This document shows, piece by piece, positions 1 through 64,000 of a stretch of 64,000 nt of DNA (position 1 is its first letter; every line of letters starts with the position of its first letter). The stretch is from Quercus robur. Its lineage: Eukaryota; Streptophyta; Magnoliopsida; Fagales; Fagaceae. Where the stretch lies: the NCBI RefSeq assembly GCF_932294415.1, contig NC_065542.1, positions 265,501 to 329,500 of the forward strand, read 5' to 3'. Under the pieces are notes generated by a model. It had not been told where the DNA came from, ran no database searches, and worked only from the letters and a program-made list of their open reading frames with translations. The position numbers and the translations under genes are program-made.

Positions 1-1343
1 AGCTAGCAGAATGTGATCAAACTAAAAGACCACTTTATAAGATTTTAGGAATGAAAAGTGAAACTATTAAATAACTGGGAGTTCTGCAATAGAAATTGGT
101 CAGCCTCGATCTTTCTGCTGTCATTAAACCCTTGGGAACGTATGCTTTTTTCTTGTGTTCTTGGCATGTTGCGTAGAAAACCTTCTCACTGACAGAACAT
201 CCTTCATGAACTGTACCATAGTGTAGATGTCAACATGCTTGCATAGCAAGTCATATGGGATTTCATGAATAAAAATCTCATTTTGAGTGTTTTACCAATT
301 GCAACTTGTCACACGTTTTTTTCTTTTTCGTATGCATAACTAAATTTTAATTTGGAAAAAAAGAAGTTGAGCGCAGGGCATACTGCAATTAGTGAAGCAT
401 CAAGTGAAACACTCAGGTTGAAACATAGGATTTTTATTTGGATTTCTCTGTGTTCACGTTGTAATTCAATTGATTTAGGTGAAATGTAAGTATATGTAGG
501 AAGAGGATGCCTCGAGAGTAGAATAATCAGTTCGGAATCATGCCTCATGGAACAAAGGGTTCTGGTTTTTATTTTTTATTTTTTTCATTCCCTTCCCCCT
601 TGGACCAAACTCACCCATCGAAAAAGAAAATTTTTTATCTATCAACATTAATTAGGGCACCTGTCTCTTTCTCTGTCAAAAATGGGACCATCCATTCTTC
701 CAAATTGTTGTTGTTGACATGCTTGAAATATATATAGGCTGGTATTAAGAATTCAACCATAAAAAAGAGATAAGAAGGGATTAGTTTTGGGTTTTTCTAG
801 TCTTAGAGACAGAAAGTGCAATAATTGAGACCTTGCTTCCTTACTGGCATCAGTATATATACTGGCTCCCTCCTTATGATACCCACACCACACTAAATGC
901 AAAGAAATTACCTAAAGGAAAAGAATATTTCTGTTTAAGTTGCATGCTGGCTGCTGGCTTATAGGAACATGTCCACTCCATTAATTCTCAAAGAAGATAA
1001 TATCCTTGTGAATCCGTATAATCTGATCTTATAGCCTATTTCTTTCCATATATGTTGGTTATTACTGACATTTTATTGTCTTAATGCCCTTCATTTTATT
1101 CTTGCAAGAGAATGATATGACCTCTTTTTGTTGCCTGCATCCAGTAAATTTGGGATATTTTCACATCATTTAGAGAGAGATATGTGCTTGTTCTTTAAAA
1201 GCATTCAAGAAATACCTCAGATCTATTGCAGGTAAAAGCTAAAGAAGAATAGAGCCATATAATTGATCATAATAACAAAACATTCAAATATTCTGTAGTA
1301 TCAATTGCATTGTAGAGCTCAAGAAGGTGGAGAAGAAGAAAAG
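1..1343. other. Intergenic region and putative upstream region of the BBX gene
   Basis: No convincing coding region was seen on either strand; the short open frames lack recognisable domains. A self-complementary TATA-rich stretch lies near 852-864. The 5' UTR and promoter of the B-box gene should lie within the last several hundred bases. No promoter element could be fixed with confidence. Confidence 0.5.
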
Positions 1344-2485
1344 ATGAAAATACGATGTGATGTATGCGAGAATGTAGAGGCAGAGGTGCTATGTTGTGCA
1401 GATGAGGCGGTACTGTGCAGGGAATGCGACAGGAAGGTGCATGCAGCTCACAAGCTGTCACAAAATCATGAGCGTGTCCTCCTCAAACAACCATCATCAT
1501 CCTCATCTTTCTCCTCTTCAAATGTGCAGCTCCCTCCATGTGATTTGTGCCAGGTATGCATAATTGCAGCCCTCAGGAAGATTTCAATTTCAAAGATATT
1601 ATTTTAACTTGTACATGCATCCATACTATTACCAAGCTATACACACAATACACAGAAAATCTAAGGCTAAAGAATGTCTACAGTTTTGATGCCCCAAGGA
1701 TCTACTGCCAGTTAACTTTTGTTTAGTCCACAACTTGAAAACTAAGGTTAGATCACATCTTTAATAGATATGGATGGCTCATAAAACTGATGCTGCAGCG
1801 GTCTGGCTACTTTAACATTTAATAACTGTTGATCTGCTGCTACTTGGTTAATTTGTGTAGTGTCACCCATTTTTAACATATTTGAGATTGTATTCTAAAT
1901 TTCTGATCATCATCAGGCCAAGTTTAACACGACTAGCACATGAATTTAAATAGTATCTAGGAGTCCTTCATATTATTAATGGGCAAACTATGGACCTACT
2001 TTATTAGGGTGTAAGTAGCATCACTCCTAGAGCATGGAAGAATTTCTCTTATGGGATGGTCTTACTCTTGACTATTCTGTTAAACTACAATTATTGCTTA
2101 TATTCCTTTAGTTCTCTGTCTGGCATCTTGTAGTGCCCTGTCCAGATACAGAGTAGCTCAACAGACTCATGCATAGAATTTTGAATTATTCATGCAGGAG
2201 AGAAATGGTTATTTGTTCTGCTTGGAGGATAGAGCATCACTGTGCACAAACTGTGATGTTTCAACCCACATGGGAAGCCTCCATGCATCATCACACCAAC
2301 GGTTTCTGAATTCTGGCATCCAAGTCACTCTTCACTCTTCAATTGACAACAACAACACAGGCTTCAATAGCAGAAATTCAAGCTTGCCAATGCCAGAAAC
2401 TTCTTTCAATTTCCTTGCCGACAATGAGAGCAGGACAGCAATGACAATGGAAGTTGAAGCTGGATCCACAGTCCACAGAAACTAG
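1344..2485 (+). CDS. Double B-box zinc-finger protein (BBX20-23-like)
   Basis: Plant BBX proteins are nuclear transcriptional co-regulators of light and developmental responses. Exon 1 is 1344-1553 and exon 2 starts at 2198; the junction CAG|GTATGC...TGCAG|GAG is phase 0. The start is the ATG of MKIRCDVCE, the usual family start. B-box 1 occupies about residues 1-45 (C5, C8, then the Cys/His ligands through CRECDRKVHAAH). B-box 2 occupies about residues 65-108 (CDLCQERNGYLFC, CTNCDVSTHM, HQRF). The open frame stops at 2485 after about 166 residues. An acidic tail with a GWSLDEIF-type motif continues in the next frame to 2612, so either a small intron near 2324-2471 is unrecognised or the gene carries a frameshift. 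The two B-boxes make the family certain; the exact member is not. Confidence 0.85.
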
Positions 2486-2615
2486 AGCTACCTTCTCGGG
2501 TGAAACTCACTTGGCAACCGAACCTGGTTGGTCATTGGATGAGATATTTGACCCAAATAATTTTAATTTCAATGATTTTTCAGAAGTTGGATCATCTAGG
2601 ATAAGCAGTCAATAA
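2486..2615 (+). other. Probable C-terminal coding extension of the BBX gene in another frame
   Basis: Reading from 2472 in a frame shifted by one relative to the upstream exon gives an open stretch that ends at a TAA near 2612. It contains GWSLDEIFDP and an Asn/Phe/Asp-rich tail, resembling the Trp/acidic C-terminal segments of BBX20-22 proteins. A phase-0 intron from CAA|GTCACT (2324) to CCACAG (2471) would join it in frame, but the donor is weak. A simple frameshift is the alternative. Confidence 0.45.
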
Positions 2616-4951
2616 AATTCCAATTTGTTGTGCAGCAAGTAACTAAAGATTCATATCCACATAACATTAAAGACAAATAAAACAACAAATGTGCTCTCAA
2701 AACACACAAGAATATATCTAGTACGGTAAGATCTTTATTTCCTTGTCTTCGTAGGAGAGGAGTTAAAATTCATTATATACACAATCACTCACAAAAGAGA
2801 GCTCTTTATTTTCCGTTTCATTTTTTTAGTATTTTGCATGAGAAATATATATAGCGCTCATAGCTTTTAATATATTTTGGAGTACTGAAGCTCATTAGTC
2901 CTCTTGAGTGAATTGAAAATAATAATAAAAAAATTCCTCGAAATACATTTCCTAGACATGTGTTTGAAAAGAAAGTCTTTTGATTCATAAAAATATTTTT
3001 CTTTTTCAAAGGTATATTTTAATATTTAGCATAGTTACAATAATGAGATGAAGGCCGCATAACCATGAACATGACATCTCATAAAGGGAATCATATACAC
3101 AATCTAGATCAATCTATCATTTGTTATATATGTAATACGGTTTGAGTTAATTTTTTACCCCGAAAGAAATAGATTGGTTTAAGTTTTGTTACATTGGCCG
3201 TGTCTATCCACGCTTACCAATCCTAATTTCTGCCTTCTCTTTTTATTTGGAGCATTATTTGAGTTTGACCACCAATACGTCCTTAACCAATCTATGTCAA
3301 ATGTCAGTCTAGGAGTTTTAAAAGAGGTATATAATGAGTGACACAGGCGATGCATTGCACGTTGACGTTGTGGCCGCATCCCTTGGGCAACAGAAAATGC
3401 AACTGTCACGCTTACCATACTGTCAAGCTTTTGGGCCTTAGGACCCTCCTTTTCCATTTTAGTGACTGATTTGGTCATACCCGCTATGATTATGGTGACC
3501 TCTAGTTCGAAAATCCAATAATTTCTTGGTGATTTTTTCTATATCAATGATGCCTATGATATTGATGATATATGTTGTTTGCTTCACTGGAATCACTAAG
3601 ACATTACCATTGACAATCCTTAAAGTATTCGATCACTGTCTGAGATTGCATTTTATGACTTCTTTGTTAAGTTGTCTGGACTTTGGGGAATGGGAGGAAA
3701 GTCAAGAGTAGGTTTTAGCTTCTTTTCGTACATAACAAAGATAAAACAAGAAAAAGGAAAAAGAAAATGATGGAACTTAACTATTCTACTAGACTCTGTA
3801 GGTGTTGGATCTCTTCTCTTCATGAGCAAAAATATATTGTCTGTGCCATATTAACTACAGGACAGGAGGTTAATAATTAGTAATGCAGTGGTGCTATACA
3901 GCATACACCACATCCACATGCATTGCGTCACATGCATATACAGTGAAAACAGTCACGTTAGCTTTATGACATATAGCATGCATATGTAATTGATCCACAC
4001 CCATCTTTAAGGTCTAACTAGATACCATTAATATGTACACAAGTGAACAAACACATAGACAAATTCAATTACCAATTGGATCAAGAAAATAAATATGCCG
4101 TGGATTTGCCTCTGCTGCTGGAGAAAACTAGAACTGCATCATACCTGATTTATAACCCATGCCCACCACACAAATTGAGTTTTGGAGGTGACATCTATTC
4201 TTAGTTCTTACTCAACATTAATTAAAGAGGTGATTCCTTTTGAACAAGTTACATCAATCTTCCAAGTCATTGAAAAGGAATGAATAGTCCAATGAACCGA
4301 GCATCAGATCTTAAAAGCATTATTCCAATATTTGATTCAAATGAGATGACTTTATCATAGCTGTTCTCTAAAATATTTGAGTTTCTATATATATTTCCTT
4401 TTTTTATTTTCTCTTTTCAATTTTTCTCAAAACGAGTGGAAACTTCCCATCCTCAATTCCCGCCCTTCCCATGTGTTGAATCAGAAACTTTTCCTTTTAT
4501 AAAGAAGTACCATTGGACCATAAAGACTGGTGTTCACACGTTTTATAATACTTTAATGTAATCTTCTTGTTTGGCATTACTGTGAATTTAGTAATAATCT
4601 CCGATGGCTGACTAATTTCAATTTTCCCTAAAACTTTGTATTACCATATTACTAGTTCTAAATAAGATTCTTTATAATTTTATTTCTTTGGCTTTTATTA
4701 TTATATATGTTGTTCTAATTTTGTCTTCTTCTTTATGCTTCCTTTGGGGCCAATTCAACTTGAGATCACACTATTGCTTTGCTAAATTAAAGCATGCACC
4801 TTCAAATTAAATTCCTTCCTTGAAACAAGAAGCAAGCAACATGAACTCACTCACATTAAGATGTAATAAAAATGAAAAATTGAGTTGAAAGTACAAAACC
4901 AGTAAAGGTCACTCACTCCTATTATAAACAATATAACTTCTTGATCGGAGC
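2616..4951. other. Intergenic region, no gene seen
   Basis: AT-rich sequence between the convergent BBX (+) and ANTH (-) genes. It must hold the two 3' UTRs. Short open frames at 3179-3478 and 3526-3711 have no domain signature and look like chance. No transposon ends were recognised. Confidence 0.4.
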
Positions 4952-6337
4952 TCATTCCTTGGGCACCATGCTTGTATCTATACATGTTGTAAATGGGTTT
5001 TGAAAACCACAAGGCCTACTTTGTTCATTATCTTTATTAGTCACAAGATCCCCCAGTTTATGCTGCTTAGCAAAATCACAGAGCTTACCATTGAAGAGCC
5101 AGCTGTCTACTGGTACTGGTACTGGTACCGGGACTTGTGGTTGGTGGAGATCATCTTCTTCAAACACAACCCAAACTTTGCTTATTTTGGTCTCCAGTGC
5201 GCATGAGAAAAGAGTTGATGACAAACTAATATCACTTTTGTTCTCAATATTCTTTTTGCCTTCTTTTGCTGTTGTTGGCAGTACCCTGGGCTTGATTGAT
5301 TTTGATAGACAGTCCAAGATAGGAGGAGGTGTACTTGAACAAGTCTTGCTCAATACAGAGCCACACGAAGCTGGTGCTGGTGGTTGATTAATTTGTGGAC
5401 AGTCCAAGCATTGTTCCAATGCCATAACATGGTCCATGGTGATGATTTGAACCGAAGGGTATTCCAAGTTCTTATTTTCAATAATCCTTTTGCAATTCTC
5501 ATACAAATGATAAAGCTCTTGACTTTGATGAGAAGCTCTCCTGAGTATGTCACAGGCTAAAGCCCTGGCAGGCCTTGTTAAATCAAAGAACATATTAACA
5601 AGAGCTGCGATGCCTTCACAAAATGTGAGGTAAACTTGAAAGCTCTCTTTCAAGGTGTTACTCATAGCTGCTTGAGCCAAGTTATCTGAAGGCAAAATAT
5701 CAGATGGAGAACAATCTAAGACTCTATCTATCAGTAGTTGACATTTAGGCAATTTACGAAATACCATGTCAATGGACTTATCTTCATAGCATCGAAACTC
5801 CAAGCCTTGATGAGTGGACGTAACAGCTGGTTCAAGTCTGCCAGCTTGGTTAATGAGCCACCCCATCCTCTCTCCCAGATAGGCTGAATATTTGTGTAGA
5901 AAACAAAGTGAAGGGTCAGAATTATTACTACTTTTGGAAAACCAACGGGTAGTCATGATTTGGAGATGGCCAGATACATGAGCAGCGCGTAGCTGTTGCT
6001 CAAAGCAGCGGTTGCCTCCACGTAGGAGGCGATGAATGAGCACAAGTGTCTTGAGGGCCACCAGACGGTCCTTGGTTTTGCAAAGACGACGAGAAATTCG
6101 TTCAGCCAAAAAAGGAATGGATCCAGGAGAGTTTGACACAAGGAAGAGGATCTCATGCATGTGCTTGTCATCGATGGGGCCATTATCATGCCCAGTAGCA
6201 CGCAGGACTGCAATCTCTATGTTGGAGAAGCCATTCTCGTGATGATTGTAATTGTATATCATGGCCTTGCCTATTGATGCATGATCCTTTACTGAGCCAA
6301 GGGCTGTCCTCAGCTTCTCTTGCATGTCTACCCGCAT
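4952..6337 (-). CDS. ANTH-domain putative clathrin assembly protein (At1g33340-like)
   Basis: Single-exon gene of 461 residues. ANTH proteins bind phosphoinositide membranes and recruit clathrin and adaptors during endocytosis. The ANTH fold covers about residues 25-300. Recognisable blocks include DHASIGKAMIYN, the IEIAVLRATGHD segment, DRLVALKTLVLIHRLLRGG and the ALACDILRRASHQSQELYHLYENCK helix. The C-terminal third is low-complexity and ends with an NPF tripeptide (GFQNPFTT), a known EH-domain ligand. A Pro-Val run near the C terminus is encoded by a tandem TGGTAC-type repeat at about 5108-5131. The start is the first ATG, in MRVDMQEKLRTALGSVKDHASIGKA. A (GA)n run sits about 110 bp upstream. 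Its relative At1g33340 adjoins a release-factor gene in Arabidopsis, as the next minus-strand gene does here. Confidence 0.92.
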   Translation of the reverse strand: MRVDMQEKLRTALGSVKDHASIGKAMIYNYNHHENGFSNIEIAVLRATGHDNGPIDDKHMHEILFLVSNSPGSIPFLAERISRRLCKTKDRLVALKTLVLIHRLLRGGNRCFEQQLRAAHVSGHLQIMTTRWFSKSSNNSDPSLCFLHKYSAYLGERMGWLINQAGRLEPAVTSTHQGLEFRCYEDKSIDMVFRKLPKCQLLIDRVLDCSPSDILPSDNLAQAAMSNTLKESFQVYLTFCEGIAALVNMFFDLTRPARALACDILRRASHQSQELYHLYENCKRIIENKNLEYPSVQIITMDHVMALEQCLDCPQINQPPAPASCGSVLSKTCSSTPPPILDCLSKSIKPRVLPTTAKEGKKNIENKSDISLSSTLFSCALETKISKVWVVFEEDDLHQPQVPVPVPVPVDSWLFNGKLCDFAKQHKLGDLVTNKDNEQSRPCGFQNPFTTCIDTSMVPKE

Positions 6338-6440
6338 TTCTCTATGTTAAGATGAGTTTTTTTTAGTTTCGAAATGGGAGCAATTTTTGTGTGTAGAAAC
6401 AAAGCTGGCCTAACAAGAGAACACATATATAAAACGGGGA

Positions 6441-6471
6441 GGTGGAGAGAGAGAGAGAGAGAGAGAGAGAT
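6441..6471. repeat. (GA)n microsatellite upstream of the ANTH gene
   Basis: An uninterrupted GA run on the plus strand reads as a CT-rich pyrimidine patch on the coding strand, about 105-135 bp upstream of the ATG. Such patches are common near plant transcription starts. Confidence 0.8.
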
Positions 6472-8161
6472 ATTGAAAATTGAAGACTGAAGAGGAATGA
6501 GGAATCAAATCTTGTATTTTAAATTAAAACATGACCTGAGTGCTCTCGAGTCAGACTCTACTCCATAAAACAAAAGAGACATTATGCTCAAAGAATGTTC
6601 CTATTAAATAAATATATTTTTTTCCAAACTCCGTGGCCCAACAACTATCATTATTCTATGTTACACAGGAGTAATTCACATTCAAGTCAACGGGGACTGT
6701 AGAAATGAACTTATTAAGTTATTATTACCGTTGAGTGATTTAAAAGAAACACTTTGGATTAAATTGATCACCCAACTGCGTTGATTTGGGTAACAAACGA
6801 ACCAACACGCAAACATTTCAATCAGGTGCAGATAGGAGATTCATTTTGATCTCACAGGAAGGGAGAGACGGAATATGGTTAGCTATTATTAATTAGGATT
6901 TTTTTATGTCAAGTTCTACCGAGCATTATATGTGCTTTCTTCAAACTTCCGCAATATCAAATATATTGTCCTTTTATGATCTTTGGCAAGCATTACTTCA
7001 ATTTCAAACCAAGGTAAAATGTACTTACACAAAGGTTGGATTAAAACATCAATTTCATGGAGTATTAATTTGTGCAAACTCTAGCAGAGTCATTGATATT
7101 ATTAAGAATGGCTTTGGATCTAACGGATCTCTTAAAAGGGCCCACTCATTGCACAATTCATTTTTGCGCACCCCCTCCCCCAAAAAAAAAAAGTTAATTG
7201 TACAGAAGTTTGATAACATGGACTGCAGCATTTTGTACGATGAAGCAAATAAACATATAAAGCCAATAAGTCCTTCCATACTTAAATGAGGGAAAATGGC
7301 GGCCCCAACATTAAGCTAAATAAGAATTGATTGAGAAATGAGACTCTTTATTATTGTTATTTTTTTTCAAATATACAAAAGAATGAAGAAAAGGAACTTT
7401 AATTCGGTCACTGGCCACACCACTAAAAGCCTTGGATTCTCTTTATACTCATCTAATTGTGTTCATCCAACATTTCCACTTCTTAAAGGGTGACTTGACT
7501 TGATGGTAATGCATATGAAAAATTAAACACAAAAAGTTAGGGTGGGTGTGGGGGGACTAAAAGAGAGAGGGAATAACAAAGAGTGCCTTAGAAGGCTTTA
7601 TTTCTAAACTTTCTTGGATATGAATAAACAAACAAATTAAAGAGTCAACGAGGGAAAAGCTAATTGTGGTGGGGGTAAAAAGAACCTCATTCTTTAGGAA
7701 TAGGATTCTTCTGCATCAAACTCTCTGCCCATTCGCAACATCACAACATAAACAACGTTTTTGACCTTGGAAAGTTTTTCTTTCTTCTCATCCACAGGTT
7801 CTTTCATAATCATGCAACTTTTTCTTTCCTCCTGTAGGGGAGGTTGAAACCCCTACTCAACTAGGGAAGAAAGTGGTAAATAGAAATAAAAAGGGCCTTT
7901 AATTTGTCATATTCTATACTAGCAGTTATCCAAAATGTTTGTGCTATGACTAATACTTAGAGTCGTCATTAACAACAACAAAAAACCACTATTATGTCCC
8001 ATACAAAAGTACAAACAGATTAGGAAAAGATGTCATATTTGATCATGGGAATTTATTACTTCACTGACTGATGTAGAGAAGCTGACTCGTGTAGCATAAA
8101 ACAAAACCAGGGAAAAAAAAAATCATTCAAGAAAGAATATATTTGCCAGCAGCAGTATATC

Positions 8162-8193
<32 letters not shown>

Positions 8194-8913
8194 TTTTGCT
8201 TGGCAAGAATAAATAATCATACCATTGGGCCAACTACGATGTATGTATCAAAAAGTAATCTCGATGCTTCCTGAGACCTGTCAGCTTCTGTTTTGGGGAG
8301 ATGATTATACATTGTAGTTGATATTCTCTTGCTCTAGTTGGACAATTCCTTCAAATGCCAAGTTGCTGTGCAACCCATTAAAGCATACGTGAGTATTAAT
8401 ATTAAAGCAGCTAAGTACAAGAGACTAATCTAATCCTCTATTAAGAAAAAACAAAAAAAACAAATCTAATCCTCTCTAGAACCCTATATTAGAGTCAAAT
8501 GATTTTATTAAGCATTTTTTAAGTTTGATTTTTATTTTTAAAATTTGGTATAGAATGTAGACAAGCAGGTATGAGAACAAATGTGCAAGAGAAAACAAAA
8601 TTATTAAAATAAACTTTCCTTGCTATAGATTCCATAGCCTTTTTTTTTTGTTTTTTTTGGGTGTGGGGGGGGAAGGGTTGCCAACTTGTGATAGCCTTTT
8701 TCTTGTTTCAGATAATAATTAATAAATGAAAATACCAATACAATGCTAGATGGACCAAATTCGGACAGCAGGCCAATTAAAGATTCTTTATCATGGACAT
8801 TCTTAATTAGAAACATGATTGTTAGTATCTATCAAATCAAAAGAAAAAAAAAATTAAACATCTTGTGAATGGATTAAGGATGCTCATGAACCATGTAATA
8901 GATGCATGTGACC

Positions 8914-8952
8914 TTTTTTTTTTTTTTTTTTGAAAAAAAAAAAAAAAAAAAA
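8914..8952. repeat. Poly(T)-G-poly(A) palindrome
   Basis: About 18 T, one G, then about 20 A form a near-perfect hairpin. It may be two opposed retroposon tails or an assembly artefact at a homopolymer. Confidence 0.75.
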
Positions 8953-10501
8953 GGGTTTAATCTCTAAAATTTGGATACAAATTTTAATTTAGTCCATGAA
9001 ATTTATGAGGTTCTTTTTTGATCCTCAAAAATTTTAAAACGTGTCTAATCATTATTCCCAATGTATTTTTTTTGTTTAGGTAACTAACAGACCATTGAAT
9101 AGCTAAGCAACACGTGAGGTGTTCCTATTGGCTACTAAATCAACCACCATTCACCCCACCCCCAAAGTCATGTGTTGCGCAGTTGTCCAGGGTAAAAGCC
9201 AAAAAAATTAGACATATATTGATTTTATAGTGTTCATAATCATATATCGTATAATCTAGATAATATGCACAAATAAAAAATTGATTCATAGTCCATTTCG
9301 TGATTTGACAACTATGAATACGTGAAAATGAATTTGTTTCACCAAATGACTAACAGACTAAGAACCAGAAAGAGAAGGGGAGGGAGGATGCAGCTAAAGC
9401 TAAAGCTCAGTTCGGGGGAAAAAATTCTACCTGAATCACAGATCTAATATAAGCCACATTTAGATGAAAATGAAAAAATCCATGGTGAGAATAGAACTAA
9501 TTGGTTACGATTGCATAACATACCACATTTACAAGTAAACGTTTTCGGTTCTCCAAGTGCATGATAAGTTACTCGTCTTTTAACTCCTTATATTGCTACA
9601 AGTAAAATCCACTAACATCAGGAAAAATATTACATTCACCTCTCTGTACCATTAATTTTTAAATTAAAGTTAATAGAACTGATGATTACTGGATGTAACA
9701 CTAGCAAAGAAGATTGGAGGTGTGCAAATAGCACCATCCAAAAACCAACACAAGAGTGAAAATAACCTTCCTCAGAACTTGATACAGTTAACTAAATCGG
9801 AATGATGCCTAGCTACATCCAACCTTTTAGTCTCAATGTGCCATGTAGATTGTCAGACTGGAAAGGATTTGGTCACATAGGTTTTCCCCCCCTCTTTTGG
9901 GTAGTACGGGCTGCTGTCTATGAATTTTATAAATTTGGAACCACACCATAAATGATAAAATGATACCATGGCAACCCCTTTTCTGAGTCCTGCAGCATCT
10001 CTAAAATCATACTGCATTAGAAGGAAGCTGCAAACAAGAAGAGAGAAGACACACGCACGCACATGCACACGCACATAATGCAAAGGTAATCAGACACAAT
10101 ACTTAAAACTTCCAAGTTTCAAAATTTTTTCTTCTTTTTTTCTTTTGAAATCAAAAGGCATCCTTTCTTGTCTTCAATATAATAGACTCCAGCCTCAATA
10201 TATGGAAACAGTAAATGGTGCTCTGGAATTTTAGCAACAAGACCAGTTTTGCAGAGTGATTGTATTGGCCTGAAGAGGATTAGAATTGAAGAATTATACC
10301 TAACAATGCAATTAGCATCCACAAACTCCTACTTGAGAGGCTTCAAACCCTACACACCACATTTGATCAGGAAACTAGAAGAGAACTAACACAGCAGTAT
10401 ATTTGGTGCAACATGGGAAGAAAAAAATAATCAGCTAAACCTGAAGATTCCAGATGTATACTAGTAATCAGAAAATGTTTGGCACAAACTTCAGAACATT
10501 T

Positions 10502-10562
10502 TATTTTTTTGATAGATAATTATAATTCAATTAAAAGCACAAAAAAAGGCGCCACCCTAGGA
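10502..10562 (-). repeat. Probable antisense retroposon 3' tail
   Basis: The segment contains TTTTTTTGATAGATAATTAT followed by a short unique piece. Read on the minus strand it ends in a TATC-A-run, like the LINE tails seen elsewhere in this window (3' end of the L1 at 46570, tail at 25830). No coding part is attached. Confidence 0.35.
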
Positions 10563-11824
10563 GTATACACTGGAATACAAGAGGAGAAGAGAAAACAAAA
10601 CAATACAAAATCAACATCTGCAATGCAAATATATATATAGACCAACATCAGATGTCCAAAGAAGTGTGTGTGTCTGAACAGAAATTTTATCCAGTCATAT
10701 TTTCTCAGAAGGCTCCACAACAAGTCTGGCCTGAAGTTGACTATCGACCATGGGCAGAAGTTTTCTACTAAAGGATCACCTTCATCCTTCTAGAGAGGAG
10801 TCCAGGGTTTTATCCTTCTGTTTCTGAGGTTAGTATTGTGGGTGTTACCAAACAAAAAAAAAAAAAGTATTGTGAGTAGTGTGCTTTGGTCATCTTGGTT
10901 TGCGGCTTGTCTTTTTTAGTCCTGAGCACTTGTTTGTACCTTAATTCTTCTTTCTTTGGAAAAATAAAGTTATCTTTGGAGAGTATCAGTAAAGGCATGA
11001 CCCATTTTTAAGTTCCAGTACTTGTTTAGTTTATCATGTATACCCCTTCTTATGCTTCTAGGAAAACCAGTGAGACATTCATGGAGAAAGTAGTAGCTTA
11101 AATATTATGAAAAAAGGAGGTAATAAGCCAAGCATCTTGTAGTTCAATGGCATTGCCCGAGTCTCCCAAATTAGGAGAACCTACCTTCAAATACCCCTTC
11201 CCCAGTTATTGTAAGACAAAAAGAAAAGGAGGTAATAAATTATGGACATGGCCCTCCAATTCCAAGGGACTCATCTATTTATACCATGTCTTTCACAGAG
11301 AATCCTCACATCATTTATTTACAGTTGATAACAATTATCAAAAGCATAGTTCCTGGAAAAGGACTTGGTTGCATTGACAGAATCTTATATTTTAAGTTTC
11401 CTTAAGAAACTAATTACATATCTTTGTTTCCTGATCAAAATTGTAAACATAAATGATATAGGCTATTATAGAAAGTTGATGTGAAAAATGCATTTGTACA
11501 ACTAGGCAATTAGATGATGAGGGCCAAAACAGCGTGCATTACAACAGACATCTAAAGCATGCATATGGTTTAGAGCATTAGGATTAAGGGGCTTCCAACT
11601 CATTTTCTGATATCATTTTGTCAATGCCAAAGATAAATGAAAAATATTAGTGAGCAGTCTTTGCCAATATGTAACTCGTAACTACTACTACTGCTACAGT
11701 ACTAACTAAGACAAGACAAAAGTATATTAAATTTTGCAGTTGTGTGAAAGGAAGAATATCATGAGGGTGAAATTGAAGAAATCCTATTTGTTTTGTTTAG
11801 AAGTAGAAGAAGGTGGTTGGTTAC

Positions 11825-12693
11825 CTTGGAAGCCCTGAGTTGATTGACAGCCATTCGAAGAGAATCATGAGATAGTATTAAGCGAGAGAGGGCACCGGTG
11901 CTTAAACCAACATATTTGGCTGCTTCCGAAACAGAACCATCCACTGCCAAAATTAAATCCAGGAGAGCTTGCATTCCCTGTTTGTAACAAAGATAAAGAT
12001 AAAGATAAAAGATGATTGTTTTGTAATTTGTTTCAAAATGGGTAACAAACAAAAATAAATAATAGAACGAACCAAAAGGAACTTGGGGTTATTGGGTCCA
12101 ATCTGGGGACCAGAAGATCTGAGAGTAGACTTGAGAGGAAGAATGGTAAGGAGCTCAGGAGGAGGAGAATAGGTGTGAATATCGACAGTGTTTCTGACAT
12201 GAAGAGCTAAGAGAGTGCGGAGGCGAGCTAAAGCAGAAGCGCGGTTCATATGCTGAGATCGATCCTCAACAGCCTGGGCTATAAGACCAGTAGGTATGTG
12301 CTTCACCCTCACCGCTGACTCCCGCTTGTTGCGGTGTTGACCACCTGGACCCGATGCCTTGAATGTGTCCACCTCGCACTCTCTCATCAGTTCTTGCTCT
12401 GTCATTTCCAGGTATTCTCTACCACCCTTCTTCTTCTCATTATTCTCATTACTACTGCTGCTGCTATATCCTTGACCCAAATTCAAGCTGAAGCTGCTGC
12501 TGCTTCTTGTTATTCTTACTAGTGCCAGTGGTGGCACTGGAGTTTGAATTAAAATTTTGGGTTTGGGTTTGGGTGATGATAAATACAAAGAGGAGGCCTT
12601 GGCAATGGCAGTATTATTATTATTATTATTATAAAAGCATCTCATCAAACCATTACCAGCAACACACCATCTCCATACCAATTCACTTCCCAT
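11825..12693 (-). CDS. Class I peptide-chain release factor-like protein with GGQ motif (At1g33330-like)
   Basis: Exon 1 is 12073-12693 (207 codons) and exon 2 is 11825-11977 (51 codons), joined in phase 0 (TTTTG|GTTCGT...AACAG|GGA). The RF-1 catalytic domain spans about residues 95-175: the peptidyl-tRNA hydrolysis motif is in [16 protein letters not shown], followed by [24 protein letters not shown]. There is no codon-recognition domain, so the protein resembles organellar ribosome-rescue factors more than a stop-codon reader. The Ser/Asn-rich N terminus of about 85 residues could be an organelle transit peptide. Exon 2 ends at RASK with donor AAG|GTAACC, so one more short exon is expected downstream; a candidate acceptor lies near 11610 (TATCAG). 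The 3' end is therefore incomplete here. A (CT)n run abuts the ATG. Confidence 0.88.
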
Positions 12694-13246
12694 CCTCTCT
12701 CTCTCTCTCTCTCTCTCTCTGCGACCAAACCGATCGCCCGCTACCGAAAGCTTCCCCCAAATATCTCTTCCTTTCGTGCTCTCTCTCTCTCTCTCTATGG
12801 GCCTAGCCCATAACTCTGTAGGCCCAATTCAACTTTCTGGCCCTCCTCGTCCGGTCACACCATACCATTTTATTTTATTTTATTTGAGTTCTCAATAATA
12901 CCATTTAACATGTCTGAATTAGAGAAAAAAAAAAAAAAAAATTGAATCTAACCTCATATTTTGCATAGGAAACCAGTCATTACACAAGGGAGGAATTTAG
13001 AGAAAACTAATTTTGTGACTCTCAAATTGAATGTAGGCAACTGCAGCCTCTTTTTAAAACTAATTTTGCTTTGCTATTTAGAACCAAAAAATGTAATTTG
13101 AATTTTGGAAAATAAAGATAGATTCAGAAATGAAAGTAGAAACTATAAAAATCCCATGATTAAGCCCAAAAATAAACATCGATCCCACAAATCAATGAAC
13201 AGTAAACAAAGTCATTATTAATGTTCTTTTAACTCCAAAAATCTAC
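12694..13246. other. Intergenic region with (CT)n repeats; 5' region of the release-factor-like gene
   Basis: Two CT microsatellites (about 12695-12720 and 12780-12797) flank the start side of the minus-strand release-factor gene. The rest is AT-rich and probably holds the 3' UTR of the SnRK1 beta gene. No further gene was seen. Confidence 0.5.
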
Positions 13247-15890
13247 TCAATAAAAAAAAAATCTCTTTGACCATGATTTGGTTTTAGAAGCTGCCTTGTA
13301 TACTGCTCGTGTAACATATCTAGCACCAAATCTTTCAGTTGAGTTGACCATCACAGACTGATTAGCATCATTTGTTTTGCTACAGTATAGATGATTTAGT
13401 TGTGTATGATTAGGCACTGGCGGCATATCCACAAGTGCTTCTTCTAATTGTTGGGGTAGGTTTGGTGGTTCAACCTGAAGTTCATCAAAAGAAAATAGTT
13501 GATTGTTATAACTTGATGGTGGAGAAGGAGGACATTCAAACTCGGACAAATCTGGACCACCATTTGCAATTGCAGGTGCTGCTAATTGTAGGGCATCCTC
13601 CTGTCATGTGCACATATATAAACAAATGCAAAATGTTAATAATTGAACACGAGAGAGAGAGAGAGAGTTTGTGTTCTACCACAAAGTAATCTATTATTAA
13701 TGACATTGTAATAATAATATATAAATGAGTAGCATTAAACCAAAAGAAAACCACAAAGTTACCTGCAAGTATAACATATTATAGTGATCTCCTACGCTAT
13801 TATTGACCCGTTGCAAGTTGAGAGCACATTTCAACTCTCCATCAACAATGAAGCAAAAGTAGTGTATTCCTAATGGAAGCATCATAGTAACAGAAGCAAT
13901 TTTTCCTATATTCTGCAAGTCCTCCCTGTTGAAGAAGTTCATCAATATCAAATTATGAAGTTAAAGGAGAAAAATAAACTAAGTTGAAACTTGGAAAATG
14001 AAAAGTTATGTTACTTAGTCTGCCAGTTGTTCCACGATCCCACCACAGATACTACATTGCCACCACCATACCATGTGATTTCAACAGAAATTAATCTTCC
14101 ACCGAAGTAATTCTCATTATGCACCATGCTTCCTGGCAATGGATGCCGCATTTTAGACTGTATAAATTCACAAGGTGTAAATTCACGGGGTGTTGGCATG
14201 GGAGTCACAAAAACCTGCAAGTAAAATGTAAAATGAGCTTAAATCCTCATAAACATTTTGTGCATGTTTGACCCTTATGGGCATTCATGTTTTAATTGCT
14301 TCACTGTGACTTGGGATTTTCTGTGTGTCCAAGTGTGTGTGTATGTACACACCAAATTTAGTAAAGAAAGAAGATATCTGTAACCATAAACGTGAATCTT
14401 TTTACATGTATAACTACAATTAGATTCCTCAAGTGTCCTCTGTGTCTCTCTCTCTCTCTCTCTATGTGTATGCACACCAAAATTGTATTGAAGAAGCCTA
14501 TGAAGCATTCGTTGTCAGATGTGTCACTAATTCAAAATTGCTAGTTATGGAGAGGCACTAACTCTCTAAAGATGTTCTTAGATTAGTCTAAACATGATAA
14601 TCACTAGATGTTAACCACGTGTCACAATAAGAAATTTGATAGCTATGATTCTATATGTGACACATTACGTAATATTTTCCGTGACACTATTATTGTATTG
14701 CACTTAGATATATTCATCATGTTTTAATGTATTTTATAGAAATATAGTTTTGACAATAACAGAGGCACAAAATATGTCGAATGGTGCATGACATGAAATA
14801 TAAATGAGTTGAAAGTGAGAACTGTTGTCTCAAGACTACAATTTTAATCCCACAAAAATCAGACATATTTAATTTTAACTTAAAAGAAGGAATATTAGTT
14901 ATGAGTATCCTTATTTAAAGGATTTTCAATGTCACTGATTAAAATAAAATAAAAAATTCCCAATGTCATCAAAGAATTGGGATATATTCAATATTTTCAA
15001 TTTAAACGGAAGCAATATTAGGCTTGAATATTGGAAAAGCAAAACAGAGAGCAAACAGAGAGGGGGAAAAGACTAGAAACAAGATAGTGGAGAATTTAGT
15101 TTGTTCAAGGACATTCCTTAATGGTGAACTAAACAGTTCAATGAATTAAAGTATACTAACATAAAGCAATTACAAACAGGTTTCAGAACTTCAAAATTCA
15201 TCCTAATTTGGCAGCATGTAGGGTAGGACTTTACTTCTTCCCAAGTTTCCCTCAGAGAATAAATAACAAAGCCGCACACAAAACATTCAACTAATGAATT
15301 ACGTAGATAGCTCTTTTACTCCATAAAATTACAGAGTTATAAACAAATAAACATTGTCTACTTAAAAATCTCCTTCTTCATAACTGGTTTTTTTTTTTTT
15401 TAATTTATTAATAATAGGATGCCAAAAGATTAGATTCTGAAAATAAAAATTAGATAGAAAAAAACACTGACCTGAGGATTATAGTGATGAGCATTATAGT
15501 ACTCTGTGAAGCCATTCCAATGGTCATTGTTGTATTCAAAATTCTTAACTCCAGAAGGGCCTGCTCCACCTTTTCTCCAACCAGCTGAAAAGTGAAAATA
15601 AAACAATGTTATAATCTTTCTTTCTCTTCTGAGTGTGTGTGTTTGCCAACTGTCCGAGTTATAATCTGGACTATTACAACAATCAAACTCCTTTACACGA
15701 CTTAAGTAGTTGGTCTAGATTAAAAACCATATTTTTGTGGAAGAAGAACATTAGTAGAAAAACATGAAATTATTAAGAATCATAAAAACCAAGACTTTTA
15801 TAGGTTATATAAACAAAAACAACTCCGCATTACCTGAATGATTAGAAGCAGAGAAACTAAAAACAAGAAGAAAACAGAAAACATACCCAT
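13247..15890 (-). CDS. SnRK1 (SNF1-related kinase) regulatory beta subunit, divergent
   Basis: SnRK1 beta subunits scaffold the energy-sensing kinase complex. Coding exons: 15887-15890 (only ATGG), 15472-15584, 14015-14214, 13763-13925, 13247-13600; the phases agree throughout and give 277 residues. The CBM48-like domain is at about residues 87-145 (ITWYGGG, VVGSWNNWQTK, FIVDGEL). The ASC domain that contacts the alpha and gamma subunits is at about 165-265 (FECPPSPPSSYNNQ, LNHLYCSK, RYVTRAVYK). Oddities: the N terminus reads M-A-G-W, so the Gly-2 myristoylation signal of typical beta subunits is absent; the CBM Lys and second Trp positions are Cys and Leu, so glycan binding is doubtful. An out-of-frame ATG lies 11 bp upstream of the start. 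The family is clear; the N-terminal model depends on the 4-nt exon. Confidence 0.83.
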
Positions 15891-16355
15891 GTCTGTAGCA
15901 TAGAGGAGAAGGCACAGCAACGAAGAGACAAGCAAAGCAATGAATGAGCAAAGGAAAGTATGAGGAGTGGTGTTGGTGCCTGGTTTTATTTTATACTAAC
16001 GATAAGCTATATTATTATTAATACGAAGAGGAGGAGAAATAGCAAACAGGAGTATCAGTTTCCGATAGCTAGTAGGAATGATTTGTAGCATTGTCATCAT
16101 GCTCATCCCAGATAATCAACCGACTCAAGTCAAAATCACCTCCTTATCCTAAGCCTAAAACCCGACCCAATTCCACAAAACAAATAAAGTGTTTCCAAGA
16201 TCTGATGTGGTCCTTCCTCCGCACCTTCGACACAACCAAACTCAGACCAACCCATTTCCTAGACTAGACGAAGAGAAAGACGCGGATACAGAGAATGAAA
16301 AAGAATAAGAGAAAACAAAAATTACTAGTTTTAAAATTTAGTAGTATATTACTCT

Positions 16356-16393
<38 letters not shown>

Positions 16394-17482
16394 TTACTCG
16401 GGTAATCATCCACCTATCAAATTTTATATATATATATATAAAAGTAGAAGCATTTTTCTTGCAATTAAGGTAGTGCTACCACATAGGAAAAAACATTTAT
16501 ATATATATATATATATATATAAAAAAGTAGAGATCTTATCTGGGAAAATATGAGGTTCTGTTAAGTGGCGCATTTTATGTAAAAAGAATTAAAATATTCT
16601 CATGTGTCACGTCAGAGATATAAATAAATTGTTTCTCAAAATATATATATATATATATATGAACAAATTGAATATTGACTTTTATTTTCATTTAGTTAAA
16701 TGCTTCAAGACATTATAAAAGCAGAGATCTCATCTAGGAAAGCATGAGGTTCTGACAAGTGAGGCTTTTTATGTAAAGAAAATTAAAATATTCTTATGTG
16801 CCACATCAGAGATATGAACAAATTAAATATTGACTTTTTGTTTTATTTGGTTTAATGTTTCAAGACATTTCTAATTAAAAAATAAATATTTTTTTTTTTC
16901 ATTTTGGTTCAATGTTTCTAAACTTTTCATCCTTCACACAAACACACAAAAATCTTTTTATTTTAATTCATCATTTCCACCTCTTGCACTTCTACCCCTT
17001 TATATATACCTACCCTCTACTCATAGCCCTTCATGCCTTCTCATGTCAAATACACAAACAAAAAATGATGTCATTTACTTTCAATCTTTCGACAACACCT
17101 ACTTAGTTCTAATATTATTGTTTCATGTAATCCTAACTCGTATGAGATAGCAACAACTAATGAAGCCAACTTGCATTTTATATTGAGTTACAACGACAAT
17201 TACAATTTTGATGTTAAGGACAAACGTTGTGGATTTGTGAGTTTTGTAAATGATGTGATTGATTGTGGGTGTTTGGGATGTATATTTTGTTTTAGAATTA
17301 AAGTGAAAGAGAAAGACACATTTTATTTCAACTTTTATTCTATAATAATCGTCCAAAGTTGTTGTTTTTTCTCATTAATTCAATTAAATAATTATAATAG
17401 ATATGTGTGTGCAAATTATAGTGGTTACTTTCTATGATAAACTTATTACTAATAAAGTTCTATAACAATTATGCTATAATAA
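15891..17482. other. AT-rich intergenic region with (TA)n microsatellites
   Basis: Promoter side of the SnRK1 beta gene, followed by several (TA)n runs near 16362-16386, 16426-16440, 16498-16520 and 16641-16660. Two partly matching segments (about 16527-16640 and 16720-16830, sharing AGATCT-ATCT-GGAAA and AGAGATAT) show a diverged local duplication. No supported gene. Confidence 0.5.
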
Positions 17483-18727
17483 TGTAGGGACACGTTTTGC
17501 AGCCTAAGCCCAAGATGTATGGGATCTTGGACCAGTGAGCCCGGTACAATAAATTTGTAGAGAGTGGGTCAAAGAGCTATGTTTTAGTGCATGGATAACA
17601 GTTAATATGGTGTTCATGACAATCAAGCAGAGATGAACTGAATTTATCAAAGAAGGTTGGTCCTCGGCACAATCCGAGGAGCTTTTTTCTAGTACGTCTT
17701 GAAGAAAGAGAGACTTCTTTCTTGCTCGGTTGAAAGGAAGAAATGTCTTTGGCCTTTGCTTCCCTTGTCTTAACTGTGTCATTCTGAATCTTGGCGACGT
17801 CCTTGGCTTCTGAAGAAGGCTTGGTTCCCTCACCCTCACCTTTATCCTTGGCCACTTCATTCCCTAAACCTCAATCACCACTTTGGTGGGGCCCTTGGGA
17901 ACGTCTGAAGAGTTAAGAGCTTAAAACTCCCGCAGAACTCAAGGATCTGTAAATGAGGAAGAATGACCCCCCCCATGTGTATTATATAGGAGGCAAACCC
18001 GGTGGCAATAGATTCAGGATGACACAGTTAAGACAAGGGAAGTAGAGGCCAAAGACATTTCTTCGGATTGTGCCGAGAACCAACCTTCTTTGATAAATTC
18101 AGTTCATCTCTGCTTGATTGTCATGAACACCATATTAACTGTTATCCATACACTAAAACTTAGCTCTTTGACCCACTCTTTACAAATTTATTGTATTGGT
18201 CTAACTGGTCCAAGATCCCATACATCTTGGGCTTGGGCTGCAAAATGTGTCCTTACAATTAAAAGGATAACGGAAGGAATGAAAATATCTAAGGAAAAGC
18301 TGCCATTATTGCATTAAGTGCTCTGTACCTAACAGAACCATGTTTTTCAGCCTTTACAACCACTCCCAACGACTTTAGGGAGGGGCTGATGGGACAAGTA
18401 TTAGCACTACAAATTTAAATCTACACGTGGACATTGGGAGAAGGAGGGAAGCTAGTATAAAATGAGGGACAGGAGGCAATTTGAGGGGTGGGTAACCGCT
18501 ACCACTCAAGACGTACTAGAAAAAAACTCCTCGGATTGTGCCGAGAACCAACCTTCTTTGATAAATTCAGTTCATCTCTACTTGATTGTCATGAACACCA
18601 TATTAACTGTTATCCATGCACTAAAACTTAGCTCTTTGACCCACTCTCTACAAATTTATTGTATCAGGATCACTGGTCCAAGATCTCATACATCTTGGGC
18701 TTGGGCTGCAAAACGTGTCCCAACAAA
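17483..18727. mobile_element. Rearranged LTR-retrotransposon relics (same superfamily as the 57-64 kb elements)
   Basis: A fossil cluster. One LTR end in minus orientation begins at 17483 (TGTAGGGACACG). Similar LTR 3' portions in plus orientation end near 18262 and 18726 (GGGCTGCAAAA-GTGTCC). A segment at about 17735-17790 recurs inverted at about 18008-18063. The most complete copy (18263-18726) has a promoter-like TAGTATAAAA, also present in the LTR that starts at 62543. No gag or pol was recognised. It is broken and old; family assignment rests on the shared LTR end and the CCTCGGATTGTGCCGAG-type motif. Confidence 0.65.
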
Positions 18728-18949
18728 TACATATACAAAATTCTCCAAAACTATCTTACATAAAACAGTATAACATTGTCCGTGCAGCATACGGGTAACT
18801 TAGTAGTTGCTTCTAATTTTGCTATCTTTAATGTGTGTGCAGACTGCAGAGGCCATATCTAAAAAGAAATTAAATTGTTCTTTTACATGGTTCAGTAGAA
18901 TGCAAATTTACATTATATATGCACACAAAAGAGTGGCAAATATTATACA

Positions 18950-21345
18950 TACTAGCCGCAAACCCACGCATTACACGTGATAATCATTTTTATGGTGGTT
19001 TTATTAATTTTTTTTACAATTTAAACTAATTTAATTAAAAAATAATGTATTTCATAATCATATTTTTATTTAATATAAAAAAATTATAAATGTAAATAAG
19101 AACAATCATAAATATAAATTTTTTCGTTCCAAAATGAAAATAATATCATTTTTTTCAAAAATTCAAAAGGCAAGTTAACGAAAATATTCATTTTTAATAA
19201 AAGGTATATATAACATTTTGTGAATCATTAAAAAGAATATAAAATTTGGAAATTATTCTTTTAGTTTTAAACAAACTTTCTCAAACCTTATTTGTTCTGC
19301 CTACAATCCAAAACACCAAAAAATGTAACTAAAAAAATTAATAAACTTAACAATGATTAATTGGACCAATTAGAAAAAAACAATTTGTTGTTGATAATCT
19401 ATTAAGGTTATTTTCTTTGCAAAAATTGTAATTTCATCCACCCAAAACATATTATCAAATAAACAATTATTAGCAAAATCTAATAATTAAATTTCTATAT
19501 ATGCATTGTTATAAAATAATAATAACATTTAAAGTAAAATTGCAAAAGATAAAATTTGTCATCCATTTGATTATTTTTGGTTTAGCTAACCTTTGTTTTT
19601 CTCTAAATAAATGACATTATAGAGTACTTCTAATACAACTATTAAGAGTACTTTTTCCACCACAAATGATTAAAAAATAAACAAAAATTAGTAAAGTCTC
19701 ATAGTTTAACATCTAAATTAAGCACTATAAAAAATCATGATGTGTAATAAAATAAATACCAAATTATCTAAATCATGCTATGTATTATGTAATAGAATAA
19801 TGTGGGGCCCGGCCCAAAACAATGGGCCACCTAAACACAGGCCCGTCCGAAAAGCATCATGTCCGAGGAGAAGTCATAGCCAAAACGTTATTCAGGCCTA
19901 ACTACGGTAAAAGAAACCTGTCCGAGAAGTAACATCTCCTCGGACGCTACGAAGTCCAGACCAAGAGCTCGCCCCTACCACTGCAGCTCATCCTCCAAGC
20001 ATATAAAAAGAATAAAACCCAAAATATCTCATGGAAAGCTGCTACCGCCACATTAAATGTGTCACAACCACCCTCTTGGCCGCATTAATGAGGAAAAGAC
20101 CCCTGAACAGTACTGCCTTGGCCACTGCAACTCACAAGGGGATGATAAAGGTGTCTGATAGGACAGGTGCTTAAGTGGGGGCTTAGATGATCAACAAGTG
20201 TAAGGTTCAGATAAGAATAATAGAGCTATATAATGTAATAGAGTCCCTCAAAGAAAGGGGACGGAAAAAACTGTATTCATCACTTAGGAAATAAAATCTT
20301 CTGGGGAATATTCATTCTGGTGTTTTTATCCCTGCTACAACCTTCTCCATATCCAAGGCCGACTAGGTTCACTGAGGCTAAGTTCTTTCACCCATCCTCT
20401 ACAAACATTTATTGTGTGTTGCGCTTTGGGTCAGGGCCTGATCAAAAGGGTTTGGGCCAGAAAAATCGTGCAACTACAAATAATATTATATTTTATATGC
20501 TATATTTAATTCTTTATAACACAATAGGATAAAATTTAACAATCAAAGAAAACCAAAAAAAAAAAAACCAAATTATCCAAATCATGCTATGTAATAGAAT
20601 AATATTATATTTTTATATACTATATTTAATTCTGAAAGCTCAATTAGTGTGAAAACGCTAATACTTATTTAGACCCCCAATTTTAAATTAATACTTAATT
20701 GCTTTTACTCTAACTTATATTGAATTGTAGATGAATTCCTTCAATTTGAGTATTTTCCACATTTCTTCATGATAGAAGATTAAAATTAAAACATAGTTGA
20801 CAATTATTAGATATGGAGGTTGTTATTGTACTAAATTAATATATTAGGATTATTTTTTTTTAAAAAAAATAATTGATTAGAGTAGATCAACAATCAAAGA
20901 GAACCAAAAAAAAAAATTTTAAAATACAAAATTAAATCGCATCAACCAAAAGTAGAGTTCTAAATAATACAAAAATTTATCAACCTAAAGCAGAGATGCA
21001 AGAAAAATAAAAATAAAAAAATCAAGAGAGAGAGAGAAAACCTTTGTTTTTGTGACGGAAAACTATGCAAAGAATGGAAAAGAGTGACAAATTTATAGTA
21101 AAATGGTGTGAATAAGAAGAGACAAAATAAGGGAAAGATGAAGAGTGATATTAATGTAAAGGGTAGTGGGGAGATGAAAAGGTATGGATGGGAGAAAGTG
21201 TAAATATTTTAAAAATGAGTAAATGTTAAAAAGAATTATAAAAAATTATAAAGAAATAGGGTAATAACGTGAATGCCAATGTGGCTTAACTGTAGCATAG
21301 TAACAATAAATGCTACGTTTTAGCTTTTAGATATATATAAAATAT
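18950..21345. repeat. AT-rich repeat of unknown class, interrupted by a solo LTR
   Basis: The block starts with an ACTAGCCGCAAACCCACGCA-type motif and ends near TTTTAGCTTTTAGATATATA, ends that recall a widespread AT-rich plant repeat. It holds no open frame. A segment of roughly 110 bp around the solo LTR target is duplicated at about 20560-20632. Class (Helitron, MULE or other) cannot be settled by eye. Confidence 0.35.
19801..20478 (+). mobile_element. Solo LTR, 678 bp, with 5-bp target duplication
   Basis: It begins TGTGGGGCCC and ends ACTACA, the same termini as the LTRs at 57309 and 62543. The flanks are AATAA on both sides (19796-19800 and 20479-20483), so the insertion borders are exact. 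No internal region or second LTR is attached. It is most simply explained by recombination between the two LTRs of an older full element. The sequence differs clearly from the other LTRs in the window, so it is another subfamily. Confidence 0.82.
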
Positions 21346-21589
21346 AGATTACGAACATGGAAATTGATAGGTTAGCTATGAGCACATCTTTGACCAGTAT
21401 ATCACAAATATTTTTGTCTATAAAATCAAGATTGCTTAGCATTTCGTTAATTCTTGATTTATGGTGTTTTAGAGCTCAAATAAACTTTTTTGATGAAAAT
21501 TTGTCATATTCTGGCAAACTCTCTAGCGACAACACTTTTGAGAGGGAGAAGGGCTCTAGGATTTTCAACTAGCAAGTAGAAATAAACCA

Positions 21590-22570
21590 AAATAGCCAAG
21601 TACCACTATTTGACAAAATATGTATGGATCTACTATTGTTTGTGAAATAATTAGGGTCTGCCACTTTTTTTAAAACTTGAGTTTGTGAAACTTAAGTTTT
21701 TCCATGTAACTCGAGTTTCACAAACTCAGGTTCCATGGAAAATAGCCACCATTTTTTTATGTAACTCGAGTTCCATAAAAAATAGCACGACAAACTTGAA
21801 GGCTATTTTTTTCAAAGAACTTGAGTTTCTAAAACTCGAGTTACACAGCAAACTTGAGTTTCAAAAATGTGGTAGATTGCTAAGTATTTTGCAAACAATG
21901 GTATATTGCTAAATAGTAAATATTTTGCTAAGTAGTGGTAATCTTGTTAGGGAATTGTTTCTTTTTAAATTGTGAAATCTATTTAAATATGTCAGGTTGG
22001 AGGTATTTTTTTTATCCCTAATATGGAGGCTTTGACATTAATGATGGAGTTGAAACAGAACATGGAGAAAAGAAAGTGTTTTGGGGATTGTATATATACA
22101 CATTTGGGTAGGGGTGAGACAAGCAAAACTGGTCCTCACCCCTTCACCTCTTTGGACAGAGAGAAATTTGAATAGAGTAGGGTGGATCATGCTGGGGAAC
22201 AAGTTCGACCCAACCAAGTCAAGTCAAAAGTAGGTAAAGAACATCAACTTATCAAGATAAAACAGGTTGTTGTTCTTATTACCCAAATAATGTCTTTTTG
22301 TTTGGGTTTGGATGAATTAACAAACCCAAGTCCAATTTTGCTAAGTCTTAGGAAGGATATTTTTGCAAAATAACACCATTTTGCTAACAAATTTGTTAGT
22401 TAGCAACGTATCCAAACTATTTAAGAAACTAGCATCTCGACTTTCTTAGACTCGAGTTCCTATAGCAACTCGAGTTTCTTGGACTCGATTTCTGTGTGCT
22501 GGCAAAGTTGAGGTGGACTTAAAATCCACGTGGTACTCGAGTTTTTTAGACTTAATTTCCTCTACAATAT
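21590..22570. repeat. Repeat unit with clustered CTCGAG palindromes
   Basis: Two clusters (21680-21860 and 22430-22550) carry repeated AACTCGAGTT-type palindromes, with at least six exact CTCGAG cores plus CTTGAG variants in both orientations. They flank a spacer of about 570 bp. Such subterminal short repeats are typical of CACTA- or other TIR-type DNA transposons, but no terminal repeat, target duplication or transposase was recognised. Confidence 0.4.
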
Positions 22571-22583
22571 CTTCTTCCTTCAT

Positions 22584-22614
<31 letters not shown>

Positions 22615-23012
22615 CAATCAAGCCCCAAAAATCCAAGACAATTCTTCCTTCTCTAGCTTTCTTCCCTCTTCTTCTCCTTCCTCAAACATCCAAACCCATT
22701 TCTCAAATTCTCAAACCCAAAAATCATGATCTCAAATTCGGAGCAAAAATCCAAACCCAAAAATCACGATCTTGACACTTGGAGCAGCTTGGGTTTGTTG
22801 ATCTTGGCACCAAAGGTCTGTTTTCTGTGTTTTCTAATTTGGTTTGTCTCTTGATTTGTTTTCTATGTTTTCTGGGTTGGTCTGTCTCTGGTGGAATATT
22901 TTTTGTTTTGAATGTGTTTTTTTATTTTCTAGGTTGGTCTGTTTGTGTTTTCTAGGTTGCCATTCGAGGCTGTTATTTTGAAAAAAAAAAAATCCATCTT
23001 AGGAATGGGTCA
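22571..23012. other. Intergenic, T-rich and low complexity
   Basis: A poly(T) run (about 22586-22614) is followed by pyrimidine-rich sequence and repeated GTTTTCTRGGTTGGTCTG-like phrases between 22820 and 22960. No coding signal. Confidence 0.4.
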
Positions 23013-23019
23013 CTTAATG

Positions 23020-23216
23020 TGCGTTTGACAACACTTATTTTTGTCAACTTATTTTACTATTCAGCTTATTTTTGCTATTATTCATGGGCCTCACTGCACT
23101 TTTTGGTATTATTCATGGGTTCTACTGTACTATTTCAGCTAACTTTTACTTTTATCTACAGTACTTTCAGTAAAAAAATTTCAGTTTCAACAAAATAAAC
23201 GAATCTCAAACAAACC
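23020..23216. mobile_element. Small non-autonomous DNA transposon (hAT-like MITE candidate)
   Basis: A 197-bp unit is flanked by CTTAATG on both sides (23013-23019 and 23217-23223), a 7-bp match close to the 8-bp duplication of hAT elements. The ends are roughly inverted (TGCGTTTGACA versus GGTTTGTTTGAG). The interior has two copies of ATTATTCATGGG. There is no coding capacity. Confidence 0.5.
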
Positions 23217-23223
23217 CTTAATG

Positions 23224-24422
23224 CACAATTCTTATGAATAGGATCATGCATGAATTTAGAATCTACAATATTAGATCATTTAATGTGAGATTTGGGTTTT
23301 TTCTTGAAAAGAAAAGAAAATGTAAATACATATAACATTGGATAAATTTTAGGTATAGTTTCATTTTAATGGGTAATTACTTTTCACTTTTGGTATAAGA
23401 TGCAAATTGGGCGTCAAGCTTTTTATATGACAATACTTTAATGTTTGAGAAATACTACATCCACAACATTTTCACAAACAAATCATAGGTGATCAATTAT
23501 AATTGATTATAATTTGAATTTTTCATTAAAATTACTTTTTTGTCTCACTAATAACAACTCGTAACAACCTACTACTTAAAATTAGTTGTGAATATAATAT
23601 TTCTCTTCATGTCTTCATTAGACACCTTCAAGTGGGTTAGATGGCATTTTAGCTCTAAACTAATTAGAGCTTTAAAGCTAAAGTTCTCCATACTACACTC
23701 TTATAATGCTCAAAATAATAATGAGTTGGGTTTATCTTATATTTAAATACATAGAAGATAATTTTAAAGTACCAAAAAAAAAAAAAAAAAAAAAAACTTG
23801 AAATTTAAAATTTTAAACATGCTTATAAAGTTTAAATACATGTAGGGTTTAAGGAGGCATAGTAATCAAATGGTAAATTTATCAAAAAAACACATCCAAT
23901 AAATTCTAAAAATAGACTGAAGGTGGACCAAAACTAACTGAATTAGACCGAGTAGATCAAATTGGATTGAAGTAGACTTAATTAGACCGAAGTAGACCTA
24001 ATTAGACAGAATGAAAATTATTTAGTTTTAGGGAAAATAAATTATATTCAAAAAAATTTAAAGAAAAAATTATACATTATATTACAATACAAAATAATTA
24101 TTTATTCTCATGCAAAACGTGGACCTGCAACTAGTGTAATCTAACAATTGACTCATCAAAAATCACATCCTATATATATTTGTAATTATCCAACATAAAT
24201 TATTAATTAGTGCAACATTGATAAAAAAAAAAAATACACCACGTATAACTTGAAATGAGATAATGCAATCTAATAATAAATTTGAAGAATCCAGTAAAAA
24301 GTTATTAAGTGATGTACACTCATAAATTTTACTCCATATACAACTTGAACCCAACTCATATACTTAAATCCATGAACTCCTAAGACATTGAACATGACCA
24401 AATCATTTTTAATTTTTTACAT
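23224..24422. other. AT-rich intergenic region, no gene seen
   Basis: Contains a poly(A) run (about 23774-23796) and short tandem TAGACCGA-AGTAGACC-type repeats near 23945-24010. No supported coding region or transposon end. Confidence 0.4.
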
Positions 24423-24722
24423 CTACATATCTGCTACTAGCTTGGGAAGTATCATCCAAAATATCATATAATGATAATACGACAGTGCAAATATATTAAC
24501 TGCAAATAAATCTATTATAAATAGCTCAGATTTATCAAAAGCCAGCAAATTTTCCACCACAAGTGGTGGGCTATCAAAAATAACATAGTCAGTAGATTGG
24601 CTAGTGCCAAACTTAGCCAGTGCATCAGAACACTGATTCGCCTCCTTGTAGCTGTGTTTGATTGTCAACCTATGGAAGTTCCTCAATAGGATCCTGCAAC
24701 CATTGAGCAGCGGCTCCATCAT
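24423..24722 (-). pseudogene. LINE RNase H-like (RVT_3) fragment
   Basis: The first 45-50 residues of this frame (LLNGCRILLRNFHRLTIKHS, then YKEANQCSDALAKFG) match the C-terminal end of the RNase H-like domain in plant non-LTR elements, where the H-x-REAN-x-x-AD-x-LA signature is standard. The rest of the frame shows no similarity that I recognise. No reverse transcriptase lies next to it, so it is a truncated, dead copy. Confidence 0.55.
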
Positions 24723-25555
24723 AAGATTATTCAGAGAATGATTGTTAAGAAGTAAAACTATAGTTCTGCATCTAGTTCCACACAGTTAATTCTAAACTCC
24801 CCCAAGGTTCTGCTTCAACAATACATAATACCGATTACGTATTTAAAATACTAACTCCAAGAAGCCTTAAACTTGAGCAACTCCATTTTGGTACCAGAGA
24901 TGAGTAAAGATTATTTATTCTCGATTTCATTTTGTCATAGAATGTCAGACCAGATAAGTTTCTAATGGCTTGTACCATACCATTAATGGTCATAGTGGAC
25001 TAAGACAGGTAGGGGGAAAAAAGAAGGATGCAAGACAGTAATGGGGCTCCTCACAATGAGACTTGAATACCTTAGGTTGAGAGAGCTTCGCAAAACTGTT
25101 GTAAACCCAACGAGCTAAAATTCAAAAATTATCTAACATGGCATTTTTAAAGGAATGGAGTGGCTCATTATCAACATTTAACGAGCACTCCAATGATCTA
25201 ATTTTTCATATATGAAAACAAGTATACAAAACAGCCCAGCCTTAGTTTCAAAATTTGGGGTTGGCTGAAAACAAAACTAGTATCACGAGGGAAAAAAAAA
25301 AAAAAAAAAATAGGGACAATTGATATCTTAAAAGCATGTATTTCTCCCTAACTTATCCCAGGAAAAAAAAAAAGAAGTATTTCTACCTCTTATTCTACCA
25401 TAACTGCTCTGTCTAAGCTCAAGACATAATTTTAGATTTGAAAAGAACAGCTAGCAAGGGAAAGAAATCTCTTACATAAATAGCTAAAATGCAACAAAAT
25501 CATGGAGAAAATACATGCACAATTCAAAATAATGAATTTCATATGCAGCAAGTGA
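24723..25555. other. Intergenic region downstream of the PP7-like gene
   Basis: Holds the presumed 3' UTR of the minus-strand gene that ends at 25556, plus A-rich tracts near 25288-25310. No other gene seen. Confidence 0.4.
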
Positions 25556-28500
25556 TTATGAACCTTCAGGAGTAATTACCATTGATGCCAGGTCCAATTC
25601 TTTATTAGAGTCAATCACATTTACGTAGTCATAATAGGGATTCACCTGCATCCATTAAGAAACAGTCACCAACAAAATAAAAAAAAAAGAAAGTGTAGCT
25701 CTGATATAGTCATAACTTGCATAAAACAAACTAACAAATATGAAATACAAAAGCATTTGCTCCCACCGTACATCCCAATGTACTCAGGTTGGCTATAATT
25801 TTTAATAATATTTTACGTTTACCTATCAAAAAAAAAAAAAAAAAAAAGGAAATACAAAAGCAAAAGCACCCGCGATTATGGAGCTTGCCGCTTTGATTAT
25901 CCTCAGACTCTCGGAAAATTTGTATAAAACCTGAAAATAATCATCATTTTTTTCCAATTAAAAATGAGTGTTATTAACTACCTGTGGTCTTGGAGCTATT
26001 GCTTCAAAGCTGTAAAAATTTGGATTATCAAAATTAGGGGGTTCCAGAACAATGTACGCCCCTTTATTTTTGTATCTTTCCTCTGTTGCCTGCATGGCAT
26101 ACAAGACATTTTATCAGGACAGATTACAGATGATGCAGTAAACAATATGAAAAGATTTAAATTCAGTAATTAAAACACAAGGTTAATTAAACAAAATCAG
26201 AAAACATTCTTCAACAGTGGCATAAATCCATACTTCCTATTTAGAGATGGAAATTCTTTAGCATCAACTCTTAAATAAAAAATGAAATTAGGGGTAATCT
26301 GGTGCAAGACCCGTAACTGTTCTTACAAATGATTGTTTTTACCTTCTCCATCAATGAACATAATGTGCACAGAAGCAGTTTAAGGTTCTTTCTTCTGCTA
26401 TGTTGAATGTTAACTAAATATATCCAATTACAATGATTCGCTTACAATCACAACACAAAGTATGGCCACATATGTTACTGTTACCTATTTAAGGAAGGAG
26501 TATCTTTTAGCTTTTGAAAAGAAACAAATTTAACACCTTCAGAATTTAAAACACTTAAGAACATGCTTAGATGAGCTTATTACCATTGGATAATTTGTTC
26601 AAAAAACAAGTTGTGTCAAAGTATAGTTGTACCTAATAATTTGGCAGTGAAACCAAGCTGTCATTTTAAGCTAAAGTGAACTTTTTTACATGGATAGTTG
26701 CACTAGGAAAGATTTTCACGTTGGATGATTAAAAAAAAGAGGAATATGGTTGTAGTGGATAAGTGGTGTATGTGCAAGAAAAACGGGGATTGCATAGATC
26801 GTTTGCTTCTACATTGTGATATTGGTCACAAATAACAGTCTCTGGCCTTATTTCGGGTGTTTTAGGTTATGCCTAAGAGTGTGGTTGATTTGTTGGCATG
26901 CTAGAAGGGGCGGTTTGGAAGGCATCAAAGTGCAGCTATTTGGCATGCAATACCTTCTTACATAATGTGGACTATTTGTTGAGGACAACATCCTCTCTTT
27001 TTTTTTTTTGCTTTTGATAAATAAGTATTGCATGAAAAGGGCACAGCCCAAGTAATTGAATGATCCACAGTGGAGATGAAGATGTTATTTTTACCCTCCA
27101 GGTATAACCAGATGGCTGCTGCTAGTGACCGCTCTTTTTCTAATTTGCTTGAGTTTGTTGACTTTTGAAATGTTTATATGATCTTTTTAGCATCTTATCT
27201 ATGTACTTGGGCTAATCCCTTCTATGGTATGGTTATTAGTTAATAAAATTTCTTTCTTACCTTATGAAAAAATACTGATTTGATCCCTACATTTTGGTGT
27301 CATGATCAATTTGGTCCCTACATTTTGATAACAGTCAATTTGGTCCCTGTTATTTTCAACATACAGTCAATTTGGTCCCTACCGTTAACTTATTAACGGA
27401 AAATGCCTACGTGACAAACGGTTTGTAAGGTTGACATGTCTAATATTAAAAAATTAAATGAGATGATGACGTGTCTAAATTTTATTGGCCATGTCAGTGA
27501 TTAGTTGGCAAAAAATGCCACATCATCTTTTATAAATATACTTCTCTTCTTTTCTTTTTTTCCTCTCTCTATTTTTCTTTTAACTTTCTTTAATCAAACA
27601 TAATTTTCATTTTATTTTCAATAACAATTTTCTTCATTGTTTCGGCAAACAACCATTGAATGTGCATAACTATCTCACCTGGTGGAGACCATGATTCGGA
27701 AACCCCTCTCTCTCTCAATAATTGTGGGTTATTGTGTTGTGTTGTGTTGTATAGCAAGTGAATGTATAGTAGCCAAGGCCACTAGAAACCCATACAGAGG
27801 AGAAAAACTTTCATATGCAGTTGTTAACCAAACGAAGAGGACATGGATCTGATCCGAGTTGCATGTCAAATTGGCAAACTTGAATAGAGCAATCATTCTA
27901 GACCATTTTGAATTAGAATCGGAGGTCCACTAAGGGGCTGGATTTGGAGCAACTGGGATTTGGATCCACATGGGAGAGGAGGATGAGGAGGAGAAATCCC
28001 AAGAAGGTTAGTTTCTAAGGCATGAGATTCGGATTTGGAGATTGGGAGAAAGAGAGGTGGCACAAGCACCAGTGGTTAAGTGAGGAGTAGGAGATTGGGA
28101 GAGACGGAGGGCTGTCCTGGGTTTGGGGAAAGAACAATGAAGAATGTTCTGGGTTTGGGAAGAAGAACAATGAAGAATGTGGGAAAATAAAATTAATTTT
28201 TAAAGAAATCGTAGGAAAATTGAAAGAAAAAATAGTGGAAAAAAATTGGAAAAGAAAAGAAATATATTTGTAAAGGTTGATGTGGTTTTTTTTCCAACTA
28301 ATCACTGAAATAGCTAATAAAATTTAGACATATCAACATCTCATTTAATTTTTCAATTTGGTAACACCAACGGTACAAACCGTTTGCCACATAGACATTT
28401 TCTGTTAATAAGCTAACGGTAGGGACTAAATTGACTGCAAGTTGAAAATAATAAGGACTAAATTGACTGCTACTAAAATGTAGGGACTAAATTGATTATA

Positions 28501-31500
28501 ACACTAAAATATAAGGACCAAAATAGTGTTTTCGCCAAAAATAAATACAACTCCGAAAAAATTTCTTTCTAACTATTTAAAAAAAAAAAATGTAACTCTG
28601 ATAAAACAATCTAGAGAATAGCATTTAAATCAAACTAAGAAATGCATGTGTGTATACCTATCAAAAATATTAAAAAAATAAATGCTTGTGCGTATATGTG
28701 TGCGAGCTCACAGAATGAGACCTCATTAAGTGTGAATGTCTAGAGTTCTGAAGTTTCATCAAAATGAGCAAATCCATGAAATTTTGAAGGAACATTCCAT
28801 CATTAATCCTTTTTTTTATAAGTAGATAGTGGGGAAAGGGGAGTGTCGAGGGGGGATTCAACCCAAAAACATGGGGCACTACAAAGGATGCTATTATCAC
28901 TAGATTATCACTTGAACCCCAATCCATCATTATTACTATATATTGATGAAGATTGACTGTTCATGAAAAGTAATTATTCCCATTTCAAAATATTTTCCTC
29001 TTATTTAATAAATTGTAATAGTAACTAGTTTCCAATACAATAAGGAAAAAAAAAAAAAAACTCATTCTAAATGTTATAGAACGCATTCAAATATTTCTTT
29101 AGGTAAAAGCATACAAGAAGAAATTCATATAGATATAAGCATGAAAAAACACATGGAAGCAACAAATCTAAAAAGAGAGGAGCCTATAGAAACCTGAAAC
29201 TGCGGGTAGTCTGGAGCACTAAACACAGTGATCAGCTTCCCTGACTCCACAACATGATCAATGGTATATCCTTCATCCATTCCTCCAAAACCAGTCCTCT
29301 TTTCCCTCACATCAGGGCCTTCATGTGATCTGATGATTAACTGGGATGAAATCAACAAATGATAACCACAATATTAGTTTGAAAATTAAAAGCCAGCATG
29401 TTTCCATAAAAGATTAACACCAACAAATAAGTTAACAAATAAACACAAACAAGTGCAGAGAAACTGTATAAATGGTTTTACTATGGAGTGTCGTATGTTG
29501 CCCCACTTTCAACAGCAACAGGCGGTTTCATTTAGAGTAAAGCAAGACGGACCGCAAAACCATATTTTGCTTATAAGTTATAACCATCAAATAGAACTCC
29601 ATGACCATACACAACTATTAAAGGAGCTGCCAATGGACCATGGACCAAATGGCATCTCCTCCCCCCATAAGAATAAGGAGTATAGCATGAGGATAGTGTT
29701 CAATCCCATATTGGTGGGAGTTTTATTTACATATCAAAAGAAAGCCATTAAAGAGTTATATTGTATCGTCCAGAAAAAGAAAAAAAAAGTTATGTTGTCT
29801 TTTTACTTCAAGTCAGAAGTTGTAAAAAGTATCGGTTAAGATGGTAAACAACTTCAGTAGCGATAACAAAAAATAAAAGTAAAAAATAAACCCATATTTA
29901 AAACTAGCTACTTAATAAAAAGGGAAAGTATGAGTCAAGAAAAGCACAACTGTCAGCTACTTCATTACATTTATATGGAAAAGGAACAATAATGATAATA
30001 AGATGTATATAATATCTTTATTAAATGACATATATGAATGCAAACATGAAATATATATTTTCATAGATTTTGAATATCAAAATGACACAAAAGATAACCA
30101 CATTTATTCAAAATTTAATCTTATGTGCAATAAATCAATTAATATATATATATATATATATATATAGTTAGGCTGAAATTTTCCATTAAGCAATTAGAGA
30201 TTACCAGAAAATAAACCATGCCCATTATGAACAATATCACAAGATAGCCATATCAGCTCTAATTAAAACGGTTTTTTGAAATAACCTTTAGATTGAACTT
30301 TTTGAGGAAGTCTTCAGTGCAATCAGGACCCCACAATAGTCCAATGTTTCGCTCTTTATTCAGAGAAAGACCAAGAGTCATTGATGGGTCTGACCATAGC
30401 ACATCACCAGGAATCAGATTTAAGCCTTCAACTGGAGGATCAAGAACAAACCTTCGAGCTCTAGATAATTCCTCCAAAGAACCAAGAGATAATGACTCGG
30501 GCTCAGAGTTGGAACTTAGTTTACGACTCTTCTTCTTCCCTTTCGATGTCTTTGATTGGGTCAAAGGTATGCTGCGGAAAAGCCCTCCATGAGCGGTAAA
30601 TACACATCCCGCTATAACAGAGGCCAAAGGAAGCCCTTCGAAGCACCCCAAACATTTCTGATACACATGCTCACCTTTCTCTCCATATTTTGTCAGCACC
30701 TCCTTCTCAAAGCCATAAACAGAGGTGCAATACTTGGATTCATGATTTCCACGGAGAAGAAATACTCTATCTGGCATAAAGACCTAGCCAGAATATCATC
30801 CCATAACAGCATAAATTCATCAATTACTAAACAATAATTTAAGAAGAAAAAAAAATCATATCTAATGTACAAAACTCTCACTTTTACAGATCCTGAGAAG
30901 TAATTGGTAGGCGACCTTAACCCCAATTTAATCAATAATTAGAAATTTATAGCTTTAACAAAAACAAGCTATATGTATGCTAAATATTGTAGAAGATGCT
31001 ATTATTTGAGAATGGAAAATGCTAAGGCTACACTAATTTTTAATACACAGGGTTTACAAACTAACAAACTGACATGTTGGTGAATGTGATTGGTGGGTTT
31101 TAACAGCATAATAAATGAATTTATGTATTACTTTCTGTGACTAGTGACAGTTTGAAAATTTTAGGTAGTAAAATTTGTAGTATCCATAACATCACTCTTT
31201 GCAAAATGAACATGAATCAAACATGGAACTTAGAGATTAAGCAAACCACTAAGAAGGATATAGCTTGTTTTAACAAAAACCATACATCTCTAACAAATAC
31301 AAAGTAGCTTACAAGAAGATTATGATTGAAATTATAAAAAAAAAAAAAAAGTTCAAAACTTGCTGAAACTGTAACAAAGTAAAGTTGGAATTTTGATTAA
31401 TAAGAGAGAAATGAAATACCTTCCAGGCCAACAAGAGAAGAAAAGTCTCAAGGCCCCAAGCTCCATGATTGACATAATTACCATTGAATACAAAGAATTG

Positions 31501-31883
31501 ATTTTGAGAAGGAAACCCAGCTTGTTTCAATAGAAAGATGAGATCATGCATTTGGCCATGAATGTCACCGACAACAACGACAGTGCTCGACTTGTCAGGA
31601 TCAATTGTGAGACAATTAGGTTCCTCGTGGAGGATCTTCGATGCGGCAAGAATCAGAGTATCAAAGACTTGAACTGGAAGTACTGACTGGAATTCCGAGG
31701 GTGGTAGATTCTTGGAAGACCAGTCAAAGGTCGATATCAGATTCTTGATCCAATCAAGATCAAGCTCGCTATTCTCTGGCCATGTTAGCGTTGGTACTTC
31801 TTGTTGTTGCTGCTGCTGCTGCTGTTGTTTTACTAGTGATGCATTAGGATTTTCTTCATCCGCAATCGTAAGTTCACCAAGTT
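25556..31883 (-). CDS. PP7L: PP7-like serine/threonine phosphatase portion, probably catalytically weak
   Basis: Plant PP7 is a nuclear PPP-family phosphatase; its relative PP7L acts with MAIN/MAIL1 in gene and transposon silencing in Arabidopsis. Five exons (31420-31883, 30286-30783, 29194-29340, 25982-26089, 25556-25645) encode 434 residues after a short polyQ (9 Gln). Family blocks seen: [137 protein letters not shown]. The metal-site motif GDxVDRG reads GNYVNHG, losing two Asp and the Arg, although GDIHG and GNHE remain. This points to PP7L more than PP7. Intron 26090-29193 is 3.1 kb and filled with transposon remains. Confidence 0.88.
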
Positions 31884-34168
31884 CTTAAAAAACATAAACA
31901 AATTTGTTTAGTATAAAAACTCAAAAAAGCTCTAAGAAGAGAAATTACTTATACAAAATAATACAGGAAAAGAAAAAAAAATCAATGTATACCTGAGTCA
32001 AGCTTTTCAAATTCCTCAACATCTTCCAGTGCCTTTTGAAGGCTTATTGGAGTAGAAGAAGAACGAAGCCAATCTTGCGCACAAAGGAGGCCCTCAACCA
32101 TCCTAGGAGACAAAGAGCTGCGAAAAGGATCAAGCACACGGCCTTCTATGCTAAATGCAGATTCAGAAGCTACAGTTGATACAGGGATTGCAAGAACATG
32201 ACGAGCAACCAAGGAAAGCACAGGAAATCTACAAGAATTAGCCTTCCACCAATTCAATATATCAAAATATCCATCAAGTTTTGCCAAACCCTCTTCTAAA
32301 TACCTTTCCACCTCAGACTTCTTCTCTAAAGAATTCTCCTCCTCAATTTCTCTCATAAATTGAGCCATCCTCAAAGATCGTCTCACACTCAAAGGCCCAC
32401 TGCTACTACTTCCACTTGACCCCTGCGACAATTGTGTAGACATATTATTTTGTGCATCCCTTCCCTTCTCATTTTTCAGGTATGCTTCATACATTCGAAC
32501 CAAAGCATCTTTCACTTGTTCTGTCTTCTCATCCACCTTAGAAATATCATGATAGAGTCCCTTAAAAGCAAAATGAACATATCGCAATTTGTATCGAGGA
32601 TCAAGAACAACTGCAACATACAACAATAAATTTTGATTGTCAAGATTCTCCCAATATTTATTAAATTTTGATTTCATATCCATCGCCATTTTCTTCAATG
32701 ACTCATTCTCATTTAAACACTCCTCTTCGATTGTATCTCGAATCAACATCAATTCTGGAACAAATTGGTTTGCAGTAACAGCCTTGGAGCCTGAAAACCG
32801 CAATGCAGCATCATAAAAAAGTTGAAGGAACTTCACAAACAACCTAACTTTGATCCAATCTTCCCTCTCCGGAGGCCCAAAAACGTTCTTACCTTTCTTA
32901 CTTTGCCCACAATTTCCATCATCACCATCTTCGTCCTCCTCCCCCTCTCTCAAAGTAGGGAGGAAATTCTTGTCAACCTCCTCCAATCTTTCAAACGCCT
33001 TTTGAAATTTTTGGGCCTTATCCAACATCATGTAAGTAAAGTCCCACCTTGTTGGTACATCTAGGCAAGGTTGACTTTTACTTGATATTGTCTCCCTCTC
33101 CGCACATGCCTGAAGTTTACTCCACCTTTGTGGTGAAGATCTTACATACCTCACAACATTCCTTATCTTTGCTATCGACTCATCCAGTTCTTTTAACCCC
33201 TCATGAACTATAAGATTCAAAATATGAGCATAACATCTGACATGCAAGAACTCATTTTCTAGAAGAGTATCCTTCTTTTCTTTCGTCTTATCCTTCAAGA
33301 ACTCAATCAAACTACTATTGGAACTTGCATTGTCAACAGTAAGAGTAAGAATCTTCTTCAGCTTCCATTGAAACAAACACGATTCAACTGCCCTTCCAAG
33401 TGTGACACCTTTGTGGTTGTCCACTACACAAAAATTGATTATTCTTTTGTGCAATGTCCAATTGTCATCAATAAAGTGTGCCGTGAGACACATATAGTTT
33501 AAATTTTGCACAGATGTCCAAGTATCTGTGGTAAGGCAAATTCTTTGGCCCCTAAGAGCTTTCCCCAGCTTCTTCTTTTCCCTCAAAAAGACATTGAAAC
33601 AATCTCTTGCAATTGCCATCCGACTTGGTATTTTATTTGTAGTCCACTTGGGACAAACTACACGCATAAATCTCTTAAAACCTTCACCCTCCACAATCCT
33701 AAATGGAAGCTCATCTAGGATCACCATCTCAACTAATGCTCGCCTACAATCCTCAACACTAAAAGGTACCGCAAAAAGATCACCACTACCTCCATCAGTA
33801 GTAAATTCAAATGCTAGGGTGCTTTGGCTCTTACCTATGCTATTTGGGTATTTCTTGCATTGCTTTAAAATGTGTGCAATCAAGTTTTTTGTCCCATTTG
33901 CGCTAGTAGCTGCATAATCAGTCCCACAATACTTACAAGCCGCTCTTGCTTTTTTAGAATCTCCACCTCCAACCATAGTAAAATGTTCCCAAACCCAAGA
34001 TCTTTTTCTACCCTTAGTAGCAGCTTCAGCAGTAGTACTCACATTGGGTGGGCATGGAGTAGTAAGGCCTTGGTTCCCTTGTGATGACGTATCAGCTGTT
34101 GCATTTCCACCACTATCACCATGGCCAGTGGTGCTCCCATCAATGCGCATGGGGCTTACATCAGACAT
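25556..34168 (-). CDS. Predicted fusion gene: BED/hAT transposase-derived N-terminal half joined to PP7-like phosphatase
   Basis: Six coding exons: 31993-34168, 31420-31883, 30286-30783, 29194-29340, 25982-26089 and 25556-25645, giving 1160 residues in one frame. Residues 1-725 form a hAT transposase-type protein (BED finger, RNase H-like core, hATC dimerisation region). Residues 726-1160 form a plant PP7-type phosphatase domain. The join is phase 1: GACTCAG|GTATAC (donor 31992-31991) to TTTTTTAAG|AACTTGG (acceptor ending 31884), making a Glu codon across a 109-bp intron. The PP7-like exon has no in-frame ATG, and TAA directly precedes the acceptor frame, so it cannot start by itself. An intron in the 5' UTR (34169-34590) abuts the ATG. 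Without RNA the join is an inference; the alternative is an independent hAT ORF beside a PP7-like gene that has lost its first exon. Confidence 0.7.
26740..27265 (+). pseudogene. L1 LINE 3' fragment (zf-RVT region) inside the PP7-like intron
   Basis: Reading with interruptions, the segment contains CMCKKNG...[10 protein letters not shown] and [11 protein letters not shown], the zinc-binding reverse-transcriptase tail that also ends ORF2 of the intact L1 at 42789-46430. It is followed by an L1-like 3' UTR ending TAATAAAATTTCTTTCTTAC and an A-run. A short T-rich antisense retroposon tail (about 26998-27050) is nested in it. Stops interrupt the frame, so it is dead. Confidence 0.65.
27266..28536. 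mobile_element. Non-autonomous element with about 280-bp terminal inverted repeats (MULE-like)
   Basis: The left arm (27266-27545) and right arm (28257-28536) are long, clearly related inverted repeats built of phrases such as TCAATTTGGTCCCTACATTTT and the AACGGTTTGTACC-like block. The interior of about 710 bp has no transposase. Long TIRs suggest a Mutator-like element. A 9-bp target duplication was not found, so the exact ends are approximate. It lies in the large intron of the PP7-like gene, next to the L1 fragment tail. Confidence 0.7.
28806..28922 (-). mobile_element. tRNA-derived SINE with 10-bp target duplication
   Basis: Read on the minus strand, it has an A-box-like TAGTGATAATAGC, a B-box-like GGGTTGAATCCC and a short A-rich tail. 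It is flanked by TCCATCATTA on both sides (28796-28805 and 28923-28932), an exact target-site duplication. It is oriented with the host gene, inside its large intron. Confidence 0.78.
31884..31992 (-). other. 109-bp intron joining the hAT frame to the PP7-like frame
   Basis: On the minus strand the donor is CAG|GTATAC and the acceptor is TTTATGTTTTTTAAG|AA, preceded by a T-rich tract. The phase is 1 on both sides. A second, upstream AG (CTTCTTAG) is possible but would put a stop in frame. Confidence 0.65.
31982..34168 (-). mobile_element. hAT-superfamily transposase ORF (RICESLEEPER/DAYSLEEPER type), open throughout
   Basis: If unspliced, the frame is 728 codons and ends at a TGA at 31982. 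Domains in order: BED zinc finger about residues 57-106 (C78, C81, H99, C104); hAT RNase H-like core with TTDTWTS (D215) and TVDNASSN (D279); the CxxH motif [10 protein letters not shown] at about 311-320; LDVPTRW; and the C-terminal hATC dimerisation region about 630-715 (SRFPVLS-like, [28 protein letters not shown]). No stop or frameshift interrupts it. A matching 3' terminal inverted repeat and target duplication were not found downstream, so it looks captured or domesticated more than freshly inserted. The final codons overlap the splice donor used in the fusion model. Confidence 0.85.
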
Positions 34169-34590
34169 CTAAAAACAAAACAAAAATTAAATTTTAGAGA
34201 ACACTGATATTTACAAACAATACATACATCCTTAAGCATTCATTTATAAAAGAAATTTTGAGCCCATGAATAATAGATTATCATTTTCTTAAGCATTCAT
34301 TTATAAATGTCAAAACTTGAAAAACAAAATATTTAAGTAATCAAATTTAGACCAGCACATACTCTAGAAGCACATTCCCTATGAAATTCTCAATTTCTTA
34401 CTTACTATCTCGGAGTTACTGTTCTTAGAATACAGCCGACCAAAACGAACTATTAATTTCTCAATTTCTTACTATTTATTTATTCACAAACAATGAAAAC
34501 CTCGAAGAAAATATAAAAAGCAAACAAAAGAACTAAATAATGGACTAGCTAGAACAAAATTTCAAACCCTATAAAAATTTCGAAACATAC
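34169..34590 (-). other. 5' UTR intron of the hAT-PP7-like gene
   Basis: On the minus strand, GAAGAGAG|GTATGT (donor 34590-34589) pairs with TTTTGTTTTTTAG placed directly before the ATG (acceptor 34170-34169). An intron ending exactly at the start codon is typical of host genes and of some hAT elements. Confidence 0.55.
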
Positions 34591-34796
34591 CTCTCTTCAG
34601 AAAATTTCAGACTTCTTCACATAGATTTGGACTTTGATGAGACTGCAAACCCTAAAGGAGGAAAGAGATTGGAGAGATTGATCGAAGAGAGAGAGTAGAA
34701 GTGAAAGGGGAGACAGTAGACAGTAGAGGGAGTGAGTCGTCTGAGTTTGAGCTAGCACTTAGCACTGGACTGGACCAGACCGGATTGGACCACTAG

Positions 34797-34805
34797 TTTT
34801 ATAAA
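34797..34805 (-). promoter_or_regulatory. Candidate TATA box of the hAT-PP7-like gene
   Basis: Minus-strand TTTATAAAA lies about 90-100 bp upstream of the pyrimidine-rich stretch (34675-34730) that would be the 5' UTR. Just inside it, repeated GGTCCAATCC/GGTCTGGTCC phrases may be a remnant of a hAT subterminal region. Confidence 0.35.
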
Positions 34806-36134
34806 TAAGCAAATTACAACATGGTCAATATTGTTTGCTTAATGTTTTATTGTTTATATTAAACAAAATTATTTCAATTTATAAAACTTTGATTTTCATT
34901 TATAAAAATTCCCTATAAATTGGATGATTTTAATATGAAATATTTATCTTGCAGTCAAAAATGAATTTTATAGAATATACACATGTATATACTCATATGA
35001 TTGAGTATGCAGTGACTCAAGATATATTGTTTTTATTTTATTCTTAATAAAATAAAAGTTATGGTCTTTTTATAAATAAATAAAAAAGTGTCTCAAGTTA
35101 AATATTAAAAGTTTAAAATTGTTATTATGATTTTTTTTTTAATTCAGATGAATTTGAGTTCATCACTTACTCCTTTCCCAAAAACAAAAGAAAAAAAATA
35201 TTATTTCTAAATTTTTAATTTTAACCATCACCTTATTATTATTTAATAAATTACATTTTTCTTTTTAGTTCAACTAGTTGATATATGTTTTTTTTTTTTT
35301 TGGGTTGAGAAACACTAGTTGATATAGGTTGGTATTTCTTAAGTTTAAATCACTTTCTTTTCTCCCATGATCATTATGAAATCATATTTAAATTAACAAC
35401 AAAAGACAATAAAATGTTTCAATAAAGTCTGGGGTTATCTTAATTATGTCCTATAAAGTTTAAAATTTCTTATTTGGTCTCTTAATGTTACCTATAGTTT
35501 TGACTAAGAGCTCTTATGAGTTATGTCCATGCTCATGTTGATATGTCGTTTAAGTAACACCTAAGTCTATCACATATGTTTAGTTGATCCTGTTAAATCA
35601 TGCCATGTCATTTTTATTATTTTATATCAATTAAATAGCTCTAAAAAATTTTAAATTACATATAATAAAATAATTTCTTTATTTTATTTTATGGACAACC
35701 TAGACGAGATAAAGACAAAAGGGCTCACAATCAAAACAATAGATAATGTTATGGGATCAAATTAAAATTTTAAAATTTGAAGGGATAAAATCAAAATTAC
35801 CCAAACTATGAGGGGGTACTTTAGATTTCAGCATTAAAAAAAAAAAAAAAAAAAATGGTGAGATGCGTCACGTGGCAAAGGCAAACCTAACAGTCTTGGG
35901 TGTTCATAGAGCTTTTGCAGTACAGTTTGGAAGTGGGGAATAGTTGGTTTGAACTTTGAACTTGGAAATTTGAACATTGATATATCATCGAACATCGTAT
36001 ATGGATGGAAGATGTTCTCCATATTATATTATTTTATATTGTTTTGTATGAATCAAAAGAGGGGACAATTAAATTAAAAAACAGAACAAAAGGAAGATAA
36101 GAAGAAGAAGAAGAAGAAGAAGAAGTTGTGATCA
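34806..36134. other. Divergent intergenic region between the hAT-PP7-like gene and VPS9A
   Basis: AT-rich. A degenerate repeat at about 35430-35830, with opposed phrases like CTTATTTGGTCTC and GGGATCAAATTAAAA, may be an old MULE-like relic. A (GAA)n run at about 36102-36125 lies in the 5' UTR of VPS9A. Confidence 0.4.
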
Positions 36135-39100
36135 ATGGAGGCAGCACCTTCATCTTCATCAACATCAACATCAACATCAACAGGAGGGTCGGTCACATTC
36201 TATGACTTTCTTGATCGAATGCGAAACCCAGCTTCCCTCGATCTTGTCCGATCCATCAAAAGGTATTTAATTTTGTATTTTATATTTTTGATTCCCTTCT
36301 TTCACTTTTAGATTCTTTGCTTTTATTCTTATATATATTGTTGCTTCCCCCCACCAGCTTCATTGTATCGTTTTCATTCTACACGCCCAACCCTGACAAT
36401 GATGGGAAAAAGGTGCAAGACTTTTACTTGTCAATGGAAGCAGCCATTAGGGAACACCCATTGTGGGCAGCTGCTACTTTTGAAGAACTTGACTCTGCAA
36501 TGGAGGTACCCACTACTGTGCAACTGCAATAGAGCGCTAATTACTCTTTTTTTAAAGCTTTTATTAAACACATTGTATGTGTGTTTTAGTTTTAGTTTTA
36601 GTTTTAGTTTTACACAAGGATGATAATAATTTGCCCTTTCATCATAGAAATTTGAATCTCTAGGGCCTAGGGGGATATATCTCTTTCCACTTGACAATAA
36701 ATACACTCTAATATGCTTGTTCTCTTGTGGGAAAACGAATTGTAAACGTAGACAAGTGCGTGCCTGATTTGTAAATTTTAGTTACATATTCAGCCATATG
36801 TTGTACAATGCATACTGCAGGGTTTAGAGAAGTATGTCATGACAAAGTTGTTTTCACGGACATTCGCTTCTGTTCCAGAGGATGCAAAGATTGATCGTGA
36901 AGTCTCAGAGAAAATATGTTTGTTGCAGAACTTCTTGAAGCCCGAGCATTTAGATATACCAGCAGTTCTTCATAATGAAGCTTCATGGCTGGTAGGCATG
37001 CTGGCTTTATTTATGTTTTGGGAAATTTGTCTAATTTTTAACTTACTCTTTGTTGTTTAAAACATGTGTGTTTAGCTAGTTTGCTGATACTAATACTACT
37101 CTTGCTATATATTTTCATGCATGGTATGTTAAGCTTGTTAGTTCCATGGGGATGCTAAGGTGAACTATTATTTATTGAGCATTTCATGATATTATATGAT
37201 GCACCAAGGGGGAAAAGCATATATTAACTAGCAATAACAGAAATTAAATTTTATTCTAGTGAGACTGCTCTAGTGAAGACAAGTAGCATTTAGAAAAGGA
37301 TAGCTTAGAAATTTGAATCCTAATTCTCTATTAAGCTGCTCTGTTGTAACATATAATTTAAAATTCTTAAAGTAGCACTACCAAATAAAACCATGAAACA
37401 TGTATTATATCAGCTCCCTTTAACAGATAAGTAATATAGTCAATAAATGAGTACACAATGGCATGCAGCCTAATATTTTGATTAGGTAGGACCCCTCTTA
37501 TTTTTCACAAATTAACCTTAATTTTTTGCTGCTATTGCACTGCATCATGATTGTAAGCCAAGTTCATTGTTTCCAGACAGAATCCCAGTTCTACTTGCTT
37601 CTGTATAAATAAATAAATAAATACATAAACTTTAAAAATTGTTTCACTCTTATGTAATCGGTTAGTTGCTTTGCATTAAAATAATCAATAGTAAAGGCAA
37701 ATTCAAACCTTGTTATAGTGTCTGCAGGAAAATAGGGTTTATGCTATTGCATAAATGTGTTACATAGATGTATTTTATCTTTTGTATTATGTGTGGCATT
37801 TTATAAAGTCTTGACAGACAATAGGTTTTTAATTTAATAGCTCACTATTTGTAGTTTATGATAGAATTGTAAAGAATTGTCTAAAATAAATTTCACTGGT
37901 CAGACTTCCTTGAGGTGAAAATCATATTATCAAATGATCTTCGGTCCTTCAATTTCTGGGAGTGTATTATATCTCTCTCTCACCCCCCCCCCCCCCCCCC
38001 CCCCCACCCCCAACCCCCATCCCCCTTTTCCTTGTTGAGTTTTTTTGGTGTGAAGAAGTTATAATCATCCCAGAAGTTTGTCTTCCAACAGGTTTTTTTA
38101 AGTGCCTGAGGTGTATTATTTTTTCTTTTATAAGTAGTAGAAGTCTTCATTCTTTTTCTATTAACAGTAAGTTATAATTATCTTACCTCTTCCTCCAAAG
38201 GACAACCCATAATTGTTCCACTTTTTTTTCCCTACTCAGCTTGCAGAGAAAGAATTGCAGAAAATCAACACTTTCAAAGCCCCTCGTGAGAAGCTTTTGT
38301 GCATTATGAATTGTTGTAGGGTCATCAACAATTTGTTGCTCAATGCATCCATGTCAGAAAATCATGCCCTAGCAGGGCTAGATGACTTTCTTCCTGTTCT
38401 TATATATGTTACGATCAAGGCAAGCTCTCCTTGGTAATAAGCCATTTCTGCTAATCATTGTTCTGTTTCTTAATTATTCACATTGTTTGATAATATATCT
38501 GTTAAGTTTAATCTTTAAAATGAGAGATATTTTAGCCCCACTGAACCATACTTACCAAAAACCTGTTTTTTATTCTTTATTTTGAAATGAATAAGTAATT
38601 GAACTTGTAAAAAAGAAATGAATATAGGAACTTAAAGTTGCTATCATTATTGATCAATGTCCATGTTGATTACTTCTGTGTAGTTATCAACATTGTTACC
38701 ATTAACTATGGTGATAATTGTGGTTGATCTCCTTTATCCTTGTGCAGCAAAAATAAAAAAGAAACAAATGAACTAGTACACTATCGTGAATGAAGATATT
38801 ATCTAATGGAGCAAACATGTTCTTTTTTCATGGGATGCAATTCTTTTATTTAAATGCTGAATATTTTGGATGGAAACCACAAGTAAATTAGCATAGTTGC
38901 TAATTTACTTGTGGTGGTATGGTAATTTTTGAGTTAGGACTTAGGAACACGTTAATTATATTTTGGTTTGTATTTGGTGTTTCTTGCTCTTGCTCAGGAT
39001 CTAGCCTTCAATTTGAATGATTGGTATTGTAGATGAAACATTGGAAGTCCTTCAACATCAACTGTTGTTACTAAGTTTGTCCTACATGTATGAAACCACC

Positions 39101-40238
39101 TGACAAATTGTAGGAAAACAATTTCTGATTGATGTCATCAGTTAAGTTGTAAAATTTCATGTATTTTATTGTTGATGTCAGCTTTTGTTGGTATATGTAT
39201 GATGAAAATCGTCCATGTCCTTTTTGCAGTAAGAATGTTAATTTTTGTTTATTTGTGGCAAGAACTAAGGTATGTTCTTACAATAGTATTACTAAGCTTT
39301 TGAACTTGTTATTATCAGGCCAATCCTCCACAATTGCATTCTAACCTCAAATTCATCCAATTGTATCGGAGGCAGGCCAAACTTGTCTCAGAAGCAGCTT
39401 ATTATTTCACAAATCTTGTCTCAGCCAAGACATTTATTGTTGATTTAAATGGTAAATCTCTTTCCATGGATGAAATCAAGTTTGAGGAGAGCATGCAAGC
39501 AGCAAGATTGACACAGACCAATAGAGCGACACAAATAGAAGCCTCACCCACATTGCAAGGTCAAACAGATCCTACTTTAACAAGAATGCATGATAAAGAA
39601 AAAGATACTAGTGGTAACCCTCGAACTGCTAAAAAACCTTACTTATTTTTCCAAGGAAGATTAAAAAATATTTATCTGAGTATTTATTATTTGTTTCTAG
39701 AGGAGATATACTATATTACATTGAGCTATTTGTTTTGTTGTCCTTTATCTGATGCAGAAGAAAGTATCTTGTGCATTTGGCATATATGCATCATCTCCAC
39801 ATGTGAGAGAGATGATGCACATGTCAGATGCATGAGATAAATATTACTACTGCAGTTGCTACTTTCCACCCCATATATCAATTTCTCATCTGGAGTTCAT
39901 AGAAACATTATAATGTTTCATTTTTCAGTGGAATGGAAAAAACAAAAGTATTGAATACATGGATATTTTTTACTAGTAGATCTGAAATGCCTTTGATTGC
40001 ATTAGGTGGATCAAGTTATCCTTACATGGATGCAGAGGCCGGTGAACTGACAGTCGGGGATGTGGAGAGATTGCTGAGTCTGTACAAGGATGTAGTTACA
40101 AAATATACAAGTCTATACAAAGTTGTTAGACACCTTTCCATGTCCAAAACAGAAATTCCTCATTCAGAAGGAACCAGTTTTTTGTTAACACAGCCAGAGG
40201 GAACAAATACAAAAATTGATCATCAAAGAGGGAACTAA
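36135..40238 (+). CDS. VPS9A: VPS9-domain Rab5 guanine-nucleotide exchange factor (VPS9A-like)
   Basis: VPS9a activates plant Rab5 GTPases on endosomes by exchanging GDP for GTP. Exons: 36135-36262, 36358-36505, 36821-36991, 38240-38419, 39319-39613, 40006-40238; phases agree and give about 384 residues. The N-terminal helical part (YDFLDRMRNPAS, SIKSFIVSFSF, LEKYVMTKLFSRTFAS) leads into the VPS9 core (PEHLDIPAVLHNEASWLLAE, INNLLLNAS, DDFLPVLIYVTIKANPPQLH, EAAYYFTNLVSA). The conserved Asp (DDF) and Tyr (LIY) used in catalysis are present. Intron 38420-39318 has a GC-AG border, AAG|GCAAGC, required by the conserved IKANPPQ. Arabidopsis VPS9a is longer (about 520 residues, from memory); this model is short in the linker and C terminus, so exons may be missing or the tail may be reduced. 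An L1 LINE follows directly. Confidence 0.88.
37983..38005 (+). repeat. Poly(C) tract in VPS9A intron 3
   Basis: Twenty-three consecutive C bases, followed by further C-rich sequence to about 38030, lie inside the intron 36992-38239. G-quadruplex formation is possible on the other strand. Confidence 0.85.
38420..39318 (+). other. GC-AG intron of VPS9A
   Basis: The 5' border is AAG|GCAAGC and the 3' border is TATCAG|GCCAAT. This is the only junction that keeps the conserved VTIK-ANPPQLH sequence. The nearby GT (CTTG|GTAATA) would shift the frame. Confidence 0.75.
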
Positions 40239-40749
40239 CAACGTGTAAGTGTTTCTCTAGTGCAGCTTTTTTGTTCTCTGCTGTTTGTATTAGATAATAA
40301 TAGAATGATATTGTCATTTGAAAGTCTATTCACAATGTTAAATAACTCATTGGAGCTTATCACCTACAATTGATGAATATGCAATCCCTGCAATGTATAA
40401 GAGGTGGCCCAATACGAATAATACACACCATTTAAAAATTAAAAATGCCACCGAAGCAATTTAAAGCTAACTCATCAATTACAGTTCACACTAAACCAAG
40501 TACAGGGCCACCTTCTCCATGGAACCAAACAGTCCCCCATCTCCCACTCTAGTCGAATCCAGCCACCACAGCTTGTTGGTCTCTACAGATCCACTCCATT
40601 TTTACAAAAACATTCAAACAAAGACTTGGTTGGCTTTGGGCTTAGAGGGCCGCTACTAGACATGGCTACTCCTCCAAAGCCGAAGTCCGTGGCTTACCAG
40701 GCTGGCACGTCTCTGGCAGTGCTGCCATGGTTGAACCAAGAGAATACAC

Positions 40750-42741
40750 ATGGAAAATGATATTAGCCTCTCTCGCGAGTTTGCAAAGAATGCAGCACAA
40801 TGGCTGATGTTTAACATTGAACACCTTGTCCTTGGGGAGAACTCCAAACAGTTTTTTACTTTTAGAGAAGGTGACACTGCGTTTACTCTTCAATGGAGCT
40901 CTAACTCCTCTGGTCAGTTCTTGCTGTTGACTGAGCTCAAAGCTGGTGGGCCTAGAAGGTCGCTTATTATTCCGGAAGGCGAAGAGAGAAATGGTTGGAG
41001 GGCTTTTGGTCTGGAACTAAGAAAATTGTTGAACCCTTCTCATTTTGCGGAGGGTGGTAAAGGTCTTCCTAAGTTCATTCCTCAGGTGCGGAGGCATAAC
41101 TTGGAGGCTCAATATTCTAGAACTTTTGCTGAAGTTGTGCAAGGTGTTCACGGAAGAACAGAGCATAGAAAGAATCTAAAGCAACTAGGATTCACAGGCA
41201 AGGGGAAGGTTACTCAGCTAGGAGAGGAGAAAACGGAGTTGAATCTGAGAATTGCAGGGACAAAAGCAAGGGATTTTCCGGTGGGTAAGTCTGATAAGAA
41301 GGAGGTGGTGGGAGGGGTGAGGAGGGAGCAAAGTATTAATGAGGTAGTAGAGGTAGGTGAGCAAAATCTGGCAGATAGGATACGTTTCCCAAGTCCTAGT
41401 CTGTGTTTGAATTCAAAAGATTATGAAAAGGGGAGGAGGAGAGAAGTAAGGAGATCTTGCTGGACAGGGAGAAGTCTTGTCGTGGAGGTTGATGGGACAG
41501 GGAGGAGGCGGGTTTTCTGGGTTAGAAAGAAAAGAGGAGATATGAAGATCAGAAGGGATGTACGGGCAGGAGATTGGAAATGCAGTGAAGAAGCTTCTAA
41601 GACCCTTAAATGGGTTCCACGGGGAACCAACCAGGTTGCAATTAACCCAGCTTTGGGCCTAGGTTCAAGCCCAGTGTTGACCGAAGCTGGTGTGGGCCAT
41701 TTTCAGTCAGTTTTCTCAGGCCCAAGTCTTTTTGAAGTGGGCGAGAGTTCTCTGACTGGAGAAGGAGTTTCGGCCCAGCCCCCGTGGACACTGGCGCACC
41801 CCAAGATCTTCTCCCAGTCTTTCGATCTCGAGCCAGTAGAGTCGGTCCAGTGCGCAGCAGTCTCGTTGGTGGCCGACGGCCCATTCTCCACCGGTACAAG
41901 CTCCGACGAGCCTTGGTTACCCGGTACCAGCTCTGACGAGCCTGGGTTACCCGGTACTAGCTCCGACGAGCCTTGGTTACCCGGTTCCAGCTCCGACGAG
42001 CCTCCGGTTATGGCCGATGGCTCCTCCGCTGCCGGAAATAGCGCCGTCGTGCCCTCGTTACCACCGGGCAAGGTCGCCGGAACCTTCTTTGTCGGAAATA
42101 GCTCTGATGATCCCTTGGGGACACCGGGTAAGTCTATCAAGGGGTTTTCCCGGCCACCGGTTGAATGCTTTTTAGCTGATTTCTTCTGGAGCCTATACCG
42201 GGCTGGGCTTGTGGTATTGGGTAACAATGAAGGGGATAAAGGAGGCTGGGAGAGTTATGCCATTGTTAGGACGGAAGCTGTCCTTGATATTGAGAAACCC
42301 AGTCTGGCAGTGACACCCCCAAAGACAGTGTGTGCTGTCCCTGGGGTGAGTGCTTTGGCGGTGGAAGGATTGATTAGTCCAGACTTGGGTCTGGGTGGAG
42401 AGGAAAGTTTTTCTATACCTCTGTTGTCTAACACTCCCTTTGGATTATCTTCGTCAGCTGAATTGAATTGTGGTAATGAGATTGTGGAGTGTGAGAATAT
42501 GTTGGATATTTCTAGATGGGTTAAGAACAGGCTTCCTAGTTTTAGTAAATTGGTGGGGCTGCCTTTGAGCCGACATGAGGATTTATGCATTGCTTTGTTA
42601 CAAAAGATTGAGAGGGAGACGGAGGCTGCCAAAGTGTTGACCAAGAAAGTAACAGCTTCTAGAAAAGTTGTCATCTATAAGGATAAGGGGAAGAGAGAGC
42701 TGAGGAATTTGCAATCTTCGGTTAATTATGATGGCAGGTAG
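40750..42741 (+). CDS. L1 ORF1 protein (RNA-binding/chaperone type)
   Basis: A 663-codon frame. The N-terminal part ([20 protein letters not shown], then [20 protein letters not shown]) resembles the first ORF of a group of plant L1 elements that lack the usual DUF4283 block; this is recognition by eye. The basic central region could bind RNA. Around 41887-42010 a 10-residue unit ([10 protein letters not shown]) is repeated about four times. A Ser/Pro-rich stretch follows. A small overlapping frame (40662-40760) precedes it. The stop lies 48 bp before the ORF2 ATG. Host function is not implied. Confidence 0.75.
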
Positions 42742-42788
42742 TGTGCTGGCTGCTGAGCTATTTTATTAGTTGGGGAATTCAAGTCTTT

Positions 42789-45700
42789 ATGAATTTAAAA
42801 ATTCTTTCTTGGAATGTTAGGGGTTTGAATGACTTTCGAAAACGTTCGATAGTGAAAAATTTATTGCGTGAGTGGAAGTGTGATGTAATCTGCCTTCAAG
42901 AAACCAAGCTTTCTGGTATGGACAGACAGATGGTTGGCAGCCTGTGGAGTTGTCCTTTTGTGGATTGGGTGGCTTTAGATGCAGTCCAGACGGCTGGTGG
43001 GGTGTTGTTGATGTGGGATAGTAGGGTTTTAGAGAGGTTGGAGTTTTTGGTGGGTTCTTTTTCTGTGTCTGTTCGGTGGCAAGGGTTGGGAGACGGCCTC
43101 ATTTGGGCGTGTTCTGGGGTCTATGGCCAAGTAGATAACAATGCGAGGGGACTAATGTGGGACGAGTTGGTAGGTGTTCATCATTTCTGGAACGTCCCTT
43201 GGTGTTGCATCGGGGATTTTAATATTGTTCGTTTCCCTAGTGAACGGTTGGGAAATTCTCGTCTTACTCCGGCTATGGAATTGTTTTCAGAGTTCATTGA
43301 GGATCTTAATTTGTTAGACTTGCCTTTGGAGGGAGGGAGCTATACTTGGTCTAGCGGATCGAATCAGCCCTCGATGTCTAGATTAGACAGAGTTTTGGTG
43401 TCTCCCGATTGGGAGGAACTTCATCCGGACGTGACTCAACGGATTTTACCTCGCCCTATTTCAGACCATTTCCCAATTCTAGTGGAGATAGGGGGAATGG
43501 CGAGGGGGAAAAGCCCTTTTAGATTTGAGAACATGTGGCTAAAGTCGGAAGGGTTTACTGATAGAGTGCATTCTTGGTGGAATCGGCATTCTTTCTCTGG
43601 TACTCCTAGTTTTGTGTTTGCCAAAAAGCTGAAGGCTTTGAAAGAAGACATCGTTCAGTGGAATCGGTTGGAGTTTGGTCATGTCGGACGCAAAAAGACT
43701 CAACTATTAGAGGCTTTGAAGTTATTAGATGCCAAGGAAGGGGAGTTTGGCCTCTCTGATGCTGAGACATGTGAGAGAGTTGCGGTGAGATCTGAAGTTG
43801 AGAAACTTCTCTCCTTGGAGGAAATTTCATGGAGACAGAAATCAAGGATGCTATGGATTAAGGAAGGAGATAATAATACTAAATTCTTCCATAAGGTGGC
43901 TAATTCCCGTAGAAGGTTTAATCATCTGAGTTTTTTGGAGGTGGATGGGGTGATTTATGAGGAGGAATCCGAGGTGGCTGCCCAAGTAGTAAACTTTTAT
44001 AAAAATTTGTATCAAGAGACAGAGGAGTGGAGGCCTTTTGTGGAAGGTTTGGAGTTTGATCAGATAGATGGGCTGGAGAGGGGTTGGCTTGAAAGGAGAT
44101 TTGAGAAGGAGGAGATTCTTCTAGCTGTTAATGAGTTGGCTGGAGATAAAGCTCCAGGTCCAGATGGCTTTTCTATGGCTTTTTTCCATCATTGTTGGAG
44201 AGTGGTGGAAAGTGATGTTCTAGCAGTTTTTGAGGAGTTCTATCTTCATAGTAAGTTTGAGAAATCTTTGAACGCTACCTTTTTAGCCCTTATTCCTAAG
44301 AAGAATGATGCTTCTAATATTCGAGATTTCAGGCCTATTAGCTTGGTGGGGAGCTTGTACAAGATCTTGTCTAAGGTTTTGGCTAATCGTTTGAAACGGG
44401 TTTTAGATCAATTGATTTCTGAGTCTCAGAATAGTTTTGTGGGAGGTAGACAGATTCTTGACTCAGTTCTTATTGCCAATGAGTGTGTTGACAGTCGAGT
44501 AAAGAGTAAGATCCCGGGGGTGATTTGTAAGCTAGACATTGAGAAAGCTTACGATCATGTGAATTGGGAGGCCCTTCTAGATCTTTTGAAGAGAATGGGC
44601 TTTGGGGAGAAGTGGTGTAGATGGATTCGCACTTGTATTTCTACTGTCCAGTTTTCTATTTTGATTAATGGGACTCCAGCTGATTTTTTTGGGAGTTCGA
44701 GGGGATTGAGACAAGGAGACCCACTTTCTCCAATGTTGTTTTTGGTCATGATGGAGGTCTTAAGTAGGATGTTGAAAAAAGTTGAAGGTGCTGGCTTGAT
44801 CAGGGGTTTTAAGGCGGATGGGAGACGGGGTGAAGGGGAATGTGTCTCGCATCTTCTATTTGCGGATGATACTATCCTGTTCTGTGATGCGGAAATAGAG
44901 CAGATCCTTCATGTGCGGATGCTTCTCCTTTGTTTTCAGGCTGTGACAGGTTTGAAGGTTAATGCTTTGAAGAGTGAGATGGTTCCAATAGGGGAGGTCA
45001 ATAATGTTCATACCTTGGCAGAGATTCTTGGTTGTCGGATTGGGTCTTTGCCTATGACCTACCTTGGTATGCCGTTGGGGGCTTCCTATAAGTCCCCTTC
45101 TATTTGGAATCCTATCTTGGAGAAAATTAATAGGAAGTTGGCCGGGTGGAAGAAGTTGTATTTGTCAAAAGGAGGTAGACTGACGCTTCTTAAGAGTACG
45201 CTCTCTAGTCTTCCTACTTACTATTTATCTCTTTTTACTATCCCCTCGCATGTGGCTAATAAGATTGAGAAGATCCAGAGGGACTTCATGTGGGGGGATT
45301 CGAAGGTTCATTTGGTGGGGTGGGATAAGGTGTGTGTTCCTAAGGCTAATGGAGGTTTGGGGATAAGGAAGTTAACTACTTTTAATAGAGCCTTATTAGG
45401 TAAATGGTTATGGCGGTTTGGGGTTGAGGAGACTCGTCTTTGGAGGAGGGTCGTAGCTTTGAAGTTTGGGGAAGAGTGGGGGGGATGGTCTTCTAAGCTA
45501 GGTAGAGGTGTTCATGGATGTGGTTTATGGAGAAGTATCCGAAAAGGTTGGGAGGTTTTTAGCAAATATATCCGGTTTGAGGTAGGGGAGGGGAATAGAG
45601 TGAAGTTTTGGACAGATCAGTGGTGTGGGGACTTACCACTCCATCTATCCTTCCCGGTAGTGTATGGGATTGCCACTAATAGAGAGGGTTCTGTGGCCTC

Positions 45701-46430
45701 GTCTCTCGAACGGTTGGGGACCGAGGCTCGAAGAAGCTGGAAGGTTCTTTTACTTAGGAATCCTAATGATTGGGAGATGGGTGATGTGGATGATTTCCTT
45801 CACACCTTGGCTTCTAGTTTACCTCATTCTGAGCAAGGTGACCGTATGATATGGAAATTGACGAAGAAAGGAGATTTTAACATACGCTCGTTCTACGAAA
45901 GGCTTCGAAGCCCCTTGCCTATTATCTTTCCTTGGAAAGGTATTTGGAAGGTTAAGGCTCCTACGCGCGTCTCTTTCTTTGTTTGGACTGCAGCTTGGGA
46001 GAAGATTCTTACAGGAGACATTCTGCGAAGTAGAGGCTTTGATTTTGTTGACTGGTGCGTTATGTGTCGTTGTAATGGGGAGACGGTGAATCATTTGCTT
46101 CTCCATTGTGAAAAAGCTTATCAGTTGTGGAGCTTTGTGTTTAGATCCTTTGGGATTTCTTGGGTCTTGCCTAGATCGGTTGCAGATATGCTTTTCAGTT
46201 GGTGGAATTGGTTTGGAAAGCACTCCTCTAGCATTTGGAATTTAGTTCCGATGTGCCTAATGTGGTGTATTTGGAGGGAGCGAAATTGGCGGACCTTTGA
46301 GGACATGGACAAATCCGATGACCAATTGCTTGCTTATTTTTGTGGTTCTCTCTTTGATTGGTCTAGGGCTTGGGGACTCACCTCTAGTGACTCTCTCCCT
46401 TTGTTCCTTAGTTCTCTTCTTTGTAATTAG
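42789..46430 (+). CDS. L1 ORF2: endonuclease and reverse transcriptase
   Basis: A 1213-residue polyprotein needed for target-primed reverse transcription. The apurinic-type endonuclease covers about residues 1-235 ([45 protein letters not shown]). The reverse transcriptase covers about 430-750 ([70 protein letters not shown]). The C-terminal zf-RVT zinc region is at about 1050-1130 ([29 protein letters not shown]). The catalytic FADD is intact. No RNase H domain was recognised. The start is ATG in [10 protein letters not shown]; the frame is open further upstream but without an ATG. Confidence 0.93.
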
Positions 46431-46570
46431 CTCTTTGTTGTTTTCCGTTTGTTTTCTAGTCTTTTTCTTCTTCTTTTTGTTTCTTTCTCTGTACTCTTTG
46501 CCCTACCTTATGTTTTCATGGGGTAGTTTCTTGAATATACATCTTTCTTATTTATCAAAAAAAAAATAAA

Positions 46571-46992
46571 AATCTAGATTTTCTTTCTCCGTCTCTCAAA
46601 TTTGACTACTCTTCTCATTGAATTCAATATGGGCTTGCTGGATTTTGTTCAGAAGATTTTAAATTTAACATTGTTTTTATCTAGGTGTTGGTAATTGTTA
46701 TTTGCGTGTTCAAATTTGGTTATTGTTATTTGCATGTTCATTGGCCATCTGGTTAAGGCTACATATGCACTCGCAAGTTCACAACTGACAAGTGATAGAA
46801 CAGAATATTCTTTTCTTTGAGCTTTTTATATATATGAAACAAAACAGTCAAAAAGCCCATGAGCTCATACTCAAAAAAGGGTAGTGTCCTCAAGTAATCT
46901 GACAATCTCCCCATAAGGCATTATAGGCCTTATCACCAATCCTAAACCAAAAAGAAACTATACATTTACATGGAACCATACAGAAAATACAA
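46571..46992. other. Short intergenic region between the LINE and the PHD gene
   Basis: Probably holds displaced 3' UTR sequence of VPS9A (46571-46790) and the 3' UTR of the minus-strand PHD gene. A possible acceptor (ATCTAG, near 46683) could pair with the GTAAGT donor at 40245. Confidence 0.35.
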
Positions 46993-49900
46993 TCAACGCA
47001 CACCAAATGTCAAAGTCGTGTTAGAGGCAACTCCAGGACCATTAGTTTCTACTGCTTTGTCCCTGCAAGATGTGCTGGGTAACACAGCATCTTTAGTTTC
47101 AAGGTTAGAATCAGAGTCCTTTTCAGATTCTTTGCTGTATAATTTAAAGCATCTCATACAAATAAACTTTTTTGGGATCTCTTCAAAACTTTCAATCCCA
47201 GCACACCTTGTGTGCTGCCAAACACCACATGTGTCACAAGCCAACATTCTCTCACCATCATCATCCTTAGCCCCACAGGTGCAATCAACTGTCCAGCTCT
47301 CCATTCCCCTCTCCATCCGGAAACGGCTTAGCCCATGTTTGGCAGGGCATCTTCCTTGAACTCGAATTGATGCACCATATCCGACCAAAAATTTCATTGT
47401 AATTGAATTATCTAAAGATCCAAACTCCGGCAATTCCTCCACCCGAAACCTTTTAAACATGGCATATACCTCTTGAAAGGTTTTCGTTGCTTCACTCTTA
47501 AGATCAGCAACTGTGGCATTCAGGGGCAAGACAACTAGCTCTGGGGGTACAGCTATGTCATCTTTAGGCTTATCTGAGAACTCAACATAACACCAGAGTT
47601 GTATAGACAAAGGGTTTGTTAATGCCATTCTATCAGGCTCATAGTCCTTCATAAATTGCTTGCAGTCAAGAAGCTTAGTTGCAGAGTCAATAAGATGTTC
47701 CCGCATTTCTGGTGGTCTAAAGTTGACCATGGTTTCAGGGTGTAGAAGTGAATCATAAAGAAGCTTGAGATCACAAACAATTTGCTCTTTTGATGGGTAG
47801 TTTGAATTTAAATCAAATCTGCCGTGGACAATACTCAAAGGCTCAAGCCTGTTTATCAAATGTTAAGTCAGAAGAAAATCAGTTCCATGTACACACACAC
47901 CAAAAAAAAAGCCAACAAAAGCAGCTCAAACCAAAAAATCTTTGTCCTCTTACCTGAATTCCACTGCACTGGAAATGGGATTGTACCAGGAACGAACCAC
48001 CAATCCATTGGCTGCCACCTTGCCTCCCAAGTGCTTAAGGCTGTAATCAAGAAGTTCCCGAGATGCTGTCTTGCACATTGCACCCTTAAGGGCACGCCTT
48101 GTCACCCAGCTGGCTTCACCAGCTGCTGCAAGTAGCACCTTCATCATAGCTTGTTGCACGCACTCAACATCATTCCTTGTCCATGCACACAAGACATTAG
48201 AGGTGCTGAGTTCGGGCTTCTTAGATGTAGTGGGCACCAATGGCTTACATGCTTTATGGATCATACTTAATAAAAAGGAGAAAAGATCCTTGATTGTTTC
48301 AAATTCAGTGTCTGATAGAGACTGGTAAAAAGCAATGACAGCCTGCACACGAGTTCGGGGTCCTCTCCCCTGGAATAGAAATGGGGATAGGGGCATGCTG
48401 GATATTGTATCTACTGCTTTCTGGTAAGCTTCCTGCGTGAGAGCATAGCTTCCTGCACCAAATTTGTAACCCCATTCACCATACCATGAATGACCTTTGG
48501 TGATTGAATGAAGTAATCGATACTCCATCCCATATTTTTTTGATACATCCATCACGCTAACCTTCCTGATCAAACAAATGAAAGTTCAATGACGCTAATC
48601 AGTCAAAAGCAAATCATGCAATAATTACATGGGAAAGAGGAGACTGTAATGGGAAGAAAAAAGGGAGAAACATGTTGCTCTGTTATTTGAGGTAGCGTGT
48701 TTTGTGTATGTGTTCAATTTGTCAATTTTGTTTTTGGTTTGTGACTCAGGTAAGGGAGAACTATTACACAGATATGTGAATCATGTAGAGGATTGAAAAG
48801 AGGCAGAACTTAGAATCAAATAGAAATCTGATGGCACAGAGTTATGGTGCTGAAAAGAAAATATGCAACAAGGTCCAGAATATTGAGCACACTATACGAA
48901 ATTGGAAGCACCTTGTTAAAAAAAAAAAAGAAGTCCTTTTATCTTAGGTCTAGAGCAGAGTGTCAGCATATGAGTTTAATTTGAGTTCCATATGATGTAA
49001 CAATAACTAAGAGTAGTGCCAATTTGGAGGCTCAAACAGTCTCTCGTTTTGTTTGTGATGGAAAATTGCAAATATAGTATAGATAGGAATATATGGAATG
49101 GGAGAGCAGACCTGACAGCGAGTGATGTAGAGAGCCTATCCCAGAAGTCCATAATGTGACGTCCGGAAAGAAAAAGGGAGCCGCCTTCTCTACCATTGAC
49201 GGTAAGAAGGTGGGCATAACCGTTGGAGTGAACAACAGCATGGAGGAGATGAGTGTGATCTTCAAATTGATTGTACGCCCAATCTTCCAAATCATCTGCC
49301 GTTATCACACAATTGCAACTTCTACACCTGTAAATGACGAGATAGATAGACAGACAGTAAGGGAGTGTGAGTGCTGAGTTACTATACTGACTCTCTGAGA
49401 AAGAGAGAGAGAGAGTGCAGGTAGGTACCTTGATTCGGAGAGATGGAGTTGAGCTCCGCAGCTTGAACAGGACTTGTTATGGTCTTGGCATCCATCATCC
49501 AATGACCCACACCCACTCTCTGCCCGTATTATCAAATGGTATCGCTTACGACACACCGGGTGTCCACTCCATCCTTTTTCATTTTTAAAATATATAATTT
49601 TTTTTTTTTTGGGTGTTAGTACATTGATTCTAACAACAATCCAATAATAATTCATTCTAGAAAAAAATTAAAAATTGAAAGAAATTACCAGCGACACAGC
49701 AATGATCACAGTAAACGGATCTGCGATTGCGAGATGATGATGATGATGATGATGATGATATGCGGGTAACATCCTCTTCGACCACGTAGAGGGAGAGCAT
49801 ATTATTAGTAGTGTGAGTGATACTGTGGGAGGTAACTCGTAACAGTAGCTGCCAAGTAAAGAGAGAGGGAAGTACGGCAGCGGAGTGCGAGAGCGTGAGG

Positions 49901-50061
49901 TGGGCGTGTTTCTCCAGAAAAGCTCTCATCTTTATTCTGAAGGGCTGCTCGGCCTCCTCGGTGGTGTTGGTAGTGGTGGGGAAGGTATGGAAGTCGTAGA
50001 GATCGGCAAAGATCCTCCTCTTCATCCTCTTCATCGGCCTCTCGTTCACTACCATCGTCAC
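46993..50061 (-). CDS. PHD-finger protein (At1g33420-like, MS1/MMD1 family)
   Basis: Exons: 49689-50061, 49429-49573, 49112-49327, 47954-48565, 46993-47848; phases agree and give 733 residues. Members of this family (MS1, MMD1/DUET) are nuclear chromatin-associated regulators known mainly from pollen and meiosis; the role of the At1g33420 type is less clear to me. Seen: MKRMKRRIFADLYDFHTFP at the N terminus; a Cys-rich segment (VYCDHCC, GWSGHPVCRKRYH, CSSCGAQLHLSESRCRSCNC) at about 113-180; the WDRL/VSVMDVSKKYGMEYRLLH region; LLDYSLKHLGGKVAANGLVVRSWYNP; and a C4HC3 PHD finger at about 625-680 (CTCGAKDDDGERMLACDTCG, WQHTRCAG, FICMRC). A run of nine Ser comes from a (GAT)n-like repeat at 49735-49760. 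At1g33420 neighbours a galactosyltransferase gene, as here. Confidence 0.92.
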
Positions 50062-51250
50062 TAACTTACCAGATCTGCCACCAACAACAACAACAACAAC
50101 AAAAAGAGGAGAGATTTTAACAATAAACAGTCCTATAATAATAATAATAAGTGATGAATGAGTATGAGTCTGTGTGTTTTTGTCCGACTGAGTGGGTGGG
50201 GCTGTTTTATGTTTTGTTTTATTATTTGGGGCTTCGTTCCTTCTTCTTCCTTTTTGCTCAAATTTGGGGCTTCGTTTCGCTTCGGGGTGGGCGCTATATT
50301 TTTATTTTTATTTTTATATATACGGAAAAATTAATATGGGCAATAATGGCGGGTCGCTTCTCTCTCTTCTTTTCAATTTTAATTTTGCTGATTCTTTTCT
50401 TTTACATTATAGTTTTGTATCTTTCTGTCTTCCTTTTTTGACTACTATTATTATTGTGCTGCTGGGTCTCCATCTCGGGTCAATTACGTCTTTTTACACT
50501 ACAGTTTTCTCTATCCTCTCCTTATCCTATCATATATTATATCCGATCCAAATTCCACTTTTCTCCGTCTTTTTTTTCCCGCTTTTTAACACTGCATAAA
50601 ACTCTGCATTTCTTCGGCTGTCACATTTTATTCACAATTCTAATATACCTAAATTTATCATTTTTTTCTCCACTATTCACATTAGAGTTGTATTATTAAT
50701 TGTCTTTACAAACTTTCTCAAAACTATAAAGTCTGCTACGATGTCTAAATCAAACTAGGATTATAATTAAACCATAAAAGCAAGACTTAAGTACAGTATT
50801 CAAAATGTTGTTTTTTAAATTTCACTTTTAAAATTATGTTATGTGGATTTTTTTTCATAGGATGAAAGTGTATTTTTTAGTTAAGTAGTCACATGGTTGG
50901 ATCTTAAAAGACGAACCTAAGAAACAACACTTAAAATATTGTGCCTAAGTTTTATCTAAACCATAAATACAATATTCAAGTGATACTTCAAAAGTAATGA
51001 CATATTTTGTATTATCTTATATTTGTGGTTTAAACTTCGAACCCACTTCCGCTTTCCCCACTTTTTACCTATCTCAAAATAATAATAATAAATCATAATC
51101 CAACTATCGTCTCATTTCTCAAGTTTTATAGCTCGACATTATTACTTAATCTTCCAGCAGAAGATAACCAAGATATGAATCCTCCCCCATTTGTTCTAGC
51201 AATTCAATTATCCAAACAAAAAAAAAAAAAAAAACTATGGGCCCATTTTC

Positions 51251-51285
<35 letters not shown>

Positions 51286-52811
51286 GTGTTTGTTTGGTTA
51301 GACTTTGAGCTCAAAATACAAATAGCTAGATATCCTATAACCCCAAATTGTGCAAATTTAATAAGATTAGATTGTGCGGGTGTGTGTTGAGTCCAATATC
51401 AAGGTATTTACTAAGTAGATATTGGATTATAAGTGATTATAAGGAGGTCAATGAGTTTGTCTCTGAATTACAAAGAGGACAATTTGATTCAGATCAATTA
51501 ATGGACCTACTAGTTTGATCCTTGATTGAAAAAAAGGTTTGCAGCAATTCACCAAAGATGCATCTTAAGCCTCTCATGAATGTCAATCTTTTAGATTATG
51601 CTTCTAATAGAATCAACAGTGTTCACATTTTTGACTTCCTACTATAAGTTGATATGTTGACATGATTGAAAACTTCCCATTTTTCAAATTAATCCGGGTC
51701 TAATTGTCCTCTTGTTTGAAGGACTAGATAGGTAGATTCTTGATAGCAACAATGGTCCCTTTTAAAACATTAATTCTTCAAATAATAATTTATAAGAACA
51801 TTTTGTTATAGTAACTGGGTCTAGATTTATTAAAATTCTTCAAGTTACTTCCCCATCAAATCCTTAGAATTCTGATTATCTAATTTGAAAAAGTGAATTG
51901 TACTTTGTCATATCATCCTAATTTGTCATATAATTAAATGTTAACGGGTGTTAAAATTCAATTAACTTATTTTAAAATTAATGTATAGACATTGTATTAA
52001 ACTAATCCCATAAATTCTAGAGGATACTACTCCCTGATACCCTCTTCTTCTTTTTTTCATTTAAAAAAAATAAAAATAAATGAAGCTAAGAACTTCATAT
52101 GGAAAATTGACTGGTCACAGCAGCAAGTCGCTATCCATTTGTCAAAAGACTCAAAACAGTTTTATGGTATTGGATAGGGGCAACTGAGTTTGGTGTTTCA
52201 ATTTATTGAATTGTTGGGTTGGGTTGGGTTTTAAGCATTGACTTTGTAGACAAAAGAGAAAAACAGCTCAAAAATATTAAAAACTAAAAAGGACACTGTC
52301 CACGTGAGTTGGATTTTCCCTCCAAATCCAATTAACGCGGGAGGGAGGGAAGGCAGTTTTTGAACGACAAAATTACAAATTTAAGGTGGGAGCCTCAACG
52401 GAAACTCTCTTAAAGATTTTTTTTTAAAAAGAAAAAAAAAACCTGCAAAATATTTGAGGTTGGATAGTTGAGCAAATAGGTAGTTCTGTAATTAGAAAAT
52501 GTTGGATTTAAATATAATATATAAGCAAATAAATTAAATAATTTGTATCATCACATCACTTTTTTTTTTCTATTATTTATTGTCACAGTGTTGTGGTACA
52601 AAAGCTGAATCCATAAACTTTCTATAATATATTTTTCTAAATTTTGAATATTAATTTTTTTTTTAGTTTAAATTTTTGTAAAAATCAATGTTTAATTGTT
52701 TAAACATAACATGGAATATCTAATTGGAGGGAAACTATTGTGGTGAAAGTTTTCAAAGGTGTTAATATTATGATAAATAAATACACCATTTTCTTTTGTT
52801 TATAAACTATA
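50062..52811. other. AT-rich intergenic region upstream of the PHD gene
   Basis: Promoter region of the PHD gene followed by 2.7 kb without a supported gene. It contains a (CT)n run at about 51255-51282 and a TTGGG tandem at about 52216-52232. Short pieces near 51460-51720 look like decayed repeat DNA. Confidence 0.4.
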
Positions 52812-52925
52812 GCATAATCTTGTAGCTTAATTGGATAGTATATTTTGGTGTTTCAAATTGAGATATCTAGAATTCAAATCCTCTTATTCCAACTATCGAT
52901 TTATTCTCAAAAAAAAAAAAAAAAA
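52812..52925 (+). mobile_element. tRNA-derived SINE with 7-bp target duplication
   Basis: It contains an A-box-like TAGCTTAATTGGATAGT, a B-box-like GAATTCAAATCCTC about 55 bp later, and an A-run of roughly 19. AACTATA flanks both sides (52805-52811 and 52926-52932). The tRNA-like promoter layout makes it a SINE; the family is not named. Confidence 0.7.
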
Positions 52926-52932
52926 AACTATA

Positions 52933-53575
52933 TATTTATCTATATGCCATCATTCATGACTAGTAAGTAGTAATGACATTTGCATTGATCATGAATCTCT
53001 TATTTTATGCTATGAACATTCAATTAATTTGAGAAAGGAGTCCCCGCCCATTTTAGAAGTCGAACAGGTTAATTTTTTTTTTTTGGTAATCAAAAGGTAA
53101 TTTAGTTTTCCAAATTCCAACTATTAGTTCAATTTAATGAATTAACAATTAATTTTGTTAATTTTGTTCTTAAGCCTCCAAAATCAAGTCACTTCACCTT
53201 TTGGTTGGTTCCTCGACTTTCAATGATGAAATTTATTTGATTTTGATAGTTGAGAAGCTAAATTATCATAATTGAAGAATGAAATTGACATATAAAAATT
53301 GATAAGATCAAATTGAAATTTACTAGTAAGAGAACCAAACTATATATTATAAGCATGAATCCTTAAGTTTTGTTTAAAGTAATAGTAATATTCAGGCTTA
53401 TCCTCCACAAAATTAGCACAAAGGCATGACCCTCAAACTTATTCCATTATAACAGAAAAGATAATTGATAAAAAAAAAAAAAAAAAGAAGGCGTAGATGT
53501 AACCTTTACTAAACTAGTAGTCTAGTAAGACAGAATAACAAAGAAAGGGTTTAGTGTCTTCTCTCTCTCTCTCGC
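52933..53575. other. Intergenic, downstream of the galactosyltransferase gene
   Basis: AT-rich. A degenerate repeat with opposed phrases (TCCTCGACTTTCAATGATGA, GAGAACCAAACTATATA) lies at about 53080-53340. No gene seen. Confidence 0.35.
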
Positions 53576-56159
53576 TCAAAGATCAACGTTCCAAATAGCA
53601 CCATCTCCTTCTCCACATGAGTTATGCACATCTTTCATCCTTTCCACTGATTTGCAAATTCCACTGCATTTCCAATCGAATGATGCCGCGCATATATTCC
53701 CCATTCGTACCTTCCATTCGCAATCTATCACACCGAACCAACACCCATAAAATTAATAAAGAGACGTGAATTGATACCTTTTTCATCGTAAAAACATATT
53801 TGATCATACACCCTCACTAACAAGGCCCATTAAGACAATAATTACGTACCTGGAGGTGTCCCACAGCACATGGAATGCTCATCTACGTGTTCAACTTCCA
53901 ATCCGATGAACCAGGAGCCCAGTGACACGTCCTCATTTGCGTATCTATGCAATATGGGCCTGCCCCAAATTTTAAATTTTGTTTGTTTAACCATTGCCAA
54001 AACCCTTTATAAAATAAATAAATAAAGAAGGCAATGGTAAGATTGTGGACTCACAAGTTGATTGAGATGTAGGCAGCAAGGTCTTTGGAGATGGCATAGA
54101 TTTGTCCAGTGGCATGCCTGAAATACTTGTTCCCTTCTTCCCCGAATTTCCAGTACTCTGGCTCGTGATATCTCACACCCCTACCACACCATACAATCTC
54201 ACTTTTAACTCTTATTTCATTTTACTTCTCTAGAAACTCATTAGAGTGTCAATTTGTTTTCAACACGAAATCATGCTTTCATGTTTGTACAAGAACATAG
54301 CTTATGCATCATCATCGCATATAAAATAAAAGACAATTATTATGATTTTACAACTCCACTAAAAATATATTAAATTATAATTATAAGTATATAAGTTATT
54401 AAGTATCTTTAGGACATTCATTAAAGAGAATAAAATGAATTATAACTATATTGAGAAATAGTAAAACTCACGAAAGCTAATAAAAAATAAAAATTGATTC
54501 CATTGCATTGAGAATCCCACCTTAACAATTGCTTTTAGGCCATTGGATGAGACTTAAGAGCACTATTATAACTAATGGGACTCCTAATAGAAAACAAAAA
54601 GTTGAATGTTTTTGATAAATAGACTTACTTTTGAGATAGAACTGGGCCGGACTTCATACACCCAATATAAATTCTGGGCTTCGATCGGTACCTTGCGAGT
54701 GTACTCATTAGCATACCTACAAAAGCACATTAATTCCACATTTGTGGCTGCAATAAATTCATGTTCCTGATAATTAATTAAGTAGTAGTAGTAGTAGAAG
54801 AAGAAGAAGAAGAAGCCAACCCAAATTGACATGGACGTCATCGTCCACCTTCACGTAGAAATCAGCATCCCAGATAGAGACAGCTGTGGAAAAATACAAG
54901 CGGGTCTTGGTAGATAGCTCATGGTAGCCCTCAACATGCTTGAGCCTAAGGAAATCCTTATGCTCAGCCTCTTCTGCATCGATTGCTCTATCAAGAACCC
55001 CACCTGGGGTGGCGCTGTGTCCAATCACGAAACGTACAACAACCCCTTTGTCCTTCTCCAATTTTTTCAGTTTGGCTCCTGCAGTAATAATAATGCATAT
55101 GTTATATATTTAACCAAACATCAAATAGAAGTCTATATATATCTATTTATTCATTTCTTATGTAGCAAAAAAATATATGATTACATTCATTACAACTTAA
55201 TTTGTATAAAAAGCAGTATTAGTTACTATACAATTAATTCAATTTCTTATATATAAGAAACATGCCATTGGATCTGTAAGGAAGGATGTACCTAATAAGC
55301 TTTAATTTGTCCGTTTCAAAATTAGTTAGAGATACAGAGATTAATAGGCAGATCGAGAGGAAATAAATAAATTACCCCTAGGCATCCATGTTTCTCGAAC
55401 TGAGTCTCGGCGTTTCTTGCTACTAAAAGCTGTATTAATTCCAACGACAACAAAAGCCTTTTGTAGATTCTGATTAGATTTTCTTTCTATTGGAACTTGT
55501 CCGTTGGTTTGCCTTGTACGGGCTACGGCTAATTCCATTTCCAATGTTGAAATTGTTTTATCCAGTGACCTAACATGATGCACACATAATTAAGATGCCC
55601 CCAAAATTTAATCCAAAAAAGCACATTAATTTGCACAAGAAGAAGGTAATTGAACATACTGGATGGCTTGATGGGTCTTTGCCACTTCTCCCATAATATC
55701 TCCAGATTTTCCTTCAACCAATTTCTGATTTAAGTAACATTAGGAATATGAGAGATCTAATATACAAAATAAACATGAAAACAAACAAGATGACTAGAAA
55801 ACCACATGAATAGTCAGCTTGATCATCAAACAAGGCGTGTAAATTTATTAGCCTGTTATGTCAAATTGATTTAAAAGTTGAATCATCAAATTAAACTTGG
55901 ACTAGTTACTAACGCAAATGGACTGAAATTGCTTGAATTGATGAGATGGTATTTGAAGAAGCAATAAGCTTACCCGCTTATGATCACAATCTTGTGTCAC
56001 TGACTCGAGCTGTGGGATGATGGATATCTGAGGTTGAGAATGGTCATGAATACTACTCCATGTCCATGTCCGACTAGTAAAGAGTGAACCCGCCAGAAAG
56101 CTGGCAATACATATTACAAGAATGGTTCTTCCTGAAACTGGTTTGCCCCTCATTTTCAT
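53576..56159 (-). CDS. Beta-1,3-galactosyltransferase, GT31 family (At1g33430/KNS4-like)
   Basis: A Golgi type II membrane enzyme family that adds beta-1,3-linked galactose, for example to arabinogalactan proteins. Eight exons: 55974-56159, 55660-55724, 55376-55569, 54821-55078, 54629-54716, 54055-54180, 53850-53944, 53576-53724; all phases fit and give 386 residues. The membrane anchor is at about residues 11-27 ([16 protein letters not shown]). A stem with DUF4094-like sequence follows ([18 protein letters not shown]). The galactosyltransferase domain includes [32 protein letters not shown], the metal-binding DDD in [43 protein letters not shown], and [20 protein letters not shown]. The start is the first ATG ([10 protein letters not shown]). 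Its Arabidopsis counterpart acts in pollen exine formation, and it lies next to the PHD gene as in Arabidopsis. Confidence 0.92.
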
Positions 56160-56847
56160 GGACTCTTTTGTCAAACGCCACAAATACAATCCCGCAACCA
56201 CGCCTTCCTTTGGTTAAGATTCAAATAAATGCATCCTGTAGAGCAAAGTTAAGCAAATATATTATGCTGCCAAAATTGAATGCTAGCTTAGGATAAACTA
56301 AAAACGAAAACATTAATTATGAGAACAATTTTTTATTTTCTTTCTAGAAGAAAAGTATATACAAAGTTGCTATTTATAAACATCAACATCAAGAATGAAA
56401 AATCGGCTTTTGTGTTTGATTTTGGTCAGTAGGCAAAGCAGCTAACGAAAATACCTTAAGAAGGGCTGTATGATTGCGGGATGAGGGCGAATAGTTATTA
56501 ATGCAGAATGATAATATAGGTAGGGTAAAGGGGTGAATATATTTTCTTAAAAAGGAATATCTGTCTATCTCGATCTATAAACTATAGAGTGTAGTTAGAT
56601 GGAAGGATTTGATTTGCTAGGTATGGGATGGCAGTTAAATCATGTGGTTTTCATGCCTTAACAAACTGTCTCATAACGGAAATGAACTCTCCTCTCTTTG
56701 TGTGAGAATCCTTTTTCTCTTCACTACCAGTACCACTTGCGTCTATCACCTAAATTTTCTACATAGAATACCCTGATTTGTGTGTATACACGTAATAAGA
56801 GAGAGTTTTAAGTTTTAACACCACATGTTATGTTTGCAAGCAAGTTA

Positions 56848-56880
<33 letters not shown>

Positions 56881-57268
56881 TCAAAAGTAGTTCAACTTCT
56901 TAATTGATTGGGACAATGGACATACATAGGCCTTAATTTTTGCTGTTTAGAGTCCCTCTGTCGGAGCACACATTCTAATCATGCTTCACACTTCTCCCTA
57001 ACCATAAAATCACTAGTCAACAATTCCAAATTATGGTGCAAATATCTCAATTTTATTTACTTTTTCAATTTTTGTTTCATAAAAATCTGCTTTCAAATTT
57101 TTAAGTATCCTCATGACCTTTGGCCATGTTACACTTTCGACAATATCATCCTACTTGTTTATCAAAAAGATAATATCATGCCACTTCTAATGGTTCTTGC
57201 CAGCTTCTATTGGTGGGCAATTGACCGGAGTAACATGCCTGAGATGTATTACTTGATGTTTAAGTTTG

Positions 57269-57308
<40 letters not shown>
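56160..57308. other. Promoter side of the galactosyltransferase gene and AT-rich flank
   Basis: No supported gene. (TA)n runs lie at 56855-56879 and 57274-57308; the second is the insertion target of the LTR element. The open frame at 56908-57396 runs into the LTR and is chance. Confidence 0.45.
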
Positions 57309-57311
<3 letters not shown>

Positions 57312-57989
57312 GGGGCCCAAAATCTGCGGTCCCAGCCCACCTTGTATTAAGGGCCCAAAGCCCGGGCTGAGGAGCCCTACAACCAAGGACATATGATGAA
57401 AGTCCCTTAAAGGCCCAAGGATGTGGCCGAGGACGATCTCACGCTCAACACCTCACAAAACGCTTGAAGTAAAGGACAAACTCAATACAAGAGCATTACA
57501 AAGGAGAAAACTGCCCACACCGTAATGTGGAGCCCAGCACCTGACAAGCCCATACTCCGGACCTTGCTATTCAACTTTCCCCAACCACCCCCAACCACTC
57601 TGACGTATGGATTGACAGGACGAGTACTTACCCTAAAAAAGGAAAAACTGACACGTAGGTGAAGAACGGAAAGTAAATACTAGTATAAAAGGGAAGGAGA
57701 GCTGAGACAAAGGGGAGGAGGATCCTACAAAAAAGGGGAAGAATGGTGAGAATGCGATGCTCCTCGGACTAATTCCGAGGAGCCAAACCTTTCAAACTAC
57801 ATCAATGTAAGCCTTAGCTATACAGGCCAAACCTGCCTTCGTATGAGCTTCCATGAAAACCATGACCAAACCGCCGTCTAACGACCAAGGTCCAGCCTTT
57901 CTATCCCACTCTCTATGAATTATATTGTTCGGGCCTTTTACATACGAGCCCAACGTCATTCTTGGGCCGTTAAAAATTGTGTCCCTACA
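57309..57989 (+). repeat. 5' LTR of the 57.3-kb element
   Basis: 681 bp, with a TAGTATAAAAGGG promoter-like motif near 57680 and an inverted CTCCTCGGA...TCCGAGGAG pair around 57761-57783. The same termini occur in the 3' LTR. Confidence 0.9.
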
Positions 57990-58231
57990 ATTGGCGCCGT
58001 CTGTGGGAAGGCTTGCGCGTTGGCGCAGGTGGCGGTGGAGTCAAGTCTCTATCGATCAGAGGTCCGCAAAGTTTCCTCCATTTCCAGCGACATGCAGTTG
58101 TTGCTCCGACATAAACTTCCGCTAGAGGCTACGCCTTGTGGTGCCAATGGCACGGGCAGCTCTAGGGGCTTCCAACCTTAAGTTAACTCTCCCCACCTTG
58201 GTCGAGGGGCTAACCTTTAAAAGAAAAAATT

Positions 58232-58636
58232 ACAAGTTTTGGACAGAACCAAGGCCTTGTATGGTCCTCGGACTCAAGCCTATGGGAAAACCAACTACTT
58301 AAAAGAAAAAATACAAGTTTTAGACAGAACCAAGGCCTTGTATGGTCCTCGGACTCAAGCCTATGGGGAAACCAACTACTTAAAAGAAAAAATACAAGTT
58401 TTGGACAGAATCAAGGCCTTGTATGGTCCTCGGACTCAAGCCTATGGGGAAACCAGCTACTTAAAATAAAAAATACAAGTTTTGGACAGAACCAAGGCCT
58501 TGTATGGTCCTCGGACTCAAGCCTATGGGGAAACCAACTACTTAAAATAAAAAATACAAGTTTTGGACATAACCAAGGCCTTGTATGGTCCTCGGACTCA
58601 AGCCTATGGGGAAACCAACTACCTAGAAGAGACAAC
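58232..58636 (+). repeat. 81-bp tandem repeat, five units, inside the LTR element
   Basis: Unit starts at 58232, 58313, 58394, 58475 and 58556, each beginning ACAAGTTTTGGACA and containing GGCCTTGTATGGTCCTCGGA. A sixth, degenerate partial unit follows. The 81-bp period is a multiple of three. The same repeat family occurs in the element starting at 62543. Confidence 0.9.
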
Positions 58637-60192
58637 ATGGGGTTTGGACACAACCTGGACGTTATATGGCCCTTAGAATCTACCCCAGAGAAGAGTTCCC
58701 CATTGATAGTTGGGCTAATCCCTAAACTGTATGGATTCCCCAGTCTACCCTCGGATCCTCAATACCAACGGGATTGATGCAATATGGGGCAATATGTTGT
58801 CAAAAACACAGTCAAAGTCCCTCACTGCTCGGCTACCCTCTCGGATGAATTATTTAGAGTTCATCATTCTCGGACGGTCGCCTTGCATGCATTACGAAGC
58901 GCTCGGTCGTTATCTCGGTTAGTTTCAGGAGTTTAATCTACTGGGAATTACCATTATTATACTTGATAATGTCAGTAAGTTCAAACTAGTAGGAGTTTGT
59001 TTTCAAGGTTTTTTCCTACTCTAAGCATCATTAAAGGAAATTGCACATTTAATATTCATGCACAAAGTAGTTGTTGCAGAAAAGAAAAGTGTTTGAGAGT
59101 AAGCAAATCCATTTCTTATTAAGACAAAGGAACAGTACAACGTACAATGAAAGAGCTTAAATAAGCTCATACTGAAACTAACTACACAAGCGAAAAGAAA
59201 AGATACAAGGGAATGAAGGAAAATCCGAAGAAGAGATGCAAAGAAGAGACGTGTTGCCGCTCCGAGATTTTGTCTAAGGAAGCCATTCCTCAATACTTTT
59301 ACATGCCTATAACTCAGGCAGCAAAAGAGCCCAACTTGGGGCCTGCACCGTTGAAGAAAAGGTGCAGAGAGCCCGACTCCGGGCTAGCGCTGCTGAAGAA
59401 AAGGTGCAGGGAACCCAACTTGCGGCCAGCACAGTTGAAGAAAAGGTGCCGGGAGCCGGAAGTTGATGAGCCTCCACGTAATCATGCCTGCGATAAAGCA
59501 GACGGCGCTGATGACGGAAAATCTTGCTTCTGACGCACCAAGAATCTGGTGCAACCAGTACCTGCTTCGGATTTTGACTGAAAGAGGGAGAAGTACCATT
59601 TCCCCCTTGTCAAGACGGAGGATTGTTTTGAATCTGTGCCTCTCTTGTCCGGACCACATCACCTTGAGTATCGGAAGGATTCGGTGCCTCTGAAGTGGGT
59701 GAAGACCCTTCATCCCCACCCATGCCTCAAACATATTGCTCTGAGGCAGAACGGCACTGGAAATGGAGATCGTGGGTATGGAGGAAGGGTTATGATTCTG
59801 AAGGAAGCAGAAGGGTTTATATGCAAGGGGAGTGACCCCATATCCTATTTATACAGAGAGCAAACCGGTGGTATTTAATCCATGCAAGTTTCCAAGGAAT
59901 GTTACGGACAAGGCAGACTTGGCTCAATTTCCAACCTCATCCGCAGCTGTAGGATCTGAAGATCCTCGTGAAGGCGCGCCTCGAATACTGTAGCATCAAA
60001 GGACTCCGCGTGAGTGAATAAAGGAATGCCTCTTAATTTGGCACGTCTCACATGTAAGTGGGAAAACACAGATATTAGTAGAAGTGTAGAATTTGAGTGA
60101 GCCATGATGTGGGCCCTATCTCACCAAAACCCTCCTCACCAAAACCCTCCTCCCCAACAACAAGGCCGGGCAGTAGGATTTTGAGGGGTTAT

Positions 60193-60873
60193 TGTGGGGC
60201 CCAAAATCTGCGGTCCCAGCCCACCTTGTATTAAGGGCCCAAAGCCCGAGCCAAGGAGCCCTACAACCAAGGACGTATGATGAAAGTCCCTTAAAGGCCC
60301 AAGGATGTGGCCAAGGACGATCTCATGCTCAACACCTCACAAAACGCCTGAAGTAAATGACAAACTCAGTACAAGAGCATTACAAGGGAGAAAGCTGCCC
60401 ACACCGTAATGTGGAGCCCAGCACCTGACAAGCCCATACTCTAGACCTTGCTATTCAACTTTCCCCAACCACCCCCAACCGCTCTGACGTATGGATTGAC
60501 AGGACGAGTACTTACCCTAAAAAAGGAAAAACTGACATGTAGGTGAAGAACGGGAAGTAAATACTAGTATAAAAGGAAAGGAGAGCTGAGACAAAGGGGA
60601 GGAGGATCCTACAAAAAAGGGGAAGAATGGTGAGAATGCGATGCTCCTCGGATTAATTCCGAGGAGCCAAACCTTTCAAACTACATCGATGTAAGCCTCA
60701 GCTATACAGGCCAAACCTGCCTTCGTATGAGCTTCCATGAAAACCATGACCAAACCATCGTCTAACGACCAAGGTCCAGCCTTTCTATCCCACTCTCTAT
60801 GAATTATATTGTTCGGGCCTTTTACATACGAGCACAACGTCATTCTTGGGTCGTTAAAAATTGTGTCCCTACA
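60193..60873 (+). repeat. 3' LTR of the 57.3-kb element
   Basis: 681 bp, equal in length to the 5' LTR and followed directly by TATAT. Confidence 0.9.
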
Positions 60874-60904
<31 letters not shown>

Positions 60905-62542
60905 TTTTTGAAGAGAGTTCACTTTATATATGTAGGATGAGAAACTATACTAGTTAATCTTAAATATTACAGAGGAAAAAAAAAAAAAAAAAAAAAAGAA
61001 GATAGCATTATTTATAATATTGCAGCAAAAATAAATAAAGCACAAAAAATTGAGACAAGGTCACAAGTGGGAAAATGAAGTTTAAAATATAAAAAAATTA
61101 TTTATTGAAGGGATTAGTTAATCTTAAATATTACAGCGAAAAAAATAGCATTACTTATCTTGAGCTTGGTTATGATATAGATATTGTCAGTGCTGTGTTG
61201 GAAGGAGATTCAGTCCTCATCGTGAAGGCTTTGAAGGAGGGTGGGCAGTCTCTGACCTCTTTTAATCCTCTCATTGAAGATGCCAATCTCTTTTCTAAAT
61301 TTTTTACTCAATTACTTTACCCTCATACTAGTAGGGAAAGTAATAACCTTGCTCATAATCTAGCTACATTCGATTAATGTCCTAGAGTGTATTGTGCAGA
61401 TAGAGGATGTTCCACCACAAACTTATTATGTACTTTAGGCTTATATAGCTAGTTTTTCTTAATAAAAGTGTTCGGTCTTTTTTCTATGAAAAAAAGGTCA
61501 CAAATGGGAAAATGAAGCCCTTTTTTTTTTTGGGAAACAAGAGTGGTCTAGTTGAACAAAATAGTTTTTGAAAGCTCCAATTTTAAATACAAAGATTTAT
61601 TTCTCTTTCTTTATGTTTTAGATAGTTTTTCCCCCAATTTTTTTCCCTCTTTTCTTGTAATAGAAATTAAATAGTATAAATTTTCTGATGCACTACCACA
61701 AATATTGTTATAAAGAAAATACGGCCAATAAATTAAAGTATATTTATTAATGAATAATGTACTAGGTGAAAAAAAATTGAATTTTTTTATGAATTATATT
61801 TGCAAAATGGTTTTACAATTTTGTTAAAATATCAGGTAAAACTTCTTTTTTTATTTTTTATTAATTGACTAACGACACATGCACATGCACTAATTTTCAC
61901 AAAAATTGAGTTAATAAGATTTTATTGATTCTCATTTGTGTTCATTATTGACATTATTTTATCAATTACTATTAACAACTTATCACATCAATGATTGTGA
62001 AATATTTGGTAAAATTTTTTGCAGGGTTATAATCATTGTTTTTAATATGTTAGCTCATACAAACATGTTTCGTGTACCCAATGCATGACGGTTGAAATAG
62101 TGAAATAACATAGTTTCTGTATCATTTAAAAAATAATAATTCAATAGTAACATTGGAAGAGGAGAGATTTTGAACTTTGAACATTTTCATTGGGAACACT
62201 AAGAGGAGGTACGTACAAGACTCTTGACAATTTTCTCATCATTTGATAGGAAAATAATGAAAGCACTTTTTAGTAAAAATGGTACTTTCAATTTTCAATA
62301 AGAGTACACGTTATGTTTCATCTTCCTCAAAATGGAATAATATATAATCATCTCCATCTGTTGTGAAATTGATAGAAGTTAATTGGAGAAATATTCTTAA
62401 AATTTCTAGAAAATGTTGCAAACTTGGCAAATATACCTACTTGATTCCCTTAAATAGTTAGAAAGTTTTTTTTTGAGGGGAAATAATAATTTTTTTTTTT
62501 AGCTACTAGGGGAAATAATACTTATAAAGTTAGAAATACAAC
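60874..62542. other. AT-rich region between the two LTR elements
   Basis: Contains the LINE fragment at 61140-61495 and local duplicated phrases: TTAGTTAATCTTAAATATTA-like at about 60953 and 61116, and GGTCACAARTGGGAAAATGA at about 61058 and 61496. Otherwise low-complexity; no gene. Confidence 0.45.
61140..61495 (+). pseudogene. LINE 3' fragment with RNase H-like (RVT_3) end
   Basis: The frame reads VLEGDSVLIVKALKEG, then SKFFTQLLYPHTSRESNNLA and HNLATFD before a stop at 61377. This matches the end of the RNase H-like domain of plant non-LTR elements. A short 3' UTR ending AATAAAAGT and an A-run follows. No upstream reverse transcriptase is present, so the copy is 5'-truncated. Confidence 0.6.
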
Positions 62543-64000
62543 TGTGGGGCCCAATAATTGATGGGCCAGGCCCACTTGCTGATGGGGAGTCCAAAGGCCT
62601 AAGCCGAAAAAAGGTCATGGCCCGAGCTCAAGAATAATAAGGCCCAATTGGCCCGGAGAAGCAGCCGAGGACAGTGCAGTCCTCGGCTGACCCAAAGATC
62701 CACCAAGAGGAGGGGCAAAACGGTAAAGGGACATACTTAAAAGGAAATCTAAAATATCTAGGAAAGGCTGCCCTTACTACCTTCCCCATGCATAGCTCTG
62801 CGCCTAAGAGAGCCTTATCCTTTAGCTTTATCAACCACTCCCAACAACTTTGGACTTGGACTGACGGGACAAGTATCAGTCTTGGAAAGGTTGACCCTAC
62901 ACGTGGTCGAAGGAAAGTGAACGCAGGCTAGTATAAAAGAAAAAATAAGTAATCTGGAGAAGGGGGCTGGGAAGACTGGCAAAAAAGGAAGGGCTTCCAG
63001 TCCACCTCCAGGAGAAAGACTCCAAGGGTGAAGGCACTTTAATCATATATGAACACCACCAAAACCACCGCTGGGTAACTAAGGCCTAGCCTTTCGAATC
63101 CACTCCCTACAAATGATATTGTTTGGGCCCATTCACGTGCGAACCCAACATTACTGCGGTTCGTCGCGGAACGTGACCCTACAATTGGCGCCGTCTGTGG
63201 GGAAGGCTTGCGCGTTAGCTCGAGCGGTGGTGAAGTTGAGCTTCTGTCGAACAAGGGTCTATGAGGATGCCTTTATGACCGGCGACACAGTGTTGTTATG
63301 CCAACATAAGTTCCCACTAGGGGCTACGCCTCGCAGTGTCAATGGCATGGACAAGTCTAGGGGCTTCAAACATCAGGCTAGCTTCCCCCACCTTGTTCAA
63401 GGAGCTAACCTTCGGAAAATAAATAAATAAAGAAGAATACAAGTTTTGAACAGAACCAAGGCCTTGTATGGTCCTCGGACCCAAGCCTCTGGGGAAACCA
63501 ACTACTTACAAGAAAAATACAAGTTTTGGACAGAACCAAGGCCTTGTATGGTCCTCGGACCCAAGCCTCTGGGGAAACCAACTACTTACAAGAAAAATAC
63601 AAGTTTTGGACAGAACCAAGGCCTTGTATGGTCCTCGGATCCAAGCCTCTGGGGAAACCAACTACTTAAAAAGAGAATACAAGTTTTGGACAGAACCAAG
63701 GCCTTGTATGGTCCTCGGACCCAAGCCTCTGGGGAAACCAACTACTTACAAGAAAAATACAAGTTTTGGACAGAACCAAGGCCTTGTATGGTCCTCGAAC
63801 CCAAGCCTCTGGGGAAACCAACTACTTAAAAAGAGAATACAAGTTTTGGACAGAACCAAGGCCTTGTATGGTCCTCGGACCCAAGCCTCTAGGGAAACCA
63901 ACTACTTACAAAGACAATACAAGTTTTGGGCAGAACCAAGGCCTTGTATGGTCTTCAGACCCAAGCCTCTAGGGAAACCAACTATTTAAGAGGAAAAACT
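62543..64000 (+). mobile_element. 5' part of a second LTR element, related to the 57.3-kb one, cut by the window edge
   Basis: A 641-bp LTR (62543-63183) begins TGTGGGGCCC and ends CCCTACA. It is followed by the same type of primer-binding site (TGGCGCCGTCTGTGGG, from 63186), a short leader resembling that of the first element (GGGGCTACGCCTCGCAGTG) and a tandem repeat array. The 3' LTR and target duplication lie outside the window. The LTR body differs substantially from the first element, so it is a separate subfamily. Confidence 0.85.
63439..64000 (+). repeat. 80-bp tandem repeat, at least seven units
   Basis: Units start at 63439, 63519, 63599, 63679, 63759, 63839 and 63919, each beginning ACAAGTTTTG and holding GGCCTTGTATGGTCCTCGGA. 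The array continues past the window end. It is the same family as the 81-bp array at 58232, one base shorter. Confidence 0.92.

Follow-up and report, generated by a model that had tools for sequence, protein, structure and literature searches.

Does the hAT-type transposase frame at this locus form a single gene with the PP7-type phosphatase exons that follow it, and if so, how did the two halves come together and what might the joined protein do? The window, that is, the whole 64,000-nucleotide stretch that was analysed, is located at C38:265501-329500 in a 786-Mb plant assembly comprising 42 contigs.

One frame across a transposase and a phosphatase

A preliminary description of the locus had given a span of six exons and 1160 codons with a joining intron of 109 bp, and recomputed splicing (GT..AG introns, open frame) showed this to be correct. 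The features, numbered within the window, are as follows.

34169..34590, minus strand: inferred 5' UTR intron, with a GAGAG/GTATGT donor at 34590 and a TTTTTAG/ATG acceptor, both read directly
34168-31993, minus strand: exon 1, BED zinc finger, hAT RNase-H-like fold and hATC, with the start codon for the whole frame
31884..31992, minus strand: joining intron (intron 1), 109 bp, phase 1
31883-31420, minus strand: exon 2, about 11 codons of hAT tail, a poly-Q run, then the N-terminal part of PP7 with GDIHG and GNYVNHG
30783-30286, minus strand: exon 3, PP7, with RGNHE and HGG kept
29340-29194, minus strand: exon 4, PP7
26089-25982, minus strand: exon 5, PP7
25645-25556, minus strand: exon 6, PP7 C-terminus and stop

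All five introns within the frame run from GT to AG; exon 1 ends in phase 1 and the remaining exons in phase 0. The joined frame comprises 3483 bases (1160 residues and a TAA) with no internal stop, and one frame therefore spans both halves. By itself, the hAT frame stops after 728 codons at the TGA at 31984-31982, and retention of intron 1 would yield an ordinary 728-residue transposase. In the PP7 frame a stop overlaps the acceptor and no ATG is found ahead of the GDIHG motif, so that this half lacks its own start at that place. An exon upstream of the inferred 5' UTR intron would lie above 34590. At the level of sequence, the in-frame join of hAT and PP7 is confirmed as a real observation, and the terminal intron of the hAT relatives together with a second PP7 gene that has an equal junction (both below) suggest that it is more than chance.

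Some neighbouring sequence was also noted. Within intron 4, a stretch at about 27263-28580 has no match in PP7-a, another PP7 gene of this genome, and has ends that resemble inverted repeats by eye; it looks like the insertion of a small DNA transposon. An exon at 36782-37060 on the plus strand, resembling a VPS9A-type gene, stands head to head with the fusion, so that the promoter region may be shared; Pfam gave no domain in this piece. A 668-codon open frame at 40735-42741, also on the plus strand, gave us the impression of being possibly retroelement-derived.

Pfam analysis of the fusion gave zf-BED (1.6e-7), hAT-like RNase-H (7.9e-24) and Dimer_Tnp_hAT (9.8e-29), and among solved hAT transposases phmmer matched 4d1q (2e-18) and Hermes 8edg (1.2e-17). 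The exon 1 half, a transposase contained in a single exon, has both the RNase-H-like DDE fold and the hATC region by which the hAT superfamily is recognised. The domains and the open frame together support the earlier claim of an in-frame fusion that retains parts for DNA binding (BED) and dimerisation (hATC). Residues D215, D279 and E669, which we take to be the DDE triad, are all present, as are the Cys/His and Trp positions and the BED ligands. The aligned relatives were identical in these columns, except that L007 has N in place of the first D and that gaps occur in L005, L006 or L007, where the longest open frame is short. The intact triad, unlike the situation in DAYSLEEPER (see below), suggests that the hAT half could still function as a transposase.

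Counting itself, the hAT half has at least 61 scored matches in the genome; with 1149 candidates, this number is a minimum. The closest among those listed are a copy on contig C40 (97% identical) and then a relative at 58%. Twelve loci from these matches were examined, 11 of them distinct, since L047 and L008 coincide. Of the 11, 10 have a phase-1 G/GT donor after the hATC region that agrees in place with that of the fusion to within a few codons; L007 has TT instead of the donor GT. At 10 of the 11 loci there was likewise an acceptor rich in pyrimidines with a short open tail after it, sometimes with further candidates; L006 had no such combination under the filter used. In L003, L004, L005, L007, L008 and L046 the tail starts with E-L or E-F, matching the tail of the fusion. 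The equivalent donor and phase and the E-L/E-F tail indicate that the fusion uses the last intron of the transposase and carries its last exon into PP7. By this comparison, the joining intron is the hAT family's own terminal intron, which usually precedes a short last exon, and not a newly arisen splice.

An altered phosphatase motif and an old junction

Pfam assigned the whole PP7 half to Metallophos (1.7e-29) and in the fusion gave only BED/hAT besides, with no hit to the plant mobile domain (PMD). The motifs GDIHG, RGNHE and HGG are retained, and at 31462..31482 (minus strand) GNYVNHG replaces GDYVDRG, a change of three residues. In terms of the motif set of active PPP enzymes (GDxHG, GDxVDRG, GNHE), the first and last are kept and GDxVDRG has become GNxVNHG. 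The motif is intact in PP7-a and PP7-b, and PP5 has GDFVDRG. The changed positions are presumably those that bind metal and phosphate in PPP enzymes, and the PP7 half is likely to be a pseudo-phosphatase.

The PP7 copies besides those in the window and on C40 are PP7-a (C1:20.21 Mb), PP7-b (C38:2.99 Mb) and a more distant gene on C5. Identity to PP7-a is 77-97% in four of the five matched pieces of the fusion and 63% in the last; to PP7-b it is 68-92% over five pieces, and to the C5 gene 47-64% over four pieces. Because some of the pieces overrun exon ends, the low identities are underestimates. By identity, the phosphatase of the fusion belongs with PP7 and not with the PP7L-like C5 gene. The half earlier called "PP7-like" is thus closest to an ordinary PP7 (PP7-a, 63-97%; C5 gene, 47-64%). 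The C5 gene itself (L045, C5:9707394-9712855, plus strand), which we infer to be PP7L, has GNYVDRG, and one of the three positions altered in the fusion is changed here too.

Part of the locus has been copied to C40.

29036..34750, minus strand: block copied to C40:15673-21365, 98.7% identity over 5734 columns

The C40 copy, which differs from the fusion by 22 substitutions over 5.7 kb, is young, truncated and frameshifted: its hAT exon has lost 7 bases and its exon 3 has gained 2. A 9-base poly-Q difference was left out of the frameshift count. The block stops inside intron 4, and its ends showed neither an inverted repeat nor a target duplication by eye. The GNYVNHG change is also found in this copy, indicating that the change is older than the copy.

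Upstream of its PP7 exon, PP7-b has a stretch of 174 columns at 80% identity that comprises the end of a hAT exon, the intron after it and the tail exon; in the PP7 part the gene is 85% identical to the fusion over 3051 columns including introns. The acceptor AG of PP7-b is changed (read directly), and no hAT body was found around PP7-b by tblastn in the 29.7 kb searched. PP7-a has its own ATG upstream and no hAT tail there; its match to the fusion begins only inside PP7. In PP7-b an open frame extends from the tail exon past an ATG, a stretch that is missing in the fusion, and this ATG may correspond to the start of PP7-a, with a weak alignment near it. The hAT tail and intron are common to PP7-b and the fusion, which lie on one chromosome, suggesting that the join is old.

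Directly upstream of the hAT tail of PP7-b lies a PMD gene (Pfam PF10536; L044/L053, C38:2993327-2995759, minus strand), whose last donor-like site is 367 bp upstream of that tail. A PMD-PP7 fusion at PP7-b was considered and rejected: the frame stays open with seven acceptors of matching phase, but the best of them have 10 pyrimidines in 14 positions and lie inside PP7-b coding sequence. We took the PMD gene as a neighbour; its family, itself included, gave 136 scored matches in the genome. A lone piece that resembles the last exon of PP7 (L053, C38:3004903-3004977, minus strand) is found about 12 kb upstream of PP7-b and is perhaps a remnant of another tandem PP7 copy.

Terminal repeats and constraint

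The hAT relative L052 has the inverted ends TAAGGGTGTG / ACAGCCCTA, read by eye, and its flanks ATGGGCAA / ATGGGCAG are alike at 7 of 8 bases, by eye an imperfect 8-bp target duplication. Allowing 3 mismatches, the terminal pattern of this relative (58% identical) had 4 matches in the window against 5.4 expected by chance, none of them flanking the gene. Its subterminal repeat was matched 3 times (0.65 expected), at 12724, 43068 and 53732, and never within 8 kb of the gene. Patterns taken from L052, whose protein is just 58% identical, could miss a terminal repeat that is older or of another kind. Among the inverted repeats in 31000-36500, the 25 listed of 104 pairs were mostly A/T-rich and none was like an element end. 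Searches with tblastn against plasmids and with NCBIfam gave no match. The fusion is now apparently immobile.

Neutral expectations were derived from the introns. Over 1326 three-way columns of introns 2 and 3, the fusion had 60 changes, PP7-b 77, and PP7-a with its stem 286. At the looser rates, in which the indel rate was taken from both lineages, halved, with repeats included, none of 4000 simulated neutral runs kept the frame open for either half. The strict indel rate, which rests on four events, counted only the 4 indels in 1581 intron bases that were in the fusion lineage, outside repeats and not a multiple of 3 in length; with it, the probability of no frameshift was 0.004 for the hAT half and 0.037 for the PP7 half. 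The simulated probability of no stop was 0.0215 and 0.1015, respectively. For the PP7 half, 3.3 frameshifts and 2.3 stops were expected under neutrality, with a combined P of about 0.004. The C40 copy serves as an internal control, having two frameshifts after only 22 substitutions. Neutral drift would probably have broken both halves since the split from PP7-b.

In a codon model, omega for the PP7 half of the fusion was 0.61 and not significantly different from 1 (2dlnL 1.77), so that constraint on this half is indicated by its open frame and not by the way its codons have changed. Omega was 0.44 for PP7-b (2dlnL 6.3) and 0.17 for PP7-a with its stem. The hAT half had an omega of 0.16, below 1 (2dlnL 18), a value that includes time spent as a transposon and comes from saturated branches. 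The NG86 dN/dS ratios, 0.445 for fusion/PP7-b and 0.246 for fusion/PP7-a, were in line with the codon model; the value for C40 (0.81) was not used because its alignment row is frame-broken. The fusion as a whole is probably under constraint, and the PP7 omega indistinguishable from 1, together with the lost active-site motif, suggests that the PP7 half may be decaying slowly.

Origin and possible role of the fusion

The explanation that we favour, and that on balance we consider probable from these comparisons, is a host-transposase fusion gene that has been domesticated and in which a dead phosphatase serves as a scaffold. Immediately ahead of a duplicated PP7 gene stands a hAT transposase gene, whose last intron and last exon read in frame into PP7. 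The simplest order by parsimony would be the join, then a duplication giving the window gene and PP7-b, and then opposite losses, of the transposase body in PP7-b and of the PP7 start region and GDYVDRG in the window gene. Transcription, from a promoter probably supplied by the transposase side, followed by splicing would give a nuclear protein of 1160 residues, with the BED finger for DNA binding and hATC for dimerisation. The catalytically dead PP7 domain would act as a binding surface, like inactive PP7L with the transposon-derived PMD proteins, and by this analogy the protein might have a role in transposon silencing. The fusion itself agrees with the earlier proposal that a host gene acquired a transposase half. 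The direction of that proposal does not stand in the same way: the transposase side gives the start codon and probably the promoter, and so a transposase may be said to have gained a PP7 tail as much as the reverse.

A further step would be that the duplicated hAT-PP7 genes parted in function, with PP7-b acting as a phosphatase only and the window gene as a DDE-intact transposase with a dead scaffold. The window gene would then be an independent module of a transposon domain and PP7 in cis, aimed by its transposase at transposon ends; we put this forward only tentatively and think it rather unlikely. About equally unlikely, in our judgement, is that only the hAT half is functional, domesticated or recently active, and that the PP7 exons are passive, rarely translated and drifting. 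The intact DDE, the lost GDYVDRG and the PP7 omega that does not differ from 1 all fit such drift, but five PP7 exons and their splice sites have stayed open against the frameshifts and stops expected under neutrality.

Two separate adjacent genes, whose in-frame splice is a coincidence or rare read-through, would account for the match of both halves to known stand-alone families. We consider this improbable, as the PP7 half lacks a start codon ahead of GDIHG, the joining intron belongs to the hAT family and the join is common to PP7-b. Slightly less probable still is the capture and movement of PP7 by a hAT element (transduplication), in which the three loci with a hAT tail and PP7 (window, C40 copy and PP7-b) would be products of mobilisation. 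Against it, the window has no terminal-repeat match above chance, with a pattern from a 58% relative, and the C40 block breaks off inside an intron, with no inverted repeat or target duplication visible by eye at its ends.

The domesticated fusion that we favour can be set beside known systems. PP7-type domains have joined the transposon-derived PMD at least twice, in the Brassicaceae (MAIL3) and in grapevine (VvMAIL2.2), and the PP7-clade domain diverged fast after the fusion, according to the portions consulted of PMC7156037. Like the window gene, these combine a transposon-derived domain with a PP7-clade phosphatase domain, whereas the partner in the window gene is a BED/hAT transposase, joined through the transposase's last intron. 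SETMAR, KRABINER and the tetrapod HTFs also unite a transposase and a host domain in one spliced frame (PMC8616336, in part); the window gene differs in that its transposase is N-terminal with the start codon, it is from a plant, and the host part is a phosphatase. DAYSLEEPER and the SLEEPER genes are, like the window gene, hAT-derived plant genes with BED and hATC (PMC3499209, in part), and the literature covered in part describes no phosphatase part in them. DAYSLEEPER lacks the DDE motif (PMC8616336, in the part consulted), which the window gene keeps. Within the literature searched, including portions of PMC8616336 and PMC12062965, no hAT-PP7 or similar fusion was found.

Arabidopsis PP7L acts in silencing with the transposon-derived PMD proteins (PMC7156037, in part). 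This "inactive PP7" is said to lack the residues for a catalytic centre (PMC11180769, in part), a feature it shares with the PP7 half in the window. That half groups with PP7 by identity, however, and its loss of the motif therefore looks separate from that of PP7L. The functional resemblance of the fusion to the PP7L/PMD module is suggestive. The route to such a fusion would be a simple one, the native last intron and last exon of a transposase reading into a neighbour. If true, a further join of PP7 to an unrelated transposon domain, with loss of the catalytic motif, would suggest "transposon-derived DNA binder plus PP7 scaffold" as a recurrent arrangement, and the fusion would offer a direct test of the unexplained role of PP7L in transposon silencing.
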